A stretch of 64,000 nucleotides of DNA from Bradyrhizobium vignae (GTDB taxonomy: Bacteria > Pseudomonadota > Alphaproteobacteria > Rhizobiales > Xanthobacteraceae). This document shows positions 1-64,000 of the stretch, piece after piece; position 1 is the first letter of the stretch, and every line of letters starts with the position of its first letter. The DNA is taken from NCBI RefSeq assembly GCF_004114425.1, contig NZ_RDQF01000022.1, positions 1-64,000 of the forward strand, given 5' to 3'. The notes beneath the pieces are model-generated. The model did no database searches. It was not told where the DNA came from and saw only the letters and a list, made by a program, of their open reading frames with translations. The position numbers and the translations under genes are program-made.

Positions 1-64
1 TGCGGTCGCGGATGGGCTATGATCGGCACTGCGGGCAGGCTCGTCGGCCACTTCTACATCCACA

Positions 65-180
65 ATGGCGACGATTCAGCCTTCGTTTGCGAACGCGGCT
101 GAGTTCTTCAACAGCCTGCTAGATGAGGTTGAGGAGTTTTTTACTGGGTCGCGATCGGCCGCCGAAGCATCGCGTCCTCG
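65..180 (+). pseudogene. Frameshifted 5' remnant of a hydrolase-cyclase fusion
   Basis: This frame encodes a segment ending in LLDEVEEFFTG. It resembles the linker that joins an alpha/beta hydrolase domain to a class III cyclase domain in known fusion proteins. The cyclase that should follow is in another frame (start 123). The shift lies at or just after a run of six T at 137-142. A stop in this frame at 20-22 cuts off anything further upstream. I read it as decay of a longer fusion gene or a sequencing indel. The hydrolase domain itself is not in the window. Confidence 0.45.
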
Positions 181-650
181 CCACTGTTCTGTTTACCGAT
201 ATTGTGAACTCAACCAAACGCGCGGAGAAGATCGGCGACCGCGCATGGCACGACCTGCTGGGTCACCACAATGCGATCGTGCGACGAGAACTGTTGCGGC
301 ATCGCGGCCGTGAAGTGAGGACATTGGGTGATGGGTTCTTAGCAACTTTCGACGGTCCGGCCCGATCGATCCGGTGCGCTCTTGCAATAAATGAAAGCGT
401 CGAACCGCTCGGGTTGCAGGTGAGGGCCGGCCTTCACACGGGCGAGATTGAAGTTGCCGATGACGATGTCAGCGGAATCGCCGTGCACATCGCATCGCGC
501 GTTGCGACGATGGCGAAGCCCGGACAGGTTTTGGTCTCGAATACCGTCCGTGACCTGGTGGCAGGATCAAACATTCGGTTCCATGACGAAGGTCATCATT
601 CTCTAAAGGGCATTACTAATAGCGTCAGATTATTCGCGGTTGAACGGTAG
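123..650 (+). CDS. Class III adenylate/guanylate cyclase domain protein, probably a fragment
   Basis: This 175-residue product is almost only a class III nucleotide cyclase catalytic domain, which makes cAMP or cGMP from the nucleoside triphosphate. Both metal-binding Asp are visible, in LFTDIVNST near residue 24 and in TLGDGFLATF near residue 62. An Arg (IASRVA) sits where the transition-state Arg is expected. The usual Asn in that motif is His here, as in other hydrolase-linked cyclases. No Shine-Dalgarno precedes the ATG. The upstream frame carries what looks like the missing linker, so this is probably the 3' part of a frameshifted gene rather than a free-standing cyclase. Confidence 0.7.
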   Translation: MRLRSFLLGRDRPPKHRVLATVLFTDIVNSTKRAEKIGDRAWHDLLGHHNAIVRRELLRHRGREVRTLGDGFLATFDGPARSIRCALAINESVEPLGLQVRAGLHTGEIEVADDDVSGIAVHIASRVATMAKPGQVLVSNTVRDLVAGSNIRFHDEGHHSLKGITNSVRLFAVER

Positions 651-1049
651 AGAGAAGCTCAACGCGCAATTCGGATAGGGTGATCGACTTTGTCTTGAGG
701 CTCTCGCCTCGACTGGCCATTCTGTAGCGAGAAGCTCGCCAAAGTACGAAATAGCTTGCACGTCACAGCAGATCTGCCTTTCCGAATTAATCGAACTGCA
801 GGACGGCTGAGGCAACTCTAGCACCGGAGGGGAGATAAATCTAAGACCGTCGGCAGAATTGGCCAGGCGAGGTCTCAACGTTCTTGTCCAGGTTGCATCC
901 TAGCAGAGCGGTTGCGGCTGACAGGCGGCCAGATCATGGAACAGGCCCGGTGACGCCTTGACTCCAAAGAGTAATCTGAGGACTAATTTACCGGAAATTG
1001 AGCTCCGCTCGGCGGGCGTCACTTCTGCCGGGCGAGGAGGGCATCGCCT
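651..1049. other. Intergenic region, no gene seen
   Basis: About 400 bases without a convincing ORF. The only clear signal is the ribosome binding site GGCGAGGAGGG at 1031-1041, which serves the next gene. No repeat or terminator hairpin was recognised. Confidence 0.6.
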
Positions 1050-4000
1050 GTGGCACGCCGGCATCACAGCTCGATTGGTTCAGGTTTGAGCGATACTGCG
1101 CCATTCAGGCCGCTGGACGCCCGATCTATCGCGAGCCCCCTAATTTTTGGGCAGAATAGCACGATCGTCCACGCGGGCAGAGGGGGGCGTGATTCGGCTG
1201 GAGATGGAAGGCCAACAGCCTCGTCCCCGATAAATCGCCGGAGGCATTTGCGGAATCTAGCGACCGAACGAAAATATGTCTCCATCTTGCGAGCCGATCT
1301 GCACCGCTCATCGGATCTGGTGACAGGCCTCGATTTAGAAGAGTCGATCGCGCGGCTCGCGCCGGCAATGGGTCAGATGCGATCGGCTGTGCATCAGTAC
1401 GGGGGCATTATTCATCGAGAAATGGGTGATGGCATATTCGCCGTGTTCGGTGCGCCGGTCGCCAACGACATGCACGCGGTCCTGGCTTGCCTCGCTGCGC
1501 TCGACCTTCTGAGCCGGATTGAAGCGCTTGCGGATGGTAGCATTCGCGTGCGGGTTGGCGTGCACTCAGGCTTGGTAGTGGCCGGACCCCGGAAGCTCGA
1601 CTACACCCAGATGTACGATTTTGACGGCCCTCCACTGATCATGGCTGAGCGCTTGCAAGCGGTGGCGGAGCCTGGCCAGGCGCTGGCGTCCGAGACGTGC
1701 TGGATGCTGGCCGGAGGCTATATCCATTTCGAAGCACCGGAAAGGCACCTTCTAAAGGGATTTGCCCAGCCAGTCATGGTTCATCCCATAAAAAGGGTTG
1801 GTGAGCTATCGAAATGGCAAGTGACCCTGGGGCGAGGTACAGCAGCATTCGTCGGTCGCGAGACGGAATTATCAAACTTACTTGCGCTTGGTGTCGCGGC
1901 TGCGAATGGCCCCGGTCGCGTTGCCCTTGTTTCGGGGGAACCGGGCGTGGGCAAGTCGCGCTTGGTGCGCGAGGCTGTGCACGTGCTGCATCAGCGCGGC
2001 TGGCATTCCGTGGAGGCGGAATGTAGCCCCATCATTGGCGATTCGCCGTTTTCCCTCCTCAAGGATATCCTGGTCAAATCTATTTCGGAGCTAAGTGGGG
2101 CTGATAAAGCGGGCGCCAACACCGACCTGCCAGATGTACAATCGGCTGCGCTGCGGATTCTGCTCGATGGAGTAGTTGCAGAAAGCCTTCCCGTATGGAC
2201 AAAGCTAGCCTCCCGCGCGCGAACTCGTGCCATCATCGATATGGCTTGTTCGGTCGTGGCCCGTCGGGTTGGTGGGCAGCCGACATTGCTTCTCATTGAG
2301 GATGCGCAATGGGCTGATGAGGCAAGCGCCCCCGCCCTTGACGCAATAGTGGCGTTGGCCAAGCGTCTTCCACTTTTCGTGTTAATCACTGCTCGAACAG
2401 ATGAGCTGCCCTCTTGGTGTGAGCCGGATGCCAGACTGGTACTAGCCCCACTAGCGCCCGATGAAGGCCTTGCAATGCTTAATCAGTTGCTTGGTCCATC
2501 GCCTCGCCTTCAGCTTTTAAAGGAACGAATTCTAGAGCACACGGGTGCGATGCCGTTGTTCCTAGAGGAAGTGTGTCGTGGGCTTATAGAAGCCGGTCGA
2601 TTAAGGGGAGCGTGGGGTGAATTTGAGCCGGCCTTAGAGGGGACAGAGCTCGGCGTTCCTTTGACAGTTCAAGGTGTGATCGCGAGTCGCATTGATCGAC
2701 TGGCCCCGCGCGAGAAGCGGGTCTTGCAAGTAGCCGCCTCGATCGGTCCTCAAGTGCCAAGCCGTTTACTCCGGGTGATCGCAGGTTTGGAGGAGGCGGT
2801 CTTCCGTCAAATCCATACCGCACTACTGGCGGCGGGTATGTTGGTGTGCGTCCCGCAGGCGGGAGAGGGGCAAAACACGTTCCCGCACGAATGCGTTCGC
2901 CAGGTTGCATACGATGCCACCCTGGAATCCGATAGGGTGAAACTACACAAGCGTGTTCTGACCGAGCTCGAGGCCGAGGCGGCTACTGCTCAGAACGCGC
3001 ACGAGTTGGCAGCCATAATGGTGCACCACGCTGTTCAAGCCAAGGAATGGGCGCGTGCAGCCGATTTGGGGGCAACGATCGCGCGTCGCTGCTTTGGCCA
3101 ATCTGCGTTTTCGGATGCGATGAAGCATTTCGAACTGGCAATAGCGTCGGTCGACAAGCTGCCGCCGTCACCGCAACGTGAGGCAATCGCGATTGATCTT
3201 AGGATTGAGGCGCGAATGGCTTACGGAAATCTAGGAAAGGTGAGCCGTTGGCTCGACTTGGCAAGAGAGGCCGAGGCGCGCGCACTCGCCTCCGGCGACA
3301 ATAGACGACGAATTCCTGCGTTGGCCATGCGTGCGGCGGCGTTGAACTTCTATGGTGCGCCGGCCGAAGCGCTCGACGCGGGCGAGGCTGCAGTGCGCGA
3401 AGCAGGCCAGAGCGGCGAGCCTGGATGGTTGGCCTATGCGGAATACGGGTTGGGGCAGGCGCGGTTTATCGCCGGTCACTTCGTAAAGGCCGTAGAGATT
3501 TTGGAGAGAGCTTATAAGCGGTTTTATTTTGAAGGTGCTTCACCGCCACCCGGCGGCGGAGCAGCACAAGCTGCACTGCTTAGCTGTATGATGATCTGCG
3601 TCAGTAAAGTAGCGCTTGGGGACGAAGAGGGCGCTGTCGCGGCGCAAGCACGAGCAGATGAGATTGCGGCTCAGAATGAAGGTCCCGCTGCAGCGATAGC
3701 AGGGGGATTTAGCCGCGGAGTGCTTTTGCTCTCAAGAGATGAGCCGCAGGCGGCGGAAACGGCGCTGGCACACTCCCTCAAGCTTGCGCATCAGCATGAA
3801 GTGCACCTTTTCATACCCGTGCTTGCCAACCAGCATGGGCTTTCACTCTTGCGAGTAGGGCGCGTGACAGAAGCGCGAACGGCGTTTGAAATGGCCCGTG
3901 AAGAGGCCGAACTGCTTGGGCATCGGTCGGCTGCATTGCGCGCAGAGCTAGGTCTAGCGCTCTGTGAGGCAGCATCGACAACCCAACGCAACGTAGCAAT

Positions 4001-4229
4001 AGAGATGGTTTGCCGATGTGAGCAGAGCGCTCAACAGAGCGGGTACCAACCCCTAGAGCTGGAAGCGTTGCTCATCAAGAGTGCTTTAAATAGCGCATTG
4101 GGAGTGGAGTCTTCGGCGGACCGAAACAAAGCCGAGCAAATAGCAAAGCAAATCGGCGCCCTAGGAACGCAGCGCGAAGTTCATCGCACGCTTTCAAGGG
4201 TGCTGGATCGTTCACAGCTGGCGAGCTAA
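1050..4229 (+). CDS. Cyclase-AAA ATPase-TPR signalling protein
   Basis: A 1059-residue multidomain protein. Residues about 75-250 form a class III cyclase-like domain with both metal Asp (SILRADLH and MGDGIFAVFG). Residues about 275-560 form an AAA/STAND-like ATPase with Walker A GEPGVGKS near residue 297 and Walker B LLLIEDAQWAD. The C-terminal 450 residues are Ala-rich helical repeats of TPR type, likely for protein contacts. The GTG start is set by GGCGAGGAGGG eight bases upstream. The transition-state Asn of the cyclase is replaced (LIMAERL) and the adenine-selecting Lys position is Arg, so cyclase activity is uncertain. No signal peptide or membrane segment is seen, so it is cytoplasmic. 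It is 14 bases from the next gene and probably cotranscribed with it. Confidence 0.85.
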   Translation: MARRHHSSIGSGLSDTAPFRPLDARSIASPLIFGQNSTIVHAGRGGRDSAGDGRPTASSPINRRRHLRNLATERKYVSILRADLHRSSDLVTGLDLEESIARLAPAMGQMRSAVHQYGGIIHREMGDGIFAVFGAPVANDMHAVLACLAALDLLSRIEALADGSIRVRVGVHSGLVVAGPRKLDYTQMYDFDGPPLIMAERLQAVAEPGQALASETCWMLAGGYIHFEAPERHLLKGFAQPVMVHPIKRVGELSKWQVTLGRGTAAFVGRETELSNLLALGVAAANGPGRVALVSGEPGVGKSRLVREAVHVLHQRGWHSVEAECSPIIGDSPFSLLKDILVKSISELSGADKAGANTDLPDVQSAALRILLDGVVAESLPVWTKLASRARTRAIIDMACSVVARRVGGQPTLLLIEDAQWADEASAPALDAIVALAKRLPLFVLITARTDELPSWCEPDARLVLAPLAPDEGLAMLNQLLGPSPRLQLLKERILEHTGAMPLFLEEVCRGLIEAGRLRGAWGEFEPALEGTELGVPLTVQGVIASRIDRLAPREKRVLQVAASIGPQVPSRLLRVIAGLEEAVFRQIHTALLAAGMLVCVPQAGEGQNTFPHECVRQVAYDATLESDRVKLHKRVLTELEAEAATAQNAHELAAIMVHHAVQAKEWARAADLGATIARRCFGQSAFSDAMKHFELAIASVDKLPPSPQREAIAIDLRIEARMAYGNLGKVSRWLDLAREAEARALASGDNRRRIPALAMRAAALNFYGAPAEALDAGEAAVREAGQSGEPGWLAYAEYGLGQARFIAGHFVKAVEILERAYKRFYFEGASPPPGGGAAQAALLSCMMICVSKVALGDEEGAVAAQARADEIAAQNEGPAAAIAGGFSRGVLLLSRDEPQAAETALAHSLKLAHQHEVHLFIPVLANQHGLSLLRVGRVTEARTAFEMAREEAELLGHRSAALRAELGLALCEAASTTQRNVAIEMVCRCEQSAQQSGYQPLELEALLIKSALNSALGVESSADRNKAEQIAKQIGALGTQREVHRTLSRVLDRSQLAS

Positions 4230-4243
4230 CAAGGAGGAACGTC

Positions 4244-5587
4244 ATGTCTGAAGAAGAAGACGGCAGGACCGAGAAGCAAGACACGCTCAATCGGCGTACC
4301 GTGCTAGCGGGTGGCGTTGCAACCGCGGCGACGGCCGCTCTCCCGCGGGCGGCGCTCGCTCAGCCGAAGGGTGCTGGCGGAATAGAAACCCGTGGCGCAA
4401 TTTACATGGACCCCGATTATCTATCGACATTCAACGATCACGCCTACTCGCGGGGCAATATCGGTAATGTTCACAATCTAATTAAGAACAATTTCCTGAA
4501 CAGAAGTGATCTTAAGTGGGGACTTTATCAACGCGACGTGGAGCCGGATCCTAAAAAGTGGGGCCGTACACCGCAAATTGGACAGGCCGCGTTCGACCAT
4601 TGGCCCGACTTCTCTCAGGAAGCTCGTGATGACCTGGAGAAGCAGCCGGCGAGGTTTGCTGATCCGAAGAACGCAATGAACCCGTTCGACACCAGGCAAG
4701 TGGGCGCCAATCTGTTGGAGCATTTAGATGAGGTTATTCGCATTGCGCTGTGGGACTACGCAGTACCGATAAAGATCAAAGTGAATAAGAGTCGCAGACG
4801 GCATCACGGTCTTACAACCGAATGGGACCCTGCGCCGCAGCCCGGAACTAATCCAAACCTTCGATTGAATGGGCTGACCATCAACATCGATTGTCCCGAC
4901 GGCGGATGGCAGGGTTACACGCTCTGGCGCAACAGATCTACGAGCGACCACATTACGAAATTCGAAGCCAATTGGGTGGTGCCCTCGCCACCAACGAACG
5001 ATGAAGGGCAGATCATATTCATCTTCAATGGTCTGGAGAGCGTATCGGGACCAAATGCAACGGGAGGAATCTTACAGCCGGTCCTCCAGTGGACCACCAA
5101 TGGTTGGTTCATCCGGAGCTGGTACGTGAGTGCTGATTTCGACCCTATGAAGTACCCGAACCTGCCTGATCCAGGCTCGGCGGTCGGCCAAGATCACCTG
5201 AGTGACGAGAACCGCTGTTACTCTAAGGCAATCCCAGTCACGACAGGAGATATAATTACCGGCTCTATTGAGGGCGGCAGAGATACTGGCGGAAAGTTCA
5301 ACTATGTCTGCTCGCTTTCGCGTAACAATCAAATTCAGTCGGACACCAGACTGAAAATGGACGATATATCTGAGCTGACTTACGCCGTGTGTGCTGTCGA
5401 AAGTTACAAAGTAACCGTCACCCCTGCGGACTACCCCACGGCACCGATCGTATTAACCTCCCTCGACTTGCAACTTGAAAACAATCCCATCAGCCCAATC
5501 CAGTGGACGGAAAGCAAAAAGGCCGGCAGGGACTTCACCGCAAAGTCGTCTATGGCGGGACACAAGGTGGAGTTTAAGGTAGTCTGA
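4244..5587 (+). CDS. Tat-exported protein with G1 (eqolisin)-like domain, function unknown
   Basis: A 447-residue product with a clear AAGGAGG site before its ATG. The N-terminus has a twin-arginine signal (NRRTVLAGG, hydrophobic stretch, AALA cleavage), so it is probably exported folded. Residues about 235-370 follow the pattern of G1 glutamic peptidases: an edge strand TKFEANWVVPSPP, a GLE turn, ILQPVLQW, SWYV, then a TTGDIITGSI strand. The position of the catalytic Glu in the WYEWYP motif reads Val, and no matching catalytic Gln is obvious, so peptidase activity is doubtful. Residues 45-230 match nothing I recognise. The gene follows the cyclase-ATPase by 14 bases. The fold assignment is inference by eye. 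Confidence 0.7.
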   Translation: MSEEEDGRTEKQDTLNRRTVLAGGVATAATAALPRAALAQPKGAGGIETRGAIYMDPDYLSTFNDHAYSRGNIGNVHNLIKNNFLNRSDLKWGLYQRDVEPDPKKWGRTPQIGQAAFDHWPDFSQEARDDLEKQPARFADPKNAMNPFDTRQVGANLLEHLDEVIRIALWDYAVPIKIKVNKSRRRHHGLTTEWDPAPQPGTNPNLRLNGLTINIDCPDGGWQGYTLWRNRSTSDHITKFEANWVVPSPPTNDEGQIIFIFNGLESVSGPNATGGILQPVLQWTTNGWFIRSWYVSADFDPMKYPNLPDPGSAVGQDHLSDENRCYSKAIPVTTGDIITGSIEGGRDTGGKFNYVCSLSRNNQIQSDTRLKMDDISELTYAVCAVESYKVTVTPADYPTAPIVLTSLDLQLENNPISPIQWTESKKAGRDFTAKSSMAGHKVEFKVV

Positions 5588-6105
5588 AGTAAAAGCAGAC
5601 CGGCTCGAGGATATTTTCTGGCCGCCCATAGCTTCGCATCTTGGGATCAAAGGCCTCAGGGCTGGCGGAAGGCGGATGGCCTTCTGTCGGGCAAGAGGGG
5701 CGTGCCACTGCTTCGGCGAGGCACTATTATACCGTTGCTCCTCCAGTATACTCTGGAGAGAAGCTTAAATTGCAGCTTCTGTCCCCCGAGGGAGAGCACC
5801 TGAGGCGCAGCGGTCGAGCAAGTTTTTTTTCTAAATTCTCTCCCTCCGCCAGCCGGCAAAAATGATCTCGTACTTAGAGCTGCAGACAGGCCAAAAATTT
5901 GGCCGTTTTCTTGCTTTTCGCTTCGGTCGATTTGAACAAGCGGCCTCCGCAGCCGGCAGCATGAAAGAGCTGACCGGGACCGATCACTATCGTTTCGCTT
6001 TCAGAAACTTAAGCCAGGGTGCGCCTGACGTAACCAGTCCCTGGATGTCTTGGATAATCAGGGGTCGCTGACGCCAGAGGACCTGGGAAGATTCCTCCGG
6101 CGATC
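5588..6105. other. Intergenic region with two small inverted repeats
   Basis: About 520 bases with no convincing gene; a 69-codon open frame at 5862-6071 has no ribosome site or recognisable content. A seven-base inverted repeat AGAAGCT/AGCTTCT lies at 5759-5780, and a hairpin followed by T-rich DNA lies at 5889-5918. Confidence 0.5.
5889..5918 (+). terminator. Possible intrinsic terminator
   Basis: GGCCAAA at 5889-5895 pairs with TTTGGCC at 5898-5904 and is followed by GTTTTCTTGCTTTT. The stem is short and lies 300 bases after the nearest plus-strand gene, so this is a weak call. Confidence 0.3.
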
Positions 6106-6402
6106 TCAAGCTTGGAATATGACTACGGAGCTTCGCGAATTTTCGTCCGGACCACTGGAGGTCGACAGCTCGAGAAATCGCGTGTTGTCGTAGGCGCTGT
6201 CCGGGTCACCTAGGTGAAGCTCCGCCTCCTCGATCTCGAGGTACTGACCGGCGATCAGCTTGCCTTCGTCACCCTTATCCTGCAGGTAATCTTTCTGTAC
6301 GATCAGGTCGGCCTTTGCAGCCGCTTCGTGGTAGCTATTTGCTTCTACCTCGATTTCGCCGATATGGACCTTGGCGTATGTCTGAACGTAAAACTTCGGC
6401 AT
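6106..6402 (-). CDS. Small hypothetical protein
   Basis: A 98-residue acidic protein starting MPKFYVQTYAKVHIGEIEVE, then a helix-rich AAAKADLIVQKDYL region and an acidic middle (LEIEEAELHLGDPD). The ATG is supported by AGGAG eight bases upstream. It has no signal peptide or membrane segment and no motif I can name. The N-terminal beta-strand pattern recalls small proteins that modify or bind larger partners, but that is not evidence of function. It is divergent from the HWE kinase, with 109 bases between the start codons, so the two may share a control region. Confidence 0.6.
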   Translation of the reverse strand: MPKFYVQTYAKVHIGEIEVEANSYHEAAAKADLIVQKDYLQDKGDEGKLIAGQYLEIEEAELHLGDPDSAYDNTRFLELSTSSGPDENSRSSVVIFQA

Positions 6403-6511
6403 CTACTTTGCTCCTAGTCCCAGAACGCTGCCTTCGAACACACCATTGCGATCCTTTCAATTCGCAAAACGGGGCTAGGCTGTCGCAGCGAAGCGTACCT
6501 GGAGGTGCACT

Positions 6512-7519
6512 GTGGGCGGACAAATTGAACGCAAGTCTCCCAGCAAGGAGACGAGAGAAGTCGAAACTGCGCTTCGCGAAAGTGAGCAGCGGTTGCGCTT
6601 CCTGGCCGCGATAGTCGAGTCCAGTGACGACGCGATTGTAAGCAAGAATCTCGATGGCATTATTACAAGCTGGAACAAAGGTGCCGAGCGTATATTTGGC
6701 TTCTCGGCCGGCGAGGCGATCGGCCAACCCATTACAATTGTAATCCCTCAGGACCGGCAGAGCGAAGAGCGCGAGATTCTCACGCGCATCAGACGAGGCG
6801 AGCGCATCGACCATTTTGAGACGGTTCGGCAACGCAAGAATGGCAGCTTGATCGTAATTTCGTTGACCGTTTCTCCTGTCAAAGATGACCATGGCAAAAT
6901 TGTCGGTGCATCAAAGATCGCGAGAGATATTACGGAGCAGAAGAGGAATCAGGAGCTGATCACGACATTGGCGCGGGAGGCCGAGCACCGCAGCAAGAAC
7001 CTGCTTGCGACCATTCGGGCGGTGGTTAGTCGTTCTCAATCAGACTCGCCGGAAGATCTCAAAGAAATAATTATTGGACGCATCGAAGCGCTTGAGAAAG
7101 TGTGCTCACTTTTTGTCGCGACACGCTGGATCGGTGCCGAGTTATCCGCGATCGCGACACAGGAACTGGCTCCATATTCCCAAAGCGGGAAGCGGGTACT
7201 CATAGACGGAGCGCAAATTCTACTAGAGCCCGGCATCGCTCAGGCAATTGCCATGACGTTGCACGAGCTGGCCACCAACGCTGCAAAATACGGTGCTTTG
7301 TCCCAGCCCAAGGGCCAGTTAAGCCTGCAATGGTCGCAGGGGGCTGACGGCAAATTATACCTGTTCTGGACTGAGACAGGTGGTCCAGACGTGCAGCAAC
7401 CGACCCAGAACGGCGTTGGTGTCGGTATGATTGAAGGAATGATCAGCCACTTGAAGGGGACGGTCCGCTTTGATTGGCACAAAGAGGGACTTGTCTGCGA
7501 AATTATGGTCCCGCTCTGA
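6512..7519 (+). CDS. PAS domain sensor histidine kinase, HWE family
   Basis: A 335-residue soluble sensor kinase. Residues about 20-145 form a PAS domain with PAC extension (SSDDAIVSKNLDGIITSWN to SKIARDITEQK). Residues about 150-335 form the HWE transmitter: phosphoacceptor His in EAEHRSKNLLA, N-box HELATNAAKYGALS, and the WxE motif (FWTETGGP) that names the family. GTG is chosen as start because GGAGGT lies five bases before it. There are no membrane segments, so the PAS domain likely senses a cytoplasmic cue such as light, redox state or a ligand. No response regulator is adjacent. In alphaproteobacteria such kinases often feed the general stress response, which is only a possibility here. 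Confidence 0.9.
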   Translation: MGGQIERKSPSKETREVETALRESEQRLRFLAAIVESSDDAIVSKNLDGIITSWNKGAERIFGFSAGEAIGQPITIVIPQDRQSEEREILTRIRRGERIDHFETVRQRKNGSLIVISLTVSPVKDDHGKIVGASKIARDITEQKRNQELITTLAREAEHRSKNLLATIRAVVSRSQSDSPEDLKEIIIGRIEALEKVCSLFVATRWIGAELSAIATQELAPYSQSGKRVLIDGAQILLEPGIAQAIAMTLHELATNAAKYGALSQPKGQLSLQWSQGADGKLYLFWTETGGPDVQQPTQNGVGVGMIEGMISHLKGTVRFDWHKEGLVCEIMVPL

Positions 7520-8029
7520 GGCCGCAACTGATCCCGGCGGGTAGAGAGAATTGATCGCCTCCCAATGAGCATCGGCTGCCGCTTATGGCCCTTGGCCGAA
7601 CAAGGCGCGGCCATTGTGGTGTCGGCTATCGCGGCTAGACCGGACGCGCGCTGTGCTCACTTCGACCGCCGCTTACCCAAAGCGGGCCTCGCGCTCAGTT
7701 TACGTGTTGGGATTCGCCGCGAGTATAATCGCTGCAGGGGATTGTAATGAGCCCAATCACGTGGCTCGTCGCCCGAGAGCCGGCAGGTGGTGGCTCCGAG
7801 GCACAAACCTCAATTCCGCTCGCTTTTTGCGTTATTCGGCACTTGGCGCCGAGGTTCTCTGGCGACAGGCGGCCCGTTACTAAGTGTTTGAAATCGTCTG
7901 TCCGCGACCCCGGGCGAAGATGCCGGTAAGTCATCTCGGGAGGGCGCGAGCCGTGGTGCTACATGGCGATCCGCGGACGTGCGAATGCCTGCGGATGTCA
8001 TGCTTGCTGCGTGGGAGGATACCGCGCCC
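7520..8029. other. Intergenic region, no gene seen
   Basis: About 510 bases after the kinase gene. Short open frames occur on both strands but none has a ribosome site or recognisable protein content. It ends at a 103-base repeat. Confidence 0.5.
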
Positions 8030-8132
8030 TAAAGCGCGATGAGATTTGGATGAATCGTCATCGCGCTTTAGCTTGTTGTTTACGCATGATCTTTCCGGAA
8101 AACCGCTTCGCACTTTTCCGGATCATGCTTTA
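8030..8132 (+). repeat. 103-bp double-hairpin dispersed repeat, copy 1
   Basis: The element begins with TAAAGCGCGATG, whose reverse complement CATCGCGCTTTA closes the first hairpin. A second hairpin follows, with arms carrying GCATGATC and CCGGAAAA. It differs from the copy at 50024-50126 at a single base. A diverged inverted copy lies at 46209-46294. It sits 50 bases beyond the stop codon of the convergent universal stress protein gene. Confidence 0.9.
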
Positions 8133-8182
8133 GTGCTGGATGCGGCCCCGGTCTCTCCAGGCGATCCGAAAGTCTTTTCCCG

Positions 8183-9082
8183 TCAGGCGTCAGAACAGGC
8201 AGCGGTGGCCGTCTTTGAAGGTCTGAGGTCAGGACCGGTGGGAGGAACCACCAGAACGTCCACGTTGAGGGAGCGAAGAACTTCTTCCGTCACACTCCCG
8301 ATCAACGCGCGAAGCAGCCCGGATCGGCTGTGCGTACCCATCACGAGCATGTCGGGTCGCTTCTCTGCAACCGCACGCGCGATCACCTGCATGGGAACGC
8401 CCTCGTCGACTCTAAGCGACCATCGCTGGGCGTCGAACTCATTGGCGACGAGAAAACTGCTCATTTCCTCCATCGCTCCGTGACGCTCGCTATCGACATA
8501 TCCACTGATGACGTCGGAGCTCGCACCAGAGCTGAGCAATCGTCTCTTAGCCACCGGCGAGAAGGCGTGAAGGAGCGTCGAGCCGTCTTCCAAAAACCCG
8601 GCGGACAGACCGAAGCGGATCGCGTCGGCCGATGTCTCCGACATGTCGACTGGCACCAGAACCCGTTCGTAGTGCCGCTGCGCCTCGTTGTTCACCATCA
8701 GCACGGGATACTTTCCTCCGCGGACGACACGCTCGATAGTGGTCCCTGTAAAGATGTCGCGCAGAAACTGCTTGCGATGGGCCCCCATCACGATGAGATC
8801 GGCGCCGACCGCGGCGCTCGCGCGCAAGATTCCGTCGAAGGGGTGACCCGTGATCACGATCGGATGACAGCGCGCGTCATGCAGCTCGGGCATGGACCAG
8901 ATCTGCTCCACCAGCACCCGCTGGGCCTCCCGTTCTTCCATGCGAACCAGATCGTCCGGCTGGTCTTCATCAACGACGTGAACAAGGTGCAGCTCGGCGC
9001 GGCGAGCGCGGGCCAGAAGGCCGGCTTGCCGCAGGGCGCGATGGGAACGCGTAGAGAAATCCGTCGCAGCGACGATGATCAT
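8183..9082 (-). CDS. Universal stress protein, tandem UspA domains
   Basis: A 299-residue protein with two Usp domains in tandem (about 1-145 and 150-299). The first starts MIIVAATDFSTRSHRA. The second has the better nucleotide-binding signature: MGTHSRSGLLRALIGSV fits the G-x-H-x-R-x-G...GS pattern of ATP-binding Usp proteins, while the first reads GAHRKQFL and lacks the middle Gly. I place the start at an ATG preceded by AAGGG rather than at an upstream in-frame TTG at 9127. Usp proteins of this type act in the cytoplasm under energy or oxygen stress. It lies downstream of the Mrp operon on the same strand, but too far away for certain cotranscription. Confidence 0.88.
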   Translation of the reverse strand: MIIVAATDFSTRSHRALRQAGLLARARRAELHLVHVVDEDQPDDLVRMEEREAQRVLVEQIWSMPELHDARCHPIVITGHPFDGILRASAAVGADLIVMGAHRKQFLRDIFTGTTIERVVRGGKYPVLMVNNEAQRHYERVLVPVDMSETSADAIRFGLSAGFLEDGSTLLHAFSPVAKRRLLSSGASSDVISGYVDSERHGAMEEMSSFLVANEFDAQRWSLRVDEGVPMQVIARAVAEKRPDMLVMGTHSRSGLLRALIGSVTEEVLRSLNVDVLVVPPTGPDLRPSKTATAACSDA

Positions 9083-9250
9083 GTCAGAACCCTTGTACTG
9101 GCCGACCGCGCCGCGTCTTTTCGGCAAGGCCGGCGATTTGATTGCTTCAAGGCCGGCTCATGACGCGGCAACGCGCGGGCGCGCCCTGAGATGAAGAGCG
9201 CGGTAGCGGGTCGCGGTCAAAACCGTCAGGTGACAAAGCACCTTCCAGCG

Positions 9251-9379
9251 TCAACTTTCCGGGTCATGCGGCATCGGCGGCGGACGGCGAGCGAATGCCG
9301 CCCGAAACCCGTCGGGGTCGTAAATCCAGATGAACAGGATCCACGAGGTCAGAACCAGCAGTGCCAAAAAGACAGACAT
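9251..9379 (-). CDS. 42-residue single-pass membrane peptide
   Basis: A short open frame with ATG start and GGGAG six bases upstream. The peptide begins MSVFLALLVLTSWILFIWIY, one strongly hydrophobic segment, followed by an acidic turn (DPDG) and an Arg/Pro-rich tail. It would place the tail in the cytoplasm by the positive-inside rule. It lies between mrpG (282 bases upstream) and the universal stress gene on the same strand. I do not recognise a family. Small membrane peptides of this size often tune larger membrane complexes, which would suit the Mrp context, but that is speculation. Confidence 0.5.
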   Translation of the reverse strand: MSVFLALLVLTSWILFIWIYDPDGFRAAFARRPPPMPHDPES

Positions 9380-9419
9380 GAAGAACTCCCGGCTTGGTCA
9401 GAATCGTTGAGTTGCCGCG

Positions 9420-9443
9420 CCCGGGCGATACAAATCGCCCGGG
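9420..9443. other. Stem-loop downstream of mrpG
   Basis: Perfect ten-base arms CCCGGGCGAT and ATCGCCCGGG around an ACAA loop. There is no T-run on either side, so it is not a standard intrinsic terminator. It could stabilise the 3' end of the Mrp transcript or separate it from the small peptide gene. Confidence 0.5.
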
Positions 9444-9660
9444 TCACATGCCGATTTGCAGCCGGTTCTCCTGAATGTCTGGTCGCACTTTGGTCATCAC
9501 GTCCTCTGTTTGGGATGCCGCAGATCTCTGAATGGCATCCGCATAATCAGGCCGGCGACGGGCCAACGATCGGCCGGCTGAAGTCGCGGAGAACGCGCAC
9601 AGTTCAGCATCACGCCTACAATGGACTTAAGCGTGCGCCGCAGGGGATCAATTGCGACAT

Positions 9661-10056
9661 TTAGTCGGCCTTGCCCGCCGAAGCGTCGCCTGGCGCCGCG
9701 TGAGGCAGCGCCCGGCCTACGGGTTCACCCAGCTGTGCCCGTTCCGCGGTGTCGCGAAAGCGGGCTGCGCCGACGAGAACGGTCAACGCGATCGGGGTGG
9801 TCACGGCGCCGAGTACGACGATCAGGATTTCGTGCAGCACCGCTCTGCTCTCCAGAACCGAGAAGCAGACCATCGAAGCGGCCGCGATGAAGACGGTGCC
9901 GAGTGTTGTTCCGAGCGTCGGCGCATGGACGCGCTCGTAGAATGTGCCGAGCCGCAAAAGGCCCAGCGAGCCGATCAGCGTGACGGCAGCGCCGGTCAAA
10001 AGGAAGACCGCTGTGAGGACGGCAGCCCAAGGCGGCAAGTGCTCGATGCCGTTCAT
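9661..10056 (-). CDS. mrpG: Mrp Na+/H+ antiporter subunit G
   Basis: A 131-residue small membrane subunit of the multi-subunit cation/proton antiporter. It starts MNGIEHLPPWAAVLTAVFLL and has three hydrophobic segments, with the family-typical LIGSLGLLRLGTFYERVHAPTLGTTLG stretch at the middle (split across helix 1-2). The start is fixed by an ATGA overlap with the mrpF stop. It is the last gene of the operon. The C-terminus is a hydrophilic tail (DTAERAQLGEPVG onward). Confidence 0.92.
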   Translation of the reverse strand: MNGIEHLPPWAAVLTAVFLLTGAAVTLIGSLGLLRLGTFYERVHAPTLGTTLGTVFIAAASMVCFSVLESRAVLHEILIVVLGAVTTPIALTVLVGAARFRDTAERAQLGEPVGRALPHAAPGDASAGKAD

Positions 10057-10334
10057 TCGATCACCTCGCCGCGAAGGAGGAACTTGGCGAGCGCAACCGT
10101 CCCGACGAATCCGAACAGGGCCATGGCCAGGGCAGCCTCGAAATAAAGCGCCTCGCCGGTTCGAATCCCGACCGTCAGAAGCAACAACATTGCGTTGACG
10201 GACAACGTGTCGAAACCGAGAACGCGATCCTGAGCGCGCGGTCCAAGGAAGATGCGCAAAGCGCCGCAGCCGATCGCCAATCCCAGCAACACCTGCGCGA
10301 CCAGGAGCGAGTAGGTCAGCATGAGCTGGCTCAT
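10053..10334 (-). CDS. mrpF: Mrp Na+/H+ antiporter subunit F
   Basis: A 93-residue subunit with three hydrophobic helices. LGPRAQDRVLGFDTLSVNAM is the conserved MrpF loop, with the Asp needed by this subunit family. The true ATG overlaps the mrpE stop in an ATGA, so I trim an 18-codon upstream extension. It is also coupled to mrpG by ATGA. MrpF works only within the assembled Mrp complex in the inner membrane. Confidence 0.93.
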   Translation of the reverse strand: MSQLMLTYSLLVAQVLLGLAIGCGALRIFLGPRAQDRVLGFDTLSVNAMLLLLTVGIRTGEALYFEAALAMALFGFVGTVALAKFLLRGEVIE

Positions 10335-10819
10335 TCGAATATCTCCAGCAGATGACGTTCGTAACGGTCCTTGATGGTGCGGATCCACTCCTCTTCATCG
10401 ACGAGGTCCAGAACGTGGATGGTCAGCGCCCCTCTTTGGGCGTCGAAATTCACCCACAGCGTCCCCGGGGTCGACGTAATGATGCAGGCGAGCGAGGCCA
10501 GCCCGTAGGGGGCGCGCATGTCGAGCGGAATCTCCACGAAGCCCGGCGCTCGCTGCCACCGTCCAAAGCCGAGAACGATCCGCCCCACCGCCAGGTTCGA
10601 GCGCACGATGTCGACGGTGACCCGTGCCAACAGTCGCATAATGACGCCGGGTCGCCTGACCCGCACGCTCGGTATTTCCAGTACGGTCAGGATCCGACCA
10701 CCGACGAGGGCGACCAAGCAGCCAAGCAGGATGTGCCCAAACGTGACCGCTTGATTGAGCAGCAGCCACAATGCGAGCAGGCAGGAGCTCACGATCGGAA
10801 AAGGCAGCAAGCGTGTCAT
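10331..10819 (-). CDS. mrpE: Mrp Na+/H+ antiporter subunit E
   Basis: A 162-residue subunit: two hydrophobic N-terminal helices (FPIVSSCLLALWLLL, then FGHILLGCLVALVGG) and a soluble C-terminal domain with ITSTPGTLWVNFD and HVLDLVDEEEWI, typical of MrpE. ATGA overlaps link it to mrpD and mrpF. In other bacteria this subunit supports assembly of the antiporter. Confidence 0.93.
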   Translation of the reverse strand: MTRLLPFPIVSSCLLALWLLLNQAVTFGHILLGCLVALVGGRILTVLEIPSVRVRRPGVIMRLLARVTVDIVRSNLAVGRIVLGFGRWQRAPGFVEIPLDMRAPYGLASLACIITSTPGTLWVNFDAQRGALTIHVLDLVDEEEWIRTIKDRYERHLLEIFE

Positions 10820-12432
10820 TTGCCCTCCGCTTGTCGGCTGCTAGAGCCGGTGTTCAGGACGTCGCTGATGTAGTCCGCCGGCGCGTGGAGGGATTGCGCC
10901 GCGGCCTGCATGAAGCGGATCACGGGACCGGCCCAGACGGTTTGCGCAGCACAGATGAACAGCAGGAACATGATCGGCGCCATCTCGATCACGCGCACGC
11001 GCGGCACAGTGCGATCGGGCGAGGCCCAGAAGATACGGATTCCAGCGCGTGCCATCGCGACCAAGGTCGCGAAACCCGAGAGGATCAGCACTGCGAGCAG
11101 AGCCCATCCGCTGCCGGGAATGGCCCCCCCTGGCTGATCGGCCGGATGCAGAGCCGCCGCGAGCAGCGCGAATTTGGCGATAAATCCGGACAGCGGCGGC
11201 AAGCCGGCGATGACCAGCGCGCAGCCGATGAAAGCGACGCCGAGCAATCCCATGGTGGCCACGATCGCGATGCCCACGTCCCCTTCGGCTTGGTCTGTCT
11301 CGACCTCCTCTCCATAAGCTTCCCGCGTGACAGCGATCATGTCCGCTCCAGGTTCACGGCCGCGCTCGATGAGCTCGACGAGGAGAAAGAATGCTCCGAT
11401 GCCGAGCGTCGAGCTGACCAGGTAGAAGAGCGCTCCACTGGTGACGCCGACCTGTCCCATCCCCGTGGCGGCGAGCACCGTTCCGGAGGATATGAGCACG
11501 GAGAAACCGCCGAGTCGGGCGGTGTCTTGCGAGGCCAATGTGCCGATCGCTCCGAACAGGATCGTCGCCAAGCCGGCCAACAACAAGAACTCCCTGCCGA
11601 AGCCGGCCGATGCGCCGGCGTCCTCGCCGAAAAGCAAGAGCGACAGGCGCAGCACGATATAGACGCCGACCTTCGTCATGATCGCAAAGATCGACGCCAC
11701 CGGCGGACTTGCGGCCGCGTAGGCGGTCGGCAGCCAGAAGTTCAAGGGCCACATTCCGGCCTTGAGCAGGAAGGCAACCGCAAGCACGCCCGCACCTGCT
11801 TCGAGCAAGCCGCGGCTCTCGGCGGCGACCGCGTGCACGCGTGCCGCGAGATCCGCCATGTTGAGCGTTCCGGTCACGCCGTAGATCAGGCTGACCCCGA
11901 TCAGAAACAACAGCGAGGCGGCGAGGTTGACGACGATGTAATGCAGCCCTGCCTTCACCCGTGCAAGGCCGGATCCGTGCAGCAGAAGACCGTACGACGC
12001 CGCCAGCAACAACTCGAAGAACACGAACAGGTTGAAGAGATCGCCCGTGAGGAAGGCGCCGTTGAGGCCCATCAGCAGGAATTGAAACAGCGGATGGAAA
12101 TGCGCGCCTGCCCGGTGCCAGCGTGCAAGGGAGTACACCACCGAGGCCAGCGCGAGGACATTGGTCAGCAGCAGCATTAGAGCCGACAGCCGATCAAGAA
12201 CGAGGACAATTCCGAATGGCGCAGGCCAATTGCCCAGACGATAGACGTCCCTTGTACCGGCATCCGAGAGTCCGAGCAGGATCGTGGCAATGCAAACGAG
12301 GGCAACGGTTGCGCCGACGTTGAGGCCGGCGACGATCGAGCGGTGCTTCTCTCCGTTGAGCAGCAGCATGCCGGCACCTGCCAGCAGGGGCAGGAGGATC
12401 GGCGCAATGACCAGACCAGAGGCGCCGCTCAC
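10816..12432 (-). CDS. mrpD: Mrp Na+/H+ antiporter subunit D
   Basis: A 538-residue polytopic membrane protein of the NuoL/M/N-like proton-translocating family. Helices run through most of the protein. Visible family marks are the NGAFLTGDLFNLFVFFELLLAAS-type segment (residues about 120-145) and KAGMWPLNFWLPTAYAAASP, which carries the conserved helix Lys. It starts at GTG overlapping the mrpC stop as GTGA. MrpA and MrpD are thought to carry the antiport pathways of the complex. Confidence 0.94.
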   Translation of the reverse strand: MSGASGLVIAPILLPLLAGAGMLLLNGEKHRSIVAGLNVGATVALVCIATILLGLSDAGTRDVYRLGNWPAPFGIVLVLDRLSALMLLLTNVLALASVVYSLARWHRAGAHFHPLFQFLLMGLNGAFLTGDLFNLFVFFELLLAASYGLLLHGSGLARVKAGLHYIVVNLAASLLFLIGVSLIYGVTGTLNMADLAARVHAVAAESRGLLEAGAGVLAVAFLLKAGMWPLNFWLPTAYAAASPPVASIFAIMTKVGVYIVLRLSLLLFGEDAGASAGFGREFLLLAGLATILFGAIGTLASQDTARLGGFSVLISSGTVLAATGMGQVGVTSGALFYLVSSTLGIGAFFLLVELIERGREPGADMIAVTREAYGEEVETDQAEGDVGIAIVATMGLLGVAFIGCALVIAGLPPLSGFIAKFALLAAALHPADQPGGAIPGSGWALLAVLILSGFATLVAMARAGIRIFWASPDRTVPRVRVIEMAPIMFLLFICAAQTVWAGPVIRFMQAAAQSLHAPADYISDVLNTGSSSRQAEGK

Positions 12433-12770
12433 GCTTCCGGCTCCTGGCCGTCGACATGATCGGTCCGGGCGAGGCCGCGGGATGCCAGCAGCACCACGAG
12501 GAAGAGCGCGGTGGTCGCGAAACTGATGACGATTGCAGTCAGTACAAGCGCCTGCGGAAGCGGATCGGCAAACCGCGCAGAATCTCCGGCCTCCTTTGTG
12601 ATGAGCACCGGAGCCCCCGTCCGCACTCGCCCCATGGCCACGATGAACAGATTAACCGAGTAGGAAAGCAACGAGAGCCCGATGATAACCTGAAAGGTGC
12701 GCGGCCTGAGGATCAGCCAAACGCCGGACGCGGCAAGCGTACCGATACCGATCGCCAGCACGAACTCCAT
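12429..12770 (-). CDS. mrpC: Mrp Na+/H+ antiporter subunit C
   Basis: A 113-residue NuoK-like subunit with three helices. LSLLSYSVNLFIVAMGR is the conserved helix-2 segment, and DPLPQALVLTAIVISFATTA matches the third helix of NuoK homologues. ATGA and GTGA overlaps link it to mrpA upstream and mrpD downstream. Confidence 0.94.
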   Translation of the reverse strand: MEFVLAIGIGTLAASGVWLILRPRTFQVIIGLSLLSYSVNLFIVAMGRVRTGAPVLITKEAGDSARFADPLPQALVLTAIVISFATTALFLVVLLASRGLARTDHVDGQEPEA

Positions 12771-15691
12771 CAGACCAGTTCCTCCCTCGATGGCTCACTG
12801 GCCAAGCCTCGGCCGCTCTGAGGCGGAACTGCGTAGCGACGCAGCGATTGATGCGCGATCGCGATGAGCATCAGCACGGTGGCGCCGATCACGAGTGAGA
12901 ACACGCCGACGTCGAAAAGGAATGCGCTCGCTGTGGGGACGCGGCCGACCAGCGGCAGTTCGGCATACGCAAAGTACGAGGTCAGAAACGGATATCCGAA
13001 AACGCAGGCAGCTGCCCCCGTGCACCCAGCGAGCAGAAGCCCAATCCCCATCCAGCGTACCGGCATGAAGTGCAGACGAGCTTCCACCCATGTCGTGCCG
13101 CGAGCCATGTACTGCAGGATGAACGCGGTCGCCATGGCGACGCCGGCCACGAAGCCTCCGCCCGGAAGATCGTGCCCGCGCAACAGCAGGAAGACCGCGA
13201 CTACGCCGATCACGGGAAACATCAGCCTCATCATCAGCGACGCGGTCTCCATCGTGTCCTTGGCGGTGTCACCCTTCTGTCGGTCGGGATGCGCCTCGTC
13301 GTGGCTGTCCTGGGCGTGCTGCTGTTCGGGAACGGGGATGCTCTCAGGCGCCGGACGGAAGCGGCGCAACAGCGCGTAGACGGTGAGCGCAACGACAGCG
13401 AGGACTGTGATCTCACCCATTGTGTCGAATCCGCGGAAGTCCACCAGGATGACGTTGACCACGTTGGTTCCGCCACCTTTGGTATAGGCGTTCTCGACGA
13501 AGTAGCGCGAGATGCTGTTCGTATCGGGATGCTGCATGGCTGCAAACGCGAGTGTCGCCAGCCCGACGCCGACGGAGAGCGCGATCGCGAAGTCACGCAC
13601 GCGGTGCCATCGAATCCTGCCGGCTGGCGGTTCCGCCCCGGCCGGTGCGATACGTTTTGGCAACCATCGCAAGCCGAGTAGCAGCAGCACTGTCGTGACC
13701 GTCTCGACGACGATCTGCGTCAGGGCCACGTCGGGAGCCGATAGCCATACGAAGGTGACGCAGGTCACGAGACCGGCAGACCCGAGCAGGATCAGCGCGA
13801 CGACGCGATGAAACTTGGCTTCGATCGCGGCGCCGACCGCGCAGGCGGCGCCGACCGTCCAAAGCAAAGCGAACGCAAGGTCAAATGTAGTCCGCAGGGG
13901 ATCCGCCAGCGGGAGGCCGCGCGAATAGAGCGGCAGCAAGGCGGCGAGGAACGCCGTAGCGGCCAAGACTCTCAGTTGTGGCTGGAGACGTCGCGTCCCA
14001 AGCTTGCTCTCGAGCCAGCGTGCAAGACGCCAGGATAACGTCACCATCATCCAGTCGAAGATCTGCTTCCCGCTGAACCGGCCGAGCAAGGGCGGCCCCT
14101 CGTTGGCGAGAAGGTAGGAGCTCAGCATCACATAGACGCCGACGCCGCCAACCATCGCCAGAACGCTCATCAGCAATTCGGGCGTGAAGCCGTGCCATAT
14201 CTTCAGACTGTACTCCGGCATGCTGGAACCGAGCACAGCGCCAGCGGCGGTATCGAGGACCGGTGCAACGGTCAACGCCGGCGCTATGCCCACCACGACG
14301 CATGCAAGCACGAGAAGCTCGGCCGGAAGCCGCATCAGGAGGGGCGGCTCGTGGGGGGTGCGCGGAAGACCGACGGGGGCGGGACCGAAGAATACGTCAC
14401 GAATGAACCGGAGAGAATAGGCAACTGTGAAGGTGCTTGCCGCGGTGACGATGTAGGGAAGCGCTCGATCGACGAGTGAATTGTCATGGACTTCGATTGT
14501 TTCGGCGAAGAACATCTCTTTCGAGAGGAAGCCATTCAGCAGCGGCACGCCGGCCATGGACCCGGCCGCGACCATGGCCAGCGTCGCGGTGATCGGCATG
14601 AACACGTAGAGGCCGCTCAAGCGCCGAATGTCGCGCGTGCCGGTTTCGTGGTCGATGATGCCCGCCGCCATGAACAGCGATGCCTTGAAGGTGGCATGAT
14701 TCATGATGTGAAAGACCGCTGCGATCTGCCCGAACGGCGTGTCCAGTCCAGTCAAGAGCGTGATCAAGCCGAGATGGCTGATGGTCGAGTAAGCCAGCAG
14801 GCCCTTTAGATCCTGCTGGAATACCGCGAGAAACGCGCCCACCAGGAAGGTGATCAGACCGGCCGATCCCACCAGCCACAGCCATTCGTTCGATCCGCCG
14901 AGGGCGGGCCAGAGCCTGACCAAAAGAAACACACCGGCCTTCACCATCGTTGCCGAGTGCAGATAGGCCGATACGGGAGTCGGAGCCGCCATCGCGTGCG
15001 GCAGCCAAAAATGGAAGGGAAATTGGGCGCTCTTGGTCAGGGCGCCGAGCAGGATCAGCACGAGCGCGGGGACATAGAGCGGATGCGAACGGATCGCCTC
15101 TCCTGACGTCAACACCTTGTCCAGGTCATAGCTGCCGACGATGTGGCCAATCAGCAAGACGCCGGCGAAGAGGCAGAGCCCACCGCTCGAGGTGACCACC
15201 AGCGCCATACGCGCGCCGTCACGCGCAGCCGAATTGTGATGCCAGTAGCTGATCAGCAGGAACGAAAACAGGCTAGTCAGCTCCCAGAAGAACACGAGCT
15301 GGAGCAGGTTGCCGGAGAGCACGATCCCCAGCATCGCGCCCATGAACGCCAGCAGCAGGGAAAAGAACCGGGGCACGGGATCGCTGGGCGACATGTAATA
15401 GCGGGTATACAGCACCACCAGAAAGCCAATTCCGGTGATCAGCATGGCGAATGCCCATGCGAAGCCGTCGAGCCTCAACGCAAATTCCAGTCCAAGTTCA
15501 GCGATCCATTCCGTCCGCCAGCAGACAACGCCACCGTTCGTCACGCTCGGGTAAGCCATACCGACGAGGCTAAAGGCAGCAAGTGCGACGCCGCCGGCGA
15601 GCCACGCCTCAGCGTTGCGCGCATTGACTCGCAAAAGAGCCGCAGTACAGCTTCCGGCGAAAGGAAGCGCAAGGACGGCAAGGAGGAACAT
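12770..15691 (-). CDS. mrpA: Mrp Na+/H+ antiporter, fused subunits A and B
   Basis: A 973-residue first gene of the operon. Residues 1 to about 790 are MrpA, homologous to NuoL, with MLGIVLSGNLLQLVFFWELTSLFSF and the SAQFPFHFWLPHAMAAPTPVSA motif. Residues about 810-960 are an MrpB domain (MMRLMFPVIGVVAVFLLLRG, HDLPGGGFVAG). This fusion marks group-2 Mrp systems, named pha in rhizobia, where the operon has six genes instead of seven. The role is Na+ or K+ efflux coupled to proton uptake, for pH and salt tolerance. The ATG lacks a strong ribosome site. It should not be confused with the PHB gene phaA at 34978. Confidence 0.94.
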   Translation of the reverse strand: MFLLAVLALPFAGSCTAALLRVNARNAEAWLAGGVALAAFSLVGMAYPSVTNGGVVCWRTEWIAELGLEFALRLDGFAWAFAMLITGIGFLVVLYTRYYMSPSDPVPRFFSLLLAFMGAMLGIVLSGNLLQLVFFWELTSLFSFLLISYWHHNSAARDGARMALVVTSSGGLCLFAGVLLIGHIVGSYDLDKVLTSGEAIRSHPLYVPALVLILLGALTKSAQFPFHFWLPHAMAAPTPVSAYLHSATMVKAGVFLLVRLWPALGGSNEWLWLVGSAGLITFLVGAFLAVFQQDLKGLLAYSTISHLGLITLLTGLDTPFGQIAAVFHIMNHATFKASLFMAAGIIDHETGTRDIRRLSGLYVFMPITATLAMVAAGSMAGVPLLNGFLSKEMFFAETIEVHDNSLVDRALPYIVTAASTFTVAYSLRFIRDVFFGPAPVGLPRTPHEPPLLMRLPAELLVLACVVVGIAPALTVAPVLDTAAGAVLGSSMPEYSLKIWHGFTPELLMSVLAMVGGVGVYVMLSSYLLANEGPPLLGRFSGKQIFDWMMVTLSWRLARWLESKLGTRRLQPQLRVLAATAFLAALLPLYSRGLPLADPLRTTFDLAFALLWTVGAACAVGAAIEAKFHRVVALILLGSAGLVTCVTFVWLSAPDVALTQIVVETVTTVLLLLGLRWLPKRIAPAGAEPPAGRIRWHRVRDFAIALSVGVGLATLAFAAMQHPDTNSISRYFVENAYTKGGGTNVVNVILVDFRGFDTMGEITVLAVVALTVYALLRRFRPAPESIPVPEQQHAQDSHDEAHPDRQKGDTAKDTMETASLMMRLMFPVIGVVAVFLLLRGHDLPGGGFVAGVAMATAFILQYMARGTTWVEARLHFMPVRWMGIGLLLAGCTGAAACVFGYPFLTSYFAYAELPLVGRVPTASAFLFDVGVFSLVIGATVLMLIAIAHQSLRRYAVPPQSGRGLASEPSREELV

Positions 15692-16580
15692 CGCGTTCGT
15701 TGCCCAGCTGCAAGATGTGTGTATTCGCTGACCCCGACTGCTTAGCCGACGCGAATAGATATCTCCACTGCTAGATTTGGCGCGGTTGCAAGTGATCGAC
15801 CTTGAAGCCCTACTCCGCCAGAACCGCTGACAAGACTCGCTCTAAATTGAGCGGTTCAGATCCAGTGAGGAAAGGTGCCGACCAGAGCGGCAACTGGGGC
15901 CGCGATAGCGCCGAGCAAAGCGTAAAGGCCGCAGAGCACGATTGTCCGCCAGCCACTTGTATCGATTGGCTTGTCGTTTGGCTCGGTGTCCTCAGCTTGG
16001 CTGAACTCGGCGTGGCCCCGCGTCATCGTGGCCCTTCGTCTGTTCCGCCGCAGGTGCAAGCGATCGAGCAACATAACCACGTCCAGTCGGATTGCGACTC
16101 ACATTCACGTCAAGGTCTACTATTCAACCGACAGATATCCTTTGCAGCGAGCGAGGATCGCGGCCATCCTCGATGGTCTTCACCTTGATCGTCCGGATTG
16201 CCCGCCACTGTGCGGTTTCGTCGCAATGTTTCCAGCTGAATGGCCACTATATTCAGTCTGCTATGACTTGTGTCGTCGACATCGATCCGCGCGTTGCGCG
16301 GCGTTGCTTGCACGCCGGACGGCTCCAAGCAGGAGCTTAGCCGGACGGTAGTTGGTGCCGTCCGGATTACCCCCTTCGTTCATCAAACGGATTTGGTGTG
16401 TGGCTCTCCCGCGAGGAGAAGCCCAGACAAGTAGGCATGGCGTGAACAACCCCTTTTTTCCGAACGTCACGCAAGGCTTTCGCGCCGAAGCCCGCAGGGA
16501 CGAAGGCGGACTCGTTGCCGCTTGCTTCGGCTCGGCAAGCCGGCGCGGGTCAAACTTCCTCTGAGCCCTCCACCGCTATC
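15692..16580. other. Long intergenic region upstream of the Mrp operon
   Basis: Nearly 900 bases between mrpA and the LysR gene. It must hold the Mrp promoter, which I cannot pin down. Only one small membrane-protein frame (15856-16026, minus) looks plausible. Short frames at 15802-16188 and around 16092-16351 lack support. Confidence 0.5.
15856..16026 (-). CDS. Possible 56-residue membrane peptide
   Basis: The frame starts MTRGHAEFSQAEDTEPND, hydrophilic and acidic, then has one hydrophobic helix (TIVLCGLYALLGAIAAPVAALVG) and ends FPHWI. GAAGGG lies five bases before the ATG. The order, acidic soluble head then C-terminal membrane anchor, is coherent, but length and lack of a known family keep the call weak. 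Confidence 0.35.
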   Translation of the reverse strand: MTRGHAEFSQAEDTEPNDKPIDTSGWRTIVLCGLYALLGAIAAPVAALVGTFPHWI

Positions 16581-17534
16581 TCATCCCACCAATTTCCACC
16601 TCCCATCTCCGGCCCGCTTCAGCGCGGGATCGCTCACCCGCACGTGCTCGGCGAGGAAATCGATGAAGGCACGGACGCGCGCGGGTAGCGGGGCGGCGTG
16701 GCCGACATAGACGGCGTGGATGTCTTCGCGGTCGCCGGGATTGTAGCTTTGCAGCACCGGCACGAGGCGGCCGGATTCGATGTCGGGGCCGATGTGGAAG
16801 AGGGCGAGGCGGGCGAGGCCGACGCCGCCGAGGCAGAGACGGCGGGCGGCTTCGCCGTCGCTGGCGCGCGCGACCGGAGCGGGCAGGGCCTGCTCGGTGT
16901 GGTCGCCACGCCTGAACGGCCAGCCGCGGATGCTGCGCGGAAAGGTCCAGCCGATGCCACGGTGATCGACGAGATCGGCCGGCGTCTTCGGCATGCCGCA
17001 GCGTGCGAGATAGTCCGGCGCGCCGACCACGACCATGCGGCTGGTGCCGAGCTTTCGCGCGACGAGGCGTGAGGCGCGCAGCGGGCCGACGCGAATGGCG
17101 ACGTCGGCGCGCTCCTGCATCAGGTCGATCAGCGTATCGGTCAGCACGAGATCGAGCGTGACGTCCGGATGCTGCTTCAGGAAGCGCGGGATCAACCGCA
17201 TCACATGCAGCATGCCGAACGGAATGTTGCAATTGACCGTGAGGCGGCCGCGCGGCGCCGCGCCTGAGGCCGCCTCGCGCTCGGCCTCCTCCATCTCGGC
17301 GAGGATGCGCAACGAGCGCTCGTAGAAGGCCTGGCCTTCCTCCGTCAGCGTCAGCTTGCGCGTGGTTCGGTTGACCAGCCGCGCGCCGAGGCGCGCCTCC
17401 AGACGCGAGATCAGCTTGCTGACGCCGGACGGGGTCAGGCGCAGCTTTCGCGCGGCCTGGGTGAATCCGCCGAGGTCGACGACGCGGACGAAGACCTCCA
17501 TCTCGGCGGCGCGGTTGGTGTCGAAGCGGGCCAT
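16581..17534 (-). CDS. LysR-family transcriptional regulator
   Basis: A 317-residue LysR regulator. Residues about 9-68 form the winged helix-turn-helix (MEVFVRVVDLGGFTQAARKL, then LTPSGVSKLISRLEARLG). The rest is the periplasmic-binding-like effector domain (RGRLTVNCNIPFGMLHVMRLIP onward). It is of the CrgA/DsdC-like subgroup with an RLVNRTTRKLTLTEEG stretch. It is divergent from an MFS exporter with 98 bases between the starts, the usual arrangement for a LysR protein that controls its neighbour. The effector is unknown. Confidence 0.92.
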   Translation of the reverse strand: MARFDTNRAAEMEVFVRVVDLGGFTQAARKLRLTPSGVSKLISRLEARLGARLVNRTTRKLTLTEEGQAFYERSLRILAEMEEAEREAASGAAPRGRLTVNCNIPFGMLHVMRLIPRFLKQHPDVTLDLVLTDTLIDLMQERADVAIRVGPLRASRLVARKLGTSRMVVVGAPDYLARCGMPKTPADLVDHRGIGWTFPRSIRGWPFRRGDHTEQALPAPVARASDGEAARRLCLGGVGLARLALFHIGPDIESGRLVPVLQSYNPGDREDIHAVYVGHAAPLPARVRAFIDFLAEHVRVSDPALKRAGDGRWKLVG

Positions 17535-17551
17535 GTTGAATTCACGTCACA

Positions 17552-17581
17552 AATGATTGGATTGCGGACATTCTAATGATT
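17552..17581. promoter_or_regulatory. Candidate LysR operator, direct repeat
   Basis: AATGATT occurs at 17552-17558 and again at 17575-17581, 23 bases apart, about two helical turns. It lies in the only gap between the LysR gene and the MFS gene. Placement and phasing suit a regulator site, but the sequence is not a classic T-N11-A box. Confidence 0.3.
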
Positions 17582-17632
17582 CTGCGGCCGTGCCGCTATC
17601 TGCGTGGCTCGTCTCACCCATCGGAGCCACGC

Positions 17633-18814
17633 ATGCCTCCCGCCGTTCTCGCTCTCACCGCCGGTGCCTTCGGCATCGGCACCACCGAATTCATCATCAT
17701 GGGCCTGTTGCTCCAGGTCGCCGCTGACATGCATGTCTCCGTGCCGGTTGCGGGCCTGCTCATCTCCGGCTATGCGCTCGGCGTGTTCGTGGGGGCGCCA
17801 GTCCTCACCCTCGCGACGCGCAAAATGCCGCGCAAGACGGTGCTGCTGGCGCTGATGGCGATCTTCACGCTGGGCAATTCGGCTTGCGCGCTGGCACCGA
17901 ACTACGAATTGCTGATGGCCGCACGTGTGCTGACCTCGCTCGCCCACGGCACCTTTTTCGGCGTCGGTTCGGTCGTGGCCACCAGCCTCGTTGCCGAGGA
18001 CAAGCGTGCGTCTGCGATAGCGACCATGTTCATCGGTCTCACGGTGGCAACGTTGCTCGGCGTGCCCTTTGGCGCCTGGTTCGGCCTGATGCTCGGCTGG
18101 CGCGCGGCGTTCTGGGCGGTGACTGTCATCGGCGTGATTGCGTTTGCGGTGGTCGCGCTGCTCGTCCCCGGCCATGTCGGCAATGGCGACAAGCCGATCT
18201 CGCTCGCCGAAGAAGTGGCGGGGCTCGGTCGTCCGCAGGTGCTGCTCGGTCTTGCGATGACCGTGTTCGGCTTCGCCGGCCTGTTCGTCGTCTTCACCTA
18301 TATCCAGCCGATCCTGACACGTTTCACCGGCTTCTCGGAGGCCGCGGTCTCGCCGATTCTCTTGGTGTTCGGCGTCGGGCTTGCGATCGGCAACGTCGCC
18401 GGCGGCAGGCTTGCGGATCGCGGCCTCGCACGGGCCTTGACCGGCACGCTCGCCGGGCTTGCGATCGTGCTGCTTGGCCTGGCCGCCGTACTATCGGTCA
18501 AGATCCTTTCCATCGCGCTGATCTTGCTGCTCGGCATCGCCGCCTTCGCGACCGTCGCCCCGCTCCAGCTTCGGGTGCTGGAGGCTGCCGGCCCCAGCGG
18601 TCGCACGCTGGCCTCCAGCCTCAACATCGCCGCGTTCAATCTCGGCAACGCGCTCGGCGCCTGGGCCGGTGGCGTCACCATTGACCGCGGGCTCGGTCTC
18701 TCCACGCTGCCTTTGGTCGCAGCCGGGATCACGGCCATTGGTCTCGTGCTGGCGCTGTGGAGCCTCCGGCTCGACCGTGCGCCGGCCGGCGTCGCAGCGT
18801 CTCCGGCAGAGTAG
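17633..18814 (+). CDS. MFS drug/metabolite exporter, DHA1 type
   Basis: A 393-residue, 12-helix major facilitator protein. GAFGIGTTEFIIMGLL in helix 1 and the LISGYALGVFVGAPVLT helix are typical of the AraJ/YdhP-like DHA1 exporters. ATRKMPRKTVLL is the motif-A loop. I choose the ATG with GGAG six bases upstream instead of an ATG 19 codons earlier. The substrate is not evident; related exporters handle sugars, arabinose-like compounds or drugs. It is probably controlled by the divergent LysR protein. Confidence 0.88.
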   Translation: MPPAVLALTAGAFGIGTTEFIIMGLLLQVAADMHVSVPVAGLLISGYALGVFVGAPVLTLATRKMPRKTVLLALMAIFTLGNSACALAPNYELLMAARVLTSLAHGTFFGVGSVVATSLVAEDKRASAIATMFIGLTVATLLGVPFGAWFGLMLGWRAAFWAVTVIGVIAFAVVALLVPGHVGNGDKPISLAEEVAGLGRPQVLLGLAMTVFGFAGLFVVFTYIQPILTRFTGFSEAAVSPILLVFGVGLAIGNVAGGRLADRGLARALTGTLAGLAIVLLGLAAVLSVKILSIALILLLGIAAFATVAPLQLRVLEAAGPSGRTLASSLNIAAFNLGNALGAWAGGVTIDRGLGLSTLPLVAAGITAIGLVLALWSLRLDRAPAGVAASPAE

Positions 18815-18942
18815 GGCGAAGGCGTGCGGTGCGCTGACGATTGGTCGCATCGGCCCTCACGCCAACGCGCCATGCAGAAACGCGCTGTACAGCGCCGCAT
18901 GTCGTCCGTAACCTCCGCCGCGCAATTGAAGGAGATGCTGGC

Positions 18943-20514
18943 GTGGCGAAGAAGACGGTGACCAAGAAGACCAAGAAGAAAAGTGTCTTGGAGAAAGAAG
19001 TGAAGACCCCGAGCAAGGCGAGCTCCAGCCGCAAGAGCGTGGTCGCGAAGCCGGCCAGGAAGGCGCCTCGGGCGAAGGCCGCCGCACCACGCCGCCCCAA
19101 GGGGGCGCCCTGGCAATGGTCGGCAGTCGAGACCGCCGCCGCGATCCGCTCCGGCGCCATCTCCGCGGTCGAGGCGGTCGAATCCCATCTCGAACGGATG
19201 CGCTCCGTCAATCCGCGGCTGAACGCCGTCGTCGTCGATCTCTCCAAGGAAGCACTTGCCGCGGCCCATGCGGCCGACAAGCAGCGCGCCAGAGGCGGCG
19301 AGCTCGGCCTCCTGCACGGCGTGCCTGTCACCATCAAGGAAAACGTCGACTACCAGGGCCGGCCGAACTTCAACGGCGTGCCCGCCAACAAGAACCTGGT
19401 TGCGCCCTCCGATGCGCCTGTCGTGCGCAACCTGAAGAAGGCCGGCGCGATCGTCATCGGGCTGACCAATACGCCCGAATTCTCCTTTCGCGGCTTTACC
19501 GACAATCCCCTGCACGGGCTGACGCTCAACCCCTGGGATCCCGATATCACCTGCGGCGGCTCCTCGGGCGGCGCGGGTTCGGCAGTCGCGGCGGGCATCG
19601 GCACCATCGCCCATGGCAACGATATCGGTGGCTCGCTGCGCTGGCCGGCGCATTGCAACGGCGTTGCCACCATCAAGCCGACGCAGGGCCGCATCCCCGC
19701 CTTCAACGCCAGCGCAACGGCGGAGCGGCCGATGCTGGCGCATCTAATGTCGGCGCAGGGGCCGCTCGCACGCCACGTCGCCGACGTTCGCCTTGCGCTG
19801 GAGGTGATGAGCCAGCGCGATCCGCGCGATCCCTGGTGGGTGCCGGCACCACTGGTCGGCGAGAAGCCGAAGGGACCGATCAAGGTCGCGCTGGCAAAGA
19901 TCCCAGAGGACATGGACGTCGATCCGTCTGTCGCCGCGGCGCTGCGCCAGGCCGCGGACCATCTTGAACGGTCCGGCTATCGCGTCAGCGAGGTCGAGGT
20001 GCCAGACATCAACGGTGTCTGGCAGACCTGGTGCGACATCATCACCAACGAGACCGTGGTGATGCAGGAAGCCTCCATGCTGAAGGTCGCGTCCGAAGAT
20101 TTTCACAAGGCCTGGGGCGGCATGAAAGCCAAGGCCAACGTGCTCGATCTGCCGGCCTGGATGCGCGCCACTGCCGCGCGCAACGGCCACGTCCGCGCCT
20201 GGCAATTGTTCTTCGAGGACTATCCGGTGGTGCTGGCGCCGACCACGGTGAAGCCGACGCCGGGCCCGCGCGAGGATGCCGTCAGCGCCGAGCGCGTGCG
20301 CGAGATCTTCTGGGGCGAGATCCGCTTCATCTCCGCCATCAACGTGCTGGGTCTGCCCGGCGCAGTGGTGCCGGTGGCGCTCCACGAGGGCAAGCCGATC
20401 GGTGTGCAGCTGATTGCAGGGCGCTATCGCGAGGATCTCGCACTCGATGCCGCGGCCGCGATCGAGAAGCGCGTCGGCGTGCTGGCACATCGGCTGTGGG
20501 AGACGATGGCGTAA
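18943..20514 (+). CDS. Amidase with Lys/Ala-rich N-terminal tail
   Basis: A 523-residue amidase-signature enzyme that hydrolyses an amide bond. The Ser-cisSer-Lys triad is visible: Lys in VTIKENVD, the cis-Ser in GGSSGGAGSA and the nucleophile Ser in NDIGGSLRWPA. GTG at 18943 is preceded by AAGGAG eight bases upstream and gives this start. Residues 1 to about 60 are rich in Lys, Ala, Ser and Pro (AKKTVTKKTKKK, then KPARKAPRAKAAAP), like a histone H1 tail, and are not part of the usual fold. The substrate cannot be named. The tail could bind nucleic acid or a polyanion. Confidence 0.88.
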   Translation: MAKKTVTKKTKKKSVLEKEVKTPSKASSSRKSVVAKPARKAPRAKAAAPRRPKGAPWQWSAVETAAAIRSGAISAVEAVESHLERMRSVNPRLNAVVVDLSKEALAAAHAADKQRARGGELGLLHGVPVTIKENVDYQGRPNFNGVPANKNLVAPSDAPVVRNLKKAGAIVIGLTNTPEFSFRGFTDNPLHGLTLNPWDPDITCGGSSGGAGSAVAAGIGTIAHGNDIGGSLRWPAHCNGVATIKPTQGRIPAFNASATAERPMLAHLMSAQGPLARHVADVRLALEVMSQRDPRDPWWVPAPLVGEKPKGPIKVALAKIPEDMDVDPSVAAALRQAADHLERSGYRVSEVEVPDINGVWQTWCDIITNETVVMQEASMLKVASEDFHKAWGGMKAKANVLDLPAWMRATAARNGHVRAWQLFFEDYPVVLAPTTVKPTPGPREDAVSAERVREIFWGEIRFISAINVLGLPGAVVPVALHEGKPIGVQLIAGRYREDLALDAAAAIEKRVGVLAHRLWETMA

Positions 20515-20956
20515 GCCTAAGCAAGCGCCGCCGCGTTGGAGATGCATTCCCCTTTCCCGCGGTGTGCGCTGTTGAGCACCGACTGTCTGTCCAGGGTCAT
20601 GGCCGGGCTTGTCCCGGCCAACCACGCCTTTCCATGCAGCACAAAGACATGGATGCCCGGGACAAGCCAGGGCATGACGACCTCCGCCAAATGTGCAAAT
20701 GCGATAACCCTGCCCATGGGGGAGGGGAGCTCGGCCGCGCAGGGCGAGACGACACCGCGCGAGACACGGCAAGGTCAGTTAATTGAATTTAACCGGATTT
20801 CCGGCCAATTCGCGAGCAAGCATTAGGGTTACTTCCTCGATCTCTAGGCGAATTATTGTCCGCTTTACCACCCGCCTCTAACAGAGGGACGGCGGATAAC
20901 GCACACGCCTCATTGTAGGCCAATAAGTGCGGCCCGCTCCACGCGGAGGTGGCACG
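20515..20956. other. Intergenic region upstream of metY
   Basis: About 440 bases holding a palindromic repeat at 20596-20678, then an AT-rich patch at 20779-20800 with TTAA-N6-TTAA. The metY ribosome site GGAGGT is at 20945-20950. No SAM riboswitch could be recognised, although one would be a common control for this gene. Confidence 0.5.
20596..20678. repeat. Palindromic intergenic repeat
   Basis: GTCATGGCCGGGCTTGTCC opens the element and GGGACAAGCCAGGGCATGAC closes it in inverted form. The same core (GGGCTTGTCCCGGGCAT) recurs at 37159-37189. Confidence 0.7.
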
Positions 20957-22258
20957 ATGCGCAACGAGACGATCGCTATTCACGCCGGCTACGAGCCCGA
21001 AGCCACGACGCACGCCGTGGCCGTGCCGATCTACCAGACCGCGGCATACGCCTTCGACAGTGCCGATCACGGCGCGGCCCTGTTCAATCTCGAGACTGAG
21101 GGCTTTCGCTACAGCCGCATCGCCAATCCGACCAGCGCGGTGCTGGAGAAGCGCATCGCCCAACTCGAAGGCGGCGTCGGCGCGCTTGCGGTCGCGACCG
21201 GGCAGGCTGCGCTGCATTTTGCCTTCGTCAACGTCGCCGATCACGGCGGCAACATTGTTTCAGTGCCGCAGCTCTACGGCACCACGCACACGCTGCTCTC
21301 GCACATCCTGCCGCGCCAGGGCATTACCGGCCGTTTCGCCGAGAGCGACAAGCCGGAGGCGATCGAGAAGCTGATCGACGAAAACACCCGGGCCGTGTTC
21401 GCGGAGACCATCGGCAATCCCGCCGGCAATGTCTGCGACATCGAGGCGCTGGCGAAGATCGCCCACGCGCATGGCGTGCCGCTGATCGTCGACAACACCG
21501 TCGCAACCCCGATCCTGCTCAAGCCGTTCGACTACGGCGCCGACATCGCCGTGCATTCGCTGACCAAGTTCCTGGGCGGTCACGGCACCACGCTCGGCGG
21601 CGCCATCGTCGATTCCGGAAACTTCCCGTGGGCGAAATACGCCAATCGTTTTCCGGCCTACAACAAGCCCGACGCGTCCTATCACGGCCTCGTCTATGCC
21701 GAGCGGTTCGGCCGCACCGCCTATATCGAGCGCGCGCGCAGCGTCTACCAGCGCACCATGGGTTCGGTGTTGTCGCCGTTCAACGCCTTCCTGCTGCTCC
21801 AGGGTATCGAGACTGTCGCGCTGCGCATGGAGCGCCATGTCGAGAACGCCCGCAAGGTCGCCGAATTTTTGCGCGACGACCCGCGCGTGGCCTGGGTCAA
21901 TTACACCGGCTTCCCGGACAGCCCCTATTATCCGCTGGTGCAGAAGTACTTGAATGGCAACGCCTCATCGCTGTTCACCTTCGGCATCAAAGGCGGCATG
22001 GAGGCCGGCAAGACCTTCTACGATGCGCTGAAGCTGATTACGCGGCTCGTCAATATCGGCGATGCCAAGTCGCTCGCCTGCCATCCGGCTTCGACCACGC
22101 ACCGGCAGATGTCGGCGGAGCAGCAGCGCGTTGCCGGCGTGCTGCCGGAGACCATCCGTCTGTCGATCGGTATCGAGCATGTCTCTGACATCATCGAGGA
22201 CGTCGACCAGGCGCTGGAAAAAGCCTGCCCATCGGCGCGCCTCGAGGCCGCGGAGTAG
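20957..22258 (+). CDS. metY: O-acetylhomoserine (thiol)-lyase
   Basis: A 433-residue PLP enzyme of the Cys/Met metabolism family. It forms homocysteine from O-acyl-homoserine and sulfide in methionine synthesis. The PLP Lys is in HSLTKFLGGHG at about residue 204, with the preceding DNTVATP loop and N-terminal YQTAAYAFDSADHGAALFN typical of OAH sulfhydrylases. GGAGGT six bases before the ATG decides the start over an in-frame ATG ten codons earlier. It is followed by metA after 12 bases, so acyl-homoserine supply and use are coupled in one operon. Confidence 0.93.
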   Translation: MRNETIAIHAGYEPEATTHAVAVPIYQTAAYAFDSADHGAALFNLETEGFRYSRIANPTSAVLEKRIAQLEGGVGALAVATGQAALHFAFVNVADHGGNIVSVPQLYGTTHTLLSHILPRQGITGRFAESDKPEAIEKLIDENTRAVFAETIGNPAGNVCDIEALAKIAHAHGVPLIVDNTVATPILLKPFDYGADIAVHSLTKFLGGHGTTLGGAIVDSGNFPWAKYANRFPAYNKPDASYHGLVYAERFGRTAYIERARSVYQRTMGSVLSPFNAFLLLQGIETVALRMERHVENARKVAEFLRDDPRVAWVNYTGFPDSPYYPLVQKYLNGNASSLFTFGIKGGMEAGKTFYDALKLITRLVNIGDAKSLACHPASTTHRQMSAEQQRVAGVLPETIRLSIGIEHVSDIIEDVDQALEKACPSARLEAAE

Positions 22259-22270
22259 GCGCCGCCGCCC

Positions 22271-23269
22271 ATGACGATCTTGATCGATAGCGATCAATTC
22301 ATTGCGGGCCCGGCGCTGGTGCCCGCCGCGCACCATCTCGCGCGCGAAGCCGGCACCGAACTCACCATCGGTCTCGTCAACAACATGCCGGATGCGGCAC
22401 TGAAGGCGACCGAGCGGCAGTTCATGAAGCTGCTCCAGGCCGCAGCAGGTGCGCGCCGTATCCGCTTCCACTGCTTCTCGCTTCCCAGCGTGAAGCGCTC
22501 GCCCGAAGCGAGGTGGCATGTCGAGAGCGAGTATTCCGACCTATCCGATCTCGAGCGTGGAAAACTCGATGGGCTGATCGTGACCGGCGCCGAGCCGATC
22601 GCGCCCGAGCTCGACCAGGAGCCATACTGGCGCGACCTCACGAGCCTGATCGACTGGGCCAAGACCAACACGCGATCGACGATCTGGTCGTGCCTTGCCG
22701 CGCATGCCGCGGTGCTGCATCTCGACGGCATTGAGCGGCGGCGGCTGCCGGCCAAATGCCACGGCATTTTCGATTGCGACGTCGTGATGAGCGATTCGCT
22801 GACCCATGCGGCGCCTTCGCCGCTCAAGGTCTCGCATTCACGTCTGAACGAAATCGCCGAGAGCGATCTCGCTGAGGCCGGCTATCAGGTGCTGACACGC
22901 TCGGCCGAAGCCGGCGTCGACGTCTTCGTTCGTCAATATGCCAGCCGCTTCGTGTTCTTCCAGGGCCACCCGGAGTATGACGCGCTGTCGCTCCAGCGCG
23001 AATATCTGCGCGACATCGGCCGCTATCTCGCGCGGGAGCGCGACAACTATCCGCGCCTGCCGGTGAGTTACTTTGACGCAGCGACCGAAGAGAAGCTGGC
23101 TCGGTTCGAGAAGAAGGCGACACACGAGCGCCATCCGGCGCTCACCAACGAGCTGCCTGGGCTGAGCTTGCGCGCCGATATCGACGCCGGCAACGCCGCG
23201 GCGGTGCTCTTCCGCAACTGGTTGCGCTATCTCGGCGCGGACGCCGATGCGGCGGTGGCGGCGCGCTAG
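22271..23269 (+). CDS. metA: Homoserine O-acyltransferase, MetA family
   Basis: A 332-residue member of the glutamine-amidotransferase-like MetA family, which acylates homoserine with acetyl- or succinyl-CoA. The catalytic Cys is in WSCLAAHAA (residue 141), His in FQGHPEYD (233), and Glu follows two residues later. Length and the LTIGLVNNMPDAALKATERQF opening match the family. Acyl donor specificity in this family varies, and pairing with a MetY-type sulfhydrylase suggests acetyl, but I cannot settle this by eye. It shares an operon with metY. Confidence 0.88.
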   Translation: MTILIDSDQFIAGPALVPAAHHLAREAGTELTIGLVNNMPDAALKATERQFMKLLQAAAGARRIRFHCFSLPSVKRSPEARWHVESEYSDLSDLERGKLDGLIVTGAEPIAPELDQEPYWRDLTSLIDWAKTNTRSTIWSCLAAHAAVLHLDGIERRRLPAKCHGIFDCDVVMSDSLTHAAPSPLKVSHSRLNEIAESDLAEAGYQVLTRSAEAGVDVFVRQYASRFVFFQGHPEYDALSLQREYLRDIGRYLARERDNYPRLPVSYFDAATEEKLARFEKKATHERHPALTNELPGLSLRADIDAGNAAAVLFRNWLRYLGADADAAVAAR

Positions 23270-23375
23270 CCGAAGCGGTCTTGATTCCGCGTTAGGATTA
23301 CCCGTGCGTTAGGCTTGCCTCAACCTGCGCACGAATGTTTCAGTAGAGAAACAGGACACCACGGGAAACGCAAGC

Positions 23376-24119
23376 GTGTGGTCGGCACTCCAGGGACGCG
23401 TGAACAATCGGCTGGCCCGGCATTTTCGGGCCGCGCCGCACCGGCTGCCCGTGCATGTGCCGATGGTGAGCTTCACCTTCGACGATGCCCCCGACAGCGC
23501 CGCAGGCGAGGGCGCCGAGCTTTTGGAGCAGCATGGCGGCCGCGGCACCTATTACCTCGCCGGCAGTCTGATCGATCGCCCCTCGGATCATTGGCATGGC
23601 CTGTCGAATGACGCGATCGTGCGGCTTCACCGCGTTGGACACGAGATTGCCTGCCACACCTTCTCGCATCAGAGCTCGGCCACTCTCGGCGAAGCCGCGA
23701 TGGCTCGCGAGATCGAGCGGAACCGCAGTCATTTCCGCGGCATCGATGCTTCGATCACGCTGGAGAACTTCGCCTATCCCTATGGGATCGCCTCGGTCTG
23801 GCGCAAGCCGCAACTCGCAAAAGCCTTTCGCTCCGCGCGTGGCATCCTTCCCGGCGTCAACAGCGGCGTCATCGATCTCCAGTTCCTGCGCGCCTCGCCT
23901 TTGGTCGATTGCGAGATCGACAAGGCGGGCATCGATCGCTATTTCGACGAGGCAGTCGCAAGCGGCGGCTGGCTGATCTTGTACGGCCACGACGTCACCA
24001 CTAGGCCGAGCCCCTATGGCTGCACGCCACATTTGATGCGTCATGCGCTGGAGGCCGCCGGCAAGCGCAACATGCCGATCGTGACCGTCGCAGAAGCGCT
24101 GCGACGGATCGGGGCGTAG
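23376..24119 (+). CDS. Polysaccharide deacetylase family protein
   Basis: A 247-residue NodB-homology protein. SFTFDDAP holds the motif-1 Asp pair and GHEIACHTFSHQ holds the metal-binding His pair. ILYGHDV near the C-terminus matches the last motif. Proteins of this group deacetylate N-acetylglucosamine polymers or act on other C-N bonds. It has no signal peptide, unlike many peptidoglycan deacetylases, so a cytoplasmic or non-sugar substrate is possible. The start is GTG with a weak GGGA upstream. Confidence 0.85.
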   Translation: MWSALQGRVNNRLARHFRAAPHRLPVHVPMVSFTFDDAPDSAAGEGAELLEQHGGRGTYYLAGSLIDRPSDHWHGLSNDAIVRLHRVGHEIACHTFSHQSSATLGEAAMAREIERNRSHFRGIDASITLENFAYPYGIASVWRKPQLAKAFRSARGILPGVNSGVIDLQFLRASPLVDCEIDKAGIDRYFDEAVASGGWLILYGHDVTTRPSPYGCTPHLMRHALEAAGKRNMPIVTVAEALRRIGA

Positions 24120-24128
24120 CGTCTTTTT

Positions 24129-24284
24129 CCCTTCTCCCCCTTTGCGGGAGAAGGTGGCGCGAAGCGCCGGATGAGGGGTATGCCTCCGCAAAATCGAATT
24201 CGTGGATGGAGACCCCTCCCCCGTCTCGCCACTATGCGGCGAGCCACCCTCTCCCCGCAAGGCCGCAGGGGGAGAGGGGAAGGG
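24129..24284. repeat. Intergenic repeat with paired CTCTCCCC-type ends
   Basis: The left end CCCTTCTCCCCCTTTGCGGG and the right end CCGCAGGGGGAGAGGGGAAG are inverted copies, with internal GGCGCGAAGCGCCGGATGAG. This composition is seen in many intergenic repeats of Bradyrhizobium and its relatives. Confidence 0.65.
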
Positions 24285-24372
24285 GCGCACTCGCCCCGCA
24301 AACGGTCTTGCCACGCCGACGCCAGCATGCGACTGGCCTTGTGACGAATCTCACGGCCTGATCTGCTCCGCC

Positions 24373-26238
24373 ATGTCCGCTCCCTCCACCGCTCCGCTGC
24401 CTGCGCCGGCCAATGGGCGCGATGCGCTGTCGGTGCTGCATTCGGTGTTCGGCCTGCCGGGTTTCCGCGGCGCGCAGGGCGAGATCATCCAGCACGTCAC
24501 GGACGGCGGCAACTGCCTGGTTTTGATGCCGACCGGCGGTGGCAAGTCGCTGTGCTACCAGCTTCCGTCCTTGCTGCGTGAAGGCTGCGGCATCGTGGTG
24601 TCGCCCTTGATCGCCCTGATGCGCGACCAGGTCGCCGGCCTGATCGAGGCCGGCGTCAACGCCGCCGCGCTGAACTCGTCGCTGACGCCGCAGGAGGCGT
24701 CCGACATCGAGCGGCGCCTGCTCGCGGGCGACCTCGACCTGCTCTATGTCGCGCCGGAACGCCTGGTGACGCCCCGCTGCCTGTCGCTGCTGGCGCAGGC
24801 GAAGGTGGCGCTGTTTGCGATCGACGAGGCGCATTGCGTCTCGCAATGGGGCCATGATTTCCGGCCCGAATATGTCGGCCTTTCCATCATCGCCGAGCGC
24901 TTTCCCGACGTGCCGCGCATCGCGTTGACCGCGACCGCCGACGAGCTGACCCGCAAGGAGATCGTCGCGCGGCTTCAGCTCTCGGACGCGCCGCAATTCG
25001 TCTCGAGCTTCGACCGGCCCAACATCCGCTACGAGATCGTCGACAAGCGCAATTCGGTATCGCAGCTGAAGGAATTCATCCGCGAGCGCCACATGGGCGA
25101 TGCCGGCGTGGTCTATTGCCTCTCGCGCAACCGGGTCGAGGAGGTCGCTGCCGCGCTTCAGGACGCCGGTATTGCGGCGCTGCCCTATCACGCCGGGCTC
25201 GATGGGTCGTTGCGCTCGCGCAACCAGGACCGCTTTCTCAACGAGGACGGCATCGTCATCGTCGCGACCGTCGCGTTCGGCATGGGCATCGACAAGCCCG
25301 ACGTGCGCTTCGTCGCCCATCTGGATCTGCCCAAGAGCATCGAGGCCTATTACCAGGAGACGGGGCGCGCCGGCCGTGACGGCAAGCCATCGACGGCCTG
25401 GATGGCCTACGGGCTGTCGGACATCGTGCAGCAGCGTCGCATGATCGACGAGTCCAACGCCTCCGACGAGTTCAAGCGGGTCTCGATCGGCAAGCTCGAT
25501 GCACTGGTCGGTCTTGCCGAAACGCCGCACTGCCGCCGACGGCGGCTGCTCGCCTATTTCGGCGAGATCGTGATGGGCGAGAGCTGCGGAAATTGCGACA
25601 ATTGCCTGACGGCGCCCAAGATGCGCGACGGCAAGGTGCTGGCGCAGAAGCTGCTGTCCTGCGTCTACCGCACCGGACAGCGCTTTGGTGCGATGCATTT
25701 GATCGACGTGCTGATGGGGCGCCTGACCGAGAAGGTGACGCAGTTCGGTCACGACAAGCTGTCGGTGTTCGGCATCGGCCGCGAGCTCAACGAAAAGCAA
25801 TGGCGCACGGTGCTGCGGCAATTGGTGGCGATGGGACATCTGCGAAGCGACAGCGAAGCTTACGGCGCGCTCAAGCTGACGGAGTCCTCGCGCGGCGTGC
25901 TGCGCGGCGAAACGGACGTGTGGCTGCGCGAGGAGGCGCCGGGCACCCGCATCCGGTCGAGCCGCGCCAAGTCCCGTCGCGGCGATCTCGCGCCCGCGGC
26001 CAGCGCGCCGCAAGGCGACGTCGATCCCGAGCTGCGCGCGCGCCTGCGTGCCTGGCGTTCTGAGGTCGCGCGCCAGCGCGGCGTGCCGGCCTACGTCGTA
26101 CTCCACGATGCCACCATCGACGGCATCGTCCGGGCCTGGCCGACCACGCTGGACGAGCTGCGCAACGTGCCGGGCATCGGCGACAAGAAGCTCGAGCATT
26201 ACGGCGACGAGCTGCTGCAGATCGTCAGGACGAGGTAG
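24373..26238 (+). CDS. recQ: ATP-dependent DNA helicase RecQ
   Basis: A 621-residue 3'-5' helicase for recombination and fork repair. Walker A is [14 protein letters not shown], the DExH box is [18 protein letters not shown], and motif VI is [11 protein letters not shown]. The zinc-binding RQC region shows [12 protein letters not shown], then SCGNCDNC. An HRDC domain occupies about residues 545-621 and ends in [17 protein letters not shown] start at the ATG giving [12 protein letters not shown] rather than the longer frame, which would run through the upstream repeat. Confidence 0.95.
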
Positions 26239-26251
26239 CCGCCAACTCAAT

Positions 26252-26429
26252 TGTCATCCCGGACAAGCGCGCCAAAGCGCGCAGATCCGGGATCCGTAAC
26301 CACAGGCCGATGTGGCTGGGGCAAGCTGCCAAGCACGAGTCTTCGCCAAACGCGGTCATGTGGTCGCGACGAGCGCAGGCGCTCGCGCGGGGGTCCCGGG
26401 TCTGCGCTGACGCTTGCCGGGGACGACAG
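26252..26429. repeat. Intergenic repeat with GTCATCCCGG/CCGGGGACGAC ends
   Basis: It begins GTCATCCCGGACAAGCGCGC and ends TTGCCGGGGACGACAG, with GATCCGGGATCCG inside. It lies between the recQ stop and the convergent acdS stop, and may act as a bidirectional transcript end. Confidence 0.6.
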
Positions 26430-26459
26430 CAGTTAATGAGGCGCGAGAGCCAGCTTCAC

Positions 26460-27476
26460 TCACCCGTTACGGAACGCATACGCATATCCGTTCAGCGCCG
26501 GCGCGCCGCCGAGATGGGCGTAGAGAATCTTCGCGCCCTTCTCGAAATAGCCCTTCTTCGCAAGATCGATCAGGCCTTGCATCGACTTGCCCTCGTAGAC
26601 GGGGTCGGTGATCATGCCTTCGAGACGCGCGGTGAGACGGATCGCCTCCTTGGTCTCTTCCGACGGCACGCCGTAGGCCGGATAGGCGTAGTCCTCGATC
26701 AGCACGACATCGTCGGCGACGAGCTCCTTGCCGAGCTCGACCAGCTTGGCGGTGTTCTGCGCGATCTCGAGCACCTGCGCCTTGGTCTGCGCGGGCGTGA
26801 AGGACGCATCGATGCCGATTACCTTGCGGGCGCGGCCGTCGGCGGCGAAGCCGACCAGCATGCCCGCATGGGTCGAGCCGGTGACGGTGCAGACCACGAT
26901 ATAGTCGAACTTGAAGCCGAGCTCTTTCTCCTGCTTGCGCACCTCCTCGGCGAAGCCGACATAGCCGAGCCCGCCGAACTTGTGCACGGAGGCGCCGGCC
27001 GGAATGGCGTAAGGCTTGCCGCCAGCGGCCTTCACCTCCTCGATCGCCTGCTCCCAGCTCTTGCGGATGCCGATGTCGAAGCCGTCATCGACCAGGCGCA
27101 CGTCGGCGCCCATGATGCGCGAGAGCATGATGTTGCCGACGCGGTCGTACACTGCGTCCTCGTGCGGCACCCAGGCTTCCTGCACCAGGCGGCACTTCAT
27201 GCCGAGCTTGGCGGCGACGGCGGCGATCATGCGGGTGTGGTTGGACTGCACGCCGCCGATCGACACCAGCGTGTCGGCGTTGGAGGCGATCGCGTCGGGG
27301 ACGATGTATTCGAGCTTGCGCAGCTTGTTGCCGCCATAGGCGAGGCCGGAATTGCAGTCCTCGCGCTTGGCATAGACCTCGACGTGGCCGCCGAGATGTT
27401 TTGACAGCCGCTCCAGCTTCTCGATGGGCGTCGGACCGAAGGTCAGCGGATAGCGCGCGAATTTTTCCAGGTTCAT
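26460..27476 (-). CDS. acdS: 1-aminocyclopropane-1-carboxylate deaminase
   Basis: A 338-residue PLP enzyme that splits ACC, the plant ethylene precursor, into 2-oxobutyrate and ammonia. Residue numbering matches the best-studied ACC deaminase: Lys51 (GGNKLRK), Ser78 (GVQSNH), Tyr268, Tyr294-Glu295 (DPVYEGK) and Leu322 (HLGGAP). Glu295 and Leu322 separate true ACC deaminases from D-cysteine desulfhydrases. It is divergent from an Lrp-type gene, as in other rhizobia. In plant-associated bacteria it lowers ethylene and aids nodulation or root growth. Confidence 0.97.
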
Positions 27477-27522
27477 GGATCATCCCCGTTGGCGTTGGTG
27501 TCTGCAACGTGGCTAGCATTGC

Positions 27523-27553
27523 GGCGCAAAAAGGTGCTCTCGAATTTTGCGCC
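27523..27553. promoter_or_regulatory. Inverted repeat in acdS-acdR control region, likely AcdR site
   Basis: GGCGCAAAA at 27523-27531 is the exact reverse complement of TTTTGCGCC at 27545-27553, with a 13-base AT-rich spacer. The centre is 62 bases before acdS and 98 bases before acdR. Size and symmetry suit an Lrp-family operator. Confidence 0.55.
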
Positions 27554-27635
27554 CATATTGCACGTGATCTTGCGGAAGATGCGACTTCAGCTAAGACTTC
27601 TTCCGCCGATGCATCTCCAAGTGAAAGATTCTTCC

Positions 27636-28100
27636 ATGTCCGGGCGGCTCGACCGTATCGACCTCAAGATATTGAGATTGCTGCAAAATAACGGGCGGCT
27701 GAGCAACGCCGAGCTGGCCGCATCAGTCGCGATCAGCCCCGCCACATGCCACCGCCGCACCCAGCGCCTGTTCGAGGACGGCTTCATCGCCGCGGTGCGC
27801 GCCATGGTCGCGCCGAAAAAGGTGGCAAAGGGCACGCTGGTGATGGTCGGCGTCGTGCTCGACCGCTCGACGCCGGAGAGCTTTGCCACCTTCGAGCAGG
27901 CGATTGCGAAGTTGAAATTCGTGCTCGACTGCCACCTCGTCGCAGGCGACTTCGACTATTTCCTCAAGATCCGGGTCGGTGACATGGAGGATTTCAACCG
28001 CATCCACGGCGAGCAGCTCATCGCGCTGCCCGGCGTGCGCCAGACCCGCACCTTCTTCGTGATGAAGGAGGTCGTCGACAACGCGCCGCTGGAGTTTTGA
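27636..28100 (+). CDS. acdR: Lrp/AsnC-family regulator of ACC deaminase
   Basis: A 154-residue Lrp-type regulator. Residues about 5-60 form the helix-turn-helix (LDRIDLKILRLLQNNGRLSNAELA, then SPATCHRRTQRLFEDG). The rest is the RAM ligand-binding domain (VLDCHLVAGDFDYFLKIRVGDMEDF). Divergent placement next to acdS matches known AcdR, which activates acdS in response to ACC in other bacteria. The start is uncertain: ATG at 27609 would add nine residues, but I prefer 27636 because the homology begins there. Confidence 0.88.
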   Translation: MSGRLDRIDLKILRLLQNNGRLSNAELAASVAISPATCHRRTQRLFEDGFIAAVRAMVAPKKVAKGTLVMVGVVLDRSTPESFATFEQAIAKLKFVLDCHLVAGDFDYFLKIRVGDMEDFNRIHGEQLIALPGVRQTRTFFVMKEVVDNAPLEF

Positions 28101-28144
28101 GCCTCACACTTGATGCACGATCGGCATCATGAGAGATTCGCGCA

Positions 28145-29290
28145 ATGCAGACATTCCCGTTCCGCCAGCACAATCCGGCCGGGCCGGCCTATCGGCGCGG
28201 CTGGGTCGACGAGGCCGTGGCCGCGATCGAGGCCGACCAGTGCCGCACCGCCGACACGCATCTGATTCGGCTGATCGTGCCGGCACTGTCCGGCATCGAT
28301 ATCTACCTGAAGGATGAATCCACGCATCCGACCGGCAGCCTGAAGCATCGGCTGGCGCGCTCGCTATTCCTCTACGCGCTGTGCAACGGCCATATCCGCG
28401 AAGGTACGTCCGTCGTCGAGGCCTCGTCGGGATCGACCGCGGTGTCGGAAGCCTATTTCGCGCAGATGATCGGCGTACCCTTCTATGCCGTTATGCCGCG
28501 CACGACCTCGGCGGAGAAGATCGCCGCGATCGAGCATTATGGCGGCAACTGCCACCTGATCGACGACGGCCGCGCGCTCTATGCGGAGGCTGCGGCGCTC
28601 GCAGCCCGTCTGAACGGCCATTACATGGACCAGTTCACCTTTGCCGAACGCGCCACCGACTGGCGCGGCAACAACAACATCGCCGAATCGATCTTCACGC
28701 AATTGCAGGGCGAGCCGCGCCCGCTGCCGGACTGGATCGTGATGGGCGCCGGCACCGGCGGCACCTCGGCCACTATCGGACGCTATCTGCGCTATCGCCA
28801 GTATCCGACGCGGCTGTGCGTTGCCGATGTCGAGCACTCCGCCTTCTTCGACTGCTTCCGCTCCCAGGACCGATCCCATGTCTGCGATCGGCCGTCGCTG
28901 ATCGAGGGCGTCGGCCGGCCGCGCTGCGAACCTTCCTTCGTGCCGGGCGTGGTCGATCGCATGATGAAGATCCCGGATGCGGCGACGATCGCCGCGATGA
29001 ACGTGTTGGCGCGCCGGCTGCGCCGCCCGGTCGGCGGCTCCACCGGCACCAATTTCCTGGCGCTGTGCCGGCTCGCCTCGGAGATGCGCCAGGCGAACGT
29101 CACGGGGTCGCTGGTGACGCTGATCTGCGATTCCGGCGAGCGCTACCGACAGACCTATTACGAGTCGGGATGGCTGAAAGCGCGCGGTCTCGATCCGGCA
29201 CCGTTCGAGGCGACATTGTCGTCGTTACTCGCGACAGGTGAGCCCTTGAGACTCGATGTCGACGACGTCGTCAATCCGGAGAGCGCATAG
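28145..29290 (+). CDS. PLP-dependent cysteine synthase/desulfhydrase-family enzyme
   Basis: A 381-residue fold-type II PLP enzyme. The PLP Lys is in [13 protein letters not shown] (residue about 66), followed by [11 protein letters not shown] and the phosphate loop [13 protein letters not shown]. The combination [16 protein letters not shown] with an ALCNG stretch matches the Cds1-type cysteine desulfhydrases of actinobacteria more than CysK. It likely releases sulfide, pyruvate and ammonia from cysteine. It starts 44 bases after acdR on the same strand and may be cotranscribed. The exact substrate is an inference. Confidence 0.75.
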
Positions 29291-29417
29291 GGCCCAAAGG
29301 TCCGTAGCTGACATCTTCGTGCGATTTACGAAATGGCACGGCCCGTCACGGCAACTTCACTTGCCTTGCGCGCGGCTGCAGGTGACGGTTGCGTCCTCTC
29401 AACGAGGAGATCCTGCC

Positions 29418-29978
29418 GTGCGACTTCCCATTCTCGATCCGAAAGACCTGAGTGCCGAACAGAAGCCGCTCTATGACGACATGCGAGCCGGCATCAAGGA
29501 TCATTTCAAGGGTTTTGTGAACATGCGCGACGACGGCGCGCTGCTCGGGCCCTGGAATCCCTGGATCCGCGAGCCGCGCTTCGGCAAGCCGGTATGGGAG
29601 CTGGTCAAAGCGATCGCGTCGAACCCGTTGCTGCCCGCTGCCGTCCGCGAGGTCGCGATCCTCGTCACCGGCTCGCATTTCCGGTCCGGTTACGAGCTCT
29701 ATGCCCACGTGCTCGTTGCCGAGCAGCGTGGCCTCTCCGACGAGAAGCTCGCGACCATCGTCGCCGGGCAGCGACCGGTGGACCTCACCAAGCAGGAGGC
29801 GGTCGCCTACGATATGGCATCGGCACTGGTCGGCGGCGGCGTACTGCCGGAGCTGACCTGGCGCGCGGCGGTGAAGGAATTCGGCGAGCACGGCGCCGCC
29901 GAGCTGTCCTATCTCGTCGGCGTCTACTGTATGGTCTCGGTCACGCTCAACACCTTTGACGTGCCGGTGCCGGACTAG
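29418..29978 (+). CDS. Carboxymuconolactone decarboxylase-family protein
   Basis: A 186-residue all-helical CMD-family protein. The core EVAILVTGSHFRSGYELYAHVLVAE keeps the Glu and His of the family but lacks the CxxC of peroxidase-type AhpD, so it is not a redox member. GTG at 29418 is preceded by GAGGAG eight bases upstream and gives MRLPILDPKDLS. The reaction is unknown; relatives act on gamma-carboxymuconolactone or lack a known role. Confidence 0.78.
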   Translation: MRLPILDPKDLSAEQKPLYDDMRAGIKDHFKGFVNMRDDGALLGPWNPWIREPRFGKPVWELVKAIASNPLLPAAVREVAILVTGSHFRSGYELYAHVLVAEQRGLSDEKLATIVAGQRPVDLTKQEAVAYDMASALVGGGVLPELTWRAAVKEFGEHGAAELSYLVGVYCMVSVTLNTFDVPVPD

Positions 29979-29986
29979 CGAGCTGG

Positions 29987-30892
29987 CTAATTGCGCACGG
30001 CGTAAAGGGGCGTTCGCAGCGTCAGCTGGTAGGCCGGTTTCGGCATCCACGCGATCTGTGCGGTGATGCCGAACAGGCGGTTATCGTTGTCGTCCATGCG
30101 ATCGAGGTCGAGGCGCAGGGTCGGCTGGGTGAAGGACGCCGCCAGCGTCCGCCCCCCGAGCTGCGCGCCGCCGAAAGACTGCATGCCGACGCGCCCGGTG
30201 AACTTCCAGTTGCTTGGCCATTGATAATAACCGCCGGCATAGAGGATCGTGTTCGTTCCGATGCTGGCGAACGGGCTGGCGATGCTGGTCTTGGTGTATT
30301 GCATGCCGGCCAGCCAGCCCCGTGTCTCGTCCTCGTCGAGCGCGTAGTCGAATTCCAGGATGTTGTTCAAGGAATTCGTCATGCCCTGCTCGTTCGGCAC
30401 CGACTGCGTCAGGGTCGACTGCAGCCTGATGGTCGGGATCTTCCCGCCGTTCTGCTGGTAGAGATCGGCCTGCACGCCGATGTTCCAGCTCGTGATGTCG
30501 AACGCCGACCAGCCGCCGCCGACGTCAATGGTCGAGCCCGACACGCCGCCATAAAGCGAGACGCGGTCGCTGACGTCGACGGTCAGCGGCAGGTCGACGG
30601 CGATGGATTTTGCCGCCGGCGAGCCGTTTGGCAGCGTTGCGCCTCCACGCACCGCCAGGGCTTCGAGCGCGGCCGATACCGAGGTGTTGCCGAAGCCGAG
30701 CCCGAGCGCGCCCGCCGGGGTCCTCGCATAGATTGTGCGCAAATCGAGGTAGATGTTCGGGACACGTGGCTTTGCGGGCTCGTCGTCCTCATCGTCGGCC
30801 GCGAAGGCTCCGCCGGCCGAGATCGCCAGACAAAGCAGTCCCGTCGCGGTAACGCGCAAAACCGAACGACGAGATTGGCTGCGAAGGGGCAC
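29987..30892 (-). CDS. Exported beta-strand-rich protein, function unknown
   Basis: About 301 residues. An Arg-rich start (SQSRRSVLRVTATGLL) and a hydrophobic stretch ending AGGAFA form a signal peptide. The mature part alternates hydrophobic and polar residues, for example RVSLYGGVSGSTIDVGG and ILYAGGYYQWPSNWKFTGRVGM, and ends in LRTPLYAVRN. This suggests a small outer-membrane beta-barrel, though the last residue is not the usual Phe or Tyr. The start may be GTG at 30892, which fits the signal peptide, or ATG at 30991. It converges on the CMD gene, 8 bases away. Confidence 0.65.
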   Translation of the reverse strand: MPLRSQSRRSVLRVTATGLLCLAISAGGAFAADDEDDEPAKPRVPNIYLDLRTIYARTPAGALGLGFGNTSVSAALEALAVRGGATLPNGSPAAKSIAVDLPLTVDVSDRVSLYGGVSGSTIDVGGGWSAFDITSWNIGVQADLYQQNGGKIPTIRLQSTLTQSVPNEQGMTNSLNNILEFDYALDEDETRGWLAGMQYTKTSIASPFASIGTNTILYAGGYYQWPSNWKFTGRVGMQSFGGAQLGGRTLAASFTQPTLRLDLDRMDDNDNRLFGITAQIAWMPKPAYQLTLRTPLYAVRN

Positions 30893-31073
30893 GTGACGAT
30901 CCGGCGCATGGCGATTTGACGGCGAAACCGGTGCTAGATGGAACGTGATCGCTCGTGCGGTCAAGCGCTCTTCGCAAGCGATGGACGGCATGGACGTGTG
31001 CGGTTACCCTGCCGTGATCGCACCGACACACTCGCCAGCCACAGTGCAGGCCGAACAATGGAGGACGACAGCC

Positions 31074-31322
31074 ATGAACACGTCACGCCGCATCCTGCTC
31101 GCCGGAATGGCGGGGCTCGCCGTTGCTCCCACCGCTGCTGCCGCCGCTGCACCATCGGCAGAACCCGGCGACGTGACCGTAGCCGAAGAACGCTTTGCGC
31201 GCACGATTGCGGCCGCGCATGCCCCCGATATTATCTGCGCGCGGCAGGCCGAACGCTATGCGGACGCGCACTGGCCGGAGTATGTCGCGGCAGCGCGCGC
31301 GGTCATTGGCTCGAGGGCATGA
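31074..31322 (+). CDS. Small exported protein, 82 residues
   Basis: The ATG has GGAGG nine bases upstream. The product begins MNTSRRILLAGMAGLAVAPT, a twin-Arg-like signal with an Ala-rich cleavage region. The mature part is about 55 residues, with one Cys (PDIICARQ) and a helical EERFARTIAAAHAPD stretch. No family is recognised. Its 3' end overlaps the 3' end of the convergent hydrolase gene by 20 bases. Confidence 0.6.
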   Translation: MNTSRRILLAGMAGLAVAPTAAAAAAPSAEPGDVTVAEERFARTIAAAHAPDIICARQAERYADAHWPEYVAAARAVIGSRA

Positions 31323-32268
31323 CGCTGCTTTCTTCCCTCTTCACCGCCCTGCGCACCTGCTCGCCGATCTGCGACAGCACGAGCTGAGCCTGTGGCAAGA
31401 TCGCGCCCATGGCGTGGAAATTGTGGACCATGCCGTCGTGGCAGACATGCTCGACGGCGACGCCCGCGGCGAGCAGCTTGCGGGCATAGGCATTGCCCTC
31501 GTCGCGCATCGGGTCGTACTCGGCAGTGTGGATGATCGCGGGCGGCAGGCCCGAGAGCCGTGTCGCGCGCAACGGAGAGACACGCGGATGGGCGGTGTCG
31601 ATGCCGTCAGGCAGATAGTCGGAAAGATCGGCTTCGATCGTGGCACGATCGATCAGGTGGCCCTCCGCAAAGGCCTCGCGCGAGGGCGAGGTCTCCTCGA
31701 AATCCAGCACCGGGCAGATCAGGCATTGCGCCACGATGGAGAGGCCGGCGTTTTGCAAAGCCTGCTGGCACACGATCGCCGCCAATGTGGCGCCGGCGGA
31801 ATCGCCGCCGACAACCAGCCGTTCGGCGTCGATGCCCAGGGAGCGCGCCTCGCGCGCGACCCATTCGGTCGCGGCGATCGCATCGTCCACGGCAGCGGGA
31901 AATTTGTGCTCGGGTGCGAGCCGATAGTCGACCGAGACCAGGCGGCAGCCGGTGGCATGCGCCAGCGCCGCCGCGATGCGGTCATGCGTGGCAATACTGC
32001 CGGCGACGAGGCCGCCGCCATGGAAGAACACGAAGCCCGGTGCGAGCTCCCCAGCGCTTGCCGGCGTGTAGAGGCGATAGGGCAGCTCGCCGCCCGCACC
32101 GGTCAGCATGCCGTCCGAGGTCGTCACATCCGGCGCCTCGGCGCGCGCGAACTGCATCAGCTTTGCCAGCGATTGCCGTCGCGCCTCCACGCTGGGCCGG
32201 CTCCGCGCCTGCGGCGCAGCCGCCGCCAACATGGTCAACAAACGCTTTGCGAGCGGATCGAGCGGCAT
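31303..32268 (-). CDS. Alpha/beta hydrolase, hormone-sensitive-lipase family
   Basis: A 321-residue esterase/lipase of the HSL group. HGGG (FFHGGGLVAGS) forms the oxyanion hole and GGDSAGAT has the nucleophile Ser. The acid is in EYDPMRDEG and the His in DGMVHNFHAMG. It has no signal peptide, so it is a cytoplasmic enzyme for short acyl esters. The ATG lies 142 bases upstream of the divergent aminotransferase gene. Confidence 0.9.
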   Translation of the reverse strand: MPLDPLAKRLLTMLAAAAPQARSRPSVEARRQSLAKLMQFARAEAPDVTTSDGMLTGAGGELPYRLYTPASAGELAPGFVFFHGGGLVAGSIATHDRIAAALAHATGCRLVSVDYRLAPEHKFPAAVDDAIAATEWVAREARSLGIDAERLVVGGDSAGATLAAIVCQQALQNAGLSIVAQCLICPVLDFEETSPSREAFAEGHLIDRATIEADLSDYLPDGIDTAHPRVSPLRATRLSGLPPAIIHTAEYDPMRDEGNAYARKLLAAGVAVEHVCHDGMVHNFHAMGAILPQAQLVLSQIGEQVRRAVKREESSVMPSSQ

Positions 32269-32409
32269 GGGGACACTCCGTGACTGCCGGACATTATAGC
32301 CGGTTTGCGCGGTCCTAACCTCCCTGGAGGCAGAGGGTGCCCAAATCCCGCAGCAAATCGTTTAGAAATTGCGGCAATAGTGCCCGGATATTCTCAGGGG
32401 AGGCCGGTC

Positions 32410-33297
32410 ATGGCCGAGATCAAAAAACCCATCGACTATTCGCCGAGCTGGACCTTCTTCGAGGGCAAATGGCACGACGGCAATGTGCCGATCATGGGCC
32501 CGCGCACGCATGCGGCCTGGCTCGGCTCGATCGTGTTCGACGGCGCGCGCGCGTTCGAGGGCGTTGCACCCGATCTCGACCGTCACGTCGCTCGCGCCAA
32601 TCAATCCGCGATCAATTTCGGCCTGAAGCCGGTGGTCGATACCGATACCTGGCTCGCGCTCGCCAACGAAGGCATCGCGCGCTTTGCCGCGAATGCCGAG
32701 CTCTATATCCGTCCGATGTACTGGGCGCAGAACGGGAGCGGCGGCGGCGTGCTGTTCGACCCCGAGACCACCAATTGGTGCCTGTGCATCTACGAGGCGC
32801 CGATGCCAAAGCCTGTCGGCAACGCCATCACGTTGTCGCCGTTCCGCAGGCCCACCGCCGAATGCGCGCCGGTCGAGGCCAAGGCGGCTTGCCTCTATCC
32901 GAACAATTCGCGTGCGCTCGCGGAAGCTGCTTCGCGCGGCTTCCAGAACGCGCTGATGCTCGACATGCTCGGCAACGTCGCCGAGTTCGGCAATTCCAAC
33001 GTGTTCATGGCCAAGGACGGCGTGGTCTTCACGCCGGTGCCGAACGGCACCTTCCTCAACGGCATCACGCGCCAGCGCGTCATCAGCCTGCTTCGCGGCG
33101 ACGGCGTCACCGTGGTCGAGAAGACGCTGCGCTATGCCGATTTCCTGGCCGCCGACGAGATCTTTTCAACCGGCAATTTCGCCAAGGTCGCGCCCGTGAT
33201 TCGCATCGACGAGCGCGAGCTGAAGCCGGGCCCGTTTTACACGAAAGCGCGAATGCTCTATTGGGACTTTGCGCATGCGGTGAAGCTGGCGGCGTAG
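32410..33297 (+). CDS. Class IV aminotransferase, branched-chain type
   Basis: A 295-residue fold-type IV PLP aminotransferase. The likely PLP Lys is in VEAKAACLYPNN, followed by the NALMLDMLGNVAEFGNSNVF strand that carries the conserved Glu, and TRQRVISLLRGDG. GGGGAGG six bases before the ATG gives MAEIKKPIDYSPSW. The family makes or degrades branched-chain amino acids; D-amino acid or ADC-lyase activities share this fold. Lack of ilv neighbours leaves the exact substrate open. Confidence 0.85.
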   Translation: MAEIKKPIDYSPSWTFFEGKWHDGNVPIMGPRTHAAWLGSIVFDGARAFEGVAPDLDRHVARANQSAINFGLKPVVDTDTWLALANEGIARFAANAELYIRPMYWAQNGSGGGVLFDPETTNWCLCIYEAPMPKPVGNAITLSPFRRPTAECAPVEAKAACLYPNNSRALAEAASRGFQNALMLDMLGNVAEFGNSNVFMAKDGVVFTPVPNGTFLNGITRQRVISLLRGDGVTVVEKTLRYADFLAADEIFSTGNFAKVAPVIRIDERELKPGPFYTKARMLYWDFAHAVKLAA

Positions 33298-33310
33298 GAG
33301 CCTGTCCCTC

Positions 33311-33392
33311 CGTCATTTGCGAGCGCAGCGAAGCAATCCTGGATTTTACCGCGGCGGCAGTCTGGATTTGCTTCGCTGCGCTCGCAATGACG
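33311..33392. repeat. Palindromic repeat, GCGAGCGCAGCGAAGCAATCC type
   Basis: The left arm (CGTCATTTGCGAGCGCAGCG onward) is matched by the right arm (CGCTGCGCTCGCAATGACG) around a 20-base centre. It sits between two convergent genes. A half copy lies at 59979-60033, where it cuts into a PIN-domain gene. Confidence 0.8.
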
Positions 33393-33415
33393 AGTTTGCG
33401 GATCGTGCGGCGCCC

Positions 33416-34036
33416 TCACGAGCCGCGCCTGCGAAACCGGCTGAACTGAAACGCCTGCGTCGAATCCCACGGCGTGTGATGCGTCTCGCGCCGCGTCTCG
33501 ACCAGCTCGAACTCCGGCCCAAGCTCCGCTGCAAGGCTGGCACTGTCGTGGCGCTGCACCGGCAGGCCGCTGCATTTCTCAGGACCATCAGGTGCAAACG
33601 TCGCAATGATGACGTGACCGCCAGGCGCAATTGCCGACCGCAGGCGCTCGACGTAAGCGGCCCTGTCGCGGAGATCGGTCAGGAAGTGAAACGCGGCGCG
33701 ATCGTGCCAGACGTCGTAGGTCTTCGCCGTTTGCCACGTCGTGGCATCGGCGACGATCCAGTCGACCATCGAAGCGGCTCCGCCCAATCGCTTCTTCGCC
33801 GCGTCAAGCGCTTTGGCAGAAAGGTCCAGCACGGTGACGTCGCGATATCCGTCCTGCAACAGCGCATCGACCAACCGTGATGCTCCGCCGCCGACATCGA
33901 TGATGGCTGCGTCATGGTTGGGGCCGGCAGCGCGGATCATCTCGAGCGAGATCGCCGGGCTGTCCTGAAACCAGCTGACCTCGGCCTCGCCCTTGGTGGC
34001 GTAGACGTGGTCCCAATGGGTGCTTCGCTCAGACAT
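33416..34036 (-). CDS. SAM-dependent methyltransferase, class I
   Basis: A 206-residue Rossmann methyltransferase. Motif I is IIDVGGGASRLVDALL, motif II VLDLSAKALDAAK, and motif III is near VDWIVADAT. The N-terminus THWDHVYATKGEAEVSWFQD is typical of a family often annotated as class I methyltransferase of small or toxic substrates (thiopurine or tellurite type). It is 38 bases downstream of phaR on the same strand. The substrate is unknown. Confidence 0.85.
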   Translation of the reverse strand: MSERSTHWDHVYATKGEAEVSWFQDSPAISLEMIRAAGPNHDAAIIDVGGGASRLVDALLQDGYRDVTVLDLSAKALDAAKKRLGGAASMVDWIVADATTWQTAKTYDVWHDRAAFHFLTDLRDRAAYVERLRSAIAPGGHVIIATFAPDGPEKCSGLPVQRHDSASLAAELGPEFELVETRRETHHTPWDSTQAFQFSRFRRRGS

Positions 34037-34074
34037 AGCTCGCGCTTCCGTGCGCGGGCGGCGCGAATAAAAGA

Positions 34075-34665
34075 CTACTCGTCCTTCTTCGACATCCGCT
34101 CGAGACGATCCTGCATTTCCTTCATCTGCTGGCGCAGCTCGTCGATATTGCTGTCCTTCGGTGCCTCGGCATTCGCATCGGGCTCCGGCTCGGGAGTGGC
34201 GGCCGGACGGGGCGCTGCGAACGGCTTGAACATCGAGAAGGTCTGCTGGAACAGCTCCATGTTGCGGCGGACTTGCTCCTCCAGCGGAGCAAAAGGAGTG
34301 CCGGACAGCGTGTTGGCAATCTGCTTGCGGAACTTCTCTTGCTCCTGGGTCAGAGTCGCGATCGACTGCTCCAGATATTTCGGCACCACCATCTGCATGC
34401 TGTCGCCATAGAAGCGGATCAGCTGGCGGAGGAAGGTGGTCGGCAGCAGGTTCTGGCCGGCCTTGTTCTCCTGCTCGAAAATGATCTGGGCGAGCACAGA
34501 GCGGGTGATGTCGTCGCCGGTCTTGGCGTCATAGACCAGGAAATCCTCTCCGTCCTTGACCATGGCGGCGAGGTCTTCCAGCGTTACATAGGTACTCGTT
34601 CCGGTGTTATAGAGCCGGCGGTTCGCGTATTTCTTGATTGTGGTGGGTTGGTCTGATTTCGCCAT
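34075..34665 (-). CDS. phaR: Polyhydroxyalkanoate synthesis repressor PhaR
   Basis: A 196-residue regulator. The N-terminal IKKYANRRLYNTGTSTYVTLEDLAAMV domain is the DNA/PHB-binding PhaR signature, followed by a second domain (LLPTTFLRQLIRFYGDSMQ) and a Pro/Glu-rich, coiled-coil C-terminus (NIDELRQQMKEMQDRLERM). PhaR represses PHB and phasin genes and is titrated by nascent PHB granules. It is divergent from phaA-phaB, with a TTGC-N3-GCAA site between them. Confidence 0.95.
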   Translation of the reverse strand: MAKSDQPTTIKKYANRRLYNTGTSTYVTLEDLAAMVKDGEDFLVYDAKTGDDITRSVLAQIIFEQENKAGQNLLPTTFLRQLIRFYGDSMQMVVPKYLEQSIATLTQEQEKFRKQIANTLSGTPFAPLEEQVRRNMELFQQTFSMFKPFAAPRPAATPEPEPDANAEAPKDSNIDELRQQMKEMQDRLERMSKKDE

Positions 34666-34793
34666 GGGCTCTCACTTGCAAGCGCGGAGAACGGGAACCT
34701 GTCGGGCAATGCCGCAGGGCGGGAAGAGTACGCAACGCAACAAAATAAGCATTTTCAAAGGGCTCACGCTACCGTTTTGTGCGGCACGGTTAA

Positions 34794-34804
34794 TTGCAGG
34801 GCAA
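34794..34804. promoter_or_regulatory. Candidate PhaR-binding palindrome
   Basis: TTGCAGGGCAA is a TTGC-N3-GCAA inverted repeat in the phaR-phaA interval, 129 bases from phaR and 173 from phaA. PhaR proteins are known to favour TGC-rich palindromes. A related TTGCTTGCGAAAGC follows at about 34810. Confidence 0.4.
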
Positions 34805-34878
34805 AATCTTGCTTGCGAAAGCGCCAAGAACGCTGTTTTGAATGCGCTGCGGTATGAATTCGGTGCCCGGCCGATTGA

Positions 34879-36156
<1,278 letters not shown>

Positions 36157-36280
36157 CGACGACCCGACACGCAGCTGACGCGTGCGCCGCACACGTCAGC
36201 GCGTGCGTTGCACGCGACTAAAAAGGCAGCGGTTGCAAATCAAATATTCTTCGCAACCACGCAAGCCTCGACTAAAGAGA

Positions 36281-36310
36281 AACGCCCGGCTCGCGCCGGG
36301 CGTTTTGTTC
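36281..36310 (+). terminator. Intrinsic terminator between phaA and phaB
   Basis: AACGCCCGGC pairs with GCCGGGCGTT around a TCGC loop, followed by TTGTTCTT. It lies 125 bases after phaA and 88 before phaB, so phaB needs read-through or its own promoter. Confidence 0.85.
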
Positions 36311-36397
36311 TTGATGTCCGTCAAACGTCCCGCATAATCCGCTGTTAAAAACGATCACGTCAGAAACGTCTGAAGAGTCCAAGGGAAGGAATACGAC

Positions 36398-37123
36398 ATG
36401 GCACGTGTTGCACTGGTGACGGGTGGTACGCGAGGCATCGGAGCGGCGATCAGCAAGGCGCTGAAGGCGGCCGGCTACAAGGTCGCGGCAAGCTATGCCG
36501 GGAACGATGCGGCGGCGGAGAAATTCAAGGCCGAGACCGGCATCGCCGTCTACAAATGGGACGTCAGCAGTTTCGACGCCTGCGCCGAGGGCGTGAAGAA
36601 GGTCGAGGCCGATCTCGGGCCGATCGAGGTGCTCGTCAACAATGCCGGCATCACCCGCGACACCGCCTTCCACAAGATGACGCTCGAGCAGTGGAACGCG
36701 GTCATCAACACCAATCTCGGCTCGCTGTTCAACATGACGCGCCAGGTCATCGAGGGCATGCGCGCGCGCAAGTTCGGCCGCATCATCTCGATCTCGTCGA
36801 TCAACGGCCAGAAGGGGCAGTTCGGCCAGGTCAACTATTCCGCCGCGAAAGCCGGTGACATCGGCTTCACCAAGGCGCTCGCGCTCGAGAACGCCAAGGG
36901 CGGCATCACCGTCAATGCGATCTGCCCCGGCTACATCAACACCGAAATGGTGCAGGCGGTGCCGAAGGACGTGCTGGAGAAGAGCGTGATCCCGCAGATC
37001 CCGGCCAGCCGGCTCGGCGAGCCCGAGGAGATTGCGCGCGCGGTCGTGTTCCTCGCGGCCGACGAGTCCGGCTTCATCACCGGCTCGACGCTGACGGTCA
37101 ACGGCGGTCAGTACATGGTGTGA
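36398..37123 (+). CDS. phaB: Acetoacetyl-CoA reductase
   Basis: A 241-residue short-chain dehydrogenase. TGGTRGIG binds NADPH, NNAG follows, the catalytic Ser is in SISSINGQKGQFGQ, and YSAAK holds the Tyr and Lys. INGQKGQFGQVNYSAAKAG is typical of PhaB. It reduces acetoacetyl-CoA to (R)-3-hydroxybutyryl-CoA, the PHB synthase substrate. AAGGAA precedes the ATG. The synthase phaC is not in this window. Confidence 0.95.
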   Translation: MARVALVTGGTRGIGAAISKALKAAGYKVAASYAGNDAAAEKFKAETGIAVYKWDVSSFDACAEGVKKVEADLGPIEVLVNNAGITRDTAFHKMTLEQWNAVINTNLGSLFNMTRQVIEGMRARKFGRIISISSINGQKGQFGQVNYSAAKAGDIGFTKALALENAKGGITVNAICPGYINTEMVQAVPKDVLEKSVIPQIPASRLGEPEEIARAVVFLAADESGFITGSTLTVNGGQYMV

Positions 37124-37158
37124 TGCCATCGCATCACGTGGGCTGATATTCGCAACAT

Positions 37159-37189
37159 CGTCATGCCCGGGCTTGTCCCGGGCATCATG
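37159..37189. repeat. Short palindrome, GGGCTTGTCCCGGG type
   Basis: CATGCCCGGG and CCCGGGCAT flank CTTGT. The same core is found at 20596-20678. It lies 36 bases after phaB. Confidence 0.65.
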
Positions 37190-37192
37190 CCC

Positions 37193-37296
37193 TGTCATTC
37201 GGGGGCGCCGCGACAGCGGCGAACTATGGTGCGCAATTGCGCACCTGAGAATCTCGAGATTCCGGGTCTGGCGCTATGCGCCATCCCGGAATGACA
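37193..37296. repeat. TGTCATTC...GGAATGACA repeat
   Basis: The ends TGTCATTCGGGGGCG and CATCCCGGAATGACA are inverted copies. An internal GGTGCGCAATTGCGCACC palindrome corresponds to the one in the related element at 50133-50232; a third member is at 54388-54480. Confidence 0.75.
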
Positions 37297-37309
37297 AGGG
37301 CTCCCTCGA

Positions 37310-38179
37310 ATGACTCCCCGCACTGCCACGCTGATCGGATTGACCGCGATCCTGATGTGGTCGCTGCTCTCAGTGATGACGGTGGCGACCGGAAAGATCC
37401 CGGCGTTTCAGCTCGCTGCGATGACCTTCGCGATCGGCGGTGTCGTCGGCCTGCTCACCTGGATCGGGCGGAGCGAGGCGGCGAAAAGCCTTAAGCAGCC
37501 GCTCGTGGTCTGGGTCGTCGGCGTCGGTGGCCTGTTCGGCTATCACGCGCTGTATTTTCTCGCGCTGCGCTTCGCCCCGCCGGCCGAAGCCGGCCTTCTG
37601 AATTATCTGTGGCCGCTATTGATCGTGCTGTTCTCGTCATTCCTGCCCGGTGAGCGGCTGGCCGCGCATCACATCATCGGCGCCGTGCTCGGCCTCGTCG
37701 GCACCGTGCTGCTGTTCGCCGGCAACACCTCCGGCTTCGCGCCGGGCGCGGTGCCGGGATTGATCGCGGCCTTCATCGCCGCTTTCGTCTGGGCAAGCTA
37801 TTCGGTGCTATCCCGTCGATTGAAGGCGGTGCCGACCGATGCCGTCGCGGGCTTCTGTCTTGCCACGGCCATACTGGCCGCGCTGATGCATGGCCTGCTT
37901 GAAACCACGGTCTGGCCGGAGACCACGGTGCAATGGCTCTCGGTCATCGCACTCGGCATCGGCCCCGTCGGTGCCGCGTTCTACGCCTGGGACATCGGCA
38001 TGAAGCGCGGCGACATCCGCGTGCTCGGCGCCGCCTCCTACGCGACGCCGCTGCTCTCGACGGGATTCCTCATCGCTGCCGGTTTTGCCAAGGCCAGCAC
38101 CAACATCGCGATTGCTGCGATCCTGATTGCCGGCGGCGGCCTGATCGCGGCGAAGGACATGGTGCTGCGGAAGAGGTGA
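37310..38179 (+). CDS. DMT-superfamily exporter, YddG-like
   Basis: A 289-residue ten-helix EamA transporter. The sequence LLNYLWPLLIVLFS, AFIAAFVWASYSVLSRR and FYAWDIGMKRGDIRVLGAASYATPLLS follow the aromatic amino acid exporter YddG closely in pattern. It likely exports amino acids or related metabolites. The gene begins just after two repeats; its ATG has only a weak ribosome site. It converges on the cupin gene, six bases apart. Confidence 0.85.
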   Translation: MTPRTATLIGLTAILMWSLLSVMTVATGKIPAFQLAAMTFAIGGVVGLLTWIGRSEAAKSLKQPLVVWVVGVGGLFGYHALYFLALRFAPPAEAGLLNYLWPLLIVLFSSFLPGERLAAHHIIGAVLGLVGTVLLFAGNTSGFAPGAVPGLIAAFIAAFVWASYSVLSRRLKAVPTDAVAGFCLATAILAALMHGLLETTVWPETTVQWLSVIALGIGPVGAAFYAWDIGMKRGDIRVLGAASYATPLLSTGFLIAAGFAKASTNIAIAAILIAGGGLIAAKDMVLRKR

Positions 38180-38185
38180 AAATCA

Positions 38186-38608
38186 CTACGGTTCCCAGCC
38201 CGCCGGCGCGAGCTCGAAGCCTGCGAACTCGAACGCGGGCGCCACGGTGCAGCCGACCAGCGTCCACTCGCCCGTGGTTTCCGCCATCTGCCAGGCATTC
38301 GCCGGCACGATGGCCTGCGGCCGCTCGCCGCTGACGAGGTCGGTGCCGAGCCGTACCTCGTGCTGCGAGCAGCCGTCATGGGCGATGCGCAGCATCAAGG
38401 GACTGCCGGCGTAATAGTGCCAGGTCTCGACCGCATCGACGCGATGCCAGTGCGAACGCTCGCCGCGCGCGAGCAGGAAGTAGATCAGGGTCGAGCGCGA
38501 ACGCCCGTTGGCGTCCGTGGCTTGATCGCGAAACGTTTCGCGGTAATGCCCGCCTTCGGGATGCGGCCGGAGTTCGAGGCGCGCGATGATCTCGGCTGCG
38601 GTCGGCAT
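38186..38608 (-). CDS. Cupin domain protein (DUF985/Cupin_5)
   Basis: A 140-residue single-domain cupin. HPEGGHYRETF at the start, HWHRVDAVETWHYYAGSPL in the middle and FAGFELAPAGWEP at the end are family marks. His residues in HWHR and WHYY suit a metal or ligand site, but the function of this family is not settled. It is 23 bases downstream of gloB on the same strand and may be cotranscribed with it. Confidence 0.85.
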   Translation of the reverse strand: MPTAAEIIARLELRPHPEGGHYRETFRDQATDANGRSRSTLIYFLLARGERSHWHRVDAVETWHYYAGSPLMLRIAHDGCSQHEVRLGTDLVSGERPQAIVPANAWQMAETTGEWTLVGCTVAPAFEFAGFELAPAGWEP

Positions 38609-38631
38609 CGATGCCCGCCAGGATTTGTTCT

Positions 38632-39399
38632 TCAGGACTTGTTCTTGCGCTCGCGGAGTTCGCCGAACACTGCGGCGGGATCCGCGCCCTTCATGTGCAG
38701 CTTGGCCGCGACCGCCGGCTCGTCGGCGCGCAGGAACACGTTTGCGCGCTTCTCGTCACCCAGCAGCGAGGGAATGGTCGGCTTGTTCTCGGCCCGGAGC
38801 TTCGTCACCTCCGCGGCGCGCGCCTGCAGCGCCGCATTGTCCGGCTCGATGGTGAGAGCGAACTTGACGTTGGACGCCGTGTATTCGTGGCCGCAATAGA
38901 GCTTGAAGTCGTCGGGCAGGGCGCGCAGCTTCAGGAGCGAATCCCACATCATCGGATAGGTGCCCTCGAAGACGCGGCCGCATCCGATCGAGAACAGCGT
39001 ATCGGCGGCGAACACCGCCTTCTCATTGTCGAACACGTATGAGATATGATCGAGCGTGTGGCCGGGCGTCTCCACGACACGCGCCAGCAAATTGCCGATC
39101 TTGATCACGTCGGCGTTGGCGACGCGCAGGTCGACATTCGCAATCTTCGTCGTCTTGTCGTGCGGTGCGACGACGCGGCAATTGTATTTCTGCTTGAGTT
39201 CGGCAACCCCCCCGACATGATCGCCATGATGATGGGTGATCAGGATGTCGGTCAGCTGCCAGCCCTCGCGCTCCAGGGCCTCGAGGATGGGACCGGCCTC
39301 CGGCGCGTCGATCGATGCCGTCGCTTTGGTTTCCACATCGTGGATCAGATAACCGAAATTGTCGTTTAAACAGGTGAAAGTACGAATTTCGGCGGCCAT
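38632..39399 (-). CDS. gloB: Hydroxyacylglutathione hydrolase (glyoxalase II)
   Basis: A 255-residue metallo-beta-lactamase-fold enzyme that hydrolyses S-lactoylglutathione in methylglyoxal detoxification. THHHGDHVGG is the binuclear metal motif. TPGHTLDHISY, AADTLFSIGCGRVFEG and YCGHEYTASN follow in the family order. I take the ATG giving MAAEIRTFTCLNDNFGYL; the frame stays open far upstream, but that part is the complement of the divergent methyltransferase gene. Confidence 0.95.
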   Translation of the reverse strand: MAAEIRTFTCLNDNFGYLIHDVETKATASIDAPEAGPILEALEREGWQLTDILITHHHGDHVGGVAELKQKYNCRVVAPHDKTTKIANVDLRVANADVIKIGNLLARVVETPGHTLDHISYVFDNEKAVFAADTLFSIGCGRVFEGTYPMMWDSLLKLRALPDDFKLYCGHEYTASNVKFALTIEPDNAALQARAAEVTKLRAENKPTIPSLLGDEKRANVFLRADEPAVAAKLHMKGADPAAVFGELRERKNKS

Positions 39400-39507
39400 G
39401 TCATCTCCATCGCGCCCAGCCCCGGCAGACAAATATGGCGTTAACGTTGCGCAGGCAATGCAATATTCCGCGCGCAGCGGCGCCCTCGCGCATGTTACAT
39501 TGCCGTC

Positions 39508-40254
39508 ATGACCATCGACGTCGTCGACCTCCGCGAGTTCTACTCCCGCCGCCTCGGGATCGTGGCGCGGCAAATGATCAATCGCGGCATCAGGGAACGC
39601 TGGCCCAACGCCGCGGGCCAGCGCGTGCTCGGCATCGGCTATCCGACGCCCTATCTGGGGTTGTTCCGCGAGGACGCCGAGCGGTGCATCGCCTTCATGC
39701 CGGCGGCCCAGGGCGTCCTGAAATGGCCGACGGGCCGGCCGGCGCTGGCCTCGTTGGTGGATGAGTTCTCGCTGCCGCTTCCTGACGCTGCCGTCGACCG
39801 CATCCTGCTGGTCCACGCGCTGGAGATGTCGGACGATCCGGCTGCGCTGCTGCGCGAGGTGTGGCGGGTGCTGGCGCCCTCGGGGCGCGTCATCGCCGTG
39901 ATCCCGAACCGGCGGGGGGTTTGGACCCGCACCGACAGCACGCCGTTCGGCCACGGCCGGCCCTATTCGCGCTCGCAGATCACCGAGCTCTTGCGCCAGA
40001 CCTGGTTCACGCCGACCGCCTGGGGCGAGGCACTGTTCATGCCGCCTTATGCTGGCGGCTGGGTGTTGAAATCGGCGCAGATGTGGGAGCGTGCCGGTGC
40101 GGCGTTGTCGCTGCCCTTTGCCGGCGTCCATATCGTGGAGGCGACCAAGCAGGTCTACCGCGCGATCCCCGCCAAGCGCGAGCGCGTACGGCTCATTCCC
40201 TCGCTCGCGAAGCCGGTGCTGGTGCCGTCCTCGACGACGGTGACGCGGAGTTAG
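39508..40254 (+). CDS. SAM-dependent methyltransferase-like protein
   Basis: A 248-residue class I methyltransferase-fold protein. GQRVLGIGYPTPYL stands at motif I but lacks the full GxGxG. VDRILLVHALEMSDDPAALLREVWRVLAPSGRVIAVIPN covers motifs IV to VI. Its position next to gloB, divergently, is common in alphaproteobacteria. Substrate and activity are unknown. Confidence 0.82.
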   Translation: MTIDVVDLREFYSRRLGIVARQMINRGIRERWPNAAGQRVLGIGYPTPYLGLFREDAERCIAFMPAAQGVLKWPTGRPALASLVDEFSLPLPDAAVDRILLVHALEMSDDPAALLREVWRVLAPSGRVIAVIPNRRGVWTRTDSTPFGHGRPYSRSQITELLRQTWFTPTAWGEALFMPPYAGGWVLKSAQMWERAGAALSLPFAGVHIVEATKQVYRAIPAKRERVRLIPSLAKPVLVPSSTTVTRS

Positions 40255-40342
40255 CTTCACCTCTCCTTACGGGCCTGACGGGACGGGTGATCCGTGCCCG
40301 TGCGTTCCCATAAATTCAACCAACGCACATCGTCACAAACAA

Positions 40343-40367
40343 ATCGTCCCGGCGAGGCCGGGACGAT
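40343..40367 (-). terminator. Intrinsic terminator for the DUF4167 gene
   Basis: ATCGTCCCGGC pairs with GCCGGGACGAT around GAG. Read on the minus strand it is followed by TTGTTTGTG, which suits the DUF4167 gene ending 25 bases before. Confidence 0.7.
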
Positions 40368-40391
40368 CCAGATCAGAAAATCAGAAGGAGC

Positions 40392-41156
40392 TTACTCGCC
40401 CGGGGCGACCTCGTCGCTGGACGCGGCGGGAGCCGCTTCGCGCTCGGGACGCGGCCCATGCGGCCGGCGCCGCCGGCGCGGATAGCGCTCGCCGCCACCG
40501 CCGCCCTCGAAGCCGCCCTGGCCGCCGTTCACCTGCGGCTGCGCGCCGGTGATGAAGGACGGCAGGCGGTCGACACCGCCGGCATCGGCTATGACGGGCT
40601 GCGGCTGGTTCGCGGGCTGCGGCTGCGGCTGATATTGCGGCTGCGGACGATGGTCGCGTTCGCGGTGCTCGCGCGGCTGCTGGTTGTCACGCTGGTAGGG
40701 CTGCTGGTTGTCTCGCGGCTGGTGATCACGCTGGTGGTGATCGCGCTGCCCATCGCGGTCGCGCATGAAGGGCTGCTGCTGGGGCTGCGGGACGAAACCC
40801 GGCTCCTGGCCGAAGGCCGAGAAATTCTCGCCGTCGTCCTCGCCGTCGTCGCTGCTGCTGATGGGCTCATCGCCGCGCGGTTGCTGGTTCTGGCGGAACT
40901 GCTCCTGGGCCGCCGCGATCAGGCGGAAATAATGCTCGGCGTGCTGGTAGTAGTTCTCGGCTGCAACGGGGTCGCCGGAAGAGCGCGCGTCACGCGCAAG
41001 CTGGAGATACTTTTCGGCGATGTGCGAAGCGGTGCCGCGAATCTTGATGTCGGGTCCGTTGGATTCGTAGACCCGGGTCATCGGGTTCTGGCCGCGTCGG
41101 TTGTTGTTATTGTTGTTGCGGTTGCGCATCCGCTGCTTGTTTTGACCGTTTCTCAT
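40392..41156 (-). CDS. DUF4167 protein with low-complexity RNA-binding-like tail
   Basis: A 254-residue protein. An Asn/Arg-rich start (MRNGQNKQRMRNRNNNNNN) leads to the DUF4167 core at about 25-90 (DIKIRGTASHIAEKYLQLARDARSSGDPVAAENYYQ, in pieces). The next 160 residues are Gln, Arg, Asp, His and Pro rich, with imperfect repeats of the RDNQQP type, ending in a Gly/Arg block (GGGGGERYPRRRRR). The composition suggests RNA binding or condensate formation. It is conserved in alphaproteobacteria; its role is not known to me. It lies 460 bases downstream of prmC. Confidence 0.88.
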   Translation of the reverse strand: MRNGQNKQRMRNRNNNNNNRRGQNPMTRVYESNGPDIKIRGTASHIAEKYLQLARDARSSGDPVAAENYYQHAEHYFRLIAAAQEQFRQNQQPRGDEPISSSDDGEDDGENFSAFGQEPGFVPQPQQQPFMRDRDGQRDHHQRDHQPRDNQQPYQRDNQQPREHRERDHRPQPQYQPQPQPANQPQPVIADAGGVDRLPSFITGAQPQVNGGQGGFEGGGGGERYPRRRRRPHGPRPEREAAPAASSDEVAPGE

Positions 41157-41618
41157 GTCCTGCCTTTAATTCCAGCCCTAAAGATTGCACGCATACTGAT
41201 TGCTAGGAGTGACCTGGTGCCAGCGGCTCACACCTCTCGCGCGCACCGCGCGCAAAAGCGGATCGAACCCTGCCGATGTTCGTCGACCGTCGCGTTCAAC
41301 AAAGACGCGTTCCCCACTCGCCAGCATTCATTGCCAGCGAACCCATTCATTTCGCTTGCCGAAACAAGCCCAGCTTTCTTGCGTCAGTCTTCAAGCGCAA
41401 TATCTGGCTTTCGTTCACGTTGCGGTCGGAGAGCAGCGCAGCTCCACTGGCCATCGCGCTCAACAGGACCTGCGGCTTGGAACCTTTAAATCAGTAAAGC
41501 TCTCGCCCGAGAGCCCGGCTTTCGCCCGTAGGTCTACGGGGCCGGCACCGATGTGTTGAACGGAACGTAGTCGTTCCCAGGCGATATTCCAAGAGGTTTT
41601 TGCAGCCCAAACCGGCTT
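41157..41618. other. Intergenic region between prmC and DUF4167
   Basis: About 460 bases with no convincing gene on either strand. It should contain the DUF4167 promoter. No repeat family member was recognised here. Confidence 0.5.
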
Positions 41619-42500
41619 TTATGGGGGCATTTTTCGGGCCGAAACCGCCCGTGGAATGCCTGCCAAGTCGGCCTTGGGTGGCCTGTCCAGCGATAACGCG
41701 GCGCCCCTCATCAAGGTTTCAATATTTTGGGCCTGGCCCTGTCCGGCCTCGACGATCAGCGCCCCGCCGGGGGCGAGGCGCTCGGCCGCCTGCGGGATCA
41801 GGGCGCGGTAGGCGTCATATCCGTCATTGCCGCCGTCGAGCGCCAGATGCGGATCATGCTCGCGCACCTCGATGCTCAATTTCGGAATCTCGCCCGAGGG
41901 AATATAGGGCGGGTTCGAGACGATGAGATCGAACGGGCCGCGGAGCGCCGCCGCATAGGAGCAGGCGACGAAGGCGGCGCGGTCGGCGAGGCCGAGCGCC
42001 GCGGCATTGTTCCTGGCCGTTTTGAGCGCGTTCAGGCTGAGGTCGGTGCCGACGCCGAAAGCATCCGGAATTTCGTGCAGCAGCGCGAGCAGGATCGCGC
42101 CCGATCCGGTGCCGATGTCCGCGATGCGGGGCGGATGGGACGCCTGCCGCTCGCGAAAGATTTCGAGCGCAAGCTCGACCACGGTTTCGGTGTCGGGCCG
42201 CGGAACCAGGGTTGCTTCCGACAGGCGGAAGGGCAGGCCCCAGAATTCGCGTGTCCCGAGAATGCGCGCCACAGGCTCGCCAGCGATGCGGCGCTGCGCA
42301 TGCTGCGCCAGCCGCGATGCTTCGGCTGCGGTGAGAGGACGGGCCGCCTGCGTGGCCAGGCCGGTGAGGTCGAGGCCGAGCGCCGCACTGATCAGGGTGC
42401 GGGCGTCGAGCTCGGCTTCGTCGAGCTGTGCCGATTTCAGCTGCGCAGCCAGCGTACGCCGGGCGCGCTCGATGGATTGTCCGGCGAAAGGGTTGCTCAC
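41619..42500 (-). CDS. prmC: Peptide chain release factor N(5)-glutamine methyltransferase
   Basis: A 293-residue enzyme that methylates the Gln of the GGQ motif in release factors. IADIGTGSGAILLALL is motif I and SNPPYIPSGEI holds the NPPY that binds the target Gln. RPDTETVVELAL is the conserved stretch before it. It starts three bases after the prfA stop, so substrate and modifying enzyme are cotranscribed. Confidence 0.95.
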   Translation of the reverse strand: MSNPFAGQSIERARRTLAAQLKSAQLDEAELDARTLISAALGLDLTGLATQAARPLTAAEASRLAQHAQRRIAGEPVARILGTREFWGLPFRLSEATLVPRPDTETVVELALEIFRERQASHPPRIADIGTGSGAILLALLHEIPDAFGVGTDLSLNALKTARNNAAALGLADRAAFVACSYAAALRGPFDLIVSNPPYIPSGEIPKLSIEVREHDPHLALDGGNDGYDAYRALIPQAAERLAPGGALIVEAGQGQAQNIETLMRGAALSLDRPPKADLAGIPRAVSARKMPP

Positions 42501-42503
42501 GCT

Positions 42504-43589
42504 TCAGGCCGCCGCGCCCTGCGCAGCGAGCTGTGCGGCCTGGTGCTCTGTCGTCAATGCGTCGATCAATTCGCCCAGCGCTTCACCCGCGATCACCTGC
42601 GGCAGCTTGTAGAGCGTCAGGTTGATGCGATGGTCGGTGACGCGCCCTTGCGGGAAATTATAGGTGCGGATGCGCTCGGAGCGGTCGCCGGAGCCCACCT
42701 TCTCCTTGCGCTCGGCCGAGCGTGCGGCGTCGACACGCTGGCGCTCGGCGTCGTAGATGCGTGAGCGCAGGATGTTCATGGCCGAGGCGCGGTTCTTGTG
42801 CTGCGAGCGGCTGTCCTGCATCATCACCACGATGCCGGTCGGGATGTGGGTGATGCGGATCGCCGATTCGGTCTTGTTGACGTGCTGACCGCCCGCGCCT
42901 TGCGCGCGCATGGTCTCGATCCGCAGATCCTCGTTCTTGATGTCGACGTCGACGTCTTCGACCTCCGGCAGCACGGCCACGGTCGCTGCCGAGGTGTGGA
43001 TGCGCCCCTGCGTCTCGGTGTCGGGCACGCGCTGCACGCGGTGCACGCCGGATTCGAATTTCAGCTTCGAGAACGCGCCGCGGCCCTGCACCTCCGCGAT
43101 GATTTCCTTGTAGCCGCCGACCGTGCCTTCGCTCGCCGAGATCACCTCCACCTTCCAGCCCTGCAAGGCCGCGAAGCGCTCGTACATCCGGAACAGGTCG
43201 CCGGCGAACAGCGAGGCCTCGTCGCCGCCGGTGCCGGCGCGGATTTCCAGCACCACGTTGCGGTCGTCCATGGCGTCCTTGGGCAAGAGCGCGACGCGGA
43301 TCTTCTGGACCAGTTCCTCGATTCTGGGCGTCAGCTCGTCGCGCTCGGCTTCCGCCATGCTCCGCATCTCGGCATCGGTGGCGGGATCGGCGATCAGCGC
43401 CTCGGCGTCGGCGAGCTCCTTGACCGCGGAACGATAGGCTTTCACCGCCTCGACCAGCGGCGTGATCTCGGCGAGCTCGCGCGTGATCTGCACATATCGC
43501 TCGGAGGTGAGCTGCCCGAGCGATTCGGCCTCGAGCGAGGCGTGATGCGCGAGCAGGACGTCCAGTTTTGCTTCGGGGAGTGACGACAT
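42504..43589 (-). CDS. prfA: Peptide chain release factor 1
   Basis: A 361-residue RF1, which reads UAA and [21 protein letters not shown] contains the catalytic GGQ, and the codon-recognition loop is around [18 protein letters not shown]. The ends and length match RF1. It lies between ptsP and prmC on the minus strand. Confidence 0.96.
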
Positions 43590-43646
43590 CGGTTCGGTCT
43601 CAAAGGGCGGAAGAAGGCGAGGCGGCAGGGAGCAGCGGCAGGTCCG

Positions 43647-45914
43647 CTACAACGCAAGGCCCTCGGCCTCCGCAAATTCCGTCAGCTTCTGCCGGATCGA
43701 GACGCTGCCCGCCGGCGCATCCAGCAGAGGGTTGAGTATGGCTTCGGCCTTCTTGGCGTCGAGGTCGAGCACCATCGCCTTGACCGGGCCGAGCGCAGTC
43801 GCCGAAAGCGACAGCGAGCGGTAGCCCAGCGCGATCAGCGCCAGCGCGCCGATCGGCTTGGACGCCATCTCGCCGCAGAGCGACAGCGACTTCTGCGCCG
43901 CGTGCGCCTTGCGTGCGATGTCGCGCAGCGCGCGCAGGATCGGCGCCGACATGGTGTCGAAGCGTTCGGACACCTTGGCATTGCCGCGGTCGACCGCGAA
44001 CAGGAACTGGAACAGGTCGTTGGAACCGACCGAGATGAAATCGACCTTCTTCAGGAGCTCGTCGAGCTGATAGAGCAGAGCCGGCACCTCGACCATGGTG
44101 CCGATATCGATTCTTTCAGGCAGCGTGTGGCCGTGCTGGCGCAAGTAAGTGAGCTCGCGCTCGACCAGCGCCTTGGCTGCGTCGAATTCGGCGACCTCCG
44201 AGATCATCGGGAACATGATGCGCAGCGCGCGGCCGCCGCCGGCGCGCAGCAGCGCGCGGATCTGGCCGCGCAACAGGCCGGGGCGATCGAGCCCGAGCCG
44301 GATCGCGCGCCAGCCGAGCGCGGGATTTTCTTCGATCACCGCTTCCATATAGGGCAGCGCCTTGTCGCCGCCGATATCGAGGGTGCGGAACGTGACCGGC
44401 TTGCTGCCGGCGGCATCCAGAACGGTGCGATAGAGCGCGAGCTGGTCGCTGGTGCGCGGCAGGCTCTGGCCGACCATGAATTGCAGCTCGGTGCGGAACA
44501 GGCCGATGCCGGCGCTGCCGGTGTCCTCGATATGCGGCAGGTCGATGGCCAACCCTGCGTTGATCATCAGCTCGACCTTCTGGCCGTCCTTGGTGACGCA
44601 GGGCCGGTCGCGCAGCGCCAGATACTGTGCCTGGCGGCGGGCCCGGAAGCGCACGCGCTCGGCGAAGGCGGCCTCGATCTCCTGCGACGGGCGCACATAG
44701 ATCGTGCCGGAGGTGCCGTCGACGATGATGGGGTCGCCGGGATCGGCGATGCCGGGGGCGTTCGGGACTTCGCCGACGGCGGGAATGCCGAGCGCACGTG
44801 CCACGATCGAGACGTGGGAATTGGCGGTGCCTTCCTCCAGCACGATGCCGCGCAGGCGCTTGCGGTCGTAATCGAGCAGCGCCGCCGGGCCCATGGCGCG
44901 GGCGATGACGATGGCGTTGTCGGGCAGTTGCTCGCGTGAAGGCGCATGATCCTGGCCGACGAGCTGTCGCATCAGGCGGTAGCCGAGATCCTCGAGATCG
45001 TGCAGGCGGTCGCGCAGATAGGGATCGGTCGAGCGCAGCATGCGCGCGCGGGTGTCGGACTGCACACGCTCGACGGCGGCCTCCGCCGTGAGGCCGGTGG
45101 CGACCGCCTCGTGCAGCTTGTGCGACCAGCCCTGGTCGTTGGCGAACATGCGGTAGGCTTCCAGCACGTCGCGATGCTCGCCGCCGTCGGCGACGTCGCC
45201 GCGCTCCAGCATGCGGTCGAGATCGGCGCGCAGCTTGGCCAGTGCGCTGTCGAGCCGCTTGATCTCCTTCGGCAGGTCCTCGGCGATGTAGTCCTTGATG
45301 ACGACGCGCGGCTCGTGCAGCACGACGTGGCCGAGCGCGATGCCTTCCGAGAGGATGGCGCCGACCTTCTGCGCGGAATGGCGTGCGGCCGGCTCCAGGC
45401 CGGGCTTGGCGAGCGCCGACAGCTCGCCCGAGGCGATCAGCTCCGCCAGCACCATGGCGGTGGTTTGCAGCGCCTCGAGTTCCTCCTCGACATAGTTGCG
45501 CTTGGCGCGATTCTGCACCACCAGCACGCCGAGCGTGTTGCCGGCGCGCAGGATCGGCACGCCGAGGAAGGAGTGATAAATTTCTTCGCCGGTTTCGGGG
45601 CGGAACGAGAAGGCCGGGTGGCTCTGCGCATCGCTGAGGTTGAGCGGCGTCGCCTCGCTGGCGACGAGGCCGACGAGGCCCTCATGGGCGCTGAGCACGG
45701 TGTGGTGCACCGCCTCGCGGTTGAGGCCTTCAGTGGCGTAGAGCTCGAGCGTGTTGTCGACGCGCAGCACGTAGACCGAACACACCTCGGCCACCATGTT
45801 GGCGGCGATCAGCACCACGATCTTGTCCAGCCGCTCCTGGGCCGAGACCTGCTCCGCCATGGTTTCGCGGAGCCGTCTCAACAAGACGCGGGGACCTCCC
45901 GACGCGCTCCGCAT
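43647..45914 (-). CDS. ptsP: Phosphoenolpyruvate-protein phosphotransferase PtsP (EI-Ntr)
   Basis: A 755-residue Enzyme I of the nitrogen PTS. A GAF domain occupies about residues 20-165 and may sense glutamine. The Enzyme I part follows: phospho-His in GTANSHVSIVARALG, the PEP-binding ELQFMVGQSLP region and the catalytic Cys in SLCGEMASKP. It starts the chain to NPr and EIIA-Ntr that controls K+ uptake, carbon and nitrogen metabolism and PHB in rhizobia. It lies downstream of lysC, as in related genomes. Confidence 0.95.
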   Translation of the reverse strand: MRSASGGPRVLLRRLRETMAEQVSAQERLDKIVVLIAANMVAEVCSVYVLRVDNTLELYATEGLNREAVHHTVLSAHEGLVGLVASEATPLNLSDAQSHPAFSFRPETGEEIYHSFLGVPILRAGNTLGVLVVQNRAKRNYVEEELEALQTTAMVLAELIASGELSALAKPGLEPAARHSAQKVGAILSEGIALGHVVLHEPRVVIKDYIAEDLPKEIKRLDSALAKLRADLDRMLERGDVADGGEHRDVLEAYRMFANDQGWSHKLHEAVATGLTAEAAVERVQSDTRARMLRSTDPYLRDRLHDLEDLGYRLMRQLVGQDHAPSREQLPDNAIVIARAMGPAALLDYDRKRLRGIVLEEGTANSHVSIVARALGIPAVGEVPNAPGIADPGDPIIVDGTSGTIYVRPSQEIEAAFAERVRFRARRQAQYLALRDRPCVTKDGQKVELMINAGLAIDLPHIEDTGSAGIGLFRTELQFMVGQSLPRTSDQLALYRTVLDAAGSKPVTFRTLDIGGDKALPYMEAVIEENPALGWRAIRLGLDRPGLLRGQIRALLRAGGGRALRIMFPMISEVAEFDAAKALVERELTYLRQHGHTLPERIDIGTMVEVPALLYQLDELLKKVDFISVGSNDLFQFLFAVDRGNAKVSERFDTMSAPILRALRDIARKAHAAQKSLSLCGEMASKPIGALALIALGYRSLSLSATALGPVKAMVLDLDAKKAEAILNPLLDAPAGSVSIRQKLTEFAEAEGLAL

Positions 45915-46208
45915 GAACCGTCAATCTCCTCCGTCTGCCGGACCCGGCGATATCGGCCGGCGGCTGGCCCAAAATTCCAGAAAAACAACCAAATTGTTTG
46001 TCCGGCGCAGGCACAAGCCCAAAAATCTACTCGAGATTTGGCACTTGTACCGAATCAGCGCCGCCTGAACTGGGACACAGTCTGCGGCAGCCCACCCTGT
46101 CCGCCGTATAGCGAATTGAGGCTTGTTTTGCCAAGCAAAACGCCTGCCAAACGCGAAGGTGTGTACACCCCAGCGTTTGCTGCGACCGCTAAGAGAAAAT
46201 TAGCCCAG

Positions 46209-46294
46209 GCATGGTCCGGAAAAGTGCGGAGCGGTTTTCCGGAAAGACCATGCTCAAAACGACGATCTGAAGCGCGACGACGGGTCGTGCTTTA
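46209..46294 (-). repeat. Double-hairpin dispersed repeat, diverged copy 3 (inverted)
   Basis: Read on the minus strand it starts TAAAGCACGAC and contains TCTTTCCGGAAAACCGCT and CACTTTTCCGGA as in copies 1 and 2, with changes and about 17 bases missing in the first hairpin. Its first TAA is the stop codon of lysC. Confidence 0.8.
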
Positions 46295-47548
46295 GGCCTG
46301 GTCGAGGCCGTAGAGCGTGTGCAGGGTGCGCACCGCAAGCTCGGTATAGGCGGTGTCGATCAAGACCGAGAATTTGATCTCGGAGGTTGTAATGGCCCGG
46401 ATGTTGATGTTCCGCCCCGCAAGGGCCGAGAACGCCTGGGCGGCGACGCCGGCATGGCTGCGCATGCCGCTGCCGATCACCGAGATCTTGGCGACGTCGG
46501 TGGCGGTATCGAGCCGTGCATAGCCGATCTTGGCCTTGGCCGCGGTAATCGTCTCCTTGGCGCGGGTGTAGTCGGCCGCCGGCACCGTGAAGGTGAGGTC
46601 GGTGGTCTTGCCGTCCTCGGAAACATTTTGCACGATCATGTCGACGTTGATGTTGGCCTCCGCCAGGGGGCCGAAGATCGAGGCCGCAACGCCAGGCTTG
46701 TCCTCGATGTGGCGCACCGAGATCTGGGCCTCGTCCTTCGAAAAGGCGATGCCGGTGACGACGTGGCTTTCCATGATCTCCTCCTCGCTGCAGATCAGCG
46801 TGCCGGGCGGCTGGTTGGCATGCGGGTCGATATCCTCGGGCTTGTCGAAGCTCGAGCGGACGAAGATCGGCATGTTGTGGACCATGCCGAGTTCCACGGA
46901 GCGGACCTGGAGCACTTTGGCGCCCTGCGAGGCCAGTTCCAGCATGTCTTCGAACGCGATCTTGTCGAGCCTCTTGGCCTTCGGCACGATTCGCGGGTCG
47001 GTGGTGTAGACCCCGTCGACGTCGGTGTAGATGTCGCAACGGTCCGCCTTGACGGCGGCGGCGATCGCCACGGCCGAGGTGTCGGAGCCGCCGCGGCCGA
47101 GCGTGGTGATGCGACCCGTCTCGGGGGTGATGCCCTGGAAGCCGGCGATGACCGCGACCTCCTTGCGCTCCTTGAAACGCTTGATGATCTCGCTGCCGTC
47201 GATGTCCTCGATCCGGGCCGAGGCATGGGCGTCGCTGGTCTTGATCGGGATCTGCCAGCCCTGCCAGGAGCGGGCCTGGATGCCCATGCCCTGGAGCACG
47301 ATGGCAAGAAGGCCGGACGTCACCTGTTCGCCCGAGGCGACCACGGCGTCGTATTCGCGCGCATCGTGCATCGGCGAGGCCTCTGTGCACCAGGCCACCA
47401 GCTCGTTGGTCTTGCCAGCCATCGCCGAGACGACCACGGCCACTTCATGGCCGGCATCGACCTCACGCTTCACATGGCGTGCGACGTTGCGGATACGTTC
47501 GATGTTGGCGACGGACGTGCCGCCGAATTTCATCACGAGGCGGCTCAT
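46292..47548 (-). CDS. lysC: Aspartate kinase
   Basis: A 418-residue aspartokinase, the first step to lysine, threonine and methionine. KFGGTSVAN is the N-terminal substrate motif, and TTLGRGGSDTSAVA and YTDVDGVYTTDPR lie in the kinase domain. Two ACT domains after about residue 265 carry feedback control. The stop codon TAA is the first triplet of a dispersed repeat. It is divergent from the PH-domain gene. Confidence 0.96.
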   Translation of the reverse strand: MSRLVMKFGGTSVANIERIRNVARHVKREVDAGHEVAVVVSAMAGKTNELVAWCTEASPMHDAREYDAVVASGEQVTSGLLAIVLQGMGIQARSWQGWQIPIKTSDAHASARIEDIDGSEIIKRFKERKEVAVIAGFQGITPETGRITTLGRGGSDTSAVAIAAAVKADRCDIYTDVDGVYTTDPRIVPKAKRLDKIAFEDMLELASQGAKVLQVRSVELGMVHNMPIFVRSSFDKPEDIDPHANQPPGTLICSEEEIMESHVVTGIAFSKDEAQISVRHIEDKPGVAASIFGPLAEANINVDMIVQNVSEDGKTTDLTFTVPAADYTRAKETITAAKAKIGYARLDTATDVAKISVIGSGMRSHAGVAAQAFSALAGRNINIRAITTSEIKFSVLIDTAYTELAVRTLHTLYGLDQA

Positions 47549-47699
47549 GACGACGCGTGCATTCCTTCATAAGGATCAGTATGGTGACCCGCACCGGACA
47601 TGCCTCACGGGCACCGACCGCGCGTATACAGAGCGGCGGGGCCCGGGGCAAGCGGGTTCCTGCGGGGGCAGGGTGCGGGGGAGTGGGTTAACCGAGATC

Positions 47700-48167
47700 A
47701 TGGCGCGCTATATCGACGAGATCCTGCAACCGGGCGAGCGGGTGCTGTATTCGACCAATGCGCACTGGATCTTCTACTTTCCGGCCATCGTGGCCTGGAT
47801 CGTGGCGCTGGTTTTGTTCATCCTGTCGCGGCAGGCCACCGCCGAGGGGCTGGTTTTGCTTTGCCTCGTTGCCTCCGGTCTCGTGGCTCTGGCGGCCCTC
47901 TACTGGACCATCAAGGGCTGGTTCCATCGCTTCACCACCGAGACCGACGTCACCAACCTCAGGGTCGTGCACAAGACCGGCTTCATCAGGCGCCGAACCT
48001 TCGAGATGGCGCTCGACAAGGTCGAGAGCGTCGACGTCGACCAGACCATTCTTGGACGTATTCTCAACTACGGCGACGTGACGATTCGCGGCGTCGGCGA
48101 GGGGATCGAGACGATCAAGACGATCGCCTCGCCGCTCGCTTTCCGTAGTTCGATCACCACGCGGTAG
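47700..48167 (+). CDS. Membrane protein with bacterial PH domain
   Basis: A 155-residue protein. Two membrane helices (WIFYFPAIVAWIVALVLFIL, then LVLLCLVASGLVALAALYW) precede a bPH_2 domain (ETDVTNLRVVHKTGFIRRRTFEM, DKVESVDVDQTILGRILNYGDVTI). I take the ATG at 47700; the open frame runs further upstream only through the complement of lysC. Such proteins sit in the inner membrane with unknown partners. ubiG follows after 14 bases. Confidence 0.88.
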   Translation: MARYIDEILQPGERVLYSTNAHWIFYFPAIVAWIVALVLFILSRQATAEGLVLLCLVASGLVALAALYWTIKGWFHRFTTETDVTNLRVVHKTGFIRRRTFEMALDKVESVDVDQTILGRILNYGDVTIRGVGEGIETIKTIASPLAFRSSITTR

Positions 48168-48181
48168 GACCGCGCGTAACC

Positions 48182-48949
48182 ATGAGCATGCAGCAAAATA
48201 CTTCCCTCTCCGCCCAGCCGGGCTCGACCGTCGACGCCGCCGAGATCGCGAAATTCTCAAAACTTTCGGCGGAGTGGTGGGACCCCAAGGGCAAGATGGC
48301 GCCGCTGCACCGGATCAACCCGCTGCGGCTCGGCTATATCCGCGACGCCGCCTGCCGCAAGTTCGAGCGCAACGTCCGCAGCCTCAATTGCCTCGGGTCC
48401 TTGCGCGTGCTCGACATCGGCTGCGGCGCCGGCCTGCTCTGCGAACCGCTGTCGCGCCTGGGGGCTCAGGTCATCGGCATCGACCCTTCGGCGAGCAACA
48501 TCGCGGCGGCGAAGCTGCACGCCGACAAGAGCCATCTTGCGATCGACTATCGCTGCACCACGGTGGAGGAGATCGACCCGCGCGAGCGCTTCGACATCGT
48601 GCTGGCGATGGAGGTGGTCGAGCACGTCACCGACGTCGGCATCTTCCTGAAGCGCTGCGCCTCAATGCTGAAGCCGAACGGCCTGATGGTCGTCTCGACG
48701 CTGAACCGCAACTGGAAGAGCTTCGCCCTTGCCATCGTCGGCGCCGAATACGTGCTGCGCTGGCTGCCGCGCGGCACCCACGAATGGAACAAGTTCGTCA
48801 CGCCGGACGAGCTGACCAAATATCTGCTCGACAACCGCCTCGTCATCACCGAGCAGACCGGCGTCGTCTACTCACCGTTCGCCGATAAATGGAGCCTCTC
48901 GTCCGACATGGACGTGAACTATATGGTGGTCGCGGAAGCGATGGTGTGA
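48182..48949 (+). CDS. ubiG: Ubiquinone biosynthesis O-methyltransferase
   Basis: A 255-residue methyltransferase acting twice in ubiquinone synthesis. SAEWWDPKGKMAPLHRINPLR at the N-terminus is diagnostic, VLDIGCGAGLLCEPL is motif I and AMEVVEHVTD follows. RGTHEWNKFVTPDEL is another UbiG mark. It probably shares a transcript with the PH-domain gene. Confidence 0.96.
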   Translation: MSMQQNTSLSAQPGSTVDAAEIAKFSKLSAEWWDPKGKMAPLHRINPLRLGYIRDAACRKFERNVRSLNCLGSLRVLDIGCGAGLLCEPLSRLGAQVIGIDPSASNIAAAKLHADKSHLAIDYRCTTVEEIDPRERFDIVLAMEVVEHVTDVGIFLKRCASMLKPNGLMVVSTLNRNWKSFALAIVGAEYVLRWLPRGTHEWNKFVTPDELTKYLLDNRLVITEQTGVVYSPFADKWSLSSDMDVNYMVVAEAMV

Positions 48950-48980
48950 GGCAAGGCGCGATCTGTTTCTCCACAGTCGC

Positions 48981-49019
48981 TGTCGTCCCAGCGAACGCAC
49001 TGCGTTCGCTGGGACGACA
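48981..49019. repeat. Near-perfect 39-bp palindrome
   Basis: The 19-base arm TGTCGTCCCAGCGAACGCA is followed by one C and its exact reverse complement. It lies 31 bases after ubiG and may end its transcript, though no T-run follows. Confidence 0.8.
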
Positions 49020-49126
49020 CCGAATTTGTTGCGAGAGCATCGCACCCATGACACCCATGCGGTTGACCAGTGAGTCTGTTCCCGTCACGGTAATCGCTCT
49101 GTTTGTCTAACCTTTCCACCCCCCCG

Positions 49127-50026
49127 ATGCTCACCATCGCCAGCCTCTGGATTCCCTTCACGATCATTGCTGCGCTGGGCCAAGTCGCGCGCAATGCGAT
49201 GCAGCGGTCGCTGACGAAGCCGCTGGGGACCTGGGGGGCGACCAATATCCGCTTCCTGTTCGGCTTCCCGTTCTCGCTGCTGTTCCTCGGCGTGGTGCTG
49301 GTCGCGACCGGCGATCATATCGGCATGCCGCCGGCCGTGTTCTGGCCTTGGCTGCTGCTCGGGGCGCTCAGCCAGATCGTTGCGACCGGCCTGATGCTGC
49401 TCGCGATGAACGACCGCTCCTTCGTCGTGACCACGGCTTACCTCAAGACCGAAGCGATCCAGACCGCGATCTTCGGCTTCGTCTTCCTCGGCGATCATCT
49501 GACCTGGCTCAAGGTGCTGGCGATCGTGATCGCGACCGTCGGTGTCGTCATCACCGCGCTGCGGCCCGGCGGAGAGAAGAGCTTTGCGGAGTTGAAGCCG
49601 ACCATCACCGGCCTCGTTGCGGCCGCGGCCTTCGCGCTCTCCGCGGTCGGTTTTCGCGGCGCCATCATCACCGTGCCGAACGTGTCGTTCGTGACGGCGT
49701 CGTCGTTCACGCTGGTGCTCGGCCTGTTCGTGCAGACGCTGGTGCTGACGATCTATCTGCTCTGGCGCGCGCCGGACGTGTTGCGCGGCATCCTCGGCAT
49801 GTGGAGGCCGTCGATGCTGGCGGGCTTCACGGGCGCCTTCGCCTCGCAGTTCTGGTTCCTGGCGTTCGCGCTGACGGCCGCCGCCAACGTCCGCACGCTC
49901 GCCTTGATCGAGGTGCTGTTCGCGCAAGGCGTGGCCTACTATTCGTTCAAGCAGCCGATCGCGCCGCGCGAGCTTGCAGGCATCGCGCTGATCGTGGTCG
50001 GCGTGGCGGTGCTGGTGGGCGTCTAA
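49127..50026 (+). CDS. DMT-superfamily transporter (EamA)
   Basis: A 299-residue ten-helix transporter with two EamA halves (the first opens WIPFTIIAALGQVARNAMQRSL, the second near PTITGLVAAAAFALSAVGFRG). The substrate is unknown. The start may be ATG 49127 or TTG 49103; neither has a ribosome site. The stop codon TAA is the first triplet of a 103-base repeat. Confidence 0.85.
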   Translation: MLTIASLWIPFTIIAALGQVARNAMQRSLTKPLGTWGATNIRFLFGFPFSLLFLGVVLVATGDHIGMPPAVFWPWLLLGALSQIVATGLMLLAMNDRSFVVTTAYLKTEAIQTAIFGFVFLGDHLTWLKVLAIVIATVGVVITALRPGGEKSFAELKPTITGLVAAAAFALSAVGFRGAIITVPNVSFVTASSFTLVLGLFVQTLVLTIYLLWRAPDVLRGILGMWRPSMLAGFTGAFASQFWFLAFALTAAANVRTLALIEVLFAQGVAYYSFKQPIAPRELAGIALIVVGVAVLVGV

Positions 50027-50126
50027 AGCGCGATGCGATTTGGATGAATCGTCATCGCGCTTTAGCTTGTTGTTTACGCATGATCTTTCCGGAAAACCGC
50101 TTCGCACTTTTCCGGATCATGCTTTA
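50024..50126 (+). repeat. 103-bp double-hairpin dispersed repeat, copy 2
   Basis: It matches copy 1 at 8030-8132 at all but one base. Hairpin 1 has 12-base arms TAAAGCGCGATG/CATCGCGCTTTA; hairpin 2 pairs GCATGATC and CCGGAAAA with TTTTCCGGATCATGC. The first TAA ends the EamA gene. Confidence 0.92.
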
Positions 50127-50132
50127 ACTGGC

Positions 50133-50232
50133 TGTCATTCCGGGGCGCCCGAAGGGCGAACCCGGAATCTCGAGGAACTCAGGTGCGCAGCTGCGCACCT
50201 GAGTTCGCGCTTTGCGCGCCCCGGAACGACGG
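50133..50232. repeat. TGTCATTCCGGGGC repeat with central palindrome
   Basis: The ends TGTCATTCCGGGGCG and CGCCCCGGAACGAC are inverted copies. The centre (50176-50205) is a perfect palindrome with arm AACTCAGGTGCGCAG. It is related to elements at 37193 and 54388. Confidence 0.75.
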
Positions 50233-50234
50233 TG

Positions 50235-50711
50235 CTAATTTCGGTCTTCCGGCAGCGTCGGCAGCGGCGAGACCTCGATGCCTTCGTCGATCAGCGACTT
50301 CGCCTCGTCCGGCGAGGCCTCGCCGTAGATCGGACGGTGCTCCTTGTCGCCATAGTGCATGGCGCGAGCTTCGTTGGCGAAACGGTCGCCGACATTGTCG
50401 GCGTTCTTGACGATGTGATCGCGCAGTTCCTTGAGCTTGGCGCGCAGCTCGCGCTCCTGTGCCATCAGCAGCGAGGTCGGTCCGGACGGTGTAGTGTCGG
50501 GTGTGGCCGCAGCCACGGCTTCCGGCGGAGGCGTGGCGCGACCCTTCTTGCCGACGATGCGCGGCGCCATGATCGCCTTGCCGACCTTGGCCGAGCCGCA
50601 GATCGGGCAGGTCACGAGCTTTCGCTTCACCTGCGAATCATAGGCCGACGAGCTCTGAAACCAGCTCTCGAAGTCGTGGCCGCGGTCGCAGCGAAGCGCG
50701 TAGCGGATCAT
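50235..50711 (-). CDS. DUF1178 zinc-ribbon-like protein
   Basis: A 158-residue protein. RYALRCDRGHDFESWFQSS and TCPICGSAKVGKAIMAPRI are typical of DUF1178; Cys, His and the CPIC pair could bind zinc. The C-terminal half is a helical segment (LLMAQERELRAKLKELRDHI) and an acidic end. Role unknown. Its ATG overlaps the stop of the nitrilase-family gene, so it is the last gene of a four-gene operon. Confidence 0.88.
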   Translation of the reverse strand: MIRYALRCDRGHDFESWFQSSSAYDSQVKRKLVTCPICGSAKVGKAIMAPRIVGKKGRATPPPEAVAAATPDTTPSGPTSLLMAQERELRAKLKELRDHIVKNADNVGDRFANEARAMHYGDKEHRPIYGEASPDEAKSLIDEGIEVSPLPTLPEDRN

Positions 50712-51586
50712 GCCGAGCCCCGCACGAGGTGCAAATGGTCAGGCCCCGCCTTGGGATCGGAGACGCCGAAGCGGCGGCCGTGCTGGAGCGATGGAATGGC
50801 GCGGCGCGCCGTCTCGACCTTGGCCGGGTCGATCTTGGCCATGATAATGCCGGGCTCGACGTCGCCCTCGGCGAGGATCTCGCCCCAGGGATCGATGATC
50901 AGCGAGTGGCCATAAGTCTCGCGCTTGTTCTCGTGCAGCCCGGCCTGCGCCGCGGCAAAGATGAAGCAGCCGGTCTCGATCGCACGCGCGCGCAGCAGCA
51001 CGTGCCAATGCGCTTCGCCGGTCTTGCGGGTGAAGGCCGACGGCACCGTGATGAAATAGGCGCCGCTCTCGGCGAGAGCGCGATAGAGTGCCGGGAAGCG
51101 CAGATCGTAGCAGATCGTCAGCCCGATGCGGCCCCAGGGCAGATCCGAGATCACGGCGGTCTCGCCCGGCTGGTAGTTGGCGGATTCGCGATAGCTCTCC
51201 CCGTCCGGCAGCTCGATGTCGAACATGTGGATCTTGTCATAGCTCGCGAGCACATTGCCCTCGGGCCCGATCAGGAAGGAGCGGTTGACCGCCTTCTCCG
51301 GCGAGAAGCGCAGCGCCAGCGAGCCGACATGAAGGTGGATCTTCAGCTCCGCCGCGAGCGCTCGGTACGCCTTCAGCGAAGTGTCGTCCTCTTCGCTCTG
51401 CAGGTGCTCGAACAATGCCTTGCGGTTCAGCTGCATCATGTTGCTGACTTCGGGCGTCTGCACGTAGTCGGCGCCATTGGCCGCAGCCTGCCGGATCAGC
51501 CTGGTCGCCTGTTCCAGGCTCGGCCCGGGCAGCAGGCCGGTGCGCATTTGCACCATGGCGGCGGTGAAGGTGCGATTCTCGCTCAT
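50708..51586 (-). CDS. Carbon-nitrogen hydrolase, Nit1-like
   Basis: A 292-residue nitrilase-superfamily amidase. The Glu-Lys-Cys triad is in QTPEVS, SYDKIHMFD and TICYDLRFP. The HMFDIELPDGESYRES segment suits the Nit1/NitA group that hydrolyses deaminated glutathione, a metabolite-repair step. Linkage to a glutaredoxin gene supports a glutathione-related role. ATGA overlaps connect it to both neighbours. Confidence 0.88.
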   Translation of the reverse strand: MSENRTFTAAMVQMRTGLLPGPSLEQATRLIRQAAANGADYVQTPEVSNMMQLNRKALFEHLQSEEDDTSLKAYRALAAELKIHLHVGSLALRFSPEKAVNRSFLIGPEGNVLASYDKIHMFDIELPDGESYRESANYQPGETAVISDLPWGRIGLTICYDLRFPALYRALAESGAYFITVPSAFTRKTGEAHWHVLLRARAIETGCFIFAAAQAGLHENKRETYGHSLIIDPWGEILAEGDVEPGIIMAKIDPAKVETARRAIPSLQHGRRFGVSDPKAGPDHLHLVRGSA

Positions 51587-51858
51587 ATGGCGGCCTTGAT
51601 GCTCTCGAGCATGCCGTCGAGCTTGCCTTCGCGATCGAGCGCATAGAGGTCGTCACAGCCGCCGACATGGGTGCCGCCGATCCAGATCTGCGGGAAAGTC
51701 GAACCTTGCCCGGCGCGGCCGTACATTTCCTGGCGCCAGGACGGGTTCTTGGCGACGTCGAACTCGGTGAAGGTCGCCTTCTTGCGGGTCAGCAGCGATT
51801 TGGCGGCGGAACAATAGCCGCAGCCCGGCCTCGTATAGATCTCGACAGCAGCAGTCAT
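51583..51858 (-). CDS. grxC: Glutaredoxin 3
   Basis: A 91-residue dithiol glutaredoxin. The active site is CGYC at residues 13-16, with TFPQIWIGGTHVGGCDD holding the cis-Pro and the GSH-binding GG-C-D. I take the ATG giving MTAAVEIYTRPG; an ATG six codons upstream is possible. Its stop overlaps the start of the Nit1-like gene as ATGA. It lies 48 bases after comF. Confidence 0.93.
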   Translation of the reverse strand: MTAAVEIYTRPGCGYCSAAKSLLTRKKATFTEFDVAKNPSWRQEMYGRAGQGSTFPQIWIGGTHVGGCDDLYALDREGKLDGMLESIKAAI

Positions 51859-51905
51859 CTCGTCAGGCGCTCTCATGTCATGAATTCATTGAATTATATG
51901 GGACT

Positions 51906-52703
51906 TCACCTGACCTCCACAACCCGGGCAAACACCAGCACGTCGACCTGGGCTGCCTTGGCGCGGAGCAGGGCGCGCGCGCAGGCATCCAATGTCGCAC
52001 CCGAGGTCAGGACATCGTCGATCAGGACGATGCGGCGGCCCTGGATCTCGGCTTGACGCTCGGCAGATACCTGGAATGCGCCCTGCACATTGGTGGCGCG
52101 CTGGGCCCGCGACAGGCCGATCTGCTGCTCGGTCGCACGCACCCGCCGCAGCACATCGCCCCGCACCCTGATCCCGCTCTGCCGTTCGATGATGCGCGCC
52201 AGCGCTCCGGACTGGTTGTAGCGGCGGCGCCAGGCGCGCCGCCAATGCAGGGGCACCGGCACCAGCATGTCGGCGCCCGCCAGCAGCTCGCCGCCGGCGC
52301 GCGCCATCCAGCGGCCCATGGCCGGCGCCAGATCGGTGCGGTCCTGATACTTCAGCGCATGGACCAGCGTGCGCGCGACGTCGTCATAGCGCACCGCCGC
52401 GCGGGCGCGCTGGTAGGCCGGCGGGCTCGCAATCGCCTCCATCGACAGCATGTCGGGACCGGGATCATAGACGAAGGGGATGCCGAGCCGCGGACAAAAG
52501 GGCCGTTCGATGAACGACAGCCGCGCCCAGCACGAAGCGCAAACACCCTCGCCCTCCACCGGCTCGCGGCAGGACACGCACAGTGTCGGCAGCGCGATGT
52601 CGAGCGCGAGCCGTGCTGCGCGCGACAGCACGCGGCCGCCGGCGGACCAGGCGGCACGCAGCGGTGCGGGAATGGAACGGGCAGGGGCGGCGTCGGCTTC
52701 CAT
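51906..52703 (-). CDS. ComF family phosphoribosyltransferase-like protein
   Basis: A 265-residue ComF protein. A zinc-finger-like N-terminus (LCVSCREPVEGEGVCASCW) leads to a PRTase domain with the PRPP loop VLIDDVLTSGATL. LVPVPLHWRRAWRRRYNQS is the family signature. In competent bacteria ComF helps import single-stranded DNA; elsewhere the role is open. It is the first gene of the comF-grxC-nit-DUF1178 operon. Confidence 0.92.
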   Translation of the reverse strand: MEADAAPARSIPAPLRAAWSAGGRVLSRAARLALDIALPTLCVSCREPVEGEGVCASCWARLSFIERPFCPRLGIPFVYDPGPDMLSMEAIASPPAYQRARAAVRYDDVARTLVHALKYQDRTDLAPAMGRWMARAGGELLAGADMLVPVPLHWRRAWRRRYNQSGALARIIERQSGIRVRGDVLRRVRATEQQIGLSRAQRATNVQGAFQVSAERQAEIQGRRIVLIDDVLTSGATLDACARALLRAKAAQVDVLVFARVVEVR

Positions 52704-52750
52704 GAGGAGAGGCTAGCGTTGCACCATAGATTGCTCAAGCCGTCGTCTCG

Positions 52751-52850
52751 TCCCCGGACGCAGCGCAGCGCTCCTTCAGCGCTGCGCTGCCGAGCCGGGA
52801 CCCATCTCACCGCGATCTGGCGCGCATTCCCTGGGTCCGGCTCTGCGCGG
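52751..52850. repeat. GC-rich intergenic repeat with 13-base hairpin
   Basis: GCAGCGCAGCGCT at 52760-52772 and its reverse complement at 52778-52790 surround CCTTC, within TCCCCGGACG and GCCGGGACCC flanks. It lies between two divergent genes. Confidence 0.6.
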
Positions 52851-52925
52851 CAGCACCAATGAGCACGGCGCGTCCGGATCACGAGAGTGATTGCCATGGC
52901 CGGCATGATCGGCGTAACCAGCGGC

Positions 52926-53774
52926 ATGGCCCAGAACCGACAAACCCCGCCCGCTTTGTTCGATCGTGCCTTGCTGCACGCACGGCAGCGGCGTGCGCAG
53001 GCACAAGGTGCCGTGAGCTTCCTGCTCGATCGCGTCGCCGAGGACATGTCAGACCGGTTGGCCGCAGTGATGCGCGAGTTTCACGCTCCGGCTGATCTGT
53101 GGACGCCCGGCGAAGGTCTCAAAGTCCTACACGCGCGGCTTCCAGCGATGGCGCGGATCGCGATTGATGCGGCCGGCGCGGAAAAACTGCCTTTCGCACC
53201 CGAAAGCCTCGACCTCGTCGTCTCCGCCTTGGCGCTGCAATTCGTCAACGATCTGCCGGGCGTGCTTGCGCAGGTCCGGCGCGCGCTGAAGCCGGACGGG
53301 CTGCTGCTCGCCGCGATGATCGGCGGTGACAGCCTGACCGAGCTGCGCCAGGCCTTTGCCGCGGCGGAAGCCGAATGCGAGGGCGGTGTGTCGCCGCGCG
53401 TGGCGCCGTTCGCTGACCTTCGTGACATCGGCGCGCTGCTGCAGCGGGCCGGCTTTGCATTGCCGGTGACCGACGTCGACCGTGTCGTGGTGCGCTATGG
53501 CAATGCGTTCGCCCTGATGCAGGATCTCCGCCGCATGGGCGCGGCCAATGTGCTGATCCTGCGGCGGCGCACGCCGAGCCGGCGCGCGACGCTGTTGCGG
53601 ATGGCCGAAATCTATGCCGAGCGCTTTGCCGATGCCGATGGCCGCATCCGTGCGACGTTCGACATCATCTGGCTGTCCGGTTGGGCCCCGCATGCGAGCC
53701 AGCAGCAGCCACTGAAGCCGGGGTCGGCCAAGGCGAGCCTGGCGGAGGCGGTGAAGAAGGCGGGGAAAGAGTGA
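52926..53774 (+). CDS. Methyltransferase-fold protein, NDUFAF5/BioC-like
   Basis: A 282-residue protein starting with PPALFDRALLHARQRRA, the opening typical of bacterial NDUFAF5 homologues, which in mitochondria hydroxylate an Arg of a complex I subunit. The SAM-binding motif I is degenerate (PADLWTPGEGLKVLHA). LDLVVSALALQFVNDLPGVLAQVRRALKPDGLLLAAMIGG keeps the later motifs. The start is uncertain: GTG 52887 or ATG 52926; I prefer the latter because homology begins there. Confidence 0.8.
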   Translation: MAQNRQTPPALFDRALLHARQRRAQAQGAVSFLLDRVAEDMSDRLAAVMREFHAPADLWTPGEGLKVLHARLPAMARIAIDAAGAEKLPFAPESLDLVVSALALQFVNDLPGVLAQVRRALKPDGLLLAAMIGGDSLTELRQAFAAAEAECEGGVSPRVAPFADLRDIGALLQRAGFALPVTDVDRVVVRYGNAFALMQDLRRMGAANVLILRRRTPSRRATLLRMAEIYAERFADADGRIRATFDIIWLSGWAPHASQQQPLKPGSAKASLAEAVKKAGKE

Positions 53775-53779
53775 CGCGT

Positions 53780-53830
53780 GTTCCGGCCCCGCCGCAGCGT
53801 TCCTACGCTGCTGCGCGTCCGGGGCACGGC
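53780..53830. repeat. Short GC-rich repeat/hairpin
   Basis: GCAGCGT-TCCT-ACGCTGC at 53794-53811 sits within GTTCCGGCCCC and GTCCGGGGCAC flanks, between two convergent genes. It resembles the element at 52751. Confidence 0.55.
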
Positions 53831-53835
53831 CCACC

Positions 53836-54246
53836 TCACATCAGCAAATCAATCAAATGCGGGATCAGCGGCATGTCCGCGGGCGGCATGGGATAGTCGC
53901 GCAGCTTGTTGGCGCGGACCCAGGCGAGGTTCTGGCCCTCTCGCGGCGTGACCAGGCCTTCCCAGCGCCGGCAGATGTAGAGCGGCATCAGGAGATGAAA
54001 GATTTCGTAGCCATAGCTGGCGAAGGTCAACGGCGCTAGGCACGGCTCGGCGACCGTGATGCCGAGCTCCTCATGGAGCTCCCGGATCAGGCTCTGCTCC
54101 GGCCGCTCGCCGGGCTCTAACTTGCCGCCGGGAAATTCCCAGAGGCCGGCCAGCGCCTTGCCCTCGGGGCGCTGCGCGATCAGAATGCGCTTGTCGGCGT
54201 CGACCAGTGCACAGGCCACCACCAGTGTCAATTTGAGATCGGCCAT
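53836..54246 (-). CDS. Nudix hydrolase, MutT-like
   Basis: A 136-residue Nudix protein. The Nudix box GGKLEPGERPEQSLIRELHEELGI is complete apart from being split here into pieces: GGKLEPGERPEQ, then LIRELHEELGI. RPEGKALAGLWEFPGG before it is the MutT signature, so it probably hydrolyses 8-oxo-dGTP. The ATG giving MADLKLTLVVACAL is used; the longer frame upstream runs through a repeat. Confidence 0.92.
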   Translation of the reverse strand: MADLKLTLVVACALVDADKRILIAQRPEGKALAGLWEFPGGKLEPGERPEQSLIRELHEELGITVAEPCLAPLTFASYGYEIFHLLMPLYICRRWEGLVTPREGQNLAWVRANKLRDYPMPPADMPLIPHLIDLLM

Positions 54247-54387
54247 GCGTGTCTGTCGCTCGCTGAAGTTCGTCCGCAACGGTTTGTGTATTTCGAGGTG
54301 AGCCCGACGCAAGGGATTTCGGATGCCATGAACGCACTCTTCAAGAAGGCGGTGGCGGATGCGCGGATTTCGGGGTGACGCCAGTGG

Positions 54388-54480
54388 CGTCATTCCGGGG
54401 CGATGCGCCGGCATCGACCCGGAATCTCGGGCATAAACTTCTGGATTCCGGGTTCTCGCCTCGCCAGCCCCGGAATGACG
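54388..54480. repeat. CGTCATTCCGGGG...CCCCGGAATGACG repeat
   Basis: The ends are 13-base inverted copies, with GACCCGGAATCTCGGG and GGATTCCGGGTTC inside. It lies just after the argJ stop and belongs to the family seen at 37193 and 50133. Confidence 0.75.
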
Positions 54481-54490
54481 GCCGGGGAGC

Positions 54491-55732
54491 CTACGACCTG
54501 TAGTCCCCATTGATCGCGACGTATTCCTTGGTGAGATCGCAGGTCATGACGCGGTCGCGGCCCTTGCCGAGGCCGAGCGAGACCAGAATCGCGATCTCCG
54601 GCGCCTTCATCGCTTCCGAGACCTGCGTTTCGTCATAGCCTGGATCGCGCGCGCCGTTCTTGGCGACGCGGATGCCGTTGAACGAGATCGAGAGCTTGTC
54701 GCGATCAGCCGGCTCGCCGGCCTTGCCGACCGCCATCACCACGCGGCCCCAATTGGCGTCTTCGCCGGCGATGGCGGTCTTCACCAGCGGCGAGTTGGCG
54801 ATCGACATCGCGATCTTGCGCGCCGAAGCCTTGGTCTTGGCGCCCTCGACCGTGATCTCGACCAGCTTGCGCGCGCCTTCGCCGTCGCGGGCCACCTGCT
54901 CGGCGAGGTTGGCGAGCACCTGGTTGAACGCCTTGACGAACGCCTTCAGGCGCGGGTCGCTGGCACGGCTGATCTTTGGCGCCCCCTGCTCGGCAGCGGC
55001 ACCTGTCGCAAAGGCCAGCAGCGTGTCGGAGGTCGAGGTGTCGCCATCGATTGTCACGGCGTTGAAGGTGTCCTCGACGCCGCTCTTGAGCAGGGCCTGG
55101 AGCGCGGCGGGCGCGATCGGCGCGTCGGTGAAGATGAAGGACAGCATCGTCGCCATGTCGGGGGCGATCATGCCGGCGCCTTTGGCCATGCCGTTGATGG
55201 TGACCTTGGCCTTGCCGAGCTTGACGGTGGCGGTCGCGACCTTCGGGAAGGTGTCGGTGGTCATGATCGCCTTGGCCGCGGCCAGGTAGTTACCGGGCTC
55301 TGCAGCCTCGGCGAGGCGGCCGAGCACGCCGTCGAACTTGGTCGCGTCCAGCGGCTCGCCGATGACGCCGGTCGAGGCCAGGAAGATCTCGCTTTCGCTG
55401 CACCCGACCGCCTTGGCCGCGATCTTCGCGGTCAGCGCGGTGGAGGCGCGGCCGGTCTTGCCGGTGAAGGCATTGGCATTGCCGGAATTGACCACGAGTG
55501 CGCGCGCCTTGCCGCCCTTGAGCTTGGCGCGGCACCATTCGACCGGTGCCGACGGGCATTTCGATTTGGTGAAGACGCCGGCCACCGCAGTGCCCTTGTC
55601 CATCACCGCCAGCAGCACGTCCGTGCGGTTCTTGTAGCGGATGCCGGCCTCGGCCGTCGCAAGGCGGACGCCTGCGATCACGGGCATGTCGGGAACGTGT
55701 TTCGGGGCGAGGGGAGAGACGGAGGAGGACAT
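54491..55732 (-). CDS. argJ: Bifunctional ornithine acetyltransferase / N-acetylglutamate synthase
   Basis: A 413-residue ArgJ, which recycles the acetyl group in arginine synthesis. It self-cleaves before the Thr in [14 protein letters not shown] (Thr195), which becomes the nucleophile. [11 protein letters not shown] and [14 protein letters not shown] are further marks, and the end VAINGDYRS is typical. It is downstream of the parvulin gene, with a hairpin between. Confidence 0.96.
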
Positions 55733-55763
55733 CGCAGGCGCCTTGGTGGGATCTGGACAAGCA

Positions 55764-55789
55764 GATGCCCGGCGCGGGGGCCGGGCATC
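55764..55789 (-). terminator. Probable terminator after the parvulin gene
   Basis: ATGCCCGGC at 55765-55773 pairs with GCCGGGCAT at 55780-55788. On the minus strand CTGCTTGT follows, a weak T-run. Confidence 0.5.
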
Positions 55790-55835
55790 ACGAAGGCTTA
55801 GATACTCTTCACATCAGCGAAGTGACAGCGAATTC

Positions 55836-56744
55836 TTACTTCTTCGCCGGGGGAGCCATCTTGCTGTCGGAAGGCTTGGCGTCCTTGGAGGCATCCGCCG
55901 CCGGCTGGTCCAGCCGCTCGACCTTGGCTTCGGTGCGCAGCTTGGCGACGTAATCGGCCTGAGCCTTGCGGGTGACGTAGTTCTCGATCTGGGACTTGAC
56001 CTGCTCGAAGTCCGGCGCCTTGCGGTTGCGCTTTTCCTCGACCTTGATGATGTGCCAGCCGAACTGCGACTTGACGGGATCGGAGATCTTGCCCGGCTCG
56101 AGCGCAAAAGCGACGGCCGAGAACTCCGGCACCATCTGCTCCTTGGTGAAGAAGCCGAGATCGCCGCCATCGGCGGAGCCCGGGTCCTTGGACTTCTTCT
56201 TGGCGAGCTCGGCGAAATCGGCGCCCTTGTCGAGCTCGGCCTTCACGGCCTTGGCCTCGTCCTCGGTCTCGACCAGGATGTGGCGGGCGCGCACCTCCTG
56301 CTCGCCGGTGATCTGCTTGGAGGCCTCTTCATAGACCTTCTTCATGGCGTCCGGCGTGGTCGCGGCCTTGCCTTCGTTGGCGAGCAGGCTGTCCATCAGA
56401 AGCCGGTTGCGGGCGAACGCCAGGCGCTTTTTGAACTCCTCGCTGTCGGCGAGCTTCTTGTCTTCGGCAGCCTTGCTGACGATCTTCATGTCGATCAGGA
56501 AGGACAGGACGTTCTCGTCCTTGGTCGCCGGGTCCATCTGCGCGAGGCTCGGCCCGAGTTCCTCCTCGGCCATGGTGACGTCGCTCTTCTTGATTTCAGT
56601 GCCATTGACCTTCGCCAGCACCGGATCATCGGCGGCCCGGAGCGGGCCCGCGAACGCCAGGGACAGCGCCAGAGCGAGGCTGCCAGCCAAGGCGGAGGCA
56701 TGGCGGAAACGCTGGCCGGTGGTTACCGGGAACGAGGTGGTCAT
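55836..56744 (-). CDS. Periplasmic parvulin-type peptidyl-prolyl isomerase
   Basis: A 302-residue exported foldase. The signal peptide (ALAGSLALALSLAFAGPLRA) is followed by a SurA-like N-terminal chaperone domain and a rotamase domain from about residue 150 (RARHILVETEDEAKAV, GGDLGFFTKEQMVPEF, SQFGWHIIKVEE). A Lys/Pro-rich tail ends the protein. It helps outer-membrane or periplasmic proteins fold. It is divergent from secA, fitting a secretion role. Confidence 0.92.
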   Translation of the reverse strand: MTTSFPVTTGQRFRHASALAGSLALALSLAFAGPLRAADDPVLAKVNGTEIKKSDVTMAEEELGPSLAQMDPATKDENVLSFLIDMKIVSKAAEDKKLADSEEFKKRLAFARNRLLMDSLLANEGKAATTPDAMKKVYEEASKQITGEQEVRARHILVETEDEAKAVKAELDKGADFAELAKKKSKDPGSADGGDLGFFTKEQMVPEFSAVAFALEPGKISDPVKSQFGWHIIKVEEKRNRKAPDFEQVKSQIENYVTRKAQADYVAKLRTEAKVERLDQPAADASKDAKPSDSKMAPPAKK

Positions 56745-56866
56745 GGAAAATCCTTATGTTGAAGCAGGGGCCTGCTCGAAGCGGGGCGGACACTCGCCCA
56801 ATTCAGGGGGGCTTGGCAACGCGAAAAGTCTGTCAAAATGATGAATTAGCCGCAATGCGCCCGCCG

Positions 56867-56895
56867 TTGACAAGGCCCTGACCGGGCCATATCTC
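56867..56895 (+). promoter_or_regulatory. Candidate sigma70-type promoter for secA
   Basis: TTGACA at 56867-56872, a 17-base spacer, then TATCTC at 56890-56895. It lies about 205 bases before the secA ATG, in the gap shared with the divergent parvulin gene. The -10 box is only half consensus. Confidence 0.4.
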
Positions 56896-57098
56896 TGCCC
56901 GGTCGCGACCATGGCGATGGCGTTTATTTTGCTGCGTTTTTGGCCGTTGAACCCAGACTTGCCCAATTCCCACCCATATGGCGGATGACCCCCGCAGTCC
57001 GGGCTCTGACGCCGCGAAGCGTCACGGTGAGTTGATAGGCAGACGGGTGACAACTTCTTGGCTGCAACGCGGTTAAATCGCGAACACAGGAACTAAGC

Positions 57099-59942
<2,844 letters not shown>

Positions 59943-59970
59943 GGTTTGAGTGAGGCGGGCCACCGCCGCC

Positions 59971-60348
59971 TCATTTTCCGTCCTTGCGAGCGCAGCGAAG
60001 CAATCCAGAATGCCCCCGCGGAGGGAGTCCGCAGCCTGCCTCGACTGCAGTCGCAACGATCAGCGCGTCATAAAATGCAAAATTGTGGCCACGGGCAAGC
60101 GTGAGCGCTGTAGCGTGCGTGTCAGCCGTGAGTGGCACGATGTCCGGGAAGCGGAAACGAATTGACTGCACGGCGGCCTCGATGATCGGCCACTCCTGTC
60201 TCTGCTTCTTGCGCAGCACGTTGGTGAACTCGTTCAGCACCTGTGTGCTAATGACGCCACCGCCGGCAATCGTGTTCAGCGCCTGATCGCGCCGGACGTC
60301 GGTCGAGTAGGCGGAGATCAAGATATCGGCGTCGAAGAACGGGCTCAC
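59971..60348 (-). CDS. PIN-domain toxin-like protein, C-terminally truncated
   Basis: A 125-residue VapC-type PIN protein. The first Asp is in FFDADILISAYS, the Glu in TQVLNEFTNVL and the third Asp in FAFYDALIVATAV. The segment with the fourth acidic residue, which should follow EAGC, is replaced by GLPPRGHSGLLRCARKDGK, a translation of the repeat at 59979-60033. It is therefore probably inactive. It starts at GTG, 28 bases after the L,D-transpeptidase stop, with no antitoxin gene in front. Normal VapC pairs follow an antitoxin directly. Confidence 0.75.
   Translation of the reverse strand: MSPFFDADILISAYSTDVRRDQALNTIAGGGVISTQVLNEFTNVLRKKQRQEWPIIEAAVQSIRFRFPDIVPLTADTHATALTLARGHNFAFYDALIVATAVEAGCGLPPRGHSGLLRCARKDGK
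59979..60033. repeat. Half copy of the GCGAGCGCAGCGAAGCAATCC repeat
   Basis: CGTCCTTGCGAGCGCAGCGA onward matches the left arm of the element at 33311-33392, and CCGCGGAGGGAGTCC matches its centre. The right arm is missing. Its DNA forms the 3' end of the PIN-domain frame. Confidence 0.75.
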
Positions 60349-60376
60349 CGCTCGTTCGCTTCATGGCGCGGAACGC

Positions 60377-61936
60377 CTACTTCATCGCGGAGAAGCGGCT
60401 GTCGAACGAGTTCGACTGCACGATCGGCGCGGCGCCCGCCATCTGTCCGCTATCGGATGCGCCCTCCGACACCGACGGCTTCAGCGCCGGACGGGTCTGA
60501 GCAAGCCGTGTATCCGGCTTTGCCGGTTCGGCGGGCTTGGCCGCCGCTACGGCCGGCTTCGGCGCATCCTTCGCGGTGTCCTTGGACTTGTCGTGCCCCG
60601 GCACGAATCTCGTCACTGCGGCCTTGAGCCGCGACGCGGCCGTAGGCGGGGTCGTGGACGTCTGGGCCGGAGCGACAGACGCGGTGGCCTGCTGCGGCGC
60701 TGGCGTTGCCGTCGCGGTGGTATCGGCGGCGCCGAGGCCCATCTTGCGGCCGAGGTTCGAGAAGAAGCCGCCGCTTGAGGCTTTTTCGGCAGGCTGCGCC
60801 GAGGCGACGCGGGTGCCGGTCGCGGGCACGGCGACCACAGGCTCTTCCTGCGGCGCGGGCGCGGACGCGACCGCATCGAGATTCGGCTTGGGCGGATTGA
60901 CGTGGCCGGGGATCGTGCCCGGCGCCTTCGCCATCGCCAGCATCTGCAGCGTGGTGCCTTCGGCGCTCTCGGACAGGCCGGTCGAGCCTTCCGGAATTTT
61001 TGCGGCGAAGATCTTGTTCATGCCGCCGTCGATGCCGGTGTTCATGCGCGCCACCGGCGTGCCCTTGGCAACCAGCTTGGCGTATTCAGCCTCGTCCTTC
61101 GCCTGCTTCTCACGCACGGCGCTGGCGATGTCCTCGGGGATCACATAGGCCGGGCACTTGGCCGAGGCGTCGAACACCGGATCGCGCTTGGCGTCGGCCG
61201 GCTTGGCCGCGTCGAAGACGTACTTCTTCTCGCAGAAATCGACCTTCGGCTCCTGCCGCGTCACCTCGAAATGATCATAGCCTTCCTTGATCATCTTCCA
61301 GAACGGCATGTTCGGATTGTTCCGGTGCTTGGCCATGTTCACCGGCGTCATCCTGAACGGATAGGCCTGCAGCTGGAACGCCTTCTGGCCGCCGAAGAAG
61401 GATTCGCGTCCGAGCGAATAGATCTCCGCGATCTGCTCGTCCGTCATCGCGTAGCAGCCGCGCGAAGAACAGTCTCCGTGTACCATCAGCTGCGAGCCGG
61501 TGCGGCCCAGCGCCTTGTCGAACGCGTTCGGAAAGCCCGTGTTGAAGGAGAGGTAATAGGCCGACTGCGGATTCATCTGGCTCGGATTGATCGAGTAGAA
61601 TCCTTCCGGCGCCTGACGGTCGCCCTCGCGCACCTTGGGGCCGAGATCGCCCGACCAGCGGCAGATCGGATAGGTCTTGAGCAGCGCGAACTGGCCGGAG
61701 CGGGTCTGCTTCCAGACCTCGAGCTCAGCCTCCTGCTTGAACAGGCGGACCAGGATCGGCGATTGCAGGTCCATGTCCTTCTCGGCCATGGCGGCGACCA
61801 GCTTCGGCGGCACCGGCTGGTTGGCCTTGGCGTTGGTCGCGAGCGAGACCTGGTCGGTGTCGCAGCCGGTGAGCAGAACGCCGGCCGTCATCAGCGCAAC
61901 CGAAGCCAAGAGCGCGCGAGCAAGCGAACGAGAAAT
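60377..61936 (-). CDS. L,D-transpeptidase (YkuD/YafK-like) lipoprotein
   Basis: About 519 residues. A lipoprotein signal (RALLASVALMTAGVLLTGC) ends in a lipobox. The YkuD domain holds GSQLMVHGDCSSRGCYAMTD, where the Cys of SRGCYAM is the likely nucleophile. The YafK type rather than YcbB type is suggested by the EGFYSINPSQMNPQSAYYLSFN stretch (in pieces). The last 170 residues are Ala/Pro/Lys-rich and probably disordered. It may cross-link or trim peptidoglycan. The start is uncertain: TTG 61936 with GGGG upstream, GTG 61951 or TTG 61981. Confidence 0.85.
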   Translation of the reverse strand: MSRSLARALLASVALMTAGVLLTGCDTDQVSLATNAKANQPVPPKLVAAMAEKDMDLQSPILVRLFKQEAELEVWKQTRSGQFALLKTYPICRWSGDLGPKVREGDRQAPEGFYSINPSQMNPQSAYYLSFNTGFPNAFDKALGRTGSQLMVHGDCSSRGCYAMTDEQIAEIYSLGRESFFGGQKAFQLQAYPFRMTPVNMAKHRNNPNMPFWKMIKEGYDHFEVTRQEPKVDFCEKKYVFDAAKPADAKRDPVFDASAKCPAYVIPEDIASAVREKQAKDEAEYAKLVAKGTPVARMNTGIDGGMNKIFAAKIPEGSTGLSESAEGTTLQMLAMAKAPGTIPGHVNPPKPNLDAVASAPAPQEEPVVAVPATGTRVASAQPAEKASSGGFFSNLGRKMGLGAADTTATATPAPQQATASVAPAQTSTTPPTAASRLKAAVTRFVPGHDKSKDTAKDAPKPAVAAAKPAEPAKPDTRLAQTRPALKPSVSEGASDSGQMAGAAPIVQSNSFDSRFSAMK

Positions 61937-62324
61937 CAAGATGGACCCCACACCGTGCCGGGCAGCAAGCGCGAACCCCAATTCGTTTGGCGCATGATCC
62001 GACCGGGTACCCCGGGGGCCCGTCGCAACGGGCCCTTTTTAGACCACGCTCCAGCGCTTATGCCCTGAAGCCATTGATTAAAATTCTAACCTCTGGGTCA
62101 TGTGGTCGCAACCCAAGCGGGGATCACGAGGACGTTGGCCCAAAGGTGTGGTCAACAGAGACTTAAACTGGGCCGGAACTTGGGCCCTGCGGCCAAGCCG
62201 GCACTGAGATCGCCGATTTGGGCAAAAAAAGGGTTAACGCGGGGTTACCGGGGGGTCTCGTGCACCGGCTCCGCGGAGCGTCACAACGTGCCGCACCGCG
62301 TCCGGGACACCAAATCGAGACGAA
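61937..62324. other. Intergenic region between accA and the L,D-transpeptidase
   Basis: About 390 bases with no convincing gene. It contains a strong terminator-like hairpin oriented to the plus strand at 62016-62040 and GTTAACGCGGGGTTACC at about 62232. Confidence 0.5.
62016..62040 (+). terminator. Orphan intrinsic terminator on the plus strand
   Basis: GGGCCCGT and ACGGGCCC surround CGCA and are followed directly by TTTTT. On the minus strand, where both flanking genes lie, no T-run follows. No plus-strand gene precedes it within about 2 kb. Confidence 0.65.
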
Positions 62325-63287
62325 TCAGCCCAGTTTCCGGCCGATATCGAGGAATTTCTGCCGCCGCTGCTTGCGGATCGCATCCCCGTCCAGGCCCCGG
62401 AGCTCGTCAAAGGCCTTCGCGATGGCCTCGCCTGTAGTGGCGATCATGGCGGCGGGGTCGCGATGGGCGCCGCCGACGGGCTCCTTCAGGATCTGATCGA
62501 TCACCCCGAAGCGGAGCATGTCCTGGGCGGTGATCTTCATGTTGTTGGCGGCTTCCTGCGCCTTGGTGCCGTCGCGCCACAGGATGGAGGAGGCCGCCTC
62601 CGGCGAGATCACGCTGTAGATCGCGTGCTCCAGCATCAGCACCCTGTTGGCGGTGGTGATGGCAATGGCGCCGCCCGACATGCCCTCGCCGGTGATGATG
62701 GCCACGTTCGGCACGGTCAGCGCCAGGCACGCGTCGGTCGAGCGCGCGATCGCCTCGGCCTGGCCGCGCTCCTCGGCGCCAATGCCGGGATAAGCGCCGG
62801 CGGAATCGGCGAGCGACAGCACCGGAAGGCCGAACCGCTCGGCCATCTCCATCAGCCGCACGCATTTGCGATAGCCCTCGGGCCGCGCCATGCCGAAATT
62901 GTGCCGGATTCGGCTCTCGGTGGAATCGCCCTTTTCCTGGCCCATCACGCAGATCGGCTCGCCGCGGAAGCGGCCGAAGCCGGCGACCAGCGCCTCGTCC
63001 TCGCCGAACTTGCGGTCACCGGCGAGCGGGGTGAATTCGGTGATCAGGCCCTTGATGAAATCGTTGAAATGCGGCCGCTGCGGATGCCGCGCAACCAGCG
63101 TCTTCTGCCACGGCGTCAGGTTCGTGTAGAGGTCGGCCAGCGCCTGCGCCGCCTTGTCCTCGATCCGGCCGATCTCGTCGCTGATGTCGGTGCCGGAGGC
63201 AGCGAGCGCGCGCAATTCGTCGACCTTGGAGTCGAGCTCGGCGACCGGCTTTTCGAAGTCGAGATAGCTGCGCATCTGGTCTTGCAT
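62325..63287 (-). CDS. accA: Acetyl-CoA carboxylase carboxyltransferase subunit alpha
   Basis: A 320-residue crotonase-fold subunit that, with AccD, transfers the carboxyl group from biotin to acetyl-CoA to start fatty acid synthesis. SYLDFEKPVAELDSKVDEL, HPQRPHFNDFI, GRFRGEPICVMGQEKG and DSAGAYPGIGAEERGQ are family marks. I use ATG 63287 (MQDQMRSYLDF). It lies downstream of xerD. Confidence 0.95.
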   Translation of the reverse strand: MQDQMRSYLDFEKPVAELDSKVDELRALAASGTDISDEIGRIEDKAAQALADLYTNLTPWQKTLVARHPQRPHFNDFIKGLITEFTPLAGDRKFGEDEALVAGFGRFRGEPICVMGQEKGDSTESRIRHNFGMARPEGYRKCVRLMEMAERFGLPVLSLADSAGAYPGIGAEERGQAEAIARSTDACLALTVPNVAIITGEGMSGGAIAITTANRVLMLEHAIYSVISPEAASSILWRDGTKAQEAANNMKITAQDMLRFGVIDQILKEPVGGAHRDPAAMIATTGEAIAKAFDELRGLDGDAIRKQRRQKFLDIGRKLG

Positions 63288-63484
63288 CAACTCAATATAA
63301 GGGGACGGGGCTAAAGAAGCGAAGCGAGGTTAGGGTCACGGACAGAAGTGTAGCGTCTTCAATGGTTTGACTTGTGTGCTCGTGGCAGCCGGCCAAATCA
63401 TGCGTGAGGCCACGGCTCTTTCTGCGGAGATGTGGTCGAAGTCAAGGCGGTTTCCTGGGATGCCCGTAGCCCATCTACGGTGCG

Positions 63485-64000
63485 TCACTTCTCCGCCAGC
63501 GGGTGCAGGTCGCGCACCAGGCTCTTCAGCCGCTCCTCGACCACGTGGGTGTAGATCTGGGTCGTGGAGATGTCGGTGTGGCCGAGCAGGGTCTGGACGA
63601 TGCGCAGATCCGCGCCGTTGTGCAGCAGGTGGCTGGCAAAGGCGTGGCGCAGCACGTGCGGGGAGACCAGGCGGGCCTGAAGCCCGGAGGCGACCGCGAG
63701 CTCCTTGAGGTCGCGGGCGAAATGCTGCCGCGTCAGATGTCCGCTCTCGCCGAAGGAGGGGAACAGCCATTTCGAGGCGGCCACGCTGTTTTTCTTTTCC
63801 GTCTTTGCCGCGTCCGTCGCGGCGAGATAATCCGCCATCGCCTGCCGCGAGGCCTCGTTGAGCGGCACCAGGCGTTCCTTGTTGCCCTTGCCGCGCACCA
63901 CGATCATGCGCGCATCGCGCTTGGCCGCCGAGCGCGGCAGCGCCACCAGCTCGGAAACGCGCAGGCCCGTGGCGTAGAGCACCTCGAGCAGGCAATAGAG
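63485..64000 (-). CDS. xerD: Tyrosine recombinase XerD, C-terminal part
   Basis: The frame runs off the window end at 64000. The visible 171 residues form the catalytic domain of a tyrosine recombinase: Arg in ATGLRVSEL, Lys in [13 protein letters not shown], HxxR in [12 protein letters not shown], His in [10 protein letters not shown] and the nucleophile Tyr in QIYTHV. Location next to accA matches XerD of related genomes. It resolves chromosome dimers at dif with XerC. XerC cannot be fully excluded without the N-terminus. Confidence 0.88.

What the first reader, a model, noticed from the sequence alone, without database searches (positions are those of the whole stretch)
4244..5587. Eqolisin-like exported protein without the catalytic glutamate
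The strand order (KFEANWVVPSPP, GLE, ILQPVLQW, SWYV, TTGDIITGS) follows G1 glutamic peptidases, but the Glu of the WYEWYP motif is Val and no catalytic Gln is clear. It could be a binding protein derived from a peptidase, with a novel 190-residue N-terminal domain.
Basis: partly seen in the sequence, partly recalled or inferred. Interest (0 to 1): 0.55.

Follow-up and report, generated by a model that had tools for sequence, protein, structure and literature searches.

The report
Cyclase-partner protein with glutamic-peptidase-like domain
A soil bacterium's probably exported protein joins a module that sits beside a particular signalling enzyme in nearly every related locus checked to a second module resembling a rare class of acid proteases; that second module still has both candidate active-site residues instead of having lost one.

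Summary
The ORF is real: Bradyrhizobium, 4244-5587 +, 447 aa, strong Shine-Dalgarno, 14 nt behind a cyclase-ATPase-TPR gene. It has three parts.

(1) A Tat-like signal.

(2) An N-module (about residues 50-217) that is not unique to it. 116 of 265 Bradyrhizobium genomes carry it, mostly as a 160-210 aa protein, and at 117 of 119 loci it lies beside the same type of cyclase-AAA-TPR (STAND-like) protein.

(3) A C-module (about 218-447), aligned here with seven relatives, including a lectin-fused Bradyrhizobium protein and a haloarchaeal Tat protein.

The C-module follows G1 glutamic peptidases in motif order, but only weakly by profile. 'Without the catalytic glutamate' does not hold. The Glu of WYEWYP is a support residue. 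The catalytic pair is Gln (ILQ strand) and Glu (IVE strand), and both candidates, Gln278 and Glu386, are invariant in all eight aligned members. Glu386 is the only always-acidic column.

The support Glu is Val295, the Pfam cut-off is missed, and no confident structure could be made (pLDDT 32 and 40). So it is 'G1-like with an apparent dyad', not a certified G1 peptidase. The unexpected result is a fused partner of a cyclase whose substrate-site residues differ in exactly the 6 of 110 compared cyclases with a fused partner.

The parts
1050..4229 (+). Class III cyclase-like domain + AAA_16 ATPase + TPR protein (1059 aa), the constant neighbour of the N-module
   Evidence: Guanylate_cyc 5.5e-11, AAA_16 1.2e-20, TPR_12 0.0025 below its cut-off; NCBIfam TIGR03903 E 2.3e-66, 224.5 bits, below its 705.75 cut-off
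4231..4237 (+). Shine-Dalgarno AAGGAGG, 6 nt before the ATG
   Evidence: sequence read
4244..5587 (+). Two-module protein, 447 aa
   Evidence: 96% relative in B. frederickii
4244..4363 (+). Tat-type signal peptide, RR at residues 17-18, AxA-type end near residue 39
   Evidence: PF10518 E=0.0027, below cut-off; RR invariant in the four sequences
4391..4894 (+). N-module (about residues 50-217), partner domain of the cyclase-AAA-TPR family, ends at the CysPro seen at the end of stand-alone homologues
4895..5584 (+). C-module (about residues 218-447), all-beta tendency, G1-like
5075..5077 (+). Gln278, candidate catalytic Gln (ILQPVLQW)
   Evidence: invariant in 8 of 8 aligned members
5120..5128 (+). 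Trp293-Tyr294-Val295: counterpart of Trp67-Tyr68-Glu69 of SGP; the support Glu is Val
   Evidence: roles of W67/E69 from PMC6154417
5399..5401 (+). Glu386, candidate catalytic Glu (CAVESY), the only column acidic in all eight aligned members
   Evidence: AGP Glu110 lies in EWIVED

Best explanation
The protein is a probably exported partner of a cyclase-AAA-TPR (STAND-like) signalling protein, made by fusing two modules that also exist alone. The N-module (shown: next to this cyclase type at 117 of 119 loci) most likely binds or is controlled by the cyclase-STAND protein (inferred). The C-module (shown: a separate domain family with invariant Gln278 and Glu386) most likely folds as a G1-type beta-sandwich and uses the Gln/Glu pair on a peptide or glycopeptide outside the cytoplasm (inferred). 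In the fused lineage the gene gained the C-module and, in five of six members, a Tat-like signal. The likely circuit: the STAND protein senses a ligand, and its ATPase/cyclase switch couples that to the N-module protein. In this lineage the output is delivered to the cell surface as an acid-peptidase-like or ligand-binding effector. Whether the pair is catalytic is open; I put activity at about even odds if the fold is G1.
For: Linkage: 117 of 119 loci, counting the window and counting G021 once; one exception is a 4.5 kb contig. 14 nt gap and strong SD. Fused proteins form one clade in a quick tree, support 99. Of 110 compared cyclases, all 6 with a fused partner carry R123/D192/I197 and all 104 others K/G/H. 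C-module: 12 invariant columns in eight members including Gln278, Gln282, Glu386; two further copies read by eye, L082 and L081, also keep QPVLQW and LEAY/LEYY. Gln-Glu spacing is 87-113 in the family, 86 in AGP, and 95-109 in the seven Bradyrhizobium G1 proteins printed. PF01828 sub-threshold hits in 3 of 8 members. The Halocatena relative aligns Q-Q, W-W, GD-GD to a local G1 model.
Against: G1 relationship is statistically weak: hhalign P=0.14 and 0.08, and 0.86 in global mode. The window's own C-module hits no Pfam family; against the local G1 model it scores 0.5, below the shuffles' 95th percentile of 1.4, and aligns out of register, and the best shuffled copy (10.2) beats the best real one (6.8). 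On one relative three other Pfam families score better than PF01828. The C-module profile does not report the genome's real G1 peptidase. Support residues Glu69 and Gly55 are not kept, and the Trp67 position is Phe or Leu in some C-only copies. Models have pLDDT 32 and 40. One fused member (G611) shows no Tat signal. Neighbourhood does not prove physical contact, and an exported protein would be separated from a cytoplasmic cyclase. The R/D/I split is one clade, so one event; the tree carries long-branch warnings.
Confidence: 0.5

Rival explanations
1. One reading: a G1-derived binding protein that has lost catalysis, used as an extracellular receptor or adhesin.
For: Val295 replaces the strictly conserved Glu69 and Val280 the Gly after the Gln; a relative fuses the C-module to beta-propeller lectin repeats; G1 peptidases resemble ConA-like lectins (PMC6154417, passage).
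Against: Glu386 and Gln278 are invariant in 8 of 8 aligned members and Glu386 is the only always-acidic column, which suits a working dyad better than a pure binder.
Confidence: 0.3
2. The C-module is an unrelated beta-rich family, for example a carbohydrate-binding or lyase-like jelly roll, and the motif order is convergence.
For: No significant profile match to G1; the top fold hits of the poor model include PL14 alginate lyases and galectins, meaningless at pLDDT 40.
Against: Collinear WxG, VP, GL(E/D), ILQ, WY, GD, VE motifs (by eye) and repeated weak PF01828 hits.
Confidence: 0.25
3. The cyclase gene and the N-module gene form an anti-phage system of the Pycsar type, with the two-module protein as effector.
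For: Cyclase domain matches PADLOC PycC models weakly, best 4.5e-6; two-gene unit of cyclase and partner.
Against: The two-module protein and two stand-alone N-module proteins match no PADLOC model; the effector would be Tat-exported; no cyclic-nucleotide-binding or TIR domain found by Pfam. Other neighbours were not scanned with PADLOC.
Confidence: 0.08

Closest known systems
Peptidase family G1 (eqolisins; Pfam PF01828 Peptidase_A4), SGP and AGP
   Same: Motif order; Gln in the ILQ strand; Glu in the hydrophobic-Glu strand; Gln-Glu spacing in the range of bacterial G1 proteins; Trp next to the site
   Different: Below the Pfam cut-off; support Glu69 is Val; Gly after the Gln is Val; WVGIDG is FNGLES; Gln-Glu spacing is 100-113 in the fused proteins against 87-92 in the C-only ones
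NCBIfam TIGR03903, TOMM system kinase/cyclase fusion protein (compared with the neighbouring gene)
   Same: Cyclase-ATPase-repeat part aligned over model positions 328-1044
   Different: No kinase domain found; 224.5 bits against a 705.75 cut-off; TOMM genes were not looked for
CV39L-type beta-propeller lectin fusion with the same C-module, Bradyrhizobium G598 (L079)
   Same: C-module with ILQPVLQW, SWFV, VLECY
   Different: No N-module seen; lectin repeats follow (NF052348 8.4e-51, 173 of 200 bits; NF052350 3.2e-53, 181 of 350 bits)
Halocatena salina plasmid protein WP_247995495.1
   Same: Tat-type signal and the C-module with IIQPVLQW, SWYG, TLESF
   Different: No N-module seen, haloarchaeal, annotated hypothetical

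Membership tests
Peptidase family G1 / PF01828 | Score above the family's curated cut-off | tested here: not met
   Window C-module: no hit; best relative 16.8 of 22.3 bits
Peptidase family G1 / PF01828 | Catalytic Gln in the ILQ strand | tested here: met
   Gln278, 8 of 8 aligned members; Halocatena aligned Q to Q by a local G1 model
Peptidase family G1 / PF01828 | Catalytic Glu in the (I/V)(V/M)E strand | tested here: inconclusive
   Glu386 invariant, motif AVESY against IVEDF, spacing in range; no automatic alignment to G1 reached this strand, so the equivalence was set by eye
Peptidase family G1 / PF01828 | Support Glu69 of WYEWYP | tested here: not met
   Val295; Val in 7 and Gly in 1 of 8 aligned members
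Peptidase family G1 / PF01828 | Two seven-stranded antiparallel sheets in a beta-sandwich | tested here: inconclusive
   All-beta tendency in models of pLDDT 32 and 40 only
Peptidase family G1 / PF01828 | Pepstatin-insensitive peptidase activity at acidic pH | not testable with these tools
   needs protein
TIGR03903 TOMM kinase/cyclase (neighbour gene) | Score above cut-off, kinase domain | tested here: not met
   224.5 of 705.75 bits, model 328-1044 of 1267; no kinase
Pycsar | Pyrimidine cyclase plus cyclic-nucleotide-gated effector | tested here: not met
   PycC match weak (4.5e-6); no PADLOC match for the partner; cyclase product not testable here

The most novel reading that the evidence does not exclude
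A two-gene signalling unit in Bradyrhizobium in which a cyclase-STAND protein is paired with an exported effector carrying an active, divergent Gln/Glu glutamic peptidase that works without the Glu69 support residue. It arose by fusing the constant partner module to a peptidase-like module found elsewhere, with matching changes in the cyclase active site.
Probability: 0.25. Interest if true: 0.75.

Novelty: new variant of a known kind. Interest (0 to 1): 0.5.

Why it matters
It corrects a false 'missing catalytic glutamate' label and names two residues that can be tested. It also exposes two families for which the scanned libraries gave no model: a partner module tied to one cyclase-STAND type in 116 of 265 Bradyrhizobium genomes, and a G1-like domain shared by bacteria and a haloarchaeon. 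If the C-module is an active peptidase, the G1 active site tolerates loss of a residue described as strictly conserved.

Tried and rejected
Structure: two AlphaFold2 jobs with the only admissible relative (96%) gave pLDDT 32.2 and 40.1; one PDB fold search on the second gave no hit below E=0.037 and is not used as evidence. VIA-align and BFVD searches were not run, because the models are too poor. PDB sequence searches with the protein and with three related queries gave nothing relevant.

Rejected: five Rhizobiaceae-type hits to the C-module profile, short matches in proteins of another kind (they look like GH25 lysozymes by eye; no domain scan). I first took the first Glu of EWIVE as catalytic, from memory, which made the dyad look broken; searches show it is the second Glu. 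In the Bradyrhizobium G1 proteins the first one is not invariant (L018 has QWVME).

Nowhere: plasmids, phages and viral contigs, except one haloarchaeal plasmid. C-module profiles in 397 other sampled genomes of the phylum gave the five hits above and one marginal hit that I did not resolve (G871, E=0.009); 366 other sampled genomes of the class gave none. The N-module profile was searched only in the genus, so its wider spread is unknown. Paper searches. Judged from the listings, none is about this protein or the N-module. Passages were read in PMC6154417, PMC3009609 and PMC8147669; PMC2447327 gave only a reference-list line; of PMC4381067 only the outline with abstract was seen.

The careful tree did not finish; the quick tree is reported. 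One search stopped on an error after seven of eight Bradyrhizobium G1 rows, so L018's spacing was not printed; one search stopped after five. In one search I printed only + frames, so L081 and L082 were first missed and were read.

Full report
OBSERVATION. The ORF is 4244-5587 on the + strand, 447 aa. It starts 14 nt after the stop of the gene at 1050-4229, with AAGGAGG six bases before its ATG. The genome is taken as Bradyrhizobium because the closest named relative is B. frederickii, 96% identical over all 447 residues. The whole protein matches no Pfam, NCBIfam or PHROG family except a sub-threshold Tat signal and no relevant PDB chain.

RELATIVES AND MODULES. Searches of 197 relatives and then of 265 genomes of the genus gave five other two-module proteins: G106 (the B. 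frederickii contig, by its length and identity), G112, G104, G613 and G611. C-module identity to the window is 63, 46, 61 and 36% for G112, G104, G613 and G611 and 98% for B. frederickii. The N-module and the C-module each exist alone. The fusion point looks sharp by eye: the stand-alone N-modules printed end near LTMVCP, and the fused proteins continue from the same CP into the GGW that opens C-only copies.

N-MODULE. A profile of four N-modules (A3) finds matches in 116 of 265 Bradyrhizobium genomes, mostly as 160-210 aa proteins. All loci listed there were fetched and scanned. Of 119 fetched loci, 117 also hold an ORF matching the window's cyclase-AAA-TPR protein at E<1e-30. One genome (G021) was fetched twice, so this is 116 of 118 distinct loci, or 117 of 119 with the window. 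The two exceptions are G016 (a 4.5 kb contig with the N-module at its end) and G596. Of 133 linked N-module ORFs (two being the G021 duplicate), 126 are transcribed divergently from the cyclase gene, 6 follow it on the same strand and one lies otherwise. The linkage is specific: the window's genome has eight cyclase-AAA-like matches, and the best two (100% and 39%) are the two beside N-modules. Of three genomes not among the N-module matches, G002 and G009 hold only distant paralogues (at most 30%), whereas G001 holds a 42% match split over two frames.

CYCLASE RESIDUES. I compared 110 cyclases (the window plus 109 ORFs longer than 900 aa and above 400 bits; 8 of the 117 cyclase loci were dropped by that filter). 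Both metal-binding Asp, the Walker A Lys and the Walker B Asp are invariant (residue roles are recalled). Three substrate-site positions split exactly with the partner: Arg123/Asp192/Ile197 in the six with a two-module partner, Lys/Gly/His in the other 104. The fused proteins are one clade in a quick N-module tree (support 99, with long-branch warnings), so this is one event, not six. Neither group has the canonical transition-state Asn (recalled motif), so cyclase activity itself is unproven.

C-MODULE. Beyond the fused clade there are C-only relatives. L079 (G598) has lectin-type propeller repeats behind the C-module, L080 (G698) is C-only, and L087 is a 324-aa Tat-type protein on a Halocatena salina plasmid. 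The genus search with the C-module gave 13 of 265 genomes, six of them the fused proteins. An alignment of eight (A8: window, four other fused, L079, L080, L087) has twelve invariant columns: V246, P247, P250, F261, I276, Q278, V280, L281, Q282, W288, G340 and E386. E386 is the only column acidic in all eight. Left out of A8: the 98% identical B. frederickii copy; L081 and L082, which I read only afterwards and which also keep QPVLQW and LEYY/LEAY but have Leu or Phe at the Trp67 position; and copies with frame breaks or stops (L006, L007, L084, L085).

WHICH GLU IS CATALYTIC. In AGP the dyad is Gln B24 and Glu B110 (PMC8147669, passages). Numbering the chain printed puts Gln24 in AILQTG and Glu110 at the second Glu of EWIVED. 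In SGP it is Q53 and E136, while W67 positions Q53 with help from the strictly conserved E69 (PMC6154417, passages); by numbering this is the Glu of WYEWYP. Here W293 matches W67 and V295 matches E69. The candidates for the true dyad are Q278 and E386 (AVESY against IVEDF). Gln-Glu distances are 87-113 in the eight, 86 in AGP, and 95-109 in the seven Bradyrhizobium G1 proteins printed.

HOW STRONG IS THE G1 LINK. For: WxG, WxVP, GL(E/D), ILQ, WY, GD and VE come in the same order (by eye); PF01828 appears among sub-threshold hits for 3 of 8 members, best E 0.0048 and 16.8 bits against a 22.3 cut-off; against a local G1 model, 5 of 8 members score above the 95th percentile of shuffled copies (1.4 bits; 1685 reported of 2000 made), and the best, Halocatena at 6.8, aligns Q to Q and GD to GD. 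Against: the best shuffled copy scores 10.2; the window's own C-module scores 0.5 there, out of register, and has no Pfam hit; the eight are related, so the counts are not independent; hhalign gives P=0.14 and 0.08, and 0.86 in global mode; on G104 three other Pfam families beat PF01828; the A8 profile does not report the genome's true G1 peptidase; no automatic alignment to G1 reached the Glu strand. Models are unusable. I therefore call it G1-like and do not file it in G1.

MECHANISM. Shown: module architecture, linkage, a 14 nt gap to the cyclase gene, invariant Gln/Glu. Inferred: the N-module is a regulator or client of the cyclase-STAND protein, as near-complete linkage across two gene arrangements is best explained by joint function. 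STAND proteins are switched by ligand binding that opens the ATPase (PMC4381067, abstract). In the fused lineage the partner was given a further module. Tat export is supported by a twin-Arg signal in five of six fused proteins (three found by pattern; the window and G613 by eye; G611 lacks it) and by no match to that pattern among the 130 other N-module ORFs. Whether the C-module cuts or binds is open.

VERDICT. A real and somewhat unusual two-module protein. The 'missing catalytic glutamate' is wrong, the 'novel N-terminal domain' is a widespread unmodelled family, and the partner cyclase is the most solid new fact.

Noticed in passing
L079:1039-3246: Bradyrhizobium G598 protein of over 730 aa: the same C-module followed by CV39L/BP39L-type beta-propeller lectin repeats (NCBIfam hits below cut-off).
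   Followed up: partly
L056:8926-10386, L057:8573-9976, L058:8139-9542: In three genomes N-module genes flank a 467-486 aa gene; the L056 copy is a MATE transporter (PF01554 3e-32), L057 looks alike by sequence, L058 only by length.
   Followed up: partly
L006/L052/L083, L007/L053, L084, L085: C-module copies with frame breaks or stops; in L006 and L007 a similar lipoprotein-like gene precedes them (the L053 copy has no Pfam family).
   Followed up: partly
123..650 +: A second, stand-alone class III cyclase-like gene (Guanylate_cyc 8.6e-15) just upstream of the cyclase-AAA-TPR gene.
   Followed up: no
1050..4229 +: Cyclase domain has the two metal Asp but Ile where class III cyclases have the transition-state Asn (role recalled); the 104 compared cyclases beside stand-alone N-modules have His.
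   Followed up: partly
L169 (G596): The only long-contig N-module locus without a matching cyclase gene in the fetched stretch.
   Followed up: no
L010 (window genome, C124:145569-146156): The same genome carries one bona fide G1 peptidase gene (PF01828 88.8 bits) with PQIG and EWVME; 9 of 100 genomes searched, this one included, have one.
   Followed up: partly
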